From assembly GCA_003210285.1 (NCBI GenBank), contig QCVS01000002.1:62001-126000 (forward strand): DNA of 64,000 nt, read 5' to 3'. A program made the position numbers and the translations under genes. Position 1 is the first letter of the stretch. Every line of letters begins with the position of its first letter. Below the pieces are notes generated by a model, which was given only the letters and a program-made list of their open reading frames with translations, was not told where the DNA came from and searched no databases. Shown one piece after another: positions 1 to 64,000 of this stretch. This DNA is from Prochlorococcus sp. AG-686-J21 (GTDB taxonomy: Bacteria; Cyanobacteriota; Cyanobacteriia; PCC-6307; Cyanobiaceae).

Positions 1-66
1 TGCAAATGTTGTAGATGCAAATGCAAATAGAGATGAGGTTAATAAAACCCTTTTGAATATATTCAA
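1..66 (-). CDS. 5' end of exported protein, truncated by window edge (signal peptide LNIFKRVLLTSSLFAFASTTFA, TTG start)
   Basis: Reverse-strand open frame with basic n-region, hydrophobic core and AxA-like end; lies downstream of the ABC uptake genes on the same strand. Confidence 0.5.
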   Translation of the reverse strand, partial: MNIFKRVLLTSSLFAFASTTFA

Positions 67-266
67 GTGTGTCCTCACACAATAGATTCCTAAATATTAT
101 TAATATCAACAAAAAATTAAATCTTAATTATTCTGAAATAAGCTTGTTTTTGGTAACAAATAGTACCTTTAAAAATTTGGAATACCATAGTGTATATTCC
201 TTTCAAATAATATGTAACTTTTAAAAATAATAAAGGATAATATTTTACATCTAATTTTTTGCAAAA

Positions 267-1040
267 TTAATTTATTGCATAAACTTGCTTGCCATATGGA
301 GTATCTGAAACTAAAACATTTACATCAAAAATATCTTTAATTTTTTTCTCACTAATTATTTCATGACAGGGTCCATAACCTAAACTTCTTCCATTTTTTA
401 AAGCTAAAATTTTTTCTGCATATCTAGCAGTAAGATTTAAATCATGAAGAATCGTGATAATAGAAATATCTTTTTTTTCTTTAAGCTTTTTTATTATCTC
501 TAGAAATTTTATTTGGTATTTTAAATCTAAGGCATTTGTGGGCTCGTCCAGAATAAGAATTTCAGGGTCTTGAGCTAAAGCTAAAGCTAAATATGCTCTC
601 TGCCGCTGGCCTCCAGATATTTGAGTTATGAGAGTATCTTTGAAATCATACATATCTACTAAATTTAGTGCTTCATTAATTTTTTTTTTATCAGTTTTAT
701 TTAAATCAAATTCCCAAAAATTTTTATAGGGTGATCTACCTAGAGCAACTAACTCCTTAACAGTAACGTTCATGTTGGAATTAAATTGTTGAGGTAAAAA
801 GGAAATAGTTTGCGAAATTATTTTGTTTGTAAATCTTTTAATATCTTTTCCTTTTAAATAAAGACTTCCTTGGAAAGGTTTTATAATCCTACATATCCCT
901 TTAATTAGAGTTGATTTTCCTGCTCCGTTGGGACCTATTACTCCTAACCATTCACCAGATTTTACTGATAAATCAATTGACTTAATAATAAAATCATTTG
1001 TATAACCTGTAGAGAAATTTTCTAGTTTGAGATTTTCCAT
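267..1040 (-). CDS. FecE/FhuC/BtuD-type ABC transporter ATP-binding protein
   Basis: Walker A GPNGAGKST, signature ISGGQRQRAYLALALAQDPEILILDEPTNALD. Confidence 0.9.
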   Translation of the reverse strand: MENLKLENFSTGYTNDFIIKSIDLSVKSGEWLGVIGPNGAGKSTLIKGICRIIKPFQGSLYLKGKDIKRFTNKIISQTISFLPQQFNSNMNVTVKELVALGRSPYKNFWEFDLNKTDKKKINEALNLVDMYDFKDTLITQISGGQRQRAYLALALAQDPEILILDEPTNALDLKYQIKFLEIIKKLKEKKDISIITILHDLNLTARYAEKILALKNGRSLGYGPCHEIISEKKIKDIFDVNVLVSDTPYGKQVYAIN

Positions 1041-2032
1041 TACTTCTTATAATTTGTATTGTTGTAAAGAATAATCATAAATACTGGTGCACCCAATAGT
1101 GCGGTGACAATACCTACTGGAATTTCAATTGGCCCCAATCTTGAAATTAGGTCCGCACTACTTAAGGTTAATGCTCCTATAAGAGCGGAGAAAGGAAGTA
1201 TATATTTAAAGTCATTACCAATTAATAATCTTGAGAAATGAGGCACAATTAAACCTATAAAACCAATCAATCCTCCAATACTTACAGCGCAAGCCGCTAA
1301 TAAAGTAGCAATAGCTCCTATTAAACATCTTGATCGAAAAAGAGACGTTCCAAGACTTACAGACAATTCATCACCTAAACTTAATAAATTTAATTGTCGA
1401 TATAAAAATAGGCCAATAAATAATGCTAGCAAAATAGGCAAAGCCGTAAATTTAATTTCTTGCCAACCTCTCGCATTCAAACTACCAATAAGCCAATTCA
1501 AGGCTGCTTGAATTCTTCCATCCTCAGCTTGCAATAATAAAGTCGCCTGTATGGCTCCAAATAAACTGCTTATAGCAACCCCGCCTAAGACTAATCTCTC
1601 AACAATAATTTTATTGCCATCTTTAGATAAAACAAAAACTATTAATGTTGTCAAGATTGCTCCTATCCAAGCGGCAAAAGGTATAAAGGTTTGGATTAAA
1701 CCAAAACTAATAAAAAAAACTATTACTAATCCTGATCCTGCAGATATTCCTAATAAATATGGACTTGCCAAACCATTCCTAAGCATTCCCTGTAAAAGAG
1801 CACCTGACATACCCAGAGAAGAACCAACTAATAAAGAAGCAATTAATCTAGGTAATCTAAGTTCCCAAATAATAGTTTGATTAATTTGATCCCCTTTTTG
1901 AAAAATTGCAAGCCATATATCTTTATTGGGAATAAAAACTGAACCTTTAGCTAATGAAAATATAGAAATAATTATTAAAAGGGCAATAACTATTGATAAA
2001 GAAAATAAAAATCTCGTTTTAAATAATTTAAT
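1040..2032 (-). CDS. FecCD-family ABC transporter permease; frame extends upstream of the track's ATG at 1810
   Basis: LPRLIASLLVGSSLGMSGALLQGMLRNGLASPYLLGISAGSGL is a FecCD motif and starts upstream of 1810; ATT at 2032-2030 preceded by GAGGTGA with 6-nt spacing. Confidence 0.75.
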   Translation of the reverse strand: MKLFKTRFLFSLSIVIALLIIISIFSLAKGSVFIPNKDIWLAIFQKGDQINQTIIWELRLPRLIASLLVGSSLGMSGALLQGMLRNGLASPYLLGISAGSGLVIVFFISFGLIQTFIPFAAWIGAILTTLIVFVLSKDGNKIIVERLVLGGVAISSLFGAIQATLLLQAEDGRIQAALNWLIGSLNARGWQEIKFTALPILLALFIGLFLYRQLNLLSLGDELSVSLGTSLFRSRCLIGAIATLLAACAVSIGGLIGFIGLIVPHFSRLLIGNDFKYILPFSALIGALTLSSADLISRLGPIEIPVGIVTALLGAPVFMIILYNNTNYKK

Positions 2033-2234
2033 TTTTTCTCACCTCTGCGACTTATTAGTAATTATTCTTTAATTTAAAAAAAATTCAAGTTCAAATTAAA
2101 CAATCATACGATTAATTTTGATGTTTTCTTTTATCTTCGATAAATAGCTAACAGTGAAATTATTAAATGTTTATCAACTGATTAAATAAAAAAAGTATTC
2201 ATTATTTTTGATATCTATATCTTTTACAAAAAAA

Positions 2235-2270
2235 GGAGCTAATTGCCCCTTATTTTAGATCGACTGTCAA
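2235..2270 (+). repeat. Imperfect 36-bp direct repeat, copy A (18-bp exact core CCCCTTATTTTAGATCGA at 2246-2263)
   Basis: 29/36 identities with 4562..4597. Confidence 0.75.
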
Positions 2271-2300
2271 TTAGTAACCACTCGGGCGCACCCAAGATTT

Positions 2301-2441
2301 CTAAGCCGCGTCGTTTATTTTATCTTTCATTCCTTCAATCTCTTTCATCTTTTCCTGAAGCCATAAAATATTTTCTGATCTTTTTGTGTAATAAGAAATC
2401 TTCGGTTGATTAATTTCTAATGTCTCAAAATCTCCACTCAT
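2301..2441 (-). CDS. Small hypothetical protein, 46 aa (MSGDFETLEINQPKISYYTKRSENILWLQEKMKEIEGMKDKINDAA)
   Basis: Complete ATG-to-TAG frame not in supplied track. Confidence 0.45.
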   Translation of the reverse strand: MSGDFETLEINQPKISYYTKRSENILWLQEKMKEIEGMKDKINDAA

Positions 2442-2571
2442 AAATTTACCCAAATTTATAATCTTTAAAAGTCTAAATAGAGTATATAAACTTTTCTATA
2501 AGCTCTAATACTTAAAATTTAATAGATACTTATAAATGTATTAATTAATGGATAAAAAAGAATCAAAATAA

Positions 2572-3597
2572 TCAAAAATCATAACCTACATTCAAAGAAT
2601 ATTTATCTTCAAATTTTGGGTTACTAAACTCTTTATAATCATTTTCATATTTAAAAGAAGTATTAAAACCAGAACTATCACTTGGTCTAAAAGTTAAGGT
2701 TGTTGATAATTCATTTCCATAAATAGCAGTACTTGCGTAACTTGAAGTGAAAATATTATTTATTTCTAATTCAAATTTTTTACTTAGTTTATTTGAAAAA
2801 TTAATGCTAAAAACACTTGATAGATAAGTTTCACCACAGTCAGTAGTTATATCGCATTCATCACCTCCATAAACAAAATGTATTGCAGGTCCAGCAGAGA
2901 TTGATAAAGAAGTATCATCTGAGTCAAAAAATCCTTTGGTTAAACCAATAGATGAAATTAATGAATTCTTACCATAGGATGCATCCGAGTTATAGTCATA
3001 ATTATTAGAAAAATAGATTTCCATATTTCTATTACTTATATCCATACTTGTTTTTTGATCAATTTCAAGAGAATCACTCACGTAGTATGATCCTCCAATT
3101 TCATATTGAGATTCATCTTTTGTCCAATCAAATGAAATGGTATTTGTATAGATACTTTTTTCATTAGTTAAATCAATACTTAAATCTAAATCTAATGATC
3201 TTGAAAAATCTTCATATCCAATATCCTCATCTAAACCTATACTTATTGATCCACTCCATTTCGAAATCTCATCATTACTTTTTACTTCTGAAATATTATT
3301 GTTAGAACTTGAAGAAGTGGAAGTATTTGAATCAACGGTGTTATTAGTTTTATCTTCAGTAGCTTTTGCATCTAACTTAAAACTTTCGATTATTGATTCA
3401 CTAAGAGTAAGCTCTCCTAATTGTGGATGATCTAAAGTTTTTGCATTATTTGTACTTTTACTTTCAATTAAAGTTCCATTCAATGTATCCCCATTTTTGA
3501 GGGTAATTACAACTTTCTTATTATCGTTTGCAGCATAAATTTTAAGTGGATAAATAAAGGAAAATATAATTATGATTTTGATAAAATAATTATTCAT
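2572..3597 (-). CDS. DUF481-like putative outer-membrane protein
   Basis: Signal peptide, VVITLKNGDTLNGTLIES N-terminus, then alternating-residue beta-strand pattern ending ...YSLNVGYDF with terminal Phe. Confidence 0.7.
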   Translation of the reverse strand: MNNYFIKIIIIFSFIYPLKIYAANDNKKVVITLKNGDTLNGTLIESKSTNNAKTLDHPQLGELTLSESIIESFKLDAKATEDKTNNTVDSNTSTSSSSNNNISEVKSNDEISKWSGSISIGLDEDIGYEDFSRSLDLDLSIDLTNEKSIYTNTISFDWTKDESQYEIGGSYYVSDSLEIDQKTSMDISNRNMEIYFSNNYDYNSDASYGKNSLISSIGLTKGFFDSDDTSLSISAGPAIHFVYGGDECDITTDCGETYLSSVFSINFSNKLSKKFELEINNIFTSSYASTAIYGNELSTTLTFRPSDSSGFNTSFKYENDYKEFSNPKFEDKYSLNVGYDF

Positions 3598-3732
3598 AAG
3601 AAATATTTATTGGAAGATGATATTTTTGTTTAGCTAGATAGTTTATATAGATATAGCAAAGTAATTAGAAAGGACAAACCTTTCAGATCTTTTCACTAAT
3701 AAAGAAGTTTTTAAATTGAATAAACTACTTAT

Positions 3733-4056
3733 TTACATATTTTTAATTGGTGCTCCAATACATAGCTGGTTAAATTCATTCCACACTGGACCATAGCGAC
3801 CTTCATCTATTTGGCTTCTCTCGCTAGGATTGGAGCTAACTGAGCTCCCAGCATTTTTTTCAATTACCCATATTTGTGGATTTGGGGGAACAAATTCATA
3901 CTGTAAAAGTAGATAAGATGTCCAACCTTGGTTCCCATGAACATTGCAGTATTGAGCAGGTATAAGAGAGCTACCTGTTACTGATCTAGTATTAATTAAT
4001 GATATACAAGTTAAGAAAGTGAAGATAAATAGCCTGAAATTAGTGATTAACTTCAT
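3733..4056 (-). CDS. Small secreted protein, copy 1 of tandem pair
   Basis: Signal peptide MKLITNFRLFIFTFLTCISL; shares YCNVHGNQGWTSYL, SSVSSNPSER, EFNQLCIGAPIK with next ORF. Confidence 0.7.
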   Translation of the reverse strand: MKLITNFRLFIFTFLTCISLINTRSVTGSSLIPAQYCNVHGNQGWTSYLLLQYEFVPPNPQIWVIEKNAGSSVSSNPSERSQIDEGRYGPVWNEFNQLCIGAPIKNM

Positions 4057-4179
4057 AGAAAAATAATAGATTTATTGTGTATTTATTCAAATACTATTTA
4101 TATAGATATAGCAAAGTAATTAGAAAGGAGAAACATTTCAGAAATCTTAACTAATAAAGAAGTTATTAAATTGAATACA

Positions 4180-4491
4180 CTACTTTTTATATTTTTTTAT
4201 TGGAGCTCCAATACAAAGCTGGTTAAATTCTTTCCAACCCTCTTTAGCTATTTGGGTTCTCTCGCTAGGATTGGAGCTAACTGAGCTCCCTTCGTTCTTT
4301 TCAATAATCCATCTTGCTTTAGAACCATATCCAGTCTCTAAAATTAGATAAGATGTCCAACCTTGGTTCCCATGAACATTGCAATATTCCAAGGGATAAG
4401 GAGTTCTACCCATTACTGATTTAGTATTAAATAATGATATACAAGTTAAGAAAGTGAAGATAAATAGCCTGAAATTAGTGATTAACTTCAT
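4180..4491 (-). CDS. Small secreted protein, copy 2 of tandem pair
   Basis: Paralog of 3733..4056 with near-identical leader and C-terminus. Confidence 0.7.
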   Translation of the reverse strand: MKLITNFRLFIFTFLTCISLFNTKSVMGRTPYPLEYCNVHGNQGWTSYLILETGYGSKARWIIEKNEGSSVSSNPSERTQIAKEGWKEFNQLCIGAPIKKYKK

Positions 4492-4561
4492 AGAAAAATA
4501 ATAGATTTATTGTGTATTAATTTAACTACTATTTATAAAAATATAGCAAAATAAAAAAAAA

Positions 4562-4597
4562 GATTCTATTTTCCCCTTATTTTAGATCGATTATCAA
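4562..4597 (+). repeat. Imperfect 36-bp direct repeat, copy B (exact core at 4573-4590)
   Basis: 29/36 identities with 2235..2270. Confidence 0.75.
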
Positions 4598-4600
4598 AAA

Positions 4601-4617
4601 TGCACCTAATTTTGCAC
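4601..4617 (+). repeat. TGCAC-N7-TGCAC motif pair at distal end of integrase module
   Basis: TGCACCTAATTTTGCAC; same layout as the reverse complement of 6809..6825. Confidence 0.6.
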
Positions 4618-4670
4618 CTTTTGTTTTTAAATAATCAGAACTTCATAAGCTATTACTAAGATTTAATGAT

Positions 4671-5030
4671 TTAATTCACCTGCATACTAGGCAGGTGACG
4701 TTCATCTTTAGGTACAATATGCATGGATAAAGCATTAATGACCTCTATGTTTTTAGGGGTTATTTTTTTTTGTTCCTTTATGATTTTTTTGGCAAATTGG
4801 AAGTCCGCATATTTGGAAAATCCTTTTCTTCGAGTGGCTAGAGATTTCTTACAACGTTCTAAATCCCATCTAATAGGGCTATTGTCATAAGCACCAAAAA
4901 ACCAATCTTTATCTTGAATTAGAAAACCGCCTTCTAAATCTCGATAACGTCTTAGGGTCTTAGTTGATACCCCAAGAATTGCGGCCGTATTTGCTGTTCC
5001 CAACAAATTAGGCGTATTAAGTTGTTCCAC
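4671..5030 (-). CDS. Helix-turn-helix (MerR/AlpA-like) DNA-binding protein, possible excisionase or regulator
   Basis: LLGTANTAAILGVSTKTLRRYRDLEGGFLI HTH pattern; in integrase module. Confidence 0.55.
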   Translation of the reverse strand: MEQLNTPNLLGTANTAAILGVSTKTLRRYRDLEGGFLIQDKDWFFGAYDNSPIRWDLERCKKSLATRRKGFSKYADFQFAKKIIKEQKKITPKNIEVINALSMHIVPKDERHLPSMQVN

Positions 5031-5051
5031 TTAAATGGATTGATATTCTTA

Positions 5052-5297
5052 TTACGCTATCTTCCTTAAATGTCTAGGAAATTTAAAATCCTCTGCATTT
5101 ATTAAACCTTGCTCCTTTGCTTTTAAAAAATCTTCAGCAAGTTTTTCTGAAGCCGCCCTTTGTTCAAAAGGTTTAACATCAGGATTTTTGCCATTTGGAA
5201 AAACTGGATTTTTAGACCCATTACCTAACGCCTTTTTTGGAAGCGTTACGACTTTTCCATTAATTTTTAAAAATTTATTAGGTTTCTTTTTAGGCAT
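5052..5297 (-). CDS. Hypothetical basic protein, 81 aa
   Basis: Complete ORF, overlaps upstream small ORF by 8 nt. Confidence 0.55.
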   Translation of the reverse strand: MPKKKPNKFLKINGKVVTLPKKALGNGSKNPVFPNGKNPDVKPFEQRAASEKLAEDFLKAKEQGLINAEDFKFPRHLRKIA

Positions 5298-5427
5298 GAT
5301 GCGAATAAGCGTTAACCAGAATTGCAGACAACATTTCTGTGTTAACTGGGATCAATCCACCAATCTCAATCGCCGAGTCGGTAGTCCCCTTCGCAACACA
5401 AAAGCAATAGTGTTGGATTTCCTTCAT
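5290..5427 (-). CDS. Hypothetical 45-aa protein (MKEIQHYCFCVAKGTTDSAIEIGGLIPVNTEMLSAILVNAYSHHA); frame remains open upstream
   Basis: Open frame between integrase and 81-aa gene; stop overlaps start of next gene; less AT-rich than true spacers; not in supplied track on this strand. Confidence 0.45.
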   Translation of the reverse strand: MKEIQHYCFCVAKGTTDSAIEIGGLIPVNTEMLSAILVNAYSHHA

Positions 5428-5489
5428 AGGTCGGAGCAAGCTCCTAAACCTATCGCCAGAAATCAGTTATTAGTAAGGTAGCCGTATAT

Positions 5490-6782
5490 TCATGTACGTG
5501 CAAGTACGTACTTTTCTGCATTATTTTTATTAGCTTCTTCAATACGTTTTTTGTTCTCAGCATTGTTTGACCACTTGCCGTAATATTTGAGATGCGTGTC
5601 TAAATTGTGGCCAAGTAAATCTGCCAAGACTCTATAAGGAATAGCTGGAACAGTTTCCATACTTCCACGCCAAGCAAAAGAATGACGAAAACTATACGGC
5701 ACAAGATTTGAATATTTTGTTTTTAATTCTTTCCAGAACCAAAATCTATTTATCATTTTTCCGAATCTTTCTCCGATTTCTTTGTAGCCTTTTTCATCAT
5801 CTGATTTTGCAATAGCTCTAAGAATTGGGTCAGGAAATTTTATTTTTCCAGACTCTAAATCAGCAACAATTTCTTTTCCTAAATTTGGAAGATTTGGTAA
5901 ATCTAAAGGCTCAACAATTCTTGTATGCGGTTCTTCAAGCATTGTTTTTACGTTTTGTTTTAACGTTGTAATTTCAACTTTTCCATCTTTAATTTTCATA
6001 TTTGCAATCTCTGAAATCCTTATTCCATAGACCCCTGAGAGTACGCATATTGCCCTTAGACCATGCTTATTTTCTCTCTTTAATGCTTCTAATAACATCT
6101 CAAAATCAGCCGTTAAAATAGGCTCTCTTGTTCTATTTTTCTTCCTACCTTTTGGAACAGCACCAACATATTTTGCATATTGTTTTGCAGTTAATGGCAA
6201 CCATTCAACGCCCAAATATTTTTTCTCTAATACAGCCCAATTTAAAAATGCTCTTAAATCTCCCATGTTTCTTTTTCTACCTTCTCCCCCTTTTGGCATG
6301 TTCCTATCAAAAAATAAATCTGCATAATTTTTGAATAATTGTTCTGCATTTCTTGGTAGTGGTTTTGTATTTAAAGCTTGCAAAGTTCTATCTAATCTTT
6401 TCTTCAAATCTCGCTTTGTTGTATCTCTTCTATTGCCACGTTCTTCATTAATAAATTCTTCTTTTAGTGCAAACCAATTAATTTCATTTTTACCATTTTT
6501 ATTTAATTTCCCCCCACTAATTAATTCATAAGCTTTGACTAAATCAACGCTTCTTTCATTCATTAAATCTGATAGTTCAACAACAAGATTTGTAATTTCA
6601 TTATTGTTTTCAGCATGCCAATCTAAGTCGGTTAAAACTGTTGTTCTTTGCCCTGTAGAAAATCTATAAACAACTTTTGTTTTTACCTTATTTTGTTTTT
6701 CTATGCCTTGAACAGACCAGCCAAAGCCAAGTTTTGATTTGATTGATTTTCTTGTGATATCAACCCAAGTTAAAGTTTTCAT
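5490..6782 (-). CDS. Tyrosine recombinase / integrase
   Basis: Box I GVYGIRISEIANM; PYSFRHSFAWRG (box II with Tyr in the usual His position); LLGHNLDTHLKYYGKW catalytic Tyr region; adjacent to tRNA 3' end. Confidence 0.9.
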   Translation of the reverse strand: MKTLTWVDITRKSIKSKLGFGWSVQGIEKQNKVKTKVVYRFSTGQRTTVLTDLDWHAENNNEITNLVVELSDLMNERSVDLVKAYELISGGKLNKNGKNEINWFALKEEFINEERGNRRDTTKRDLKKRLDRTLQALNTKPLPRNAEQLFKNYADLFFDRNMPKGGEGRKRNMGDLRAFLNWAVLEKKYLGVEWLPLTAKQYAKYVGAVPKGRKKNRTREPILTADFEMLLEALKRENKHGLRAICVLSGVYGIRISEIANMKIKDGKVEITTLKQNVKTMLEEPHTRIVEPLDLPNLPNLGKEIVADLESGKIKFPDPILRAIAKSDDEKGYKEIGERFGKMINRFWFWKELKTKYSNLVPYSFRHSFAWRGSMETVPAIPYRVLADLLGHNLDTHLKYYGKWSNNAENKKRIEEANKNNAEKYVLART

Positions 6783-6808
6783 TTCTGCAACAAATAAAAT
6801 TCTTATAA

Positions 6809-6825
6809 GTGCATTTTAGGGTGCA
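6809..6825 (-). repeat. TGCAC-N7-TGCAC motif pair upstream of integrase (minus strand TGCACCCTAAAATGCAC)
   Basis: Plus strand GTGCATTTTAGGGTGCA. Confidence 0.6.
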
Positions 6826-6919
6826 GAATTGCTTAAACAAGCTTGGACAAGTACGTACAAAAGTTATGTTATTACTAAACGCCGTCTAAAAACTATTGGT
6901 ATGACTGAAAAAAATTAAG

Positions 6920-6992
6920 TGGAGCCATGCGGATTTGAACCGCAGACCCCCTGCATGCCATGCAGGTGCTCTACCAGCTGAGCTATGGCCCC
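6920..6992 (-). tRNA. tRNA-Ala (anticodon GGC)
   Basis: GGGGCCATAGCTCAGCTGGTAGAGC...CCTGCATGGCATGCAGG...GGTTCAAATCC...TGGCTCCA cloverleaf. Confidence 0.97.
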
Positions 6993-7299
6993 TTAAAGGA
7001 ATTTTATTATAATAATCAATCAAAAGTGTTTTAAAAGTTTTAAATTTAAAAATTAATAGATATTTAATTAAAAATCCATGATTCAAATATTCTTTCCTAA
7101 AGCAAATTTATTAAGAAAAAAGTTTAATTATGATTCACTATAAATATTTAGTCCTTAAAAAAGAAAAGACCTATCTTTAAAATATCATTTGTATTTTTAA
7201 CTCATAATCTAAGTAATAAATGTAATATAGTGAATTGTTTAATAAATAAATATCTTATGTGAGATAATATATTTTTAACATTTAATTTATTAAGAGGTT

Positions 7300-8166
7300 T
7301 TGAGATACTTTAATGAAAAAAATCTATTAAATTTACTTAAAAAAGATAAATCAAAATTTATTAATGCGCAACCTTTTCCACACATAATTATTGATAATTT
7401 CTTAGATAATAAAGAGGCATTAGAACTCGCAAATAAATTTCCTGGTATTAAAGATAAAATCTGGGAAATTCACGGTTCCGGAGCTAATCCAGATAGTTTT
7501 GATTTTGAAGGAGTAAAAAGAGGAAGTTCCAATATTGTTGAAATGCCCAAAGAGATAAGGCAATTTTTATTAGAATTTAATTCAGAAATATTTTTGCAAT
7601 TCTTGAGAAAACTTTCAGGAGTAAAACATATTATTGGAGACCCTTCCTTTAGTGGATGCGGATTGCACTCAACTGGTAAAGGAGGAAGATTGATGATTCA
7701 TTCAGATGTAAACAGATACCCTATAGATAATTTTGTCTATCAATATTTGAATTGCATTTTTTATATAACTAAAGATTGGGATCCATCTTGGAATGGGAAT
7801 CTTGAATTATGGGACAAAAAATGTAAGAAATGCATAAAATCAATTCAGCCCAAGTTTAATAGAATGATCATATTTGAAACAACACCATTTGCTTTTCATG
7901 GACATCCAAAACCACTTAATATTCCAATAACAAAAAGAAGAAATAGTATTGCCGCATATTTTTATATACCAAGAACTATCTATTCTTCAAAATATCTCTC
8001 CAATGAATTAAAAACTGTTTTCTGGAGAAGAACTCAGTCACAAGATAAATTATTTTCATACAAATTTTTAAAGGATAAATTTAATTTAATTATGCTTGAA
8101 ATACTCCCTCCAATTATCTCTAAATCGATTCAAAAAATCAAAAGAAAAAGGCTGAATAAAAAATAA
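7300..8166 (+). CDS. 2OG-Fe(II) oxygenase family protein (TTG start)
   Basis: HIIIDNFLD...HSDVNRYP (HxD) ... FHGHPKPL ... RRNSIAAYFY pattern of prolyl-hydroxylase-like enzymes. Confidence 0.75.
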   Translation: MRYFNEKNLLNLLKKDKSKFINAQPFPHIIIDNFLDNKEALELANKFPGIKDKIWEIHGSGANPDSFDFEGVKRGSSNIVEMPKEIRQFLLEFNSEIFLQFLRKLSGVKHIIGDPSFSGCGLHSTGKGGRLMIHSDVNRYPIDNFVYQYLNCIFYITKDWDPSWNGNLELWDKKCKKCIKSIQPKFNRMIIFETTPFAFHGHPKPLNIPITKRRNSIAAYFYIPRTIYSSKYLSNELKTVFWRRTQSQDKLFSYKFLKDKFNLIMLEILPPIISKSIQKIKRKRLNKK

Positions 8167-8168
8167 CT

Positions 8169-8306
8169 TTTTATCTAATAGGAGCTAAACATAGAATAAT
8201 TAATAACGAGGAATTTCCCTTAACTTTAATTGAGGTCCAATGTGGTGATTATTAAGGAGAGGATGATATTTTTAGATTTGATGATAATTATGGGAGAATA
8301 GATTAA
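8169..8306 (+). pseudogene. manC: Remnant of manC C-terminus (mannose-1-phosphate guanylyltransferase/mannose-6-phosphate isomerase)
   Basis: Frame reads FYLIGAKHRIINNEEFPLTLIEVQCGDY*GEDDIFRFDDNYGRID*, matching the ManC cupin C-terminus with internal stop and no N-terminus. Confidence 0.85.
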
Positions 8307-8351
8307 TATTAAAAATAATAAAATATTCAGTGATTTTAAATAATCCATAAA

Positions 8352-9473
8352 ATGAACTCTTCCAAAAAAGCTTTTATCACTGGAATTACTGGTCAAGATG
8401 GGAGTTATCTTGCTGAATTTCTTTTAGAAAAAGGTTATGAGGTGCATGGACTTAAAAGACGTTCAAGTAGTTTCAATACCGAAAGGATAGACCATCTTTA
8501 TCAGGATCCTCATGAAAGTAATACAAAATTTTTTCTTCATTATGGAGATTTAACAGATAGCACAAATTTGATAAGAATTCTTCAAAATGTAAAACCTAAT
8601 GAAATTTATAATTTGGGAGCTCAAAGTCATGTGGCAGTAAGTTTTGAGACCCCAGAATATACTGCTAACTGTGACGCTTTAGGAACACTAAGAATACTTG
8701 AAGCAATAAGGATATTGAAACTAAAAACTAGATTTTATCAAGCTAGCACAAGTGAACTTTATGGAAAAATTCAAGAATCTCCTCAGAAGGAAACAACTCC
8801 TTTTTATCCAAGAAGTCCTTATGGAGTAGCAAAGTTGTATGCTTTTTGGATAACTGTAAATTATAGAGAAGCTTATGGAATTTATGCCTGTAACGGAATT
8901 CTTTTTAATCATGAAAGCCCAAGAAGAGGAGAGACATTTGTTACTAGAAAAATTACTAGAGGTTTAACCAGAATTGATGCTGGCTTGGAAAAATGTATTT
9001 ACCTTGGAAATTTAAATTCAAAAAGGGACTGGGGTCATGCAAAAGATTATGTAAAAATGCAGTGGCTAATGCTTCAACAAGATCACCCTGAAGATTTTGT
9101 AATCGCAACTGGGAGGATGGAAACTGTACGTAGATTTATTGAGATTTGTTCTATTAAACTTGATTGGAACAAAGATAATAAGCCAGGAATTATTTGGGAA
9201 GGTGAGGGTATTAATGAGGTTGGGAGAAGGACTGATACTAATGAAATAGTAATAAAAATTGATCCCCGATATTTCAGGCCAACTGAAGTTGATGAATTAA
9301 TTGGCGATTCAAAAAAAGGATCATTGAAGCTTGGTTGGACACCGGAAATATCCCTTGAAGAAATGATACAAGAGATGATTACAATAGATAAAAATAAAGC
9401 ATTAGAAGAATCAATACTTTTAAAAAAAGGATTTAAGGTAAATTCTCCTTTTGAATCCCCACCTGAAAATTAA
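8352..9473 (+). CDS. gmd: GDP-mannose 4,6-dehydratase
   Basis: [42 protein letters not shown]. Confidence 0.95.
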
Positions 9474-9486
9474 TATTTAAAATTAT

Positions 9487-10476
9487 ATGGGAAAACTCAA
9501 AAACCAGAAAATTTTCATAGCAGGTGCTAGTGGAATGGTTGGTAATGCAATAAAAAAAGCAATATCAAATTATCATCGAGATAGTAAAAATAAAAATTTA
9601 CTTTTAACACCCTCACGCCAAGAATTGAATCTACTTGATTCGATGTTAGTTAAAAATTGGTTTGCTAAAAATAAGCCTTCTATTGTAATTCTTGCTGCGG
9701 CCAAAGTTGGTGGAATACTTGCAAACACAAAATATCCTGCAGATTTTCTAATTGAGAATATAAAAATTCAAACGAATATTATTGAATCTGCCTGGTCTCA
9801 AGGTGTTAAAAGGTTTCTTTTTCTTGGAAGTAGTTGTATTTATCCTAAACATTCTCCTCAACCAATAAAAGAAGAATTTTTGTTAAATAATAATTTAGAA
9901 AGAACTAATGAATATTATGCAATTGCAAAAATAGCTGGTCTTAAACTTTGCGAATCATTAAGGACTCAATATGGCTTTGATGCTATTTCTCTTATGCCTA
10001 CGAATTTATATGGACCAAATGATAATTATCATCCTGAAAATAGCCATGTAATGGCTGCCTTAATTAGGAAATTCTTAATCGCAAAAAAGAAGAAATTGCC
10101 TTCCGTTACCTGTTGGGGCTCTGGTTTAGTCTTTAGAGAATTTATGCACGTTGAAGATCTGGCTGAAGCTATTATATTTTGTCTTGAAAATTGGTACCCA
10201 TCTAAAAAAGATGCTCCAAAAGATTCTTTAGGCAATAATTTAAACCATTTGAATATTGGTACAGGTGAAGAAATATCAATAAAAGAATTAGCTGCAAAAA
10301 TTGCTAAATTCACAGAATTCAAAGGGGAAATTTTATGGGATAAAAGCAAGCCAGACGGTACCCCTCAAAAAAAATTGGATGTTAGCAGAATTAATAGACT
10401 TGGGTGGAAATCTAAAATAGATTTAGATTCAGGAATCCAAAAAACCTTAAGCAATTTAAATTTGTCTGAACTCTAA
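9487..10476 (+). CDS. fcl: GDP-L-fucose synthase
   Basis: GASGMVGNAI, FLGSSCIYPK, LMPTNLYGPNDNYHPENSHVMAALIRKF. Confidence 0.93.
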   Translation: MGKLKNQKIFIAGASGMVGNAIKKAISNYHRDSKNKNLLLTPSRQELNLLDSMLVKNWFAKNKPSIVILAAAKVGGILANTKYPADFLIENIKIQTNIIESAWSQGVKRFLFLGSSCIYPKHSPQPIKEEFLLNNNLERTNEYYAIAKIAGLKLCESLRTQYGFDAISLMPTNLYGPNDNYHPENSHVMAALIRKFLIAKKKKLPSVTCWGSGLVFREFMHVEDLAEAIIFCLENWYPSKKDAPKDSLGNNLNHLNIGTGEEISIKELAAKIAKFTEFKGEILWDKSKPDGTPQKKLDVSRINRLGWKSKIDLDSGIQKTLSNLNLSEL

Positions 10477-10502
10477 AAATACAAGCTATTTTGACATAAA
10501 GT

Positions 10503-11120
10503 TTATATTTTTCTCCAAACAGCCAATAATTTTCCTTGAAATACAACTTCATTTAAATTTAACTCGATTGGATCATAAGCCGTATTTGCAGCCTCAAGAA
10601 ATATTTTTCCTTTTCTTTTGAAAAAATACTTTAATGTAGTACCTAAACCAGGAACCATAGCACTAACAATTGTTCCGTTCCTAATGGAGTAAGAATCTAT
10701 AATTGGCTCCATCAAAACCATATCTCCATCTGCGATACAGGCATCAATCATTGAATCTCCATTAACGGTAAGCGCAAATACATCCTTCTTCTTAAAAACA
10801 TCGGAAATATCTAAATTCTCCTGAACATCAGAGAAAGTTTCAATTAAACCACCAGCCGCTACTGAACCCATAATTGGAACCCCCTCTATAATGTCATCAA
10901 CTATTTGTAGTGTTCGAGCTTTACCCTCTTGCCATGAAATATATCCTTTTTCTTGTAAGTGTTTCAAACGACTTTGGATTGGAGCTGGGGACTTTAAACC
11001 CATTGCCTCCATCATCTGTCTAATTGATGGACTATGTTTAAATTTTTTCATATAATCCTTTATCCATCCATAAAGCTCATTTTGAGCATCAGTAAGATTA
11101 CCATCCACAGAAGATATCAT
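10503..11120 (-). CDS. lexA: LexA repressor
   Basis: N-terminal HTH, cleavage AAGG, TVNGDSM catalytic Ser. Confidence 0.93.
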   Translation of the reverse strand: MISSVDGNLTDAQNELYGWIKDYMKKFKHSPSIRQMMEAMGLKSPAPIQSRLKHLQEKGYISWQEGKARTLQIVDDIIEGVPIMGSVAAGGLIETFSDVQENLDISDVFKKKDVFALTVNGDSMIDACIADGDMVLMEPIIDSYSIRNGTIVSAMVPGLGTTLKYFFKRKGKIFLEAANTAYDPIELNLNEVVFQGKLLAVWRKI

Positions 11121-11124
11121 AGAA

Positions 11125-11151
11125 ACAAATGTACACTAATACATTTGTACC
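11125..11151. promoter_or_regulatory. Putative LexA operator upstream of lexA
   Basis: Perfect 9-bp inverted repeat ACAAATGTA-N6-TACATTTGT just upstream of lexA start; minus strand GGTACAAATGTATT resembles GTAC-type cyanobacterial LexA boxes. Confidence 0.5.
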
Positions 11152-11178
11152 TATAAATTAAAAAATATGCAACCGATA

Positions 11179-12105
11179 TTAAGAAAGGAGACAAGCTAAT
11201 AGTGCTTGTTGAGAATGTAGTCTATTTTCTGCTTGATCAAAAATTCTATTTTTTTTACTTTCAAATACCTCATCAGTTATCTCTTTAGATCTATAAGCAG
11301 GAAGACAATGAAGAATAATTGCATCTTTATCAGCCTTTCTTACTAAATCACTATCAATAGTGAATCCGTTAAAAACCTTATCTTTCTCTTCTTTTTGATT
11401 CTCTTCCCCCATGGATGACCAAACATCTGTATAAAGAACGTTTGCTCCTAAAACAGCTTTATTTGGATCATTAGTAATTTTTAATAAATTCTTATTCTTA
11501 TATCTCTCATATGCTTTATTGATCACCACAGAGTTAGGTTCATAACCTTTTGGACATGCAATCCTAACTTCTATTCCTAATAATGACCCACACAAAATAA
11601 GAGAATTTGCCACATTATTGCCATCACCTATAAATGTCAAAACTACATCTTTAAAAGTACCAAATTCTTCCTGAATTGTTAAAAAATCAGCTAGGGCCTG
11701 ACATGGATGTTCTAAATCTGTAAGAGCATTAATAACTGGCTTTGTTGACCACTTTGCATATTCTTCTAAATCAGAATGATCAAATGTTCTAATTGCGATA
11801 ACATCACAATATCTACTTAGAACTCTTGCAGTATCTTTAATTGGCTCGCCTCTTCCTATTTGTGATGTTGTGGGATTTAGGTCAATAATTGTGCCCCCCA
11901 GTCTCGACATAGCCACTTGAAAACTAACTCTGGTACGAGTAGAAGATTTATCAAAAATTAAACCCAAAACTTTATTTTTCAGTTCAATATTAAAGTTGTC
12001 GTTTTTAAATTTTTTCGCAACCTCTAAAATATGAATACATTCGTCAGTAGATACATCCAAGCTTGATAAAAAGTGATTATTAGTAAGCTTGTTTGGTTTA
12101 AGCAT
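11179..12105 (-). CDS. argF: Ornithine carbamoyltransferase
   Basis: KSSTRTRVSFQVAM, HPCQALADFLT, HCLPAYR. Confidence 0.95.
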   Translation of the reverse strand: MLKPNKLTNNHFLSSLDVSTDECIHILEVAKKFKNDNFNIELKNKVLGLIFDKSSTRTRVSFQVAMSRLGGTIIDLNPTTSQIGRGEPIKDTARVLSRYCDVIAIRTFDHSDLEEYAKWSTKPVINALTDLEHPCQALADFLTIQEEFGTFKDVVLTFIGDGNNVANSLILCGSLLGIEVRIACPKGYEPNSVVINKAYERYKNKNLLKITNDPNKAVLGANVLYTDVWSSMGEENQKEEKDKVFNGFTIDSDLVRKADKDAIILHCLPAYRSKEITDEVFESKKNRIFDQAENRLHSQQALLACLLS

Positions 12106-12133
12106 AAATATTTCTATTAAGATTTAAATTCTA

Positions 12134-13996
12134 CTATGCAGGCATTTTTGTTTCTGCAAGAAGATTTTTTAAATCTTCACCTTCAATAACTTCTTCTTGA
12201 AGAATTTTTTGAGAGATTGATTCCAGTAATGGTAAATTATTCCTTAAGATATTTAATGCCGTCTCATGGGCATCATCCACTAAATCTCTAACTTCTTTAT
12301 CAATTGCTTGGGCTGTAGCATCACTAACGGATCTTCTTGGATTATTTCCGTTGCCTAAGAATTGCCCTCCACCTTGTTTATCATAAGCTAGAGGGCCAAG
12401 TATATCACTCATACCAAAAGTTCCTACCATTTGTTCTGCTATATCAGTTGCTCTCTGAAGATCGTTAGAAGCACCAGTAGTTATTTTCCCAAAGACCACC
12501 TCTTCAGCTGAACGGCCACCAAGAAGCGTTGCTATTTGACCTTTTAATTCATCTTTGGAGTTAAGAAATCTTTCTTCAGTAGGAAGTTGAAGTGTATATC
12601 CTAAGGCACTCATACCTCTTGGTACAATCGAAATCTTCGCAACTTTCGACCCCCCTGGCATAAGATGACCAACAATGGCATGACCAACTTCATGATAAGC
12701 AACAACTTTCTTTTCATCATCTTGTAGAACTCTACTTTTCTTCTCTAAACCAGCTACAACCCTTTCAATGGCTTCACTTAAATCTTGTTGCTCAACACTT
12801 TTTCTTTTAGCTCTGGCAGCTAATAAAGCAGCTTCATTAACCATATTTGCCAAATCTGCTCCTGCGAATCCACTTGTAGCTTGTGCTATTGAGTCCAAAT
12901 CAATTGATTCGGCTAATTTTACTTTTTTGGTATAAATTTCTAGGATCGTTTTTCTACCAGATAAGTCTGGTCTGTCAACTAAAACTTGTCTATCAAATCT
13001 ACCTGGTCTCAATAATGCTGCATCAAGTACTTCTGGCTGGTTAGTCGCGGCTAGAACTATTACAGGTTTATCAGCTGAAGCAAAACCATCCATTTCTGTA
13101 AGTAGCTGATTTAATGTTTGTTCTCGTTCGTCATTACCACCAACAACACCCATTGAACCAGAGCGACTCTTACCAATAGCATCTAATTCATCTATGAAAA
13201 TGATACAAGGAGCTTTTTTCTTGGCTTGTTCAAACAAATCTCTTACTCTTGCTGCTCCAGCTCCCACAAAAAGTTCAACAAATTCAGAACCTGAAATTAT
13301 GAAGAAAGGAACTTCAGCTTCTCCTGCAACTGCTTTAGAAAGGAGAGTCTTTCCTGTTCCTGGAGGGCCAACTAAAAGGACACCTTTAGGAATCCTCGCC
13401 CCAATATCAGTATATCTTTCTGGTTTCTTTAAGAAGTCAACTATTTCGGTTAATTCATCTTTCGCCTCATCAACACCAGCAACATCATCAAAAGTTACTT
13501 TTGATTCATCATCAGGGACATAAACTTTAGCCTTACTTTTCGTAAAACTCAATGCACCTTGAGCACCGCCTCCACCCATACTCCTTCTAGCAAAAAATTG
13601 CAGTACCAAAATAAAAATTAAAGGAGGAACTACCCAGCTAAGAACTGTCGAAAAGAAATTCGGTTTTTTAGGTGGAGCTGCCGCGAATTCAACCCCTTTA
13701 GTTTCTAATCTTTGAGGCAGATCCATATCAAAAATTGGAGTGGTTGCTAATACTGAAGGAGCTCCCTCTTCCGCTCCATTCAGTTCATATCTAATTTGTT
13801 CTTGTGTTATGTAAGCCCTCTTAACTTCACCATCATTAACTTGATCAATAAATAAAGAGTAAGGAACTCTTGGTATTTGCATATTTTGATTAGGGAACAA
13901 GCTGCTGAATAATAATAGTGCTCCAACTCCAATTAAGATTATATTAATTATTCCAAATCTTCTATTAGGTTGGTTATCGTCTTGTCTTATTGGCAT
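12134..13996 (-). CDS. ftsH: ATP-dependent zinc metalloprotease FtsH
   Basis: [21 protein letters not shown] domain, HEVGH. Confidence 0.97.
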
Positions 13997-14110
13997 GATT
14001 AATATCGATTGTGGATATATTATAAACTAAACGAACGAGTTCTGTACCTGTATAATTTTTTTTGGGTAAGAACCGAACGGTATTCTAATCAAAAACCAGT
14101 TTCAAATTAA

Positions 14111-15199
14111 TTAAATATTACTCTTAACAAAAATATCATTACCGATAAAACTAATTTCAGGTTTATTTAAATCAAAAACTTCATCCATATTTTCAAATTC
14201 AAAATCAGAAAAGGGATTCATGCTACTTTCACCTCCTAATATCTTTGGTGAAATAAAAGTCATTATTTCTTGAATACAACCTGCCTTCATTGCTGAAGTT
14301 GCCAACTTAGGTCCACATTCCCAGAAAACATTATTACAACCCTTTTTAGCTAGTAATTTTGAAAGCAATCTAGGATTATCAGAGGATAATGCTTCTATCT
14401 GTACACCCTCCGGGATTCTCTTAAGAAATTTTTTATCTGCAGTAGAAGCATCATATACAACAAGGGTCTTCGCTAATTTACAATTCCACAAATTAGATTT
14501 TTCTGGCAGATCTAAAGTTTTTGTGAACACTACTCTTAAAGGTTCAGGATCTCTTATACCTCGAGAAGTTAGAAGAGGATCATCTTTTCTTAATGTGTTA
14601 CCCCCAATAACAATTGCGTCAAAGCCAGCCCTAAAAGAGTGAACTAATGATCTTGAATCTTTACTTGTAATCCATTTACTTTTTCCATTTTTCAGACCAA
14701 CCCTTCCATCCATACTCATTGCAAACTTCATAACACCAAAAGCATTATCGGTAATATTCCTATGAATAAAAGACTTATTTAGTTCTTGAGATTCTTTCTC
14801 ACATAATCCTAGATGAACTTTTATCCCAGCCTCATTAAGTAATTTAATACCTTTCCCTGAAACTCTTTTGTCGGGATCTACAATAGAAACAAATACTTTT
14901 TTTATTCCAAAAGAAATGATTTTATCAACACATGGAGGTGTTTTACCTTTATGACAACAAGGTTCCAGATTCACATATATTGTACCTTCTCTTGCATCTT
15001 TTTTTAAATTATTGAAAGCCATTGCCTCTGCATGAGGCATTCCTGATTTTGAATGGAATCCTTCTGAAATAAGATTTCCGTTTTTATCTAAGATTACTGC
15101 TCCAACCATTGGATTTGGACTTGTTCTTCCTTTACCTAAAGAAGCCAAATAAATAGCTCTTTTCATCCATTTGATGTCACTAATATGGCTATTAATCAT
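14111..15199 (-). CDS. ribD: Riboflavin biosynthesis bifunctional deaminase/reductase RibD
   Basis: HAEAMA...EPCCHKGKTPPCVD. Confidence 0.95.
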   Translation of the reverse strand: MINSHISDIKWMKRAIYLASLGKGRTSPNPMVGAVILDKNGNLISEGFHSKSGMPHAEAMAFNNLKKDAREGTIYVNLEPCCHKGKTPPCVDKIISFGIKKVFVSIVDPDKRVSGKGIKLLNEAGIKVHLGLCEKESQELNKSFIHRNITDNAFGVMKFAMSMDGRVGLKNGKSKWITSKDSRSLVHSFRAGFDAIVIGGNTLRKDDPLLTSRGIRDPEPLRVVFTKTLDLPEKSNLWNCKLAKTLVVYDASTADKKFLKRIPEGVQIEALSSDNPRLLSKLLAKKGCNNVFWECGPKLATSAMKAGCIQEIMTFISPKILGGESSMNPFSDFEFENMDEVFDLNKPEISFIGNDIFVKSNI

Positions 15200-15214
15200 T
15201 AAATGAATAAATTA

Positions 15215-15715
15215 TTAATCTAATGATCTCCATTCTTTAACGACGAAAGGAGGAACTGGTAACTCTGAGAAAACACCTGATAAAGATAATCTTAGTGGTC
15301 TATTTTTATCAATATTATTTGTTAGTTCATTCAAATCAAATTCTGCAGCAGCTTGTCTTCCATCACTAGCTAATTCAGCATTTAATAGTGTTTTATCATT
15401 TAACATCCACTGTTTTCTTCCAGAATCTACTTGTAAATTCGTTGGATGATCAATCCTAAGATTTCCAGGATATCCAATTACCCTTAAGATCAATTTTTCT
15501 TCAAAAAATGGCGACTTATACGCAACTAGTTGCCATGTTTCAAAATCAAGATCTCTTAGAAACTCACTACTAGCATTTATTAACTCTCCATTGATTTCTG
15601 TTTCTGCTATTTCTGCAAAAGCCTTTGGTGGGTTAAAAACCAGAGAAATTAATATGGCAAAAGGTAGTAATCCCTTAAAAAAATTATTTTTATTTAATTT
15701 TGAAATTTTCATCAT
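15215..15715 (-). CDS. DUF3122-like exported protein
   Basis: Signal peptide; LDFETWQLVAYKSP..LRVIGYPGNLRIDHPTNL pattern. Confidence 0.6.
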   Translation of the reverse strand: MMKISKLNKNNFFKGLLPFAILISLVFNPPKAFAEIAETEINGELINASSEFLRDLDFETWQLVAYKSPFFEEKLILRVIGYPGNLRIDHPTNLQVDSGRKQWMLNDKTLLNAELASDGRQAAAEFDLNELTNNIDKNRPLRLSLSGVFSELPVPPFVVKEWRSLD

Positions 15716-15995
15716 TTTCAGAATCCATAAGGGTGTCTAGAGTAACTGCTGTTCTAACAAGAGCTTGGTATCTTTTTATGATTTTACGATTTTTTTCTAT
15801 AACTCGGGATAAATTCGCAGTATCTTTATCAGAAAAATTCGTTGTTAAATCACCAGAGTCCTCCACTATTAACTCAAAATTACTTTCTTTGTTAATTAGA
15901 GTTAACAATATTTCGTGTAAACGCTTTCTCCTGTCTGACAAGTAATTTATAGTTATTATTTTATAAATACTAGGATAAATTAATAAAACATACAA
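15690..15995 (-). CDS. Hypothetical protein (true start may be downstream)
   Basis: ORF between ribD-side gene and divergent cobL. Confidence 0.55.
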   Translation of the reverse strand: MYVLLIYPSIYKIITINYLSDRRKRLHEILLTLINKESNFELIVEDSGDLTTNFSDKDTANLSRVIEKNRKIIKRYQALVRTAVTLDTLMDSENDENFKIK

Positions 15996-16024
15996 ATAAA
16001 TTATATTATTCCTTTTAAATATTT

Positions 16025-17305
16025 ATGACTCAGATAAAAAGAAAAATTCACGTAATAGGAATTAATTCTTTTGAATTTAAAGATCTCCCTTTGAAATTAC
16101 AAAAATTATTTATAAAAACAGAAAATATTGCAGTTCCAGATTCCTATTTTGAAGATATTAAATTATGGGGCCTTAGTAATACAAAAAAAGAAAAATTATT
16201 TTTCGCTAGCAGAAGTGACAATAAACTAATTAATTGGCTTAAATCTCAAGAATCCGACGTAATTTTATTTTCTAGAGGTGATCCTCTTTGGTTTGGTATT
16301 GGAAGAATACTTCTAGAAAACTTTTCAAAAGAAGAATTAAGTTTTTATCCATCAAATACATGTGCTCAACTTGCATTTAGTAAACTAAAAATATCTTGGC
16401 AAGAAGCTATATATGTAAGTATTCATGGAAGAGATTCAACTAAATTGATTGAGGCCCTAAAATTAAAGCCCTCAAGTTTAGCGATCATTACTGATTCAAA
16501 TAACAATGGGTTAGAAATAATTCAAAATAATTTATTAGAGTTGAATCTAGAGAATTTTTACGACTTTTGGATTTGTGAGGAAATAGGTTTTAAAAATGAA
16601 AAAATCAGAAAATTTAACCTGAAAGAAAAATTACCATCTGATAGTTCTAATTTAAATATTGCTGTTCTATTAAAAAGAGAAAAAGATACACAAGGAGAAG
16701 TACTTCCTTTATTTGGATTAAAAGATGATAGTTTTAAAACTTTTGAAGACAGACCAAATTTATTAACCAAAAGGGAAGTTCGAATTCAAATATTAGCTGA
16801 TTTAGAGTTACCTGAAAATGGCACAATTTGGGATATAGGAGCAGGTTGCGGTTCCATTGGTTTAGAAGCATTAAAATTAAGGCCTAATTTAAAATTATTT
16901 TGTATTGATAAAAGGATTGGTTCAAAAGAATTAATATCAGAAAACGCAAGAAGGTTAGGAGTTACCCCTAAAGATATTCTTGAAGAAGATATAAATAATT
17001 TATTTAATTCCAATAATATTAACTCTCTAAAAAAAGCTAAGAGAATAATTATTGGTGGCTGTGATAAAAAGACTAAGGTTCGAATTATTAATGAATTATC
17101 TAAAGATATGAATTGTGGAGATATTATATCTATTCCTGTAATTGATATTCAAACTATTAAAGATCTAAGGGAGACCTTTAAAGAAAATAATTTCGAAGTA
17201 AATTTAAATCTTATACAGACTTATAAAAGTTTAAGTATTTCAGAAGGCATAAGAATTGATCCAAATAATCCTGTATTTTTGCTTAAAGGAAGAAAACTAA
17301 CTTAA
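16025..17305 (+). CDS. cobL: Precorrin-6Y C5,15-methyltransferase (CobL / CbiET)
   Basis: FSRGDPLWFGIGR N-domain, LTKREVR..IWDIGAGCGSIGLEAL C-domain. Confidence 0.92.
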   Translation: MTQIKRKIHVIGINSFEFKDLPLKLQKLFIKTENIAVPDSYFEDIKLWGLSNTKKEKLFFASRSDNKLINWLKSQESDVILFSRGDPLWFGIGRILLENFSKEELSFYPSNTCAQLAFSKLKISWQEAIYVSIHGRDSTKLIEALKLKPSSLAIITDSNNNGLEIIQNNLLELNLENFYDFWICEEIGFKNEKIRKFNLKEKLPSDSSNLNIAVLLKREKDTQGEVLPLFGLKDDSFKTFEDRPNLLTKREVRIQILADLELPENGTIWDIGAGCGSIGLEALKLRPNLKLFCIDKRIGSKELISENARRLGVTPKDILEEDINNLFNSNNINSLKKAKRIIIGGCDKKTKVRIINELSKDMNCGDIISIPVIDIQTIKDLRETFKENNFEVNLNLIQTYKSLSISEGIRIDPNNPVFLLKGRKLT

Positions 17306-17312
17306 CTTAATA

Positions 17313-18221
17313 TTATTTATTAGGTTTACCAACATGAGGCAAACCCCAACCTAATTTATTTCTCAATACCTGAAAAAACTCATGATCCTCGAGCCTTATA
17401 AACTTAACCGAGTGTTTACTTTTTCTAATAAGAACCCTATCTTCAGGCCAAACATAACAACCTGCATTTCCATCAACCACCATAACTAACCTTTCAGGTG
17501 TAGCAGGGAAAACAGTAACTGGTTCCGAATCATTAAAAACCAAAGCCCTAGAAGCTAATGAATGAGGAGCGATTGGAGTTAATTGAACCACTGGACAATC
17601 GGGTGTAATGACTGGACCCCCGGCGCTTAAAGAATAAGCTGTTGAGCCAGTTGGAGTAGAAAGGATGACCCCATCAGCAGATATATCGACTGGAGCATGT
17701 CTACCAATGGAGATTTCAAAATGACACATACTCGTCAAGGGTTCTCTATGAAGGGCCATTTCGTTCAAACAAAGAGATTCCCATCTTCTTTGCTCATTTC
17801 TCATAACGCTAATAATTAAACTTTTTCTTTCTTCTATATCCCAATTACCGATAATAAGTTTATCAATTGCTTCCTCTAGATTCGTAAGATATGCTTCTGC
17901 AAGAAAACCTAAATGCCCAGTATTTATTGTAAGGATTGGAATTTTTGCAGGAGCTGTCTGTCTCGCAGCAGAAAGGACTGTTCCATCTCCACCAAGAACG
18001 ATTGCAAACTCCATAGAGGAATCGAACCCTTCTGGCACACAATTCGAATATCCTAATGGACGCACGTGCTGATCAGGATTGGCAAAGCCAACCATACCTC
18101 CAGAACTACTTACTCTTACAACTTCATAATTGGATTTTTCCAATTTTTTTTGAACAGAAATTGCAGTTTGAACTGCTAGTTCTTTACCATCATTGACGAT
18201 TAGTCCAGCTTTACGTACCAA
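17313..18221 (-). CDS. nadK: NAD kinase
   Basis: [28 protein letters not shown]. Confidence 0.95.
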
Positions 18222-18292
18222 TCGATAAATTTAAAACTACGTATATTTTAAACTAAATTGATTAAGAAACCTAATTTAAAATACTAATAATA

Positions 18293-19300
18293 TTAAAACT
18301 GTTTTAAGAATCTTAGATCATTAGTGTAAAACCTTCTTATATCATCAATCTGATGTCTCACCATACAAAATCTCTCTACACCTAATCCAGCTGCAAATCC
18401 AGTCCATTTCTCAGAATCAATTCCTAATTTTTCAAGAACCTTTGGATCTACCATTCCACAACCCATTACTTCTAACCATTTACCTTTCCATTGAACATCA
18501 ACTTCTGCAGAAGGTTCAGTAAAAGGGAAATAACTAGCTCTAAATCTTACAGGAATATCTCCAAAAAAAGTTTTTAAAAAAGTAAGCACAGTTCCTCTTA
18601 AATGACTAAAGTTAATATCTTGATCGATACATAAAACCTCTACTTGATTAAAAACAGGAGAGTGAGTAGCGTCTACAGCGTCTCTTCTGTAAACTCTTCC
18701 TGGGGCAATAATTCTTACTGGAGGTGGATTATTTTCAAGATATCTAATCTGCACGGGTGATGTATGAGTTCTTAGTAGACGATTTTCATCTAAATAAAAT
18801 GTATCCTGCATATCTCGAGCTGGATGATTTTTAGGTATGTTAAGTGACTCAAAATTATAAAAATCACTCTCTATCTCAGGGCCATTCTCTACTGAGTATC
18901 CTAATCCGCAAAAAATATCTATGATCTCATCTTGAGTTGAAATTAAGGGGTGCTTATTACCAGGTAGGGTTCCTGTGGAGGGAATTGTAACATCAATTTT
19001 TTCATCTTCGATCTGTTTATCAATAGCTTCACTAATAAGTTGATTTTTTCTTTTAGTTATTAAATCTTGCAAGTTTATCTTTATCAAGTTTGCCTTTTGT
19101 CCAATAATTGGTCTATCAACAGAAGATAATTTGCCCATAGTTTTCAATATTATTGATAATTCTCCTTTTTTCCCTAATAAAGAGACTCTTAATTGATCCA
19201 ATTCAGAATCACTATTCGCATTTTTTATATTTTCATTCGCTAAGAGAGAGAGATTATTTAGTTTACCCTCAATTTGGCTTAATGATTCAATTTGACTCAC
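18293..19300 (-). CDS. pheS: Phenylalanyl-tRNA synthetase alpha subunit
   Basis: [33 protein letters not shown]. Confidence 0.96.
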
Positions 19301-19367
19301 TGATATAGTAAAAATAGATATAGTTTTATCTTACTTAAATATTGTCCATAATAAAATGTATTGATTA

Positions 19368-20177
19368 ATGGAATCATTAAATATTTTAATAAGTAATGAC
19401 GATGGGGTTTTTGCTGAGGGAATAAGAGCTTTAGCCAAATCCGCATTAAAAAAAGGGCATAAAGTAACAGTAGTTTGTCCGGACCAAGAAAGATCGGCGA
19501 CTGGTCATGGCCTCACTTTGCAGTCACCTTTGAGAGTTGAAAGAGCAGATGAATTATTTGATAAAGGTATTAAAGCTTGGGGTTGTTCAGGGACCCCTGC
19601 TGATTGCGTTAAACTTGCACTATCAGAATTATTAGATAAAAAACCTGACTTAGTTCTTTCTGGAATAAATCATGGTCCAAATTTAGGAACAGACATTTTT
19701 TGTTCTGGAACAGTAGCTGCAGCTATGGAAGGTACTTTAGAAAATGTTCCATCAATGGCAATAAGTGTTGCGAGTTTCAAATGGAAAAATTTTGAATTTG
19801 CTAGTGAAATTGCAATGAATATTGCTGAACAAGCAATAAAGGATAGTTGGCCAAAGTCTCTCCTTTTGAACTTGAACATTCCCCCTTGTGAAAGAAATAA
19901 AATAAAGGAATTATCATGGACAAGATTATCAATCCGAAAATATAAAAACCAATTTTCTAAAAGGGAAGATCCAAGAGGCGATGATTATTATTGGTTAGCA
20001 GGTGAGGCTGTTTTAGATCTTAAATCAAAAGGTGATGGCCCCAAGAATTGGCCTAGTGATGTCTCTCAAATACAAGAAAATAAAATTTCTCTTACACCAG
20101 TAGAACCAGACTTGTTTTGGAGAGGAAGTTTAGACGTTTTGCCAAAAATCAATACTTCATTTATAAATGCTTCTTAG
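19368..20177 (+). CDS. surE: 5'-nucleotidase SurE
   Basis: [39 protein letters not shown]. Confidence 0.96.
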
Positions 20178-20690
20178 CAACCATAAAGAGAAGCAAAGTC
20201 CAAAGAAATGAGCGGCGATAACTTGTGTATTACTTAGTACTGATAAAATCTCAAGACCAGTAATAGGAATATCAGATGACGCCGTAATAAGTTGACCAGT
20301 TGTTTGAGAGGAAGCCTGTATAAAAAGTGCGCCCATAAGTGCTTGATATCCAATTAAGCCAAACAAAATTCCTAACAAATCATTTATTAAGCCTCTTTTT
20401 ATTAATTTGCTTGTTTGCCCTCTAGAGGGTCTAGCATTACTTGCAATTGCTCTGCCAGTTCTGACTATTAACCAACCTTGCCACAAACTAAAAAGTAGTA
20501 AAATCAGAGAAATTGTTGTTAGTGATAGACCCGGAGTCAAACTCAGTTGTCCTTCGCTTTTATTTACAACATTTGAAAAAAGCAAAACAGCTGTTACTAC
20601 AACACCTAAAATGGATTGAATCCAAAAGCGTATCCACCCAATGCGCCGCATTCCAAATGAAAGCGACTGAAAATCAATTTTGTCAGGCAT
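20157..20690 (-). CDS. DUF3611-like membrane protein
   Basis: Multi-[24 protein letters not shown] start. Confidence 0.65.
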
Positions 20691-20757
20691 TCATTTGATT
20701 GAATAACTATGATCTATTCAAATTTGCCATCAAAATCATAAAATTGCACGTTATCTT

Positions 20758-21681
20758 GTGATCTCTTTAATATCACCATCTGAAGTTAAGAAGCCTACCT
20801 CAATCGCTATTGGTAGTTTTGATGGTCTGCACGCGGGTCATAGAAAATTAATAGAAAGTGTTGTCAAAGAAAATGATTACACACCTACAATCGCAAGCTT
20901 TTGGCCACATCCAAGAGAAGTATTATACGGGGAAACTCGTCTTAGACTTGATCTACCAGAGGAAAAGCTCCCTATCCTTGAAGATCTTGGCATAGAACAA
21001 TTGGTTCTAATTCCCTTTGATAAGAATCTTTCTAAATTAAGTGCTGAGAACTTTATTAAAAATATTTTGATCAATCAATTACAAGCAAAAAGTATTTCAG
21101 TAGGGGCTAATTTTAGATTTGGCTTTAAAAGAAGTGGAGATATTAATACAATTAAACTTGCCACTAAAGATTTGGATATAAAACTAAAAATCATTTCAAT
21201 TTTAGAGGATAAGGAAGGAAGAATTAGCAGCAGCAGAGTAAGAGATTTATTACAAAAAAGTGATTTAAAGAATGCTTTTAAAATTCTTAATAGGCCATAC
21301 AGTTTTAAAGGAAAAGTAGTTGAAGGAAAAGGTATTGGAAAGAGCCTAGGATTTCCTACAGCAAATCTTGAAATAGATGGAAGAAAATTTTTACCTGGTG
21401 AAGGAGTCTATGCAGCATGGTCTACGATAAATAATTCTTCCAATAAAATTGCCTCTGTTATGAATCTTGGTTCTCAGCCAACTATTGATCCTCTCTTGCC
21501 ATCTGCTGTTGAAGTTCATTTAATTAATAAAAATATCAACCTATATGGGCAGAATTTATCAGTAGAACCTATTGAGAAGCTAAGATCTCAAATCAAGTTT
21601 CAAAATATTGATCAACTCTCTAATCAAATTACAAAAGACAGAGAAAATGCATTAAAAATTCTTTGTAAGCATTATAAATAA
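20758..21681 (+). CDS. ribF: Riboflavin kinase/FAD synthetase
   Basis: IGSFDGLHAGHRKLI, GFPTANLE. Confidence 0.94.
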   Translation: MISLISPSEVKKPTSIAIGSFDGLHAGHRKLIESVVKENDYTPTIASFWPHPREVLYGETRLRLDLPEEKLPILEDLGIEQLVLIPFDKNLSKLSAENFIKNILINQLQAKSISVGANFRFGFKRSGDINTIKLATKDLDIKLKIISILEDKEGRISSSRVRDLLQKSDLKNAFKILNRPYSFKGKVVEGKGIGKSLGFPTANLEIDGRKFLPGEGVYAAWSTINNSSNKIASVMNLGSQPTIDPLLPSAVEVHLINKNINLYGQNLSVEPIEKLRSQIKFQNIDQLSNQITKDRENALKILCKHYK

Positions 21682-21689
21682 ATTTCTAT

Positions 21690-22745
21690 ATGAAAAACCC
21701 AAACATAATTCAACCTGAAGATTTACGAATATCTCAAATTATTGATGCTAATCTAGATAGAGCAAGAGAAGGTCTGAGGGTTTTAGAGGACTGGGCCCGA
21801 TTTGGCTTGGGTAATGAAGATTTTGTTATAAGAATAAAAAACTTCCGACAAATATTAGGTAAAAATCATTTAGATATTTATAAATCATCAAGAAACCATA
21901 TTAAAGATCAATGCAAAGGATTATCTCATGTTCAACAAATCAATAGGAATAGTTCCTCCAAAATTATAGGTTCTAATTCTGCAAGGGTTCAAGAAGCTCT
22001 TAGAGTTATTGAAGAATTTTCAAGGGTTCATAATAGTAAACTTTCTAAAATAGCTTCCGAGATTAGATATGAAATTTACACTTTAGAAATTGAACTATTA
22101 AATTTCAATACTCGTAAGAAAGCACAATTAATAATTAGTGAAAACAATTTATATTCGATAACAGACCAAAGAGAAAACTTATTAGAAATAATTGAAAAAA
22201 TATTGTTAGGAGGGGTAAAAATAATTCAGCATAGATTTAAAGAAGGTAATGATAAAGATCATCTCAAAGAGGCAATTGCAATAAATAACTTATGTAAAAA
22301 ATACAATTCTTTGTTTATCGTGAATGACAGATTAGATATAGCATTGGCTTCAAATGCAGATGGTGTTCATCTTGGCCAAGACGATATCGATATAAAAACA
22401 GCAAGAAAATTACTTGGTACCTCAAAAATTATTGGGATTTCAGCCAATAATTTAACTGATATCAATAAAGCTATAAAATATGGATGCGATTACATTGGAG
22501 TTGGGCCAGTTTTTCCAACCTTAACAAAGAAAAACAAAGAACCTCTTGGTCTGGAGAAGATTAAGGCTTTAACAAAAGATATAAATATTCCTTTTTTTGC
22601 TATTGGAGGAATTAATAAATTAAATATTTCTTCTCTAAAAAATAATGGGATTAATAAAGTCGCAATAGTTTCTGGGCTGCTAAATTCAGAAGATCCAAAA
22701 GAAGAAGCTATTATTATCTTAAAAGAGTTATTTCATGAAAATTAG
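21690..22745 (+). CDS. thiE: Thiamine-phosphate synthase with cyanobacterial N-terminal extension
   Basis: IVNDRLDIALASNADGVHLGQDD, IGVGPVFPT. Confidence 0.94.
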   Translation: MKNPNIIQPEDLRISQIIDANLDRAREGLRVLEDWARFGLGNEDFVIRIKNFRQILGKNHLDIYKSSRNHIKDQCKGLSHVQQINRNSSSKIIGSNSARVQEALRVIEEFSRVHNSKLSKIASEIRYEIYTLEIELLNFNTRKKAQLIISENNLYSITDQRENLLEIIEKILLGGVKIIQHRFKEGNDKDHLKEAIAINNLCKKYNSLFIVNDRLDIALASNADGVHLGQDDIDIKTARKLLGTSKIIGISANNLTDINKAIKYGCDYIGVGPVFPTLTKKNKEPLGLEKIKALTKDINIPFFAIGGINKLNISSLKNNGINKVAIVSGLLNSEDPKEEAIIILKELFHEN

Positions 22746-22944
22746 AGTAAACGGTAAAGAAAAAAAAATAGAACTAGAAAATGAAAAAGCTTTACTTTCA
22801 AGTACTTTAGAATTCCTAGGATATAAGCAAAATACTGTTGTAGTTGAAGTAAATGACTTAATTATTAACTCAAAAAAATGGGATAGTGAAATACTTAAAG
22901 AAGGCGATAAGTTAGAAATCGTATCTATTGTTGGAGGCGGATAA
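22735..22944 (+). CDS. thiS: Sulfur carrier protein ThiS
   Basis: C-terminal IVGGG; overlaps thiE by 11 nt. Confidence 0.92.
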   Translation: MKIRVNGKEKKIELENEKALLSSTLEFLGYKQNTVVVEVNDLIINSKKWDSEILKEGDKLEIVSIVGGG

Positions 22945-23056
22945 TTTACTAAATAGTAGAAATTCGGAAATCTTCATATTTTTTTAACGTTAAGCATGAA
23001 ACAATAACCCAATTTTTATTTTTTTCATTTTATATTCTATTTACTTCAGCTGTAAA

Positions 23057-23224
23057 ATGAAAGAAAGCTCAAACCAAAATTCAAGATCTTTGAAATGGGA
23101 ACCTAATGGTGAATTAGCTCAAAAAGATTTATCCGAATTAATCGAAAGATTAAAAAATGTAGAAGGTGATGATACTTCTTCAGAATTATCAAGATTAGGT
23201 ACCAAATCGAACATAATAAATTAA
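23057..23224 (+). CDS. Small hypothetical protein, 55 aa
   Basis: MKESSNQNSRSLKWEPNGELAQKDLSELIERLKNVEGDDTSSELSRLGTKSNIIN; not in track. Confidence 0.55.
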   Translation: MKESSNQNSRSLKWEPNGELAQKDLSELIERLKNVEGDDTSSELSRLGTKSNIIN

Positions 23225-23290
23225 TTTTGTTACTTAGAGCTTGCTTTTAGAGAAATTTATATCAAATTATAATTACTGTAGATTATATAA

Positions 23291-23425
23291 ATGACCAAAA
23301 GATATCCAGAGTGGGTAAACACGAGTGTTGTTGTGAAGGCTATAAAAATGCGGGAAGAAGGAATACTTTCTAAACAACTAAATTTATGGATAGAGAATTT
23401 ATTAGAAATTGAAAAAAATAATTAA
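23291..23425 (+). CDS. Small hypothetical protein, 44 aa
   Basis: MTKRYPEWVNTSVVVKAIKMREEGILSKQLNLWIENLLEIEKNN; not in track. Confidence 0.5.
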   Translation: MTKRYPEWVNTSVVVKAIKMREEGILSKQLNLWIENLLEIEKNN

Positions 23426-23428
23426 CCT

Positions 23429-24085
23429 TTAGGAAATCCTTTTTATAATTCTTAGCGCAGCCATTGCCGCTCCATAACCATTGTCTATATTCATAACCGA
23501 TATCCCAGGAGCGCAACTTGATAACATACTATTTAATGCAGTTTCTCCATTTTTACTAACTCCATAACCTACTGAAACCGGTACAGCTATTATAGGTTGA
23601 GGTAATAAGCCTCCAATGACAGTTGCTAGAGCTCCTTCCATGCCCGCACAAACTATAAGAACATCAAATTTATTAATTTCCTCTAATTCACGAAATAAAC
23701 GATGAAGTCCTGCTACTCCTACATCTATAAAAGATTGACAGCGCACTCCATAGATTTCAAGGGATAATTTAGCTTCAAGTGTTACAGCTAAATCACTAGA
23801 ACCTCCTGAGATTATTGCAACTTTTTTTTCAGTAGAGATTTTTTTAATATTCTCCCCAATCCTGAGACAATTTGCTTCTTCATAGAATATTGCATCTTCA
23901 TACATATCTAATAAATGTGTAGCTTTTTCTTTATCAATACGCGTAATAAAAACTACTTCTTTTTTTTCTAAGACTTCTTTAGACACTCTCTTTAATTGTT
24001 CTATACTTTTATCTGCACCCCAAATCGCTTCAATAAGTCCAATTCTTTCTCTTCTCTGAAAGTCAAACCTAATATCTAAATTCAT
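23429..24085 (-). CDS. larB: LarB/PurE-like carboxylase family protein
   Basis: FDFQRRERIGLIEAIWG, ISGGSSDL, VGVAGLHR, CAGMEGALATVIGGL. Confidence 0.88.
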   Translation of the reverse strand: MNLDIRFDFQRRERIGLIEAIWGADKSIEQLKRVSKEVLEKKEVVFITRIDKEKATHLLDMYEDAIFYEEANCLRIGENIKKISTEKKVAIISGGSSDLAVTLEAKLSLEIYGVRCQSFIDVGVAGLHRLFRELEEINKFDVLIVCAGMEGALATVIGGLLPQPIIAVPVSVGYGVSKNGETALNSMLSSCAPGISVMNIDNGYGAAMAALRIIKRIS

Positions 24086-24528
24086 CCTTGTTTAACTAAC
24101 TCTCCTTCATAAATTAATTCAAAAGGATTAACATTTGTATTCAAAGATGTTTTAACGTTTTCTTCAAATTTTTCTTGCACCTCATTTACTTCGTTCATTG
24201 ATATACTTTTCCATAGTTTTTTATTTTCCCAATTTACCAATATTAAAGCTTCTTCTTTTTCTTTATCCCAAAATATTTGTCTACCCAAAAAACCATCTTG
24301 AATAGATAACCAAGGCTCCCAAACTTCTTTTTCAGCCTGAAGCCATATTTTTTTAAACTCAGAAGGAATCTTAAGTCTTAATTCTTCTGTAACAAGTCCA
24401 GTTTGATAAGTATCCATGGAGAGAGCATTAAGGATTGGAGAATTGATTTGAAAAAGAAAAATGAATAGACAAATAAATAAAAAAGAAAGGGTTTTTATTT
24501 TCTCTTTAACTTTAAAGTTTATTTTCAT
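24082..24528 (-). CDS. TIGR03792-like exported protein
   Basis: [48 protein letters not shown]. Confidence 0.6.
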
Positions 24529-25748
24529 TCTTTTTTCTCAAGCAAAACAACAGAGTGACAACTTATTCCTTCCTCTCTACCCTCAGGTCCCAATTTCTCA
24601 TTTGTGGTAGCCTTTATTCCTATAAAACTATCTTCGATTTGCAAGATCTCAGCAATATTATTCTTCATTAGTTCTACAAAGGGTTTAATTTTTGGTCTTT
24701 CAGCCACAATAACACTATCAATATTATTCACTTCCCAACCTTGATTTCTAATTAATTCAATAACTTTAGATAACAAAAATAAACTATCTACATTTTTCCA
24801 TTTCTGATCAGATGGAGGGAAATATTTTCCGATATCACCAAGAGATAGAGCTCCTAATAATGCATCCATTATTGAGTGGCTAAGAACGTCAGCGTCGCTA
24901 TGACCATCCAGACCTAAATTATCAGGATGTTGCAATTTAACTCCTCCTATTATTAAGTTTCTGCCCTCCACCAATCTATGAATATCATATCCATTACCTA
25001 TTCGGAATTTCATTATTTCATTTGAGTCTCTATTTATTCTCTTACTTTTTGGTAATTTTTTATAGTCATCATTCGAAATCAAGTCATTTCTTCTATCCAA
25101 GGTCCTTTCTAACATTTTTTGCTTACGCCATAATTTAATCTCTTCATGATTACCACTAACCAGAATATCTGGGACCCTCATCTCTCTAAAAATTAGAGGT
25201 CTAGTGTAATGAGGATATTCTAATAAAGAAGAATTATGACTCTCATCTATTAACGATCCTGGATCTCCTAAGGTTCCTGGTAATAATCTTGTTAAGCCAT
25301 TTATTATAGATATAGAGGGAATTTCGCCACCTGAAAGTACATAATCACCTATAGAAACCTCTTCATCAGCTAAGCATCTAACTCTTTCATCAAAACCTTC
25401 GTATTGCCCGCAGATAATTATCAATTGATCTAAAGAAGACCATCTTAAAAGATCCTGCTGCTTTAAAACTTGGCCTTGTGGAGTCATTAATAGAGTTTTA
25501 CTGTTTTGTAATTTATCTATTGAATCATGAGCCTTATAGATCGGTTCTGGTTTTAAAACCATCCCTGAACCTCCCCCGTAAGGCTTATCATCTACTTGCC
25601 TATAATTACCTTCTCCGTATTCTCTTAAATCATGCAAGTTGACATTAATCAGATTTTTATCTAAAGCTCTTGTTATGACACCTAAATTATTTATTGATTC
25701 AAAAGCTTTGGGAAACAAAGTAATCACATCAAAATTGAATTGAGTCAT
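24525..25748 (-). CDS. trmD-ispF: Fused tRNA (guanine37-N1)-methyltransferase (25014-25748) and 2-C-methyl-D-erythritol 2,4-cyclodiphosphate synthase (24525-25013)
   Basis: Trm[38 protein letters not shown]; Isp[37 protein letters not shown]; continuous frame. Confidence 0.9.
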
Positions 25749-26660
25749 TTAATAATCCACCTCATAACCAAACTCCATTAATTTTGATTCTTTTTTTCTC
25801 CAATTTGGAACAACTTTTACAAACAACTCCAAGTGAACTGGACCATTTATTAACTTCTTCATATTTAATCTTGCAGTCTGACCGATAATCTTTAACATAG
25901 AACCTTTTTTACCAATAAGAATTCCCTTTTGACTTGTTCTCTCAACAATAATTGTAGCCAAAATAGCCGTAAAGTTTTTACCCTTATCTCTTTTAATTTC
26001 CTTAATTTTTTCTATGTTTACTGCAACACTATGGGGGACTTCTTCCCTTGTATTGATTAATACTTGCTCTCTTACTAAATCCGCTAATAAATTATCTAAA
26101 GGTTGATCGCATATTGTATCTTCCTCGTAGAGCATTGGTCCTATTGGGAGAAAATTTAAAATTATATCAATCAATTCAGAGCACCCGTCTCCTTCAGATG
26201 CACTTATAATATGAAATTTTTTATTAGTTCCAAAAACTTTTCTATATTGATCTAATCTTAGACTTTTGAATTCCTTATTCACTAAATCCCATTTATTCAA
26301 TGCAACAATAAATTCAGTTTTGTTGGCAACTAAAAAATCTTTTATGTATTCATCACCTCTCCCAGGTTCAACACTTGAATCAAGAACTAAAACAACCATA
26401 TCTACTCCATTTATTGCTGATTTAGCATTTTTCACAAGTATTTCGCCTAAAAGATGATGAGGTTTATGAACTCCAGGAGTATCTACAAAAATTATTTGCC
26501 CAAATTTTGTAGTAAGTATTCCTTTTAATTTATTTCTAGTAGTCTGAGCAACAGGAGAAGTAATTGTTATTTTCTCTCCAATTAACTTATTTATTAAAGT
26601 AGATTTCCCTACATTTGGCCTTCCTAGTAAAGTTACGAAACCAGATTTATAATTAGTCAA
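25749..26660 (-). CDS. era: GTPase Era
   Basis: LLGRPNVGKSTLINKLIGEKI, DTPGVHKP, KH domain LIGKKGSMLKIIG. Confidence 0.96.
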   Translation of the reverse strand: MTNYKSGFVTLLGRPNVGKSTLINKLIGEKITITSPVAQTTRNKLKGILTTKFGQIIFVDTPGVHKPHHLLGEILVKNAKSAINGVDMVVLVLDSSVEPGRGDEYIKDFLVANKTEFIVALNKWDLVNKEFKSLRLDQYRKVFGTNKKFHIISASEGDGCSELIDIILNFLPIGPMLYEEDTICDQPLDNLLADLVREQVLINTREEVPHSVAVNIEKIKEIKRDKGKNFTAILATIIVERTSQKGILIGKKGSMLKIIGQTARLNMKKLINGPVHLELFVKVVPNWRKKESKLMEFGYEVDY

Positions 26661-26699
26661 AAGTCTTTTAAAATATCCATAATAAAATTCTGATCAAAA

Positions 26700-27227
26700 A
26701 TGATAAAAAAAGCTATAAAATTAAAAGAAACTTCTTTTACTCAGGCAATAAATATATCTGCTCAATGGTGTAATGAATGGGGGGAAGATCTTTTAAGTGA
26801 GGAAGTTTTGGCGGATAGAGTCGCAGAGCTAATTAAAACAAAAAACGGTTTGAGAGGTTTTTTTGCTTATGCATTGTCAGATCAAAATTGTTATTTATTA
26901 GATAAGCTTCCGTTCTCATTTGTTTTCAAACTTCAAGAGGCTGGAGATGATGTAGTTGAAATAGTAATTAAAAATCTAATTATGAGCTCTGCCCAAATAA
27001 TTGTTCATGAAAGTGACAATAATCTTGAATATAAATCGAATTCAGAAAACATATCAGAGAGATGTAAAAACATTTTGCGAGTTTTAGAAACTAAGTCTGT
27101 TACAAAAAATATTAATCAAATAATGAATGATTTAGACAATCTTGGAAATAGCTTCGATAATTCAAAAAAATATAATGAAAAGCAAAAGCAATTTATAAAG
27201 CATCAAATTCTTGATATTGCACGATAA
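26700..27227 (+). CDS. Conserved hypothetical protein
   Basis: 175-aa ORF divergent from era. Confidence 0.65.
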   Translation: MIKKAIKLKETSFTQAINISAQWCNEWGEDLLSEEVLADRVAELIKTKNGLRGFFAYALSDQNCYLLDKLPFSFVFKLQEAGDDVVEIVIKNLIMSSAQIIVHESDNNLEYKSNSENISERCKNILRVLETKSVTKNINQIMNDLDNLGNSFDNSKKYNEKQKQFIKHQILDIAR

Positions 27228-27253
27228 AAAAGCGTAGATAGTTATACGCTTTT
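27228..27253. terminator. Bidirectional intrinsic terminator candidate
   Basis: AAAAGCGTA-N8-TACGCTTTT between convergent genes. Confidence 0.75.
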
Positions 27254-27280
27254 GAATTGTATAAGTTTAGCTAATTATTT

Positions 27281-28018
27281 TTAATTTCTTCTTCCACCGC
27301 CTTGAAGTGCAATCATCAATCTTAAAATAAATACAAATAAATTTATATAGGTTAAATACATACCCAATGCTCCAGCTAGGTATTGATCATCATTATATCT
27401 TCTTGGCATTGTGTAAAAATCCAAGAAAGACATTGCGACAAATAAAACAGTTCCGAATCCCGCGATCATCAGTTCAAGACCTGAGCCTCCAAAAACTCCT
27501 GGTGCAAAGAATCCCCCGATTAATTGAACAAACATTGCTATTAATAAACCAATTAAGCCAAGTCCAACAACTCCGCTTAGAGCTTGTCCAACACTATCGC
27601 TCATCCTTTGACCTGTATAAGAAGCTATTACAAAAGTAATACCTGTAGCTAGTGCAGCTGTACCAACAGATCCAATACCAATTGTTCCGATTGCCAAAGC
27701 TACTATTCCACTTAACGTAAATCCAGTTAATAAACTGAATCCAGTTAACAAAGGAAGAGCTTTTGAATTGTTCGCGTTGTTAGCAGCACTTGTTGCAACA
27801 AAAAATAAAACCAATTCAGCGATTAAAGCGACAATTGATAAAGGCTGAAATAATGAGGGGTTTGTTGCTATCAGTGAAACACCTGCTAATACGCCTAAAG
27901 AAGTTAAAACCATTCCTCCTCCTACATAAGGAAGAGCTTTCTGTACTACATTTGGTCCAACGATTGAACTAGTTTGAGCATCGCGAATAGCTTGATTAAA
28001 ATTACTACTTGCTGGCAT
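27281..28018 (-). CDS. Bax inhibitor-1/YccA family membrane protein
   Basis: 7-TM profile; LDFYTMPRRYNDDQYLAGALGMYLTYINLFVFILRLM. Confidence 0.75.
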   Translation of the reverse strand: MPASSNFNQAIRDAQTSSIVGPNVVQKALPYVGGGMVLTSLGVLAGVSLIATNPSLFQPLSIVALIAELVLFFVATSAANNANNSKALPLLTGFSLLTGFTLSGIVALAIGTIGIGSVGTAALATGITFVIASYTGQRMSDSVGQALSGVVGLGLIGLLIAMFVQLIGGFFAPGVFGGSGLELMIAGFGTVLFVAMSFLDFYTMPRRYNDDQYLAGALGMYLTYINLFVFILRLMIALQGGGRRN

Positions 28019-28091
28019 TTTTACACCCTTAAATTGGTTTTATTCTACCAAATTTTTTATATTTCAGTGTACGGTTCACCCAAGTAATATT

Positions 28092-29048
28092 TTATTTATA
28101 AGCTTCAATAATTTTCTGAACTAAAGGGTGTCGAACTACATCTTCAACAGTTAAATAACAAAACTTTATTCCTTCAGTATTAGAAAATATTTTAGATGCT
28201 TCCACCAAACCACTTAACTGCTCATTTTTTAAATCAATTTGGGTAATATCACCATTAACGACCATCTTTGATCTCTCTCCTAATCTAGTTAAAAACATTC
28301 TCATTTGAGAAGTGGTAGTATTTTGAGCTTCATCTAAAATAACCAAAGAATTATCTAATGTTCTTCCTCTCATAAATGCCAGTGGTGCGACTTCAATAAT
28401 GCCTTTATCAATTAATGAATTTGTTTTTTCGGTTCCAAAAATGCTATGTAGAGAATCAAACAAAGGGCGTAAGTATGGATCAACTTTTTGCTGCAAATCT
28501 CCAGGCAGAAATCCTAAATTTTCACCAGCTTCTACAGCTGGTCTTGTTAAAACAATTTTTTCGATTTTTTTCTCATTTAATAATCTAGCTGCACAAACCG
28601 TCGCTAAAAATGTTTTACCCGTACCTGCTGGACCAATAGCGAAAGTTAAATCAAAGTTCTCAATTGATTCAACATATTCTTTTTGTCTTATAGTTCTAGG
28701 CCTTAAATATCTCCCTTCTTTTGAACGGGCTAGAATCTTTTTCCCAAGCTCAGCATGAGAAGAAGATTCTCCCATATTTAATGAGCTTAGAGCAGCCTTA
28801 AGATCCACTTCTGGGACTTCTAATCCTTGTTCCCAAATTGGTCTTGTTAGCTCTACCAATGCAGATGCCCTTTCAAGATTAGGGATTACTCCATTCATTT
28901 CAAGTTGTAGGCCCCTAATAGTTAAGGAGACACCCGTAAGAGATTCAAATTTTTTTAAAAAAGAATTGCCAGGACCAGATAATGCAGTGGCAGCATCCGA
29001 ACTTGGCAAATCTATTATGAAGTGACCAGTTTTGGAAACTTCTTTCAT
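28092..29048 (-). CDS. phoH: PhoH-like ATPase
   Basis: FAIGPAGTGKTFLA, ILDEAQNTTTSQMRMFLTRLGERSKMVVNGDITQIDL. Confidence 0.95.
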   Translation of the reverse strand: MKEVSKTGHFIIDLPSSDAATALSGPGNSFLKKFESLTGVSLTIRGLQLEMNGVIPNLERASALVELTRPIWEQGLEVPEVDLKAALSSLNMGESSSHAELGKKILARSKEGRYLRPRTIRQKEYVESIENFDLTFAIGPAGTGKTFLATVCAARLLNEKKIEKIVLTRPAVEAGENLGFLPGDLQQKVDPYLRPLFDSLHSIFGTEKTNSLIDKGIIEVAPLAFMRGRTLDNSLVILDEAQNTTTSQMRMFLTRLGERSKMVVNGDITQIDLKNEQLSGLVEASKIFSNTEGIKFCYLTVEDVVRHPLVQKIIEAYK

Positions 29049-29082
29049 TTAGTTAATATGTAAAAAAGAATTCAACAATTTT

Positions 29083-29427
29083 TTAGCTTTCAGCTTCTTT
29101 ACTATCACTTTCAGCTTCTTTACTCTTGGCCTTTGCAATCTTTTCTTTTTCCAACTTAGCCTTACCAATAGCTATGGAAGGTCTAACTTTCTTTTCTAAT
29201 AATCCACCTTTTTCTAATAAAGTTCTTACAACATCGGTAGGTTGTGCTCCCTGAGTAAGCCTGATTCTTAATGCTTCTGTGTCAAGCCTTGTTTCTTTAG
29301 TTCTTGGATTGTAAAAACCTAATTCTTGAAGAGGTCTTCCATCTCTTCTGGAAGTACTATTGCATGCAACGATCCTGAAACTTGCTTCTTTTTTCTTTCC
29401 AAAGCGCTTAAGGCGCAATTTAATCAT
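29083..29427 (-). CDS. rpsP: Ribosomal protein S16
   Basis: [20 protein letters not shown]...[12 protein letters not shown]. Confidence 0.95.
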
Positions 29428-29481
29428 TTTAAATTAGTACAGATTACTTAATAATATCATTTGAAGGTAGCTATTCATAAA

Positions 29482-30960
29482 CTATAAATCCCCAAAACCT
29501 TTTTTCTTTTTATTTGATTTTTGTTTTTTAAATGATTTATTACCATTTCCTCCGCCCATTCCTGGCATTCCACCCATTCCTGGCATCCCACCCATTCCTG
29601 GCATTCCGCCCATTCCTGGCATTCCACCCATTCCTGGCATTCCACCCATTCCTGGCATCCCACCATTTGACATTTGTTTCATAAAGCCTCTCATTCTTTG
29701 AAAATCAGCAAGTACTTTATCAACATCTTTTGCTTGATATCCACTACCTTGAGCAATCCTTTGTCTTCTAGATGGTTGAGCCGCAAGGACTTCTGGCTTT
29801 TGCTTCTCTTCTAAAGTCATAGAAGAGATCATTGATTCAATTTTTTTTAATTGTTCTTCCCCATTTTTTATCATTCCATCATCAATTTTATTCATCCCTG
29901 GTATTAATTTGATTAAGCCTCCAAGAGATCCCATTCTCTTCATTAACCTCATTTGCTTAACAAAATCATTAAAGTCAAATGTTGCCTCTTGAAGTTTCTT
30001 TTGCATTACTTCCGCATCAGCAAGCTCAACTTCTTTTTGTGCCTTTTCAACAAGTGTTAATACGTCTCCCATTCCCAGGATTCTGCTTGCCATTCTCTCA
30101 GGATGGAATGGCTGCAATGCTTCTATCTTTTCACCAGTTCCTAAAAATTTAATTGGTTTTCCACTTATTTTTCTAATTGAAAGTGCAGCCCCACCTCTTG
30201 AATCGCCATCCAACTTCGTTAATATAGCCCCCGAGATCCCCACCTTTTCATGAAATGACTTCGTCAAGTCAGCGGCTTCTTGTCCAATCATAGAATCGAC
30301 AACCAATAAAACTTCATCAGGCTTTGTAACTTCTTTGATTCGAACCATTTCACTCATCATTGATTCATCTATTTGCAATCTTCCTGCGGTATCAACAATT
30401 AAGGTATCTACATTATTTGCGTTAGCATAACTCAAAGCATCCTTTGCTATTTCTTCAGGCTTGCTATTTTTTTCTTTCGCAGAGAAAACTTCTAAATCAT
30501 ACTGATTACCAATTGTCTTAAGTTGTTCAACAGCTGCAGGTCTATAAATATCAGCGGCCACTAATAAAACCTTTTTCTCTTTTTCTTTCAAATAAAGGCC
30601 TAACTTACCTGTTGCTGTAGTTTTTCCAGCACCTTGCAAACCTGCCATCAAAATAACAGTAGGTGGAGTATCTTTTTCGTTTAATGGGGAATTCTCATTT
30701 CCCATAATATTAATTAATTCTTTATTAACTACTTCAATAAATTTCTGTCCAGGATTAACACCTCTTACGACTTCTTCCCCAATAGCTTTATCTTTTACAT
30801 CTGAAACAAATTCTTTAATCACCGATAAACTAACATCAGCATCTAATAATGCTTTTTTAACTTGCTTTAAAGCATCATCAATATTGTTTTCGCTAATTTT
30901 GGCTTCACCTCTTAAACCCTTAACGGCGTCTTCAAAGCGTGAAGAGAGTTCATCAAACAT
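29482..30960 (-). CDS. ffh: Signal recognition particle protein Ffh
   Basis: GLQGAGKTTATGKL, DTAGRLQID, M-domain; C-terminal GMGGMP repeats. Confidence 0.96.
   Translation of the reverse strand: MFDELSSRFEDAVKGLRGEAKISENNIDDALKQVKKALLDADVSLSVIKEFVSDVKDKAIGEEVVRGVNPGQKFIEVVNKELINIMGNENSPLNEKDTPPTVILMAGLQGAGKTTATGKLGLYLKEKEKKVLLVAADIYRPAAVEQLKTIGNQYDLEVFSAKEKNSKPEEIAKDALSYANANNVDTLIVDTAGRLQIDESMMSEMVRIKEVTKPDEVLLVVDSMIGQEAADLTKSFHEKVGISGAILTKLDGDSRGGAALSIRKISGKPIKFLGTGEKIEALQPFHPERMASRILGMGDVLTLVEKAQKEVELADAEVMQKKLQEATFDFNDFVKQMRLMKRMGSLGGLIKLIPGMNKIDDGMIKNGEEQLKKIESMISSMTLEEKQKPEVLAAQPSRRQRIAQGSGYQAKDVDKVLADFQRMRGFMKQMSNGGMPGMGGMPGMGGMPGMGGMPGMGGMPGMGGMPGMGGGNGNKSFKKQKSNKKKKGFGDL
29555..29662 (-). 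repeat. Six 18-bp tandem repeats inside ffh encoding GMGGMP
   Basis: CCCATTCCTGGCATTCCA units with minor variants. Confidence 0.9.
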
Positions 30961-31010
30961 TATTAATAGTTAATTTCTTTAAACATTATAGTTGATACTT
31001 AAAGCTAGTC

Positions 31011-33119
31011 CTAAACACCACTTATGTAGTCAACTAATTTCCAGGAGTTATTTGAGTAACCTAAAATATATTTAACTTTCAAAAAAGGAGTAAAAGTAGT
31101 TTCATTTATCAATTCTCCATCTGTTTTTAATATTTTTTCTGTATATTTCAAGTCAACTGATACTGATATTCTGGATGCCGTTTGAGTTAAAAGTATAATG
31201 TTTTCAATATTGGTATTGATATTTTTGTAGATACCTTTTTCAATATCAAGTTGTCTTTCCTTCGTTAATCTATTAATCAAATCATTTTGTACTATTTTTG
31301 ATAAATTAATTTCACTTTTCCCTGATAAAAAATCACTCTTATTACTAAGCCAAGTATTTATTAAGTATTTAATTTGTTCTAGGGAGGGAGAAGCCGTTCT
31401 TATTTCTCCTCCCGAAAAAGATATTTTTGTCTTAGTTTCTGAGAGATTAATTTTTGAGTTATCGAGAACTTTTTTTTTATCATCTTGATTTAAAACTTCA
31501 TTAAAGACATCCTTATTTTCATTTATCAATAATGAGTTACCAATTATTTCCTTTTCCTGCGTAGGTTTTTTGAAATTATTTCTTATAAGTCCCACACCTA
31601 GACCAAACGCAAATAAAATCAAGAAAGCATAGAGATATGTTAGGTAGGGTGATTTATTAAATATTCTATATTTCTCTAACGCTTCTCCAAATAAAAATTT
31701 AAATTCGGCAATTTTTTCTATTGCGTACTTATAAAACTCTATTGATTTATTTTTAATAATCTCATCTGTATAAATATTTTCTTCAATAACTTCTTGATCA
31801 TCTGCTCTTACTCCTCCAGGCAAAGGTAATCGGCCTTCTTCAAAATCATCAGAATTGGAATCAGGATCAGTAATTAAATCTTTTAGAGATTCTTGAACTT
31901 TAAAATTCGGTTGATTTTGAGGCCCAGACTTAAATACAGTTCTATTTGATTTTTTTTCTATTTGCTCAATAAATTCTTGGATTTCTTTATCTTCAAACCA
32001 AGAATCTAAATCGATTTCTTTTAAATCAATATCCCGATAACCAACCAAAACATCATTTTCTAACCAATTTTTACAAAAAATACATATTGCTTCTAATTTT
32101 TCACCAGGATAATTATTTAACCAATCTCTTAACTTTTCATCCGAACTACTTAAAAACCTTGCAGAGGATTGCTCAACATCTGCCAAAAGTAAGTCTAGGC
32201 AACCTATTAAGGGCATTGAGTCAAGTCCTGATAAATTTAGTTTTTTTAATATTTTTCGAGCTTCGAATAATTTTGCAGGTTTTCTTCTCGCAAAACCAAT
32301 TGCTGTTAAAGATAAAAAAGCTAAAAATCCAGCTTCACTTGAACCCCTTTTTTGTAATTCTAAAAATAAATCTATCTGGTCCTGAACAGTCAGGAACGGC
32401 TTTATTTGTTGAAAGAAAGATTCAAATTCTTGCTGATTTAAATAATCATTATATTCAGATTTATTTTTCCCTTCTAATCCACCTCTTTTGATTATTAAAT
32501 TTTCCAGCATACTTAAACCTTTTTTATGCGACTCATATTCATTTATATCTCTACTCAACAAATCAAGAATTCGATACGGAAGAAGCGATACTAAGTCCTC
32601 CTCAAGAGTTTTCCGTAATTCCCCTAGCTTTCCCATTCTTTGAAGAAGCTGTATGCCTTCTTGTAAAAAATCTGCAGCATTTGAATAAGATCTTTGATCT
32701 TGCTCTTGTATTGCAGCATCTCTAGATGTCAAAGCAGCTAACAACGTAAGATCAGCTTCTCTACTGCTACCCAAAGCAGGAGTTTGAGGGGGTTGCAATG
32801 CTTTTCTTGTTATTTTGAAGGCTTCTTTAGAAGAGCCAGATTCCCAAAGGAGAATTAATCCTGCAACCTCTCTATTTGAAGATAAATCTAAACCTGATGC
32901 TCCATTTAGTAATAAATTTTCGTAATCTCTTCTACTATCTGGATCTGTAAGCAAATCTGCAGTAAGGCGAAGCAATTCCGATCTTTGAGTTAAAACCTCG
33001 TATGTGAATCCTTCACCAGGAGTTTTATCCAAGCGCAATTGAAAAGCCCTTAATATTTCCTCAGATGTTGCTGAGGGGCTTACACCTATTAAACGAAAGT
33101 GGTCTAATGGAAGTTCCAA
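31011..33119 (-). CDS. DnaJ-like/ARC6-type cell division protein (ZipN/Ftn2-like)
   Basis: N-terminal DHFRLIGVSPSATSEEILRAFQLR, one TM near 31600, C-terminal IMS-like domain LEQIKYLINTWLSNKSDFL. Confidence 0.8.
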   Translation of the reverse strand: MELPLDHFRLIGVSPSATSEEILRAFQLRLDKTPGEGFTYEVLTQRSELLRLTADLLTDPDSRRDYENLLLNGASGLDLSSNREVAGLILLWESGSSKEAFKITRKALQPPQTPALGSSREADLTLLAALTSRDAAIQEQDQRSYSNAADFLQEGIQLLQRMGKLGELRKTLEEDLVSLLPYRILDLLSRDINEYESHKKGLSMLENLIIKRGGLEGKNKSEYNDYLNQQEFESFFQQIKPFLTVQDQIDLFLELQKRGSSEAGFLAFLSLTAIGFARRKPAKLFEARKILKKLNLSGLDSMPLIGCLDLLLADVEQSSARFLSSSDEKLRDWLNNYPGEKLEAICIFCKNWLENDVLVGYRDIDLKEIDLDSWFEDKEIQEFIEQIEKKSNRTVFKSGPQNQPNFKVQESLKDLITDPDSNSDDFEEGRLPLPGGVRADDQEVIEENIYTDEIIKNKSIEFYKYAIEKIAEFKFLFGEALEKYRIFNKSPYLTYLYAFLILFAFGLGVGLIRNNFKKPTQEKEIIGNSLLINENKDVFNEVLNQDDKKKVLDNSKINLSETKTKISFSGGEIRTASPSLEQIKYLINTWLSNKSDFLSGKSEINLSKIVQNDLINRLTKERQLDIEKGIYKNINTNIENIILLTQTASRISVSVDLKYTEKILKTDGELINETTFTPFLKVKYILGYSNNSWKLVDYISGV

Positions 33120-33268
33120 ACAAATATCCTATTGAAAATCCTTTAAATAAATTTTATCAATTTATATTTTTTTTTCATAAGGTCTTGGAGAGTTATTAAA
33201 AAAAAACATGAAAATCGTCCATTGAAGCTTAGAATGTTAACAAATCAAAACTTCATTAAGGTATTTTC

Positions 33269-34306
33269 TTGGAAACACACGTAGAAAGAATTTCAAATCT
33301 TCAGGACGTTAAAAAAGCGAAGTTAGATCGTGAAACAGGATTATTTCTCTATGAAGATATGACGCTTGGCAGAAGATTTGAAGATAAATGTGCTGAGATG
33401 TACTACCGAGGCAAGATGTTTGGATTCGTACATCTTTATAACGGCCAAGAAGCAATCAGCACTGGTGTGATAGGTGCAATGAAAAGAAAACATGACTGGT
33501 TTTGCAGTACCTATCGCGATCATGTTCATGCGCTTAGTGCAGGTGTTCCATCTTTTGAAGTAATGAGTGAATTATTTGGTAAAGCAACAGGATGTAGTAA
33601 AGGCAGAGGAGGTTCTATGCATTTATTCTCAAAAGAGCATCATCTATTAGGAGGATATGCTTTTATTGGAGAGGGTATTCCAGTTGCCTTGGGATCAGCT
33701 TTTTCAAGTAAATACAAAAAAGAAGTTGCTGGTGACAATCAAAGTGACTCCGTAACAGCTGCTTTCTTTGGAGATGGGACTTGTAATAATGGACAATTCT
33801 TTGAATGTTTGAATATGGCTCAATTATGGAAATTACCAATAATTTTTGTAGTTGAAAATAATAAATGGGCTATTGGGATGGCTCATGACAGAGCTACAAG
33901 CAACCCAGAAATATGGAGAAAAGCATCAGCTTTCGGGATGCATGGGGAGGAAGTTGATGGAATGGATGTATTAGCTGTAAGGGGAGCTGCTCAAAGAGCT
34001 GTTGAAAGAGCGAGAGCTGGAGAGGGGCCCACTTTACTAGAATGTTTAACTTACAGATTCAGAGGGCATTCTTTAGCTGATCCAGATGAATTAAGAGCTG
34101 AAGAAGAAAAAGAGTTCTGGGCCAAAAGAGATCCTATTAAGAAATTAGCTAATCAAATGGTAGAGGGAGATCTTGCTAAAGAAGAGGAATTAAAAAACAT
34201 AGAAAAAAAAATAGATTTAGAAATCTCTGAATCTGTTAAAAATGCTTTAGATGCTCCAGAACCGCCCTCTAACGAATTAACTAAATATATTTGGGCTGAA
34301 GATTAA
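33269..34306 (+). CDS. pdhA: Pyruvate dehydrogenase E1 alpha subunit
   Basis: [42 protein letters not shown]. Confidence 0.95.
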
Positions 34307-34307
34307 A

Positions 34308-35249
34308 TTAAATCCCACTAGGTAATTTTCTTGTTAAATTTCTTAGTTTTCTAAGAGCCTTTAGTTCCACTTGTCTTACTCTTTCTCTGGAGACTTCTAA
34401 TAACCTGCCTATTTCTGCTAAGGTATGTCTCTCATTACCATCTAACCCAAATCTTAACTTCAGAACATGTTGTTCTTGTTCGCTTAAATGACTTAACCAC
34501 TTCCCTAACTGCTCTTGATGCATTTTTTGCTCAACTTGATCTAGGGGCTCTTCATTGTTACTATCCGCGATGAGATCACCTAAGAAACTTCTGCCATCAT
34601 CTCCATTTACAGGTGCGTCCAAACTACTTGTAGATAGAGCTTGTCTTAATACAGAATCAAGTTCCTCTACATCAATTTCCATTGCTTCAGCAATTTCAAT
34701 TCTACTTGGCATTGCTCCAAGTTTATGAGCTAATTCCCTACTTATTTTTCTAATAGTGGCAAGTCTCTCACTTAAGTGAACCGGTAAACGAATAGTTCTG
34801 GATTGGCAGGCTATAGCTCTTGTCATACTTTGGCGAATCCACCAAAAGGCATAAGTAGAAAATTTATAACCTCTTGTAGGATCAAACTTTTCAACTGCTC
34901 TCTCCAAACCTAACGAACCTTCTTGAACAAGATCTAAAAGTTCTAATCCTTTACCTTGATATTTTTTTGCAACACTAACAACCAACCTTAAATTAGCTTT
35001 CATCATTCTCTCTTTTGCTCTTCTTCCAATTTTAATTGTTCTTTTATCTTGAGGAGGAAATTCTTTTGTTTTTTCGTTTAGTTGACCGTCCTCAGTTAAA
35101 ACCATCATTTTTTGGACTTGGTTACCCAATTCAATTTCTTCAGCAGGGGTTAATAAAGGAACCCTACCAATATTAGATAAATACCAACTAATAGGGTCGT
35201 TGCCTCTTCTTTTTTGCGGTTCAGTTGATGTTGATACTGATGATGACAT
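34308..35249 (-). CDS. RpoD-family (group 2-like) sigma factor
   Basis: DPISWYLSNIGRVPLLTPAEEIELG, YKFSTYAFWWIRQSMTRAI, HTLAEIGRLLEVSRERVRQVE. Confidence 0.93.
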   Translation of the reverse strand: MSSSVSTSTEPQKRRGNDPISWYLSNIGRVPLLTPAEEIELGNQVQKMMVLTEDGQLNEKTKEFPPQDKRTIKIGRRAKERMMKANLRLVVSVAKKYQGKGLELLDLVQEGSLGLERAVEKFDPTRGYKFSTYAFWWIRQSMTRAIACQSRTIRLPVHLSERLATIRKISRELAHKLGAMPSRIEIAEAMEIDVEELDSVLRQALSTSSLDAPVNGDDGRSFLGDLIADSNNEEPLDQVEQKMHQEQLGKWLSHLSEQEQHVLKLRFGLDGNERHTLAEIGRLLEVSRERVRQVELKALRKLRNLTRKLPSGI

Positions 35250-35391
35250 TTTTTAAACCTAAATTGAGGTATTAAAACTTTCCTATACTTTTTGGGAAAT
35301 ACACGATTACTTAATACCTGCTTCAGATTTCAGGTATAAATTGTGCAGTTATGTGTTAAAAACTATAAAAAACTCCTTATAATTGTTTCTT

Positions 35392-36960
35392 TCATAACAT
35401 TAGCCTCGTTTTTGTTTTTCTCATTAACTTTGATAACTTGTCTCCTATCAAAGAGGCATTTGATCCTTTTTTACACTTTGATGCCGCTAAAGAGTGTAAA
35501 AAAACGTATTTTGCTAAAGATTCAGTCCTAATATAATCTTTGAAAGAGGACAATTCTATTGCTGAACATCCACCAATAAATCCAGATAAAAGATCTCCTA
35601 AACCCGCTCTTGCAGTCTCAGCATCTGTTCCAAAAAGTTGCCATGCATTTTCATTATTTGCAATAACACTATTTGCTCCTTTTAATAAAATACTTATATC
35701 AAATTCTTTAGCAGCTTTTATAGCTAGTTCAACTTTGTTAGTACAATCAAACTCAGGGAATAATCTCACAAATTCTTTATTATGAGGAGTAATCCAAGTC
35801 TCAGACTTTCTTTCTAAGAAAAATTTAGGTCCCAGATTTGATTTAGAAATTCTATTAAGTGCATCCGCATCAAGAATCAATAAACCTTTTAAATCCAATA
35901 AGTACTGTGTTGATTTTTCCCAGTCATCCTCATTCAAGCCAATTCCTGGGCCAATAACTATTGAATCATAATCAGAAAAGTCAATATTCTTTAATGCATC
36001 GAATAAAATTGAATTTCCATTTAGGTCGCTAGTAAGTCTTCCTTTAACTACTACTTCTGGTTCAACTTGCCAAATAGATTTTGAAACTAAATCAGGGATT
36101 ATTGCTGATACGAATCCTGCCCCGCTTGAAATGGCACCCTTTAAAGCTAGATGTGCTGCCCCAGGATATCTTTCACTTCCCGCAATTAGTAATGTTCTAC
36201 CTCTTTTATATTTACTTGAGCTTTTTGATAATAAAGGAAGACTAATTGTTCTTAAATCTTGATAAGTAATTTTCAAAACCTTACTTTCTAAATCACATAA
36301 ATGACTTCTAGATATACCTATATCTATGTGATGTAATTCGCCAATATAAGGTAATGCCGTATCTTGTAATAATCCAATCTTATTAAGTCCGACAACTAAA
36401 TTATAATTCGCTCTTACAGCATTTTTTAAGAAGGGTTTCCCAGAATTAGGACATAAACCAGTGGGAACATCTATGCTTACAACATTACCAGATTTTTTTT
36501 CAAATTTTTTATTAAATAATTCAATTAAGTCCTCATCAACTTTTCTTTTTTGATTATTTCCGAAAATAGCATCAATCCATAAATGTTTCCCTTCAGGATT
36601 GGGGGGTTCTCCTAATTTTTCTACTCCAATAGATGTAATATAATTTACATAGTTAATCGTTAATGTTTTTTTTAAAGGAAATGGGCACCATAATTTAACT
36701 AGATAACCCTTTAAAAAAAGCTCTTTAGCAATTACGGCCCCATCCCCACCATTATTTCCAGGTCCTAGGAAAACTACTACTCCCTCCTTTAAAAGAGATT
36801 TTCTTTTCAAAAGCCATTTAGACATCTGAATCCCAACCTTTTCCATCAAAGCCTCTTGAGGCATTCCTTGAGAAAAAATTTCATTTTCTAAATCCAACAT
36901 TTGCTCTGAATAAACAACTAGATGTTTAGAGTCAATTGTTGGCCATCCAATTTCTTTCAT
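35392..36960 (-). CDS. nnr: Bifunctional NAD(P)HX epimerase/dehydratase
   Basis: VFLGPGNNGGDGAVIAKEL, IDVPTGL, GAAHLALKGAISSGAGFVSA, GLGDLLSGFIGG. Confidence 0.92.
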   Translation of the reverse strand: MKEIGWPTIDSKHLVVYSEQMLDLENEIFSQGMPQEALMEKVGIQMSKWLLKRKSLLKEGVVVFLGPGNNGGDGAVIAKELFLKGYLVKLWCPFPLKKTLTINYVNYITSIGVEKLGEPPNPEGKHLWIDAIFGNNQKRKVDEDLIELFNKKFEKKSGNVVSIDVPTGLCPNSGKPFLKNAVRANYNLVVGLNKIGLLQDTALPYIGELHHIDIGISRSHLCDLESKVLKITYQDLRTISLPLLSKSSSKYKRGRTLLIAGSERYPGAAHLALKGAISSGAGFVSAIIPDLVSKSIWQVEPEVVVKGRLTSDLNGNSILFDALKNIDFSDYDSIVIGPGIGLNEDDWEKSTQYLLDLKGLLILDADALNRISKSNLGPKFFLERKSETWITPHNKEFVRLFPEFDCTNKVELAIKAAKEFDISILLKGANSVIANNENAWQLFGTDAETARAGLGDLLSGFIGGCSAIELSSFKDYIRTESLAKYVFLHSLAASKCKKGSNASLIGDKLSKLMRKTKTRLML

Positions 36961-37005
36961 AATTAGTTCAAAGCTATTAAAAACTTTTCAAAATTTTAAA
37001 TTTAC

Positions 37006-38178
37006 ATGTTAAAGATTTTAAAGGATAAAAAATTAGAGAACTGTACCTCTATAAATAATAAATCTAAAAAACAAAAAAAAATTATTGTTGGTCTCTCCGG
37101 TGGAGTAGATAGTTCGCTATCAGCAGCTCTTCTTATGGAGGGAGGTTGGAAAGTTGAAGGACTAACTCTTTGGTTAATGAAAGGAGAGGGCTCTTGTTGT
37201 TCGGAAGGATTAGTTGACGCTGCAGGTCTGTGTGAAGATTTAGGAATCAATCATAATATATTGGATTCAAGAGAAATTTTTGAAAGGGAAGTTGTTAAAA
37301 AGACTACAGAGGGGTATGAATCGGGGGTCACTCCACTTCCATGCTCCATGTGTAATAAAAATGTAAAATTTGAAGAAATGCTCAATTTTGTTATTAAACA
37401 AAAGGAGTTTACCTATATTGCCACTGGTCACTACGCAAGAGTTCAAAAAAGTTCATACGAAAACATTAAAAACTTTGAAAATTTCCAATTCAAAGATTTC
37501 TTACTCCTGAGGGGGGCTGATAGAAATAAAGATCAAAGTTATTTTCTTTATAGTCTTTCCCAAGAAGTATTAAGCAGATTAATACTTCCGCTCGGAAATC
37601 TTAAAAAAGAAGAGACAAGAAAAGAGGCCTTAAGATTAGGACTTAGAACAGCAAAAAAACCAGAAAGTCAAGATCTATGTTTAGTTGAACATTATGGATC
37701 TATGCAAAAATTTATTGATAATCATATTGAACCTAAAGAGGGGAAAATTAAGCATATTAATGGAGAAATTCTTGGCACTCATAATGGTATTCAACATTTC
37801 ACAATTGGGCAAAGAAAAGGTTTGGGTATTGCGTGGCCAGAGCCTTTATATGTGGAAAGTTTAGATAAGCAAAAAAATATAGTTTATGTCGCAAATAAAA
37901 ATGACCTTTTTAAAAGAGAGGCCATAATAAAAAATGTCAACTGGGTTTCAATTGAAGAGCCTTTAAAAGAAATAGAAGTAGAAGCACAAATACGATATAG
38001 GAGTGAGCCAGTAAAAGGAATTTTAGTTCCTGTAAAAAATGTAGACAACATGACTAAAAAGTTTAAATTAATTTTCGAAGATAACCAAAGTTCTATAACT
38101 CCAGGGCAAGCTGCAGTTTTTTATAAAGATGAAATATTATTAGGAGGCGGATTAATTTGTGAATTTTCCAAAATATAA
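37006..38178 (+). CDS. mnmA: tRNA 2-thiouridylase MnmA
   Basis: [37 protein letters not shown]. Confidence 0.95.
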
Positions 38179-39645
38179 ATTTAATCCTATTAAAAACATA
38201 AATAATAAGAACAAAGTTCTATCCCCATATTTTGTGTAGAAAGTTTTTTCAGTAGAAAAATTAGGATTTACAACATCATTTTGCTCAGTCTTAGGATCCA
38301 AGAGTTTAATTATTCTTCCGTCTTCACTTATTAATCCTGAAGGACCAGTATTTGAAACAATTATATTATCTTTTTTATTTTCTATACTTCTTATTCTTGC
38401 CAAAGATAGAAATTGATTATGAAGCTTCCTTGGATAAGGATCTAAGTTAGCTGCTGAAATTATTAGTTCTGCACCACTATTTATAGCATTTCTTATTTTA
38501 AATCCATCAGCAATTTCGTAACAAATTGCTATTGCAAGTGGCTGAGTAAATTTCCATTTAAAAAACCTTGAATTCGATCCTGGCTGAATACCTCCTACTG
38601 CCGATAGTCCTCTTGAGAAAATATTTAAGAATCCTGGAATTTTCTCCCCCAAAGGTACAAGTCTATGTTTATCAATAAAAGATGAATAAGTTTCGTCCCC
38701 AATTTGATATCCAAGTAAGGAACTTCTTAGGCCATTTTTAGAGTTTCTAAAACCTCCTGCCAACATCCAAATCTTGCTTTTGAAATTTAAATTAAAATTA
38801 TTATTTAAAGTCCCTTCGGGTGTAATAAGGAGTTTTGCATTATTTGATAGAGCAATTTTCTGAGCAGAAATCAACTTATCATTTATATATTGACTATTAA
38901 AATTCGTTTTTTCTCTTGTGGGCATATTAGTCTGCCATAGGGCTACTGGATATTCATTATTCCTACTAATTTGATTTGTTAAACCTCCAAGTAAATGTAA
39001 AATAACGATAATTAAAAGCCCAAATAGGAATGTTTTTTTAAAATGGTATTTTCTTTTCCATTTCTCATAAATTAGATATATCCAAAAACCTATAATTAAT
39101 TGCACTACACATAGGCCACTGGCACCGATCCATCTTGCTAAACCCGCAAGATACAAATCTCCAGGAACAATTCCTTCGCCCAAACCTATCCAAAAAAGAG
39201 AAGTTTGAGAAAGAATGAATTCACCTATACCCCAGGCAACAGATAACAATAAAACTTTTACAGCTAATGTCAAAGAGTTCATATTAGAGATATCTTTTCG
39301 TTGGAGAATTCTTTTACCTAAAAGACCCCATAAATAAACCAATATTCCTCCTAACAAAGAGCAACCTAACAAGATTGAAATAGAAATAATTAAACTTGAT
39401 ATCCATGAGAAACCTAACCAAGTCATTGGGTGAAGTTCATAAAGCCAAGAATGACTTACCAAAATAAAGAAAAAACCCCAAAGAAAGTTTGCTAATTTTT
39501 TATCACTTCTACTCCATAAAATAAATAAGGATAATGGCATAAAAAGTAACCAAAAGTGTGTTGATGTAGCAATTCCTCCAAAGATGCCTCCCAAGCATGG
39601 ATAAAAATATTTATTAAACTTCTTATTTTGAGAGTTAATCAACAA
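38152..39645 (-). CDS. lnt: Apolipoprotein N-acyltransferase
   Basis: [28 protein letters not shown]. Confidence 0.88.
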
Positions 39646-39731
39646 TATAAAATTTCTAAATTAATTCTTTTAAAAAGATATATTATTGTACCTTTATCTG
39701 TAGTATTAAATGTAGTAACTTTTAAAATTAA

Positions 39732-40304
39732 GTGAAAGAAGTTTTAATTAGTTTTACGATTTTTGTATTTTGCCTTTCATTAACTCTGTTTAGTCAATTT
39801 AACTCCCCTCAGGTTGTTAATGCCGCTGAATCAAAAACTGAATTCGTAAATAAAACACCTATTACAAAATCATCTAATGTTTCAAATACCAATATATTTG
39901 AACTAGATCCATCAGATCCAAACCCAATACTTTTCGCTATGGCAGAAGAAACACAAGAAGAAAGCAACTCAAGAACTACAGACAGTGGTTTAATTATTGT
40001 AGATATAGTCAATGGAGAGGGAGATGAAGCAAACTCTGGACAAACAGTTTCTGTTAACTACACCGGAACATTAGAAGATGGAACCCAATTTGATACCAGT
40101 ATTGGTAGAGGGCCATTCAGTTTCCCATTAGGTGCAGGGAGAGTAATTAAAGGTTGGGATGAAGGAGTAGCAGGAATGAAAGTTGGTGGTAAAAGAAAAT
40201 TAACAATTCCTCCTGAGCTAGGGTACGGATCAAGAGGAGCAGGAAATGTAATTCCTGCAAATGCAACTTTAATTTTTGAAGTTGAATTATTAAAAGTCAA
40301 TTAA
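39732..40304 (+). CDS. FKBP-type peptidyl-prolyl isomerase, exported
   Basis: [43 protein letters not shown] start. Confidence 0.94.
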
Positions 40305-40378
40305 AGTAAGAAAAAACATCTAAAACTTTTCAATTTAGTTAATCTAGAAGTAATATATATTCAAATATAAAAAAACGA

Positions 40379-40852
40379 ATGTTAACTAAATTAATCAATT
40401 CCCTTTTAAATAAAAGTTCTACTTTGGAAGTTCATGCTCACTGTGACGGTCCATGTGGTGTTTATGATCCCGCTTCTACAAGAGTCGCTGCTGAAGCAGT
40501 ATTAGCAATGACGAAGAAGTTGATTGCTCTTACTCCTCCTTCAAGTACAGACTCAGGAGATTGGGCAGCTTACAGCAATACGTTTTCTAGATTTGTGGCT
40601 GTAAAAGAGGAGCAAGCTAAAGAAACTAAGAAAGAAATTCTAATCTTATGGACAGATTATTTTAAACCCGTTCACTTAGAAACTTATCCAGATCTTCATG
40701 AAACAATTTGGAAAGCCGCGAAATTATGTAGTGCTTGCAAAGTTAGTATTGATCTGACTCAAGCAGAAGAATTAATGAGTTATGTAGAAAAAATACATAA
40801 TATCTTCTGGGAATCAAAAGGTAGAAGTGATGCTTTTGTAAAAGCTAGCTAG
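40379..40852 (+). CDS. sodN: Nickel superoxide dismutase
   Basis: Leader then HCDGPCGVYDPA nickel hook. Confidence 0.97.
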   Translation: MLTKLINSLLNKSSTLEVHAHCDGPCGVYDPASTRVAAEAVLAMTKKLIALTPPSSTDSGDWAAYSNTFSRFVAVKEEQAKETKKEILILWTDYFKPVHLETYPDLHETIWKAAKLCSACKVSIDLTQAEELMSYVEKIHNIFWESKGRSDAFVKAS

Positions 40853-40859
40853 TTTAATT

Positions 40860-41201
40860 ATTTTTAAAAATTTTTACGATTTAATTGCTTTATTTTTTGG
40901 ATTTAGAAAAACTGCAATTGTTAGAGGCGATTCTATGCTGCCAAGTTTAAAAGAAAGTGAAATCGTTTTTTTTAAGAAATATATAAAAAACAAATCACTT
41001 TTGAAAGTTGGTCAAATAGTAGTTTTCTATCACCCTCTTAAAAATATTAGGTTGATTAAAAGAGTAAAAAATGTAAGTCAAAATAGTATCGAAGTTTTTG
41101 GAGATAATATCGCATTCAGTGATGACAGCAATAAATTTGGATTAATTAGTAATGATAAAGTTATTGGAATAGTTACTTCAAAAATTAAAAAAATCTTCTA
41201 G
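40860..41201 (+). CDS. sodX: Nickel-SOD maturation protease (SodX), N-terminus extended upstream of track ATG at 40935
   Basis: S26 motif VRGDSMLPSL spans the track start; catalytic Ser lies upstream of that ATG. Confidence 0.75.
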   Translation: MFKNFYDLIALFFGFRKTAIVRGDSMLPSLKESEIVFFKKYIKNKSLLKVGQIVVFYHPLKNIRLIKRVKNVSQNSIEVFGDNIAFSDDSNKFGLISNDKVIGIVTSKIKKIF

Positions 41202-41866
41202 GTTAAAAATAGAACAGTACTTTTTTGGACCCAAAATAAGCCCATAGAAAAAGATAATCCACCAGCAAAAGCTATTAAATTTCTAATAAATTTTTGTCCT
41301 GCATTTAAAGTTGTAACAGATATTAGGCAAGTAAATAAAATCATACTTGCTAATGAACCGCTCAAATATGAAATTAAATAAGCCAATGCATTAGGAAGAG
41401 GTAAAGCTAATGCTGGAAGTACTGCGAGAAAATGAGAGCCACCTGCCAAACCATGAAGTAATCCTAAACCTGTCAATGCATGAGAATGCTTATTATGTTT
41501 TTTTTTGTCATCACTATGAAAATGCAAATGATGATGAGCTATGCCATTGTGTTGATGAGAGTGTGAGTGAATGTTTAGATGTAAAGAATTTCTTATCGCA
41601 AAGACTCCAACAACAAGAAGTGAGATTCCAACTAAAAATTCAGCAAAGTTGGAAAATTTACTTAAAGGGGCAATATCTTTTATAAAAATTGCTAAGAAGG
41701 CTAAAATAATAACTCCTGAAGAGTGTCCCAACCCCCATGAGATACTATTCCTTGCAGCAATTTTTGGACTGGTAATTGATGATGGGGCCATTGCAATAAG
41801 ATGATCAGCACCACTTACCACATGAATAAATCCAGCAAGAATTCCAGTTACTATTACAACCTGCAT
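41198..41866 (-). CDS. Putative nickel transporter (UreH/SodT-like) with His-rich loop
   Basis: HVVSGADHLIAMAP; HSHSHQHNGIAHHHLHFHSDDKKKHNKHSH; convergent with sodN-sodX. Confidence 0.85.
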   Translation of the reverse strand: MQVVIVTGILAGFIHVVSGADHLIAMAPSSITSPKIAARNSISWGLGHSSGVIILAFLAIFIKDIAPLSKFSNFAEFLVGISLLVVGVFAIRNSLHLNIHSHSHQHNGIAHHHLHFHSDDKKKHNKHSHALTGLGLLHGLAGGSHFLAVLPALALPLPNALAYLISYLSGSLASMILFTCLISVTTLNAGQKFIRNLIAFAGGLSFSMGLFWVQKSTVLFLT

Positions 41867-41925
41867 TTATATATAAAATACAACTTAACAATACTCATTT
41901 TTATAGCACAAATATCAAGCTTTAA

Positions 41926-42819
41926 TTAAATTGAGTTAAATAATTTCTTAAAAGAGTTTTCAATATCACTTTCCCTCATAAACCTTTCGCCAATTAAAAC
42001 TCCCTTAATTCCAATCGAATTGAGAGTATTTAAATCTTCAGAGTTATTTATTCCAGATTCACTAATAGGAATAATATTATGTTTTAAAAATATATCCGAA
42101 TAGTTACTCATTATTCCTATTGATGTTTTTAGATCAGTTTTAAAAGTCTTCAAGTTTCTATTATTTATTCCTATTAAATTAAATGATTTCAAACTCAATA
42201 TTCTTTCAAGTTCTTTACCATCATGAACTTCAACTAAAACACTCATCTTTAAATTATCTGCAATTTTCTTCAAATAAAATAAATCATCATCGCTTAAGAT
42301 TGCAGCAATTAGTAATATCGCATCAGCCCCCGATACTCTCGCTTTATATACTTGATAAGCAGAAATAATAAAATCTTTGCAAAGCAAAGGCAGATTAGTC
42401 ACTTTTCTGACATCCTGAAGTATTTCATAACTTCCTTGAAAAAACCTTTTATCAGTCAATACCGAGATACAGGAGGCACCAGACCTTTCATAACAAGAAG
42501 CAATTTCTTTTGGATTAAAATCTTCTCTAATAACACCTTTACTAGGACTAGCTTTTTTAATCTCAGCAATAACTCCCGGTTTAATTTTGGAATGTAAAAT
42601 ACTTTTAAAAAAATCTTTTGGAGGAGAAACTTTATCAAGTTTTTTAATTAGATCTTCAAGGGAGATTATTTTCTTAAAATTTTTGATTTCAGTATCTTTG
42701 TGCCAAACAATTTCTTCAAGGATATTTTTTGCTTTTGCCTCTCTATGAGGAACAGCATATTCTAAGTTTTCTACCCTAACTGTTGGGTTTGGTGGCCTAC
42801 GTCTTATTTCCATAAACAA
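41926..42819 (-). CDS. trpC: Indole-3-glycerol-phosphate synthase
   Basis: [33 protein letters not shown]. Confidence 0.95.
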
Positions 42820-42824
42820 ATCAA

Positions 42825-44264
42825 TTATTTTACTTGAGAAGCTGCCTGTTTATATGCAACCTCTACTACTTCACTAAGAGTAGGGTGAGTATGTACTTCA
42901 GTAGCTAGTTGAATTACATCTTGGTTTCTAGAGATTGCATTTGCAATTTCTTGAATCAAATCAGCTGCGTGCATCCCAAAGATATGAGCACCTAATACTT
43001 TGCCACTGTCTTTATTGAAAAGTAACTTAAGAATTCCATCGCTTTCTAATTCTGCTAATGCCTTGGAATTAGCTTTAAAATAGCTCTTCACAACTCCTAA
43101 AGTAAAACCATCTTTGATAGCTATTTCTTTAGCATCAGTTTCAGATAAGCCTACCGAACTTATCTCAGGATGAGTGAATGTTGCAGCTGGAATACTCCTA
43201 TAATTAATTTCAATATTCTCACCACATATATTTTCAACAGCAATTGTTCCTTGAGCTGCTGCTGTATGTGCAAGCATAAGTTTGCCAGTAACATCGCCAA
43301 CGGCCCAAACATTAGGTATTACTTTTTCGCCATTTAAAACTCTCATTTGATCATCAATAGGAATATAACCTTTTATAGTTTCGATACCAGCTGAATCAAG
43401 ATTGAGATTTTTACTATTAGGACTCCTACCAGTAGCCACAAGAACGCCATCAACTTCTAAGTTTTCTACAATTTCCTTAGATTTTGCATCTGTTAGTTCT
43501 ATTTTCACAGGGCATCCAGGGGTAATCTTAGTCGCAAATACATTAGATTTTGTATCAATATCTCTTGATTGGATAAGATTTTTCTTAGCTATTTTTGTAA
43601 TATCCGGATCAAAAGTAGGCATTATATTTTCCAAAGCCTCAATCATGGTCACTTCGCAACCTAGAGCGGTATATACATCAGCGAATTCTAAACCTATATA
43701 TCCACTCCCAATAATGGCTATCCATCTAGGGAGCCACTCAAGTTTGACGGCTTCATCACTTGTGAAAACTGTTCTATTATCTAAAGTTATTCCAGGAGGT
43801 ACAAAGGGAGAAGAACCTGTCGCTAGAACTGTATTTTCACAGGTAAAGATCCTATCAATTCCATTGTTGTCTCTTACTCCTACTTTTTGATTACCCTCAA
43901 GTCTTCCAAATCCTAAAATAATTTCAACTCCACTTCTTTTGAGGGTTTTTGTTAAATTTTCTCTAACATTTAAGACCAAATTATTAGCATGATCAGCAAT
44001 TTTTGATCTTTCGAATCTAACAGGGGAAGCATGAATACCAAACTTTGCTAAATGTTCATAATTGGCTATTTCTCTAACTTTTCCACTTGCTGCCAAAATA
44101 GCTTTGGAAGGTACGCATCCTTTATTGACGCAAGTACCTCCCATATCTCCAGACTCTATGATGGCAACTTTAAGACCTTTTTCTGCAGCATGCTTGGCGG
44201 CATCAAATCCTCCATATCCTGCACCAATTACTATCAAATCAAAGTCAAAATTTGGATCAGTCAC
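42825..44264 (-). CDS. lpdA: Dihydrolipoamide dehydrogenase
   Basis: [17 protein letters not shown] and NAD motifs. Confidence 0.95.
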
Positions 44265-45100
44265 TTTTGTATTCTTGAAGTAGAAGTATATGCGACTCTT
44301 TTTCGTTCAAGTAATAATGGAACTGCAACACAAGCCACATTCAATGATTCTACTAGCTCACTATGCGGAATAGTAATTGTTTCATTAAAAGCTTCTTGAA
44401 TTCTTTTATGAATACCATTACCTTCATTACCCAAGATGAGTGCAGTTGGTTTAGACCAATCAATTTCCCAATATGGTTTTTGAGATTTATTAGGATTTTT
44501 ATTATGGCTACTTGTAGAAATTATTTGAAACCCGTTCTTTGAAAATTGATCTAATGATGACAATAAAGAATTAATTATTTCCTCTTCAGTACCATCAAAT
44601 CTTTTAAATGGGAGATGAAAAACAGATCCGCTAGATGCTCTTAATACCTTTTGACCTAAGGGGTGCGCCCCTCCCGCTAATAATATCTTTTTAACACCAG
44701 CTGCTAAAGCTGTTCTAAAAAGGTTTCCCATATTCCCAGGGTCTTGAATCCTATCAAGGACAAGAATAAAGTCATCTTCAATATTATTAAAGTCAAAATT
44801 AAGTATTGATGAAATCTCCACCAAAGCTGCTACTCCATCGGGATTTTTTGTAGATACTGCTGAAGCTAAAACTTCTTCTGATACTACAATTATTAATGAT
44901 TGATCAATCTTATGATAAAGATCCTCATTTTTATCAAGCCATTTTTCAGTAGCTAATATTTTGGAGGGATAATTACCAGACTTCAGAATTTCTTCGATCA
45001 AATGAGTACCTTCAATACAAAAATAATCTTTATCCTTTGTATTAAGTCCTTTTTTATACGATCTAAATTTTTTAACTAAAGCATTACTTTTACTAGTTAT
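44261..45100 (-). CDS. SpoU/TrmH-family RNA methyltransferase; track start (TTG 45001) too short, conserved N-domain extends upstream
   Basis: ITSKSNALVKKFRSYKKGLNTKDKDYFCIEGTHLIEEIL upstream of 45001; LDRIQDPGNMGNLFRTALAAG; ALILGNEGNGI. Confidence 0.75.
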   Translation of the reverse strand: MTSKSNALVKKFRSYKKGLNTKDKDYFCIEGTHLIEEILKSGNYPSKILATEKWLDKNEDLYHKIDQSLIIVVSEEVLASAVSTKNPDGVAALVEISSILNFDFNNIEDDFILVLDRIQDPGNMGNLFRTALAAGVKKILLAGGAHPLGQKVLRASSGSVFHLPFKRFDGTEEEIINSLLSSLDQFSKNGFQIISTSSHNKNPNKSQKPYWEIDWSKPTALILGNEGNGIHKRIQEAFNETITIPHSELVESLNVACVAVPLLLERKRVAYTSTSRIQK

Positions 45101-45314
45101 TTTTGGGAAAATATTTTCTATAGTAATTTGAGATAATTTTGATATTAAATATATTTTAGTTATTTAAATATTTTGATCAATTATTTTTTTTGGGAATCTT
45201 AATTTTTAGCCATTTAAATTTACACTCTTTAGTATTTGTTAATATTCATCGCGTAACACAGGGTGGACTTACTATGTTTAGTTTGTCATTATTAAACCAA
45301 TAAAAAAATTCTTA

Positions 45315-46679
45315 ATGGTTTGCGAAAGCAGCAATAAGTCATATCTTAAATCTCAACATTTAAAGATTATTGGCCAAAATACCTTAAGAGGGAAGGTGAG
45401 AATAAGTGGTGCAAAGAATTCCGCATTAGTATTACTTGCGGCATCATTACTAACTGACGAAAAAATCACATTAGATAATGTCCCTCTTCTTACTGATATT
45501 GAGAAAATGGGAAATATATTAAAGAATTTAGGGGTTAAATTACATAATAAAGATCATCAATTAATCATTGATTCAAAGAATATATCCGTACAAGAACTTC
45601 CATATGAACTTGTAAATGGATTAAGAGCTAGTTTCTTTTGTATTGGAGCATTATTAACAAGATTTGGGGAGGCTTCAATACCTTTACCTGGCGGGTGCAA
45701 TATTGGTGAAAGACCTATCAACGAGCATATAAATGGGCTAAGGGCACTAGGTGCAGAAGTTATTATCGATAGAGATGTCGTAAAGGCAAAACTAGTCGAG
45801 AAGAAAAGTAAACTATTTGGTGCAAATATAAGATTAAATTGTCCAAGTGTTGGGGCTACTGAAACGTTAATAATGGCAGCATCCTTAGCAGAGGGCAGAA
45901 CTGTGATTAAAAATGCGGCAAGGGAGCCTGAAATTCAAGATTTATGTCAGATGTTAAATAAAATGGGAGCAAAAATTTATGACTCTGGTAAAGAAAAAAT
46001 AATTATTGATGGAGTGCCAAAACTTCATGGCTGTACTCATAAAGTAATCCCGGATAGAATTGAAGCAGGAACTTTTTTAATAGCTGCTGCTGCAACTTCA
46101 TCTTCAATTACAGTTTCTCCAATAATTCCAAATCACTTGGAGGCAGTATTAAATAAGCTAGAAGAAAGTGGCAGTAAAATAATAATAAAAGGAAATTCGA
46201 TTTCAATAAAAAGTAATAAGATTAAAGCAGTAGATATAAAAACCGCTCCATTTCCAGGATTCCCTACCGACTTACAGGCTCCATTTATGGCTCTAATGTC
46301 TATTGCTAAAGGGAGATCTAAGATCACAGAAACAATTTTTGAAAATAGAATGACTCACGTTAACTTTTTAAATCAGATGGGGGCTTCAATTACAGTTGAT
46401 AATAACACTGCGAATATAACTGGAGTCAACAAATTGAAAGGAATGAATTTAGTTGGTTCAGACTTAAGATCTTCAGCTGCGTTAATAATCGTTGCTTTAA
46501 CCTCTAGAAATACTAGTTATGTTTATGGTCTCCACCATTTAGATAGAGGCTATGAAAGTTTCGAGACTAAATTAGTAAAATTAGGTGCAAGAGTAAAGAG
46601 AGAATATATTGTTGATTCGAGAGATCAAATTAAAAATTTTGCTACAGGAAACTCAGATATAGATTTGAATGTTGCTTAA
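45315..46679 (+). CDS. murA: UDP-N-acetylglucosamine 1-carboxyvinyltransferase
   Basis: ISGAKNSALVLLAASLL, LPGGCNIGERPINEH. Confidence 0.96.
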   Translation: MVCESSNKSYLKSQHLKIIGQNTLRGKVRISGAKNSALVLLAASLLTDEKITLDNVPLLTDIEKMGNILKNLGVKLHNKDHQLIIDSKNISVQELPYELVNGLRASFFCIGALLTRFGEASIPLPGGCNIGERPINEHINGLRALGAEVIIDRDVVKAKLVEKKSKLFGANIRLNCPSVGATETLIMAASLAEGRTVIKNAAREPEIQDLCQMLNKMGAKIYDSGKEKIIIDGVPKLHGCTHKVIPDRIEAGTFLIAAAATSSSITVSPIIPNHLEAVLNKLEESGSKIIIKGNSISIKSNKIKAVDIKTAPFPGFPTDLQAPFMALMSIAKGRSKITETIFENRMTHVNFLNQMGASITVDNNTANITGVNKLKGMNLVGSDLRSSAALIIVALTSRNTSYVYGLHHLDRGYESFETKLVKLGARVKREYIVDSRDQIKNFATGNSDIDLNVA

Positions 46680-46680
46680 A

Positions 46681-46791
46681 TTAAACGTAAGCAACATTAG
46701 CAAGTGAGAAGCAGCCCAAAAGTAGAAAAGATAATACTAAAAAACGATTCGACCAATATTTATTTAAACCAGTGATATTTAAGTTTTTCAT
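46681..46791 (-). CDS. Small membrane protein, 36 aa
   Basis: MKNLNITGLNKYWSNRFLVLSFLLLGCFSLANVAYV; ATGA overlap with preceding ORF; not in track. Confidence 0.5.
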   Translation of the reverse strand: MKNLNITGLNKYWSNRFLVLSFLLLGCFSLANVAYV

Positions 46792-46907
46792 ACCCATGTA
46801 CCATTAGTGGAGCCGAAAGCTGTGAAAATAGCAACTGCTATAAAAATATAAGGCGCAAGTTTGAAAGATAATTTTTGAGTTTTGTTTTTTGATTTAATGA
46901 TTGTCAT
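46788..46907 (-). CDS. Small membrane protein, 39 aa
   Basis: MTIIKSKNKTQKLSFKLAPYIFIAVAIFTAFGSTNGTWV; not in track. Confidence 0.55.
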   Translation of the reverse strand: MTIIKSKNKTQKLSFKLAPYIFIAVAIFTAFGSTNGTWV

Positions 46908-47271
46908 TTGTTCATCCGTTTATACTAAGAAATATAACATAGTATTACTATCTGTGAAGCTTAATTCATAAAAGAACTCTAAATTACTTCATAAAGTAAC
47001 AGTTTCGTCACAAAACTGTTTATAAACTTATATCTTTTGCGTAATTTGTTTAGGAATGTGTTTGATTTAAGATTTAATTTTAAAATTGAAATTTATACCT
47101 CCTAGCTGATACCACAAATAATTTATATGTTAGAAATTTTATATTTAAGAGACAAAAACCTTTATATCAAATCCTTTAAAAAGGAATGCGGTTAATGCGC
47201 TAGAGTTGTCAGAGGGCAAAAAAACAAAATTTTGCTATAGTAACCTCAGTTGTTTATAGCTGAAAAGCCTT

Positions 47272-47353
47272 GGGAGCGTGGTGGAATTGGTAGACGCACC
47301 GCACTCAAAATGCGGCACCTTCGGGTATGTCGGTTCAAGTCCGACCGCTCCCA
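47272..47353 (+). tRNA. tRNA-Leu (anticodon CAA)
   Basis: GGGAGCG...CCGCACTCAAAATGCGG...GGTTCAAGTCC...CGCTCCCA. Confidence 0.97.
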
Positions 47354-47358
47354 CTTTG

Positions 47359-48534
47359 ATGAATACTTATACAAGGTTTGATATATCTTTTAAAAAAGGT
47401 AATGGCTGTTGGCTTTGGGACACTAAAGGTAAGAAATATCTTGACGCAGTTGCTGGTATAGCAACGTGTAGTCTTGGGCATAGCGATAGAATCCTTAGAA
47501 AAAAGTTATTAGCTCAATTAAAAAAAGTTCAGCATATTTCTAATCTTTATAAAATTGAAGAGCAAGAAGAATTAAGTAATTATCTAACTAAGGAGAGTTG
47601 CGCAGAAAGTGTTTTTTTCTGCAATAGTGGTGCCGAGGCGAATGAGTCAGCGATTAAATTAATAAGAAAATACGGCAACACAACATTTTCAGGTAAAGAA
47701 ACTTTTATTCTTGCTGCTGAATCTAGTTTTCATGGGAGAACACTCGCAACTTTAAGCGCGACTGGTCAGCCCAAATATCAAGAAGGTTTTGGGCCAATGG
47801 TTAAAGGATTTAAATTTTTTAAATACAACGATATAGCTTCAGTGAAAAAATTAATTGATGAATGTCAAAAAAATAACCAAAGAGTTTCTGGGGTTTTAAT
47901 TGAACCTATTCAAGGAGAAGGAGGAGTAATCCCTGGAGACAAATTATTTTTCAAAGAATTAAGAGAGATTTGTAATCAAAATAATTCTCTTTTGATTCTC
48001 GATGAAGTTCAGAGTGGAGTAGGAAGAACTGGAAAAATGTGGGGGTATGAGAATCTAGAAATTGAACCTGATGGATTCACATTAGCTAAAGGACTTGGAG
48101 GAGGTCATGCTATTGGTGCTTTATTAGTACAAGAAAAAGCTAATATTTTTAATCCGGGAGATCATGCAAGTACATTTGGTGGTAATCCCTTTGCTTGCAG
48201 GGCTGCTTTGACAGTTTTGGAAGAAATTACACGACGTAAAATTCTTAAAAACGTTATCGAAAGAGGTGCTCAATTAAATCAGGGTTTTACTAAAATTTCA
48301 GCGAAATTCCCTAAAATTATTAGTAGCATAAGAGGACTAGGATTAATACAAGGTCTTGTTATAAATGATTCCTACACAGATGCAAAAACAATCACATTAA
48401 AAGCTTTTGATAAAGGTTTACTTTTAGTACCGGCAGGAGGAAACGTGGTTCGTTTTGTACCTCCATTGATAATTTCTAGAAATGAGATCAATATACTTTT
48501 AAAGAAGTTAGATTTAATTTTCGAAGAGATATAA
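47359..48534 (+). CDS. argD: Acetylornithine aminotransferase; start corrected to downstream of tRNA-Leu
   Basis: MNTYTRFDISFKKGNGCWLWDTKGKKYLD; ILDEVQSGVGRTGK. Confidence 0.93.
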   Translation: MNTYTRFDISFKKGNGCWLWDTKGKKYLDAVAGIATCSLGHSDRILRKKLLAQLKKVQHISNLYKIEEQEELSNYLTKESCAESVFFCNSGAEANESAIKLIRKYGNTTFSGKETFILAAESSFHGRTLATLSATGQPKYQEGFGPMVKGFKFFKYNDIASVKKLIDECQKNNQRVSGVLIEPIQGEGGVIPGDKLFFKELREICNQNNSLLILDEVQSGVGRTGKMWGYENLEIEPDGFTLAKGLGGGHAIGALLVQEKANIFNPGDHASTFGGNPFACRAALTVLEEITRRKILKNVIERGAQLNQGFTKISAKFPKIISSIRGLGLIQGLVINDSYTDAKTITLKAFDKGLLLVPAGGNVVRFVPPLIISRNEINILLKKLDLIFEEI

Positions 48535-48546
48535 ATTCTATTAATT

Positions 48547-49785
48547 TTGTTAAATGAAAACATTGAGATTTTTGATTTAATCTCGCCCAAATTAGAAAGG
48601 GAAAATATTCAATTAGGATTATCAAGAATAAAAAATGCTTTAAGAGATTTAGATGACCCGTGCAAAAATATTCCCGCTATTCAAATTGTAGGAACCAATG
48701 GTAAAGGTTCGATTACAGCTTTCATAGAAAACATTCTTTATACAGATAAAAAGAATATTGGGGTAACTACTTCTCCTCACCTTTTAGATATCTGTGAAAG
48801 GATTAGAGTGAACAAAGAGAAGATTAGTAAGGAAGAATTTGAAAGACTATTTAAGAAAATAAAAAATAATCTTTCAACCCATAAATTATCTCCATTTGAA
48901 CAAATTATTTGTTGCGCACTAAATTTTTTTGATTTAAAAAAAGTAGATTTATTAATTCTTGAAGCTGGTTTAGGTGGACGATTAGACGCCACTACAGCCC
49001 ATCCTTTTAGGCCAATAATTGCTATTGGAAATATAGGTTTAGACCATAAAGAATATCTTGGAGACTCAATTGAAAAAATTGCAAAAGAAAAAGTAGCTGT
49101 AATTGAAAAAGATGCATTTGTTATTTCTTGTCGTCAAGAAGCTGAAGTTGAGAAAATAATTAAAGCAAGAGTCCAACAAGTAGGTGCAAAAATAATATGG
49201 AAAGAATCACTCTCTAACGATTATGAAATTGGTTTAAAAGGAAATTTTCAAAAACGAAATGCAGCTGTTGCTATTGGAGTAATTGAAGAACTAATTAATT
49301 TTGGCTTTAAGGTTAAAGAATGCTCCATTAAGAAAGGACTTAATAATGCAAAATGGAGCGGGAGGTTAGAAATAATTAACTGTTTTAATAAAAAAATTCT
49401 TGTTGATTCTGCACATAACTACTCTGCTGCAAAAGCCCTTTCAGAGGAAAGGGAAACTTGGAATAATAATCAGGAAGGGATTTATTGGATTTTAGGAGTC
49501 CAAATACACAAAGATATTGCCTCAATGATAAAAGTTCTTATTAAAGAAAATGATCATATACTTTTAGTCCCAGTTCCTAATCAAGAAAGTTGGACATTAA
49601 AAGGTATTTCTAATTTTAATGAGCTTAAACATTTAAATATAAATGAGTTTGAAAAATTTGATCTTGCTTTTAACTATCTTTTGGAGCTTAAAAAATGGCC
49701 AAAATGTAATCCTGTTCTTACAGGCTCAATATTTTTAGTTGCTGAGTTTATTAAATTTGCAAATAATAAAAGTTTTAAATATTAA
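48547..49785 (+). CDS. folC: Folylpolyglutamate synthase
   Basis: IVGTNGKGSITAFIENIL, LEAGLGGRLDATT. Confidence 0.93.
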   Translation: MLNENIEIFDLISPKLERENIQLGLSRIKNALRDLDDPCKNIPAIQIVGTNGKGSITAFIENILYTDKKNIGVTTSPHLLDICERIRVNKEKISKEEFERLFKKIKNNLSTHKLSPFEQIICCALNFFDLKKVDLLILEAGLGGRLDATTAHPFRPIIAIGNIGLDHKEYLGDSIEKIAKEKVAVIEKDAFVISCRQEAEVEKIIKARVQQVGAKIIWKESLSNDYEIGLKGNFQKRNAAVAIGVIEELINFGFKVKECSIKKGLNNAKWSGRLEIINCFNKKILVDSAHNYSAAKALSEERETWNNNQEGIYWILGVQIHKDIASMIKVLIKENDHILLVPVPNQESWTLKGISNFNELKHLNINEFEKFDLAFNYLLELKKWPKCNPVLTGSIFLVAEFIKFANNKSFKY

Positions 49786-51130
49786 ACTCATCTTTTATTT
49801 CCCATCCTTGCAATTTTCCAGGATTTAATAAACCTTTTGGATCAAATTTTAATTTTGCTTTTACTTGATCAGAATCAATAACTCCTAATCCACCTCCCTC
49901 AACAGTTAATACATGTGGATTAAAAATAATTGCTCCCAGTTTCTTACAATTATCAATTATTTGGTTTATTTGATCTGAACTATGCCATTTTATTAAAGGC
50001 AAAGCAGCTAATCTAGGGACTCCTTGTTGAGCAACTGCTTCAATATGCCAAAGAATATTCTTTTCCCATTTTTCTCTCAAAGAATTAATTAATTTGAATT
50101 CCTTATCTAGAGGTAAAAGCATCTGTAAATATGTCCAGTTTTTGTCCTTTGCTCTCATATGAAGGGTTGTATGATTCCACACTACTTCAGAGATTCCATT
50201 TGTTAATTTATCTTCTTCTCCAAGAAAAAAAGAATTAACTTCATATTTTTTGCAAATTAACTCAATAGTTTTTACCCCCCCAAGCGTTGATTGAAGCAAA
50301 ATCTTGTGACTTTTAGATTTACCTTTAAACCAGTTAGGCATTTGATCTACAATTTCCTTCTCAAGAATTGCGCCAAGCTTCAAGTCAATTGCTGCAGAAG
50401 TACATGTTTTTAATATTTCGATTGTCTTATTTAATTCTTCACAGTCAATTACTATCGAGTACCACTTACGTTTTATATCAGTAGCGATTAATAATGAAGT
50501 AATAATTCCATTAGTTCCATAAGCATGATTTAAAGGTTCTGATTCTTGAGCATCAAATCTTAGTAATTTAGGCTCTTCATTTAATGTTACAGCTTCTAAA
50601 CCGATAAGATTCCCAGGATCTCTTAAAAAACCCCATCTAATTGATCCAATACCTCCTGAGCCCCCTGAAATAAAACCTCCTATAGTTGCAGTTTTCCATG
50701 TACTGGGAAGCAACCTTAATTCTCTTCCATATTTTTCTAGTTCTTTATTTAAATCTCCCATTAAGCATCCAGATTGTACCTTTACGAAACCTGTCTCAGG
50801 ATAAAATTCTTCTATTTTATTTAAACAATTCATTTGCATAACAATGCCTTTAAACAAAGGGACAGCTTGTCCATAATTACCTGTACCTGAACCTCTTAAA
50901 GTAAGTGGTATAGATAATTCCCAACAAATTCCTGCTACTTTCATTACTGCATTTTGATCGGTAGGTCTTACCACCAAATCAGCGATACAACCATCTAGTC
51001 TCTTTTCGAGTATTGGAGAATAATTATAAAAGTCTTTTGAAAGCCTTTTTACATCGGAAGTCTTTTCAATAATTTCTAAATTATCAATTCTTTTTAATTG
51101 TTCTATTAATTTTGAGTTTCTTAATGACAT
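49775..51130 (-). CDS. FAD-binding (GlcD-like) oxidoreductase
   Basis: PLTLRGSGTGNYGQAVP, FISGGSGGIGSIRWG. Confidence 0.85.
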   Translation of the reverse strand: MSLRNSKLIEQLKRIDNLEIIEKTSDVKRLSKDFYNYSPILEKRLDGCIADLVVRPTDQNAVMKVAGICWELSIPLTLRGSGTGNYGQAVPLFKGIVMQMNCLNKIEEFYPETGFVKVQSGCLMGDLNKELEKYGRELRLLPSTWKTATIGGFISGGSGGIGSIRWGFLRDPGNLIGLEAVTLNEEPKLLRFDAQESEPLNHAYGTNGIITSLLIATDIKRKWYSIVIDCEELNKTIEILKTCTSAAIDLKLGAILEKEIVDQMPNWFKGKSKSHKILLQSTLGGVKTIELICKKYEVNSFFLGEEDKLTNGISEVVWNHTTLHMRAKDKNWTYLQMLLPLDKEFKLINSLREKWEKNILWHIEAVAQQGVPRLAALPLIKWHSSDQINQIIDNCKKLGAIIFNPHVLTVEGGGLGVIDSDQVKAKLKFDPKGLLNPGKLQGWEIKDEFNI

Positions 51131-51168
51131 TAATAATTAATTTTTTACTTTAAATATAAAATAATTGA

Positions 51169-52404
51169 TTAGCTATACAATTCGCCGTTTATCAGGACTT
51201 CTCTTTTTAAATTAGTTGAGAAAATATCTGCCCACTTTTCAGCATCTAAAAGAACAAAATCCACAGGGCAACCTTTTTTAACCAACCCGTCCCAATTTAA
51301 ATTTAATAATCTACTTGGTGACAAGAAAATGGAAGATAAAGTCAATCTTTCCCAAGGATTTAATTGAAGCATTGGCATTGCAAGAGACATCAAATAAACG
51401 GGATCGTAATTACCAAATGGATACCATGGATCTTGAACATTATCGCTCCCGATAGAAACATCGACTAATGATTTTTGTAGTTGCTTTATTGGTGCAACTG
51501 GTCTTTTTAAAGATGTACTTTTTTCATTACGATTGAGCAGCCAGAAATTTGTAAGAGGAAGAGCAATCACTTTTATATTTTTCTCAGCAATTTTACTTCC
51601 CAGATTAAGAATCTCATTATTATTTAGAGATAAAATACTACTTAAATGACTACACGTTATTGGGACTTTAATATTTAATCTATCAATAGTTTCCAAAAGA
51701 ACTTTTATACCCGCTCCTGGCTCAATATTTGATTCATCTATGTGTAGATCAATTTCTAATTTATATTTATCTGCAAGCAAGAGAGTTTTAGAGAGTAAGT
51801 ATTTTAATTTTGTTTTATTTATGAAGGGAGGGACAAGAACACCCCCTAAAATACCATTTTCCTTAGAAAACATTTTTGCCAAATCCTCTCCATGAGGAGT
51901 ATCCCAAAACTCCAATGGAGCTAATGCTACATATTGCAATTTCAACTTAGAAGAATACTTTTTTTGAAGTTTAAAGAGCTCATCCCAAATATTATTATCC
52001 TGACTTTCGTAGGTATCAACATGACTTCTAATAGCTCTATAACCATTTTTAAGTGCCAAGTTTAGTGATTTTTCAGCTCTCTCTAAAACTTTATTTATAG
52101 ACCGAGTTTTATGCTCATCTAAATTTACTGATAATGCCTCTTGATAGTTTGATTTAAAATTAGGAAACTCTCCAAAAGTGAAAGATTTATCAAAATGTGA
52201 GTGAGTTTCAACAAATCTTGGAAAAAGAATTTTTTTTGGTTTATTTTTTTTGATTTTTAACGGCTTTAGTTCAGAAACAATTCCTTTTTCCCAAGCAACA
52301 AAAACAGAAGCAAAATCCTCATTATCAACTTTGAGGTTATCAGCATCTTCAATTTCACAAAGGCTTCTCGGTATAAGAACCTCTGTGTTTCCGGAATTAC
52401 TCAA
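51169..52404 (-). CDS. Cytosine deaminase-like amidohydrolase
   Basis: RFVETHSHFDKSF, SHVDTYESQ, DLHIDES, VSIGSDNVQDPWYPFG. Confidence 0.85.
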   Translation of the reverse strand: MSNSGNTEVLIPRSLCEIEDADNLKVDNEDFASVFVAWEKGIVSELKPLKIKKNKPKKILFPRFVETHSHFDKSFTFGEFPNFKSNYQEALSVNLDEHKTRSINKVLERAEKSLNLALKNGYRAIRSHVDTYESQDNNIWDELFKLQKKYSSKLKLQYVALAPLEFWDTPHGEDLAKMFSKENGILGGVLVPPFINKTKLKYLLSKTLLLADKYKLEIDLHIDESNIEPGAGIKVLLETIDRLNIKVPITCSHLSSILSLNNNEILNLGSKIAEKNIKVIALPLTNFWLLNRNEKSTSLKRPVAPIKQLQKSLVDVSIGSDNVQDPWYPFGNYDPVYLMSLAMPMLQLNPWERLTLSSIFLSPSRLLNLNWDGLVKKGCPVDFVLLDAEKWADIFSTNLKREVLINGELYS

Positions 52405-52538
52405 GATTTAATTTACTTTTATTTTATTTTAAAACATCAATAAAACTTATACAGAAATAGGAAATTACTTCAAAATCTTCTTAAACATACAAATATGCAT
52501 GAAATTTTACACGTAAGTTGTTAAATTTATAAATGTGA

Positions 52539-52612
52539 GGCGGGCGTCGCCAAGTGGTTAAGGCAGTGGCTTGTGGCGCCGCTATTCGGGGGTTCGAATC
52601 CCCTCGCTCGCC
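52539..52612 (+). tRNA. tRNA-His (anticodon GTG) with encoded G-1
   Basis: GGCGGGCG...GTGGCTTGTGGCGCCGC...GGTTCGAATCC...CGCTCGCC. Confidence 0.95.
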
Positions 52613-52685
52613 CTCAAAAATATTGCTCCAAAATTATTTAAATTATAATTTTGAATTAACAAATCCCTTTAAAACTTTTAGCAAA

Positions 52686-54080
52686 GTGCTAGCCAAACCA
52701 ATACAAGAAGAAAAAAAGTCTTATCAAAATTCCTCTATTGGTAGTTATTGGATAACAACTTTTGGTTGCCAAATGAATAAAGCAGATTCCGAAAGGATGG
52801 CTGGCACTCTTGAGAAAATGGGATATTCAAGAGCTATTGATGAATTAAAAGCTGATTTAGTTTTATATAACACCTGCACAATAAGAGATAGTGCTCAGCA
52901 AAAGGTTTACAGCTTTTTAGGAAAACAAGTCAAAAGAAAGCATAGTACTCCAAAATTAAAATTAGTTGTAGCAGGTTGCCTAGCACAACAAGAGGGTGAG
53001 TCTCTTTTAAGAAGAGTTCCCGAACTTGATCTAATCATGGGACCACAACATGTTAATAATCTTGAAAATCTTTTAGAGAGGGTTGATTCAGGTAATCAAG
53101 TCGTTGCCACTGAAGAAACTTTTATATCTGAAGATATTACTAATGCGAGAAGAGATAGCTCTATTTGTGCCTGGGTGAACATCATTTATGGTTGCAATGA
53201 AAGATGCTCTTATTGTGTTGTCCCATCTGTTAGAGGTAAAGAGCAGTCAAGATATCCAGATGCAATTAAAAGTGAAATACAAACTTTAGCTCAAAATAAT
53301 TTTAAAGAGGTAACTCTTTTAGGGCAAAATATTGATGCCTATGGTAGAGATCTTCCTGGAACGACAAAAGAAGGGAGAAAAGAAAATACCCTTACTGATC
53401 TTCTTTATTTTATTCACGATGTAGATGGAATTAGTAGAATAAGATTTTCTACTAGTCATCCAAAATATTTTTCAAAAAAACTTATAAAAGCTTGTAATGA
53501 ATTAGACAAAGTTTGTGAGCATTTTCATATTCCGTTTCAAAGTGGTAGTAATGAAATCCTGAGATTGATGGCTAGAGGTTACACGATCGAAAAATATAAA
53601 AGAATAATTGAAAATATAAGACTATTAATGCCAAATGCATCAATTACTGCTGATGCAATAGTTGCTTTCCCCGGAGAAACAGAAAACCAATATCGTGAGA
53701 CATTAGAATTAATATCTGATATTGGTTTTGATCAAGTAATGACCGCCGCCTATTCTCCAAGACCAAATACCCCAGCAGCCATATGGGATAATCAAATTCC
53801 TGAAGAAGTTAAAAAAGAAAGATTAAAAGAAATTAATGAACTAGTTGGAACAACCTCTAAAAAAAGAAATCAAAGATATTTAAATAATACTGAAAGTGTT
53901 TTAATTGAGGGATTGAATCCAAAAAATACCTCACAAATAATGGGGAGGACCAGAACCAACAGACTTACTTTTGTAGAAATACCAAAAAATAGTGGATTTA
54001 ATTATTCATTTGGTGATGAAATAAATGTTAAAATAACGGAAGCGAGATCCTTTTCTTTAAGCGGTCAAATTTGTAAGTAA
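52686..54080 (+). CDS. miaB: tRNA-2-methylthio-N6-dimethylallyladenosine synthase MiaB; start likely GTG 52686, not inside tRNA
   Basis: [28 protein letters not shown]. Confidence 0.93.
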
Positions 54081-54090
54081 TTTTTCTAAA

Positions 54091-55155
54091 ATGTTAGAAA
54101 AAAAATGTATTGGAATAATTTTTGGAGGAGAATCTAACGAGCATTATATTTCAATATCTTCCGCTAAGACAGTTTTTAAAGCATTAATTTCCAAAACAAA
54201 CATAGATAGATTTATGGTTAAAGCTTTTTATATTAATAAGCATGGAGTTTGGCTTGAAAACGAGAAATCTCTCGAATTATTAAAAGAAGAAGATAACAGA
54301 AATGAAGCGGTCGACAAGTACCAAGTATTACCTAAAGGAGAAATAAACTTTTTAGACAAAATAGAATTCCAAAGTATCGATATATGGTTCCCCCTTTTGC
54401 ATGGTTTAAATGGTGAAGATGGTGCAATTCATGGATTATTAAAATTTACCCAAAAACCCCTAGTGGGAGGAGGAATTTTAGGTTCTGCACTTGGAATGGA
54501 TAAAATATTAATGAAAAAAATATTTTCACATCTAGCAATTCCACAAGTAAATTATTTAGCTATCCAAAATTATGATCTTAGTGATGTTAATGTTAAAAAT
54601 AATTTATCTTTTAAGATTATTGAAAAATTAAAGTTACCAGTTTTTATTAAGCCTGCCAATTCAGGATCTTCACTTGGCATTTCTAAGGCCAAAACTAAAT
54701 CAGAAATATTTAAAGCTTTAGAAAAGGCTTGGGAAATAGACTCAAGGATTGTTATCGAGGAAGGTTTGGATGTTAGAGAACTTGAATGCGGAATCATTGG
54801 CAATTTAAAACTTTCCGTATCTGAAATAGGTGAAGTTTGCTATTCAACAGATTGGTACGATTATGATTCAAAATATTCGATGGCTAATCAAATAATTATT
54901 CCAGCTGATATTGATTCTCAAATCTCTAAACAAATTAAAGATATTGCTATTCGAAGTTGTAGAGCATTAAATGTTTACGGGTTTGCAAGGGTTGATTTCT
55001 TTTTAGAAAAGATTTCAAATAAAATTTTTCTGAATGAAATAAATACAATTCCTGGTTTTACTAGTAATAGTATGTTTCCCATGCTTTGGGATGCTTCAGG
55101 TTTAAATATTGATCAACTTGTGGCTAAACTAATTTATATATCCTCAGATTTATAG
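54091..55155 (+). CDS. ddl: D-alanine--D-alanine ligase
   Basis: IIFGGESNEHYISISSA, EINTIPGFTSNSMFPMLW. Confidence 0.95.
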   Translation: MLEKKCIGIIFGGESNEHYISISSAKTVFKALISKTNIDRFMVKAFYINKHGVWLENEKSLELLKEEDNRNEAVDKYQVLPKGEINFLDKIEFQSIDIWFPLLHGLNGEDGAIHGLLKFTQKPLVGGGILGSALGMDKILMKKIFSHLAIPQVNYLAIQNYDLSDVNVKNNLSFKIIEKLKLPVFIKPANSGSSLGISKAKTKSEIFKALEKAWEIDSRIVIEEGLDVRELECGIIGNLKLSVSEIGEVCYSTDWYDYDSKYSMANQIIIPADIDSQISKQIKDIAIRSCRALNVYGFARVDFFLEKISNKIFLNEINTIPGFTSNSMFPMLWDASGLNIDQLVAKLIYISSDL

Positions 55156-55166
55156 ATTAAAGTCAA

Positions 55167-55577
55167 ATGTTGCATGGACTACTTTGGTTACCATTACTTT
55201 TAATCTTCGTTCTATTAACAGCTCTTGGTTGGCTAGAAAGAAGAAGACAAAATCTTTTTAGGAATTGGGCTACTGGTTCTGAAATTTGCAAGTTAGATAG
55301 TTCTGGTGCAGCCTTTTTAAAAGATGGGGAATTAAGATGGAGTGCATTTGAAGCTGGAATATTTGAAGAGAAAGACAGTTTTACAATAAAGAAACTAGAA
55401 CTAGTAGAGTTAATGGCCCTTACCTCAGGAGAAGCTCCTTTAACCGATGAATCTCAAGGTAAGTGTAGACTCAGACTCGTTGGGGATGGGAAAGAGATGG
55501 ATGTTCCATTTTCAGATGCAGAGAGAGCTAGAGAATGGATGGATCAACTGATGGAAAAATCTAGATGTGATTTGTGA
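55167..55577 (+). CDS. Conserved hypothetical membrane protein
   Basis: ORF between ddl and ftsQ-like gene, N-terminal TM. Confidence 0.7.
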   Translation: MLHGLLWLPLLLIFVLLTALGWLERRRQNLFRNWATGSEICKLDSSGAAFLKDGELRWSAFEAGIFEEKDSFTIKKLELVELMALTSGEAPLTDESQGKCRLRLVGDGKEMDVPFSDAERAREWMDQLMEKSRCDL

Positions 55578-56299
55578 AGGATAAACAAAAAGGGGAAAAA
55601 AGAAGATTTTTTCTGTTAATTACCTTTTTATTCTTTTCAAGTTATGCAACCTCTAAAACTTTAAAGAAAGTTAATTACCAAGACATTTCTATTGTTGGTA
55701 GCGAATTATTTTCAATCGACGATATAGTTGCTAACTCATCTCTAAATTTTCCGACTCCATTGATATTTGTCAAAACCACATACATAGAAAAAGAATTAAA
55801 AAAAAATTTATCTTTAAAGAACGTTTCTGTTTTCAGGCAAATATTCCCTTTTGGTTTAAAAATTCTAATTAAAACAAGAACTCCAATAGCTTACGGCGAG
55901 AGAATTTTAAAAGGAGAAAAAATAACTGGTTTTATAGATGAAGATGGTTTTTTTATAAATGAAAAATATTCAGATCAAGTAAATTTGAAAAAATTATCTA
56001 GTAAAATTTTTGGATGGAAAGAAAATTTTAGAGAGACATTATCAAAAATTTTGGATTACCAAAAGTATAGCGATGTTGAATTCATTACAATGGCCTTCTC
56101 GCCAAATGGTTTTTTAACTTTAGAGGAAAAAAGTTTGAAAACAATATTGCTAGGATTTAATCCAAAAATAATAGAAATTCAATTACAAGTAATCAATGAT
56201 ATTAAAAAACAAATAAAGGAAAATAATATTTTAGAAAAAATAGATAATATCGATATAACTGACCCCAACAATCCAAAAATTAAAGTGTTCAAACCCTAA
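55574..56299 (+). CDS. ftsQ: FtsQ/DivIB-like POTRA protein
   Basis: VNYQDISIVGSELFSIDDIVANSSL POTRA; position upstream of ftsZ. Confidence 0.75.
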   Translation: MKDKQKGEKRRFFLLITFLFFSSYATSKTLKKVNYQDISIVGSELFSIDDIVANSSLNFPTPLIFVKTTYIEKELKKNLSLKNVSVFRQIFPFGLKILIKTRTPIAYGERILKGEKITGFIDEDGFFINEKYSDQVNLKKLSSKIFGWKENFRETLSKILDYQKYSDVEFITMAFSPNGFLTLEEKSLKTILLGFNPKIIEIQLQVINDIKKQIKENNILEKIDNIDITDPNNPKIKVFKP

Positions 56300-56476
56300 T
56301 AATTGGAAACAAATTTCATAAAAGTTTTTTTGATCAGTTCAGTGTCAGAAAGGGTTTAGACAAAATGCTCAATTTTTTGAGAAGTTAATAATTGAGGACT
56401 TTCTTCAAAAAATTCCTACATATCAGCTTAGTGAGTTCATAATGCACCCAATACTAGTATTTGATTTTATTTAGAG

Positions 56477-57592
56477 ATGAGCTTCGGAAACAATCCAAAC
56501 TTAGATCAATCAAAAGGCATCCTTCCAAGTCAAAGTGCCAAAATTGAAGTAATCGGTGTAGGGGGTGGTGGAAGTAATGCTGTTAACAGGATGATTGATA
56601 GCGATCTTGAAGGCGTTTCATTCAGAGTTCTTAACACTGATGCCCAAGCCTTACTACAGTCCTCTGCAGAACGTAGAGTTCAATTAGGTCAGAATTTAAC
56701 CAGAGGACTCGGAGCTGGAGGAAATCCAAGTATCGGTCAAAAGGCTGCAGAAGAATCTAGAGATGAGCTTCAACAATCACTAGAGGGATCCGACTTAGTT
56801 TTCATAGCAGCAGGAATGGGTGGAGGTACTGGCACAGGAGCAGCTCCGGTTGTTGCTGAAGTAGCAAAGCAAAGCGGAGCATTAACAATTGGCATAGTAA
56901 CTAAACCATTTTCTTTTGAAGGTAAAAGAAGAATGCGTCAAGCAGAAGAAGGAATTGCAAGATTGGCAGAAAATGTTGATACTCTTATCGTCATACCAAA
57001 TGATCGGTTAAAAGAAGTTTCTTCAGGTGCCTCTATTCAAGAAGCGTTCAGGAATGCAGATGATGTTTTAAGAATGGGAGTTCAAGGTATAAGTGAAGTA
57101 ATTACCCGACCTGGTGAGGTTAATCTTGATTTCGCTGATGTTAGATCAGTCATGACTGAAGCTGGTACAGCGCTTCTTGGTGTGGGTATTGGATCTGGTC
57201 GATCTAGAGCCATAGAGGCTGCTCAAGCTGCTATTAATAGTCCATTACTAGAAGCAGGAAGAATTGACGGAGCAAAAGGTTGCCTTGTAAATATCACTGG
57301 GGGGAGAGATTTGACTCTTGACGATGTTAACTCAGTTGGAGAAGTTATTAGTGATGTAGTAGATCAGGATGCAAATATAATTGTTGGTCAAGCGGTTAAT
57401 GAAGATATGGAAGGTGAGATACAAGTTACCGTTATTGCGACAGGTTTTGATACAAATCAACCATTGAAACAACAAAGAATTAAAAATAGATTAACTAATC
57501 AATCTTTTTATAATGTTTCCGACAATAAAGACACAGGAGCAAATATTCCAGACTTTTTAAGATTAAGGCAAAATAAAAAAGATATCGAATAA
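56477..57592 (+). CDS. ftsZ: Cell division protein FtsZ
   Basis: [29 protein letters not shown]. Confidence 0.97.
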
Positions 57593-57607
57593 TCGCTAAA
57601 ATAAAGT

Positions 57608-57701
57608 GACTCGGTTATCTCGCCTGCCTCAAGCATCCCTTGTGGCTGCTACCTTCCGATCCTGACCAGGTTTGGGCGTTAAAACCGCGAAAGGCCGAGT
57701 C
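57608..57701 (-). ncRNA. ffs: Signal recognition particle RNA (small bacterial type)
   Basis: Minus strand GACTCGGCC...CCTGGTCAGGATCGGAAGGTAGCAGCC...GGCGAGATAACCGAGTC, closed by GACTCGG/CCGAGTC. Confidence 0.93.
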
Positions 57702-57746
57702 AAAAATATACTAGCAATTTTTGATAAAAAAAGATACATATCTCTT

Positions 57747-58520
57747 ATGTTGCCATCAGAACTAGTTAAATATAAAAAAAATTCTCAAAAGATTATTGCA
57801 TTAACTGCATGGGATTCTATTTCAGGTTCTCTAGCTGAGCAATCAGGAGCAGATATTGTTCTAGTGGGGGACTCTTTAGCAATGGTGTGTTTAGGATACA
57901 AATCCACCTTGCCTGTTACTTTAGAAAATATGATTCATCACACAAATGCAGTTTCTAGAGGATTCAGCAAAGAAATAGAAGAACAGTCTTTATTGGTATG
58001 TGATATGCCTTTTCTTACTTATCAATGCGGAGAAAACAAGGCAATGGAATATGCTGGAAAAATAATTAAGAACACCTATGCAAAGGCAGTAAAAGTTGAG
58101 GGTGCTGATCCAGAGGTACAAAATGTTATTTCAAGACTAATAAGGATGGGGATTCCTGTCATGGGACATATAGGGCTTACTCCACAGAGCTATTTGAATC
58201 TAGGATTTAAACAACAAGGGAACAATTCAGAAAGTCACGAAAAAATCAAAAGAGATGCTTTATCACTAGAAAAACTAGGATGTTTTTCTATAGTTTTAGA
58301 ACATATTCCAGAATTACTTGCCAAAGAAATTCAAATCGAATTAAAAATACCAACAATAGGTATTGGTGCAGGAAAATTTTGTGATGGACAAGTAAGAGTT
58401 ACTGCTGATTTATTAGGGCTAAGTGATAAGCAACCTCCATTTTGTAAACCAATTATTGATGGGAAAAAGTTTTTTGGTGAAAAATTAAAAGAATGGGTAG
58501 CGTCTGAAAGGCTCAGTTAA
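57747..58520 (+). CDS. panB: 3-methyl-2-oxobutanoate hydroxymethyltransferase; start corrected downstream of SRP RNA
   Basis: ALTAWDSISGSLAEQSGADIVLVGDSLAMVCLGY. Confidence 0.95.
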   Translation: MLPSELVKYKKNSQKIIALTAWDSISGSLAEQSGADIVLVGDSLAMVCLGYKSTLPVTLENMIHHTNAVSRGFSKEIEEQSLLVCDMPFLTYQCGENKAMEYAGKIIKNTYAKAVKVEGADPEVQNVISRLIRMGIPVMGHIGLTPQSYLNLGFKQQGNNSESHEKIKRDALSLEKLGCFSIVLEHIPELLAKEIQIELKIPTIGIGAGKFCDGQVRVTADLLGLSDKQPPFCKPIIDGKKFFGEKLKEWVASERLS

Positions 58521-59736
58521 CTTTTTCCCACCACCTAAACATCGAAACAAGAATTTGATTGCTTAATTCCATCCCTTTTGGATCACTCAAAAAAAATCTG
58601 TTTCCTCTTTTAATCAAAAGGCCAGTTTCTTGGAAGGGTTCCCATTCTTTTAATAACTTTGTTAAAGCTTTTTTGGACTTTTTATTATCCCAATTTTGTT
58701 CATCTACTAACTCATAAATATTGATTCCTTCTTTAAGTCTGATTCCTAACATGATTTTCTCATCCAATTCTTTATAAATATTTTCTTGGTTAACGAGTGA
58801 ATGTTCTAATTTGATTTCGCATTGCTTAGTTACCCATTTTTTATAATCTTTACTAATTCTTGGCCTTGTAAAATTCTCCCCCCATGGAGAACTAGTCGAT
58901 CCTTGACCAAAACTCCACCATCCATGACCCTTCCAATAAACTCTATTATGTCTTGATTGATGTCCAGGAAGAGAATAATTGGAAATTTCATATCTTGTAT
59001 AACCTGACGTTTTTAAAATAAAACTTGTTAGTTCACTATTTTTAAAAGCCTCATCATCATCCGGTAATGATAGTTTACCTAAATCAACTAATTTCTTAAA
59101 AACAGTTCCATTCTCAATACTTAAATCGTAAATTGATATGTGTGGAGGACAGAACTTTAAAGATAGTTTTAAGTCTTCTTGCCATTTTTTAAAATTACAT
59201 TTTGGTAAATTTTGAATTAAATCCAAACTCCAACTTTTTATAAAACCATGATCATATGCTTTCTTTAACCAAAAACAAGATTTTTCTACATCTTTACTGC
59301 CATGTCTTCTTCCTGCCTGTTCTAGAACCTGATTATTAAAACTTTGAACACCAAGACTAAATCTATTTATCCCAGCCTTTATAAAGCCATATAGATCATC
59401 TTCATTAAAACTAGCTGGGTCGACCTCCATTGTAATTTCAGAACCATAATCAATTCCGTAACTCTCCTTAAAAAGATTTATTAAATCTTTAATCTGCAAG
59501 GGATTTAAAATTGAAGGAGTTCCTCCACCGATATAAATTGTTGAAAGAGGAGATTTATGTTTGATTGATAATATTTCTTTATTTAAATAGGTCAAATATT
59601 CTTTTACGGTTTTACTCCCATATCCCTCCAAACTTTCAATTTTATTGCCTAAAGGTATAACTGCAAAATCACAATAGAAACATCTTCTGTGGCAAAAAGG
59701 TATGTGTACGTAAGCACTTCTTGGAAACTTATTCAT
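58513..59736 (-). CDS. hemW: HemW-like radical SAM protein
   Basis: YVHIPFCHRRCFYCDFAV, TIYIGGGTPS. Confidence 0.92.
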   Translation of the reverse strand: MNKFPRSAYVHIPFCHRRCFYCDFAVIPLGNKIESLEGYGSKTVKEYLTYLNKEILSIKHKSPLSTIYIGGGTPSILNPLQIKDLINLFKESYGIDYGSEITMEVDPASFNEDDLYGFIKAGINRFSLGVQSFNNQVLEQAGRRHGSKDVEKSCFWLKKAYDHGFIKSWSLDLIQNLPKCNFKKWQEDLKLSLKFCPPHISIYDLSIENGTVFKKLVDLGKLSLPDDDEAFKNSELTSFILKTSGYTRYEISNYSLPGHQSRHNRVYWKGHGWWSFGQGSTSSPWGENFTRPRISKDYKKWVTKQCEIKLEHSLVNQENIYKELDEKIMLGIRLKEGINIYELVDEQNWDNKKSKKALTKLLKEWEPFQETGLLIKRGNRFFLSDPKGMELSNQILVSMFRWWEKVN

Positions 59737-59834
59737 AATACAAATAAAATATTAAGCTTTAAAAAAAACCATATAGGATTATAAAAAATAAAATCTTTAT
59801 TTACTCAATTAATAAACCCTAGTAGATTATATGT

Positions 59835-60944
59835 ATGACGGATATCTTAGTACTAATTTTATTTGTATTGTCTGGAGCGGCATCAGGATGGCTTGGGGTT
59901 GATCTTCTACCAATAGACGTACTTAAGCAGGTCTCAAATGTAGAAGGTTTTAGAGTTGTACTTGCGATAATAGGATTTTTTATTGGACTAGCAGCAGGTT
60001 TTGTCTTTTTACAGCTAAGAAAGACATTCCTTGATCAAATACGCACAATGCCTACAGATTTACTAATTAGTAGAGCGGTAGGTTTGATTTTAGGATTACT
60101 TGTTGCGAATCTACTACTTGCTCCAATATTGTTGATTCCATTTCCAAGGGAAGTATTTTTTGCAAAACCTTTATCAGCCATTCTTAGTAATTTTTTCTTT
60201 GGGGCACTTGGCTATAAATTAGCTGATACTCACGGCAGGACACTGCTAAGACTATTCAACCCGACTAATACTGACGCTTATTTAGTAAACGAAGGAATAA
60301 TTCCAGCAGCAAGCCCAAAAATTCTTGATACTAGTGTAATTATTGATGGAAGGATAAATGGTTTATTAAGCTGTGGATTACTTGAGGGTCAATTAATTGT
60401 GGCTCAAAGTGTGATTGATGAGCTACAAACTTTAGCTGACTCTAGTAGTAATGAAAAAAGAGGGAAAGGAAGAAGAGGTCTTAAATTATTGAAAGAGTTA
60501 AGAGAACTCTATGGAAGGAGACTTGTAATAAATCCAACTAAGTATGAGGGTAATGGGGTAGATGAAAAACTTCTAAGAATTACTGAGGATATGGCAGGTA
60601 CTTTAATTACGGCAGATTATAATCTCTCTCAGATTGCAGAAGTCAAAGAATTAAAAGTTATGAATTTGAGCGATTTAGTTATAGCTTTAAGGCCAGAAGT
60701 ACAACCTGGAGAATCACTTAATATAAAAATAGTCAGAGAGGGGAAAGAAAAATTGCAAGGAATTGGATATTTGGACGATGGGACAATGGTTGTAATTGAT
60801 GATGCAAAGAATTTTGTTGGTGAAAGATTAGACATAGTTATTACTGGTGCATTGCAAACTCCCACTGGAAGAATGGTCTTTGGAAAATTGATAAATAATC
60901 CTGAGTCAAACAAATCTTTTAAATCTCCAGCGACACAGGGCTAA
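59835..60944 (+). CDS. PIN/TRAM-domain membrane protein (YacL-like)
   Basis: ILDTSVIIDGRI, LITADYNLSQIA, TRAM tail. Confidence 0.88.
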   Translation: MTDILVLILFVLSGAASGWLGVDLLPIDVLKQVSNVEGFRVVLAIIGFFIGLAAGFVFLQLRKTFLDQIRTMPTDLLISRAVGLILGLLVANLLLAPILLIPFPREVFFAKPLSAILSNFFFGALGYKLADTHGRTLLRLFNPTNTDAYLVNEGIIPAASPKILDTSVIIDGRINGLLSCGLLEGQLIVAQSVIDELQTLADSSSNEKRGKGRRGLKLLKELRELYGRRLVINPTKYEGNGVDEKLLRITEDMAGTLITADYNLSQIAEVKELKVMNLSDLVIALRPEVQPGESLNIKIVREGKEKLQGIGYLDDGTMVVIDDAKNFVGERLDIVITGALQTPTGRMVFGKLINNPESNKSFKSPATQG

Positions 60945-60975
60945 ATCTAGCTAGAATCAAAACAATATTAATTTT

Positions 60976-61647
60976 GTGGAACATATGACTGTATCTGCTC
61001 CTTATTACGGCGAGAATACCGCTATGAGGACTCCGCCACCAGATTTACCTTCACTTCTGCTAAAGGAGAGAATTGTGTACCTCGGATTGCCTTTATTTTC
61101 AGACGATGACGCTAAAAGACAATTAGGAATGGATGTTACCGAGCTCATTATTGCTCAACTCCTTTATCTAGAATTTGATGATCCAGATAAACCTATTTAT
61201 TTTTATATAAATTCAACAGGTACTAGTTGGTATACAGGAGATGCGGTGGGTTTTGAAACAGAAGCTTTTGCTATTTGCGATACCATTAATTACATTAAAC
61301 CACCTATACATACAATTTGTATTGGACAAGCAATGGGTACAGCGGCAGTCATCTTATCTTCAGGGACAAAAGGTCATAGAGCAGCTCTTCCTCATGCTTC
61401 TATTGTCCTTCATCAACCAATTAGCGGTGCTAGAGGGCAAGCCACTGATATCCAAATAAGGGCAGAAGAGGTCTTAAAAAACAAAAAATCAATGCTTGAA
61501 ATTTTATCACGCAACACTGGTAAAAGTATTGAAGAGCTTTCGAAAGACTCTGACAGGATGAGTTATCTTAATCCTCAAGAAGCTTTAGATTATGGAGTAA
61601 TTGATAGAATACTAACAAGCCAAAAAGATTTGCCAAATAACATTTAA
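60976..61647 (+). CDS. clpR: ClpP-like subunit lacking catalytic Ser (ClpR)
   Basis: CIGQAMGTAAVILSSG in place of [13 protein letters not shown]; insertion NSTGTSWYTGDAVG. Confidence 0.88.
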   Translation: MEHMTVSAPYYGENTAMRTPPPDLPSLLLKERIVYLGLPLFSDDDAKRQLGMDVTELIIAQLLYLEFDDPDKPIYFYINSTGTSWYTGDAVGFETEAFAICDTINYIKPPIHTICIGQAMGTAAVILSSGTKGHRAALPHASIVLHQPISGARGQATDIQIRAEEVLKNKKSMLEILSRNTGKSIEELSKDSDRMSYLNPQEALDYGVIDRILTSQKDLPNNI

Positions 61648-61679
61648 TTCTTACTTTTAACTAACTACTTATTACAATT

Positions 61680-62285
61680 ATGCCAATAGGAACTCCAAGC
61701 GTGCCTTATAGACTTCCAGGAAGTCAATACGAAAGATGGGTGGACATTTACACAAGATTAGGTGTTGAGAGGATTTTATTCCTCGGACAAGAAGTTAATG
61801 ATGGAATTGCTAACAGCTTAGTTGCTCAAATGCTCTACCTCGATTCTGATGACAATACAAAACCTATTTATCTTTATATAAATAGTCCTGGAGGATCAGT
61901 TACTGCCGGTTTGGCAATATATGACACTATCAAATACGTTAAGAGTGATGTGGTCACTATATGCGTAGGTCTTGCAGCCTCAATGGGAGCATTTTTATTG
62001 GGAGCTGGTACTAAAGGTAAAAGGGTTGCTCTTCCTCATAGTCGAATTATGATTCATCAACCACTAGGGGGGACTTCACAACGTCAGGCTAGTGATATTG
62101 AAATAGAAGCTAAAGAAATACTGAGAATTAAAGATATGTTGAACCACTCTATGGCTGATATGACAGGCCAATCATTTGAAAAAATAGAGAAAGATACTGA
62201 CAGAGATTATTTTCTAAGTGCTGAAGAAGCTAGAAACTATGGACTAATTGACAGAGTAATTTCACATCCAAGCGAGGCCAGATAG
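61680..62285 (+). CDS. clpP: ATP-dependent Clp protease proteolytic subunit
   Basis: [45 protein letters not shown]. Confidence 0.96.
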
Positions 62286-62374
62286 GTCTAATTATCTAAA
62301 ATTAATATTTGAATATAAATTTTTAAATGAGCAATTATATGGTTTATTTACACGTTTAATGCCTAAAATATTAA

Positions 62375-64000
<1,626 letters not shown>

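Follow-up and report, generated by a model that had tools for sequence, protein, structure and literature searches.

A ~13-kb tycheposon-like element in Prochlorococcus whose integrase family appears to match one residue to one docking-site base

Genes and features of the locus

The window analyzed here is a 64-kb stretch of DNA from a Prochlorococcus-genus genome (G000:C2:62001-126000). Minus-strand genes for an integrase and its companions lie beside a tRNA-Ala gene in its first 7 kb, together with the following features.

1–78, minus strand: first codons of a TonB-dependent receptor gene (794 aa in full), the rest lying left of the window (G000:C2:59694-62078)
267–1040, minus strand: ABC ATPase, FecE/heme type (238 bits with the NCBIfam FecE model, whose cut-off is higher)
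1040–1810, minus strand: BtuC/FecCD-type ABC permease (best NCBIfam match 199 bits, below cut-offs)
4601–4617, plus strand: internal inverted arm-type pair TGCACCTAATTTTGCAC, identical in G066:C56:1880-1896
4671–5030, minus strand: HTH/excisionase-like gene joined to the opening codons of a deleted primase-like gene, 119 aa (junction from comparison with G066 and G017)
4679–4695, no strand: core-like inverted repeat CCTGC-ATACTAG-GCAGG, a deletion scar, 62 nt from the 4601 pair
5052–5297, minus strand: conserved small ORF of the integrase operon, 81 aa (counterparts of 87 aa in G066 and 63 aa in G017)
5490–6782, minus strand: tyrosine integrase, 430 aa (phrog_1 integrase, E 1.2e-16)
6809–6825, minus strand: integrase-proximal arm-type pair TGCACCCTAAAATGCAC, at the same position upstream of related integrases
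6919–6992, minus strand: tRNA-Ala(GGC), the target gene and attL (ARAGORN)
6951–6965, no strand: att core, the anticodon stem-loop inverted repeat CTGCA-N5-TGCAG, with a second copy at G000:C2:55918-55932

A first-pass annotation had described this block as four genes abutting tRNA-Ala(GGC). The tRNA gene, the 81-aa ORF and the tyrosine recombinase are all borne out, the last with R255, K275, R366, H392 and Y401 conserved in 43 relatives. In the related elements G017 and G066, nothing corresponding to the proposed 45-aa ORF lies between integrase and small ORF. An ORF does occupy the place of the proposed HTH protein, but its 119 aa are an HTH gene joined by deletion to the start of a primase-like gene; both relatives carry that gene intact. 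Primase and helicase genes are present in G066 and G017 and absent from the window element, whose gene set is a reduced form of the order integrase, small ORF, HTH, primase, helicase. The HTH gene has weak matches to the excisionase families phrog_66 and phrog_2907 (E 3.4e-4 for an intact relative, L036), making its product a candidate recombination directionality factor.

In an AlphaFold2 model of the integrase (pLDDT 88.9), the predicted N-terminal domain consists of a helix (residues 5–18) and three strands (22–29, 32–40 and 46–54). Full-length lambda Int is the best PDB match (1z1b, E 2.4e-5); overall TM-scores against lambda Int structures are low because of domain placement. The integrase is thus predicted to be lambda-Int-like in build, with an arm-binding N-terminal domain preceding the core-binding and catalytic domains. 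A search of viral_contigs with the window integrase alone retrieved no relatives, and one with the integrase alignment retrieved 11 distant loci, which were kept out of further analysis.

Element boundaries and cargo

The tRNA-Ala gene in the window is a hybrid of a chromosomal 5′ half and an element-derived 3′ half. A 21-bp piece of tRNA-Ala recurs outside the window (G000:C2:55912-55932), within a complete 3′ half, attR, at G000:C2:55887-55932, ~6.1 kb left of the window start; several T-arm differences separate this 3′ half from the one now in the tRNA gene. Together, the window 5′ half and the attR 3′ half make up the genus-standard tRNA-Ala, which is intact in 22 other loci, and the hybrid was found in no loci but the copies of the window and of the G017 element. 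These hybrid halves suggest a crossover at the anticodon stem-loop, with the 3′ half of the tRNA supplied by the element. Because the two separated halves restore the standard gene, the element on this sequence evidence spans ~13.0 kb, from about −6.1 kb to 6965 in window coordinates, inserted in the tRNA-Ala(GGC) anticodon stem-loop. We relied on the hybrid-tRNA argument because no standing empty site was found: a search through the flanking export-protein gene gave relatives of at most 48% identity, with no tRNA in the 1.5 kb retrieved. A DNA search of phage records returned matches to the tRNA-Ala alone.

The earlier picture of a compact 2.4-kb module bracketed by two motif pairs therefore does not hold, its ends being replaced by the anticodon stem-loop (~6951–6965) and G000:C2:55887-55932. 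One of the two pairs, at 6809–6825, does lie at an element end; the 4601 pair is internal, and the second end lies 10.6 kb beyond it, outside the window. There, beside the tRNA repeat, is a distal pair, TGCACTTATTTCTGCAC (G000:C2:55996-56012), in the same (direct) orientation as the 6809–6825 pair. The proposal of a tycheposon-like, tRNA-targeting element fits the tyrosine recombinase beside the tRNA and the tRNA fragment at the far end. Elements in Thr(GGT), Gly(GCC) and other Ala tRNA genes have a common layout, namely tRNA, ~70–130 bp, pair and integrase at one end and pair, ~60–75 bp and tRNA 3′ part at the other, and the att core is also the common start of their repeat.

Two further arrangements at tRNA-Ala were observed. 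Sister integrases L005–L009 (in G106, G142, G043, G128 and G123) lie on the 5′ side of the gene, so their elements would supply the 5′ half of the tRNA; since the anticodon core is nearly palindromic, insertion in both orientations may be possible. At G105:C25 (L031), a single tRNA-Ala has an integrase gene on either side; the pairs there are TGCTC and TGCGC, and the far end carries TGCAC, an arrangement that probably represents stacked or recombined elements.

Window positions 1–1980 together with G000:C2:56985-62078 hold a complete TonB-type uptake cluster. The receptor exceeds the NCBIfam heme/hemoglobin receptor cut-off (328.5 versus 323.75 bits), and the permease reading frame stays open further upstream than the ATG at 1810. 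To the left of the receptor are genes for an IsdE-like substrate-binding protein, TonB, and ExbB/TolQ-like and ExbD/TolR-like proteins, followed by attR. We infer that this cargo serves TonB-type uptake of iron, probably as heme; siderophore uptake, our first guess, was dropped since the NCBIfam cut-offs favor a heme-type receptor. Heme uptake would be a notable Prochlorococcus cargo. Near attR, an 89-aa ORF matches phrog_34910 (function unknown) and a longer G017 relative. Related phrog_34910 ORFs (L086:10194-10463 and L036:6928-7323) lie near the distal end of both their elements, the one in the window element being shortened, and are a possible satellite hallmark gene. Two adjacent, similar genes for small secreted proteins (MKLITNFRLFIFTFLTCISL...) with no clear family match occupy 3733–4056 and 4180–4491, an apparent tandem duplication.

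Putative arm-type pairs at both ends of most elements tested

The two exact TGCAC-N7-TGCAC pairs named in the first-pass annotation are the only copies in the 64 kb, against 0.01 expected. We used other spacer lengths as the control, because the 5-mer of a reversed pattern holds a CpG and would make that comparison unfair. Across 682 kb of related loci, the 7-nt spacer alone is enriched, with 64 same-letter TGCxC pairs compared to 0–3 for each other spacer from 0 to 15. Exact repeats of at least 7 nt upstream of the integrase have a period of 10, 11 or 12 in 17, 19 and 23, respectively, of 66 integrase clusters (70% identity; not fully independent of one another). Other periods tested occur in 0–3 clusters, and shuffles give ~0.4–0.5 for periods 11 and 12. 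Genus-wide counts of TGCTC and TGCCC patterns were set aside, as conserved genes dominate them. Such counts are also raised by TGCACAAGCTTATGCAC, a stretch of conserved chromosome rather than an element site, found near 11.8 kb in many genomes of the genus (for example, G001:C1:11824).

Across Cyanobiaceae, genes of this integrase family have paired repeats with a period of 10–12 upstream, and most elements tested have them again at the distal end. The annotation's reading of the pairs as arm-type integrase sites, which it had tied to their presence beside related integrases, is supported because pairs lie upstream of most of these genes; we retain it as putative. The most frequent half-site is TGCxC, other main-clade forms being CGCAC, AGCxC, TGCGTAC and TTxxCAC. 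Among ~20 elements with a downstream tRNA-end repeat, most repeat the proximal 6-mer and its period 37–102 nt before that repeat, and the 6-mers matched at both ends include unrelated half-sites (TGCACT, TGCTCT, CGCACT, GCTCTA, CTGAGTGACCA, GACATC, TTCGTA and TAGCTA). In the window element, the two ends share the 5-mer TGCAC and no 6-mer. A pair common to both ends was absent from some elements with a tRNA repeat (G105, G128, L128 and L133); in G105, the proximal pair is TGCTC and the distal one TGCAC.

A third half-site carrying the element's own letter lies within the start of the integrase coding sequence, in differing frames, in L054, L047, L108, L041, L048 and L045. As a general feature it was rejected: 7 of 43 clusters have it, against 1.07 expected, and in one of these it is 4 nt away from the pair, so it belongs to some lineages only.

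One integrase residue tracks base 4 of the half-site

We compared base 4 of the half-site (x in TGCxC) with every integrase alignment column, masking that base during a heuristic half-site alignment. The strongest association was with column X, the residue that follows 'GW.V' in strand 1 of the N-terminal sheet (Gln25 in the window protein), with a mutual information of 1.34 and a z-score of 9.4, first of all integrase columns (next, 6.3). Arg and Lys go with G, Asn and Gln with A, Ser, Ile and Thr with T and Glu with C. Arg or Lys accompanies G in 13 of 14 G clusters (cluster-level Fisher test, P = 8e-7), and the same test gives 6e-5 for Asn/Gln with A, 4e-5 for Ser/Ile/Thr with T, 0.045 for Glu with C and 0.03 for Leu with A.

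For a blind test, the rule for Asn/Gln, Arg, Ser/Ile and Glu was fixed, and Thr with T then added, before the non-Prochlorococcus integrases were retrieved. It predicted x in 23 of these 26 later integrases and in 12 of 14 clusters (permutation P = 0.0014). Among disjoint pairs of integrases, the residue differs in 90% of those with different bases (n = 31) and in 18% of those with the same base (n = 34), ranking column X first of 370 columns. The residue is kept in 3 of the 31 base-different pairs, where we suspect half-site misalignment. A natural switch separates L236 (Leu, A) from L241 (Arg, G), which share 92% C-terminal identity. The code has exceptions: Glu occurs with A in G106 and G142, and a period-10 GACTGCAC clade, which stood outside the blind test, keeps A with Gln, Glu or Ser at column X.

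Arg with G, Asn or Gln with A, Glu with C and Ile with T are classical protein–DNA contacts. Among the relatives examined, one integrase residue appears to predict one docking-site base, and residue X, Gln25 in the window protein, probably touches base 4. This one-residue code may be new. The literature searched, which did not cover the original tycheposon paper, contained no report of it, and this counts as weak evidence of novelty.

Internal att-like sites and loss of the primase and helicase genes

The 4601 pair is inverted relative to both end pairs, and internal inverted pairs with matching letters are present in G066, G017, G240, G193 (two elements), G123, G011, G134 and G227. The core-like repeat lies 62 nt from the pair in the window and in the internal sites of G066 and G017, close to the distal attR spacing of 63. 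In Ala elements, the repeat is CCTGC-N7-GCAGG (TCTGC in G066) at 62 nt; in Thr elements, TCCCT-N5-AGGGA stands 61–62 nt from the internal pair, and its central bases differ from those of the tRNA. We rejected a role for the internal palindrome as a terminator, as no T-run follows it in the sequences compared.

A second internal site (a pair plus CTGCA-N5-TGCAG), in the same orientation, is located at the primase start in G066, G017, G105, G043, G128 and G123. Throughout the 682 kb, CTGCA-N5-TGCAG occurs in tRNA cores, internal sites and very few other places. The primase and helicase genes of G066 and G017 lie between two internal sites in direct orientation; in the window, these genes are gone, and the deletion junction falls at CACCTGC of the core-like repeat. 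This junction is compatible both with integrase action and with ordinary deletion at the 7-nt CACCTGC repeat. The internal att-like sites may be new and would be expected to bind the integrase. Caution on internal sites is called for by G066, whose integrase is of the TGCAC type but whose primase-start pair reads TGCGC.

Discussion

We think it highly probable, from sequence comparison, that the locus holds a 13-kb tycheposon-like element with an arm-docking integrase, a one-residue code and an internal att-like site. The catalytic domain of the integrase would act at the anticodon-loop core, while its N-terminal domain would dock on arm-type half-sites that occur as a pair next to each att core. 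Each half-site, TGCxC with a 12-nt period, would be read at x mainly by the residue after 'GW.V', so that Gln25 would read A. The 4601 pair and its core-like repeat would form an internal att-like site, the one hybrid site left after loss of the genes between two. The element is presumably still able to move.

A ~2.4-kb element with the two inverted pairs as its ends, as first annotated, would account for their placement around the block from integrase to HTH gene, and inverted internal pairs downstream of the integrase do occur in ~10 elements. It nevertheless seems hardly tenable, since the surroundings of 4601 lack a tRNA repeat, a distal pair with matching letters and a tRNA 3′ half lie together at G000:C2:55887-56012, elements with both ends have direct rather than inverted pairs, and the core-like repeat sits on the integrase side of the 4601 pair and not outside it. 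The pairs might instead be bound by the excisionase-like HTH protein as Xis-type sites that set the direction of excision; the HTH gene adjoins the integrase gene, and Xis proteins bind direct repeats. We regard this as unlikely because pairs are present at both ends and no other integrase column covaries with base 4 as strongly as one position in the N-terminal domain, which argues for the integrase as the probable ligand of the arm pairs, although the HTH protein may share that role. That covariation could in turn reflect inherited relatedness and not recognition, as integrases and sites descend together and other columns also show raised z-scores. The cluster-level permutation, the disjoint pairs across the tree, switches at 62–92% C-terminal identity and the fit to classical amino acid–base contacts make such an origin quite improbable.

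The choice is much closer for the internal site, which may be an operator or attenuator at which bound integrase represses the adjacent operon without ever recombining, the primase and helicase genes having been lost by ordinary deletion at CACCTGC. Internal pairs immediately precede the next gene (a 64-aa gene or the start of a zinc-finger primase), the shared 7 nt suffice to explain the deletion, and the central bases of the internal site differ from the tRNA core, where tyrosine recombinases need homology. An operator would, however, not need a core-like inverted repeat at attR-like spacing, and the segment lost is bounded precisely on its other side by a second such site. We consider the arguments for and against this operator reading evenly balanced. 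A bolder extension of the att-like interpretation is that the primase and helicase genes form a cassette that the integrase can excise or exchange, so that an element's own integrase switches it between a self-replicating satellite and a cargo-only form, with the window as the product of one such event and differing half-site letters preventing cross-reaction of co-resident elements. This extension is speculative, and we rather doubt it.

Which sites an integrase can join depends on its arm-binding domain, and we know of no simple rule linking the sequence of such a domain to the sites that it reads. With a one-residue, one-base rule, element ends could be located from the integrase sequence, and the coexistence of many related elements in a single genome without cross-talk would be explained. 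The analysis also corrects how the element boundary is drawn, an inverted internal pair being easily mistaken for an end.

Arm-type integrase sites are already known. The integrase described here resembles lambda Int in its predicted fold and in having putative arm sites on both sides of the core. It differs from lambda Int and attP in that its sites are tandem half-sites, short and of highly variable sequence, in that a single residue tracks a single base, and in the additional att-like sites within the element. Integrases of the Tn916/Tn1549 type are similar in their arm-binding N-terminal domain with a three-stranded sheet, and they have direct-repeat arm sites near both ends. Those elements insert into AT-rich DNA with little specificity (PMC8138268, PMC5871717), whereas the integrases here target tRNA anticodon stem-loops. 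Picocyanobacterial tRNA-Phe/Cys integrases share the setting of Prochlorococcus/Synechococcus tRNA islands and a lambda-Int-like model, but they are tied to tRNA-Phe or tRNA-Cys and are reported as distinct from tycheposon integrases (PMC10187409). Tycheposons (Hackl et al. 2023, Cell), given as 4–200 kb in size in PMC10872708, have in common with the window element, as described second-hand there and in PMC10187409, their Prochlorococcus host, tRNA borders, tyrosine recombinase, nutrient cargo and size range. By that second-hand description, the element is of the tycheposon kind in its tRNA insertion, recombinase, ~13.0-kb size and nutrient cargo, and differs in having lost the primase and helicase genes.
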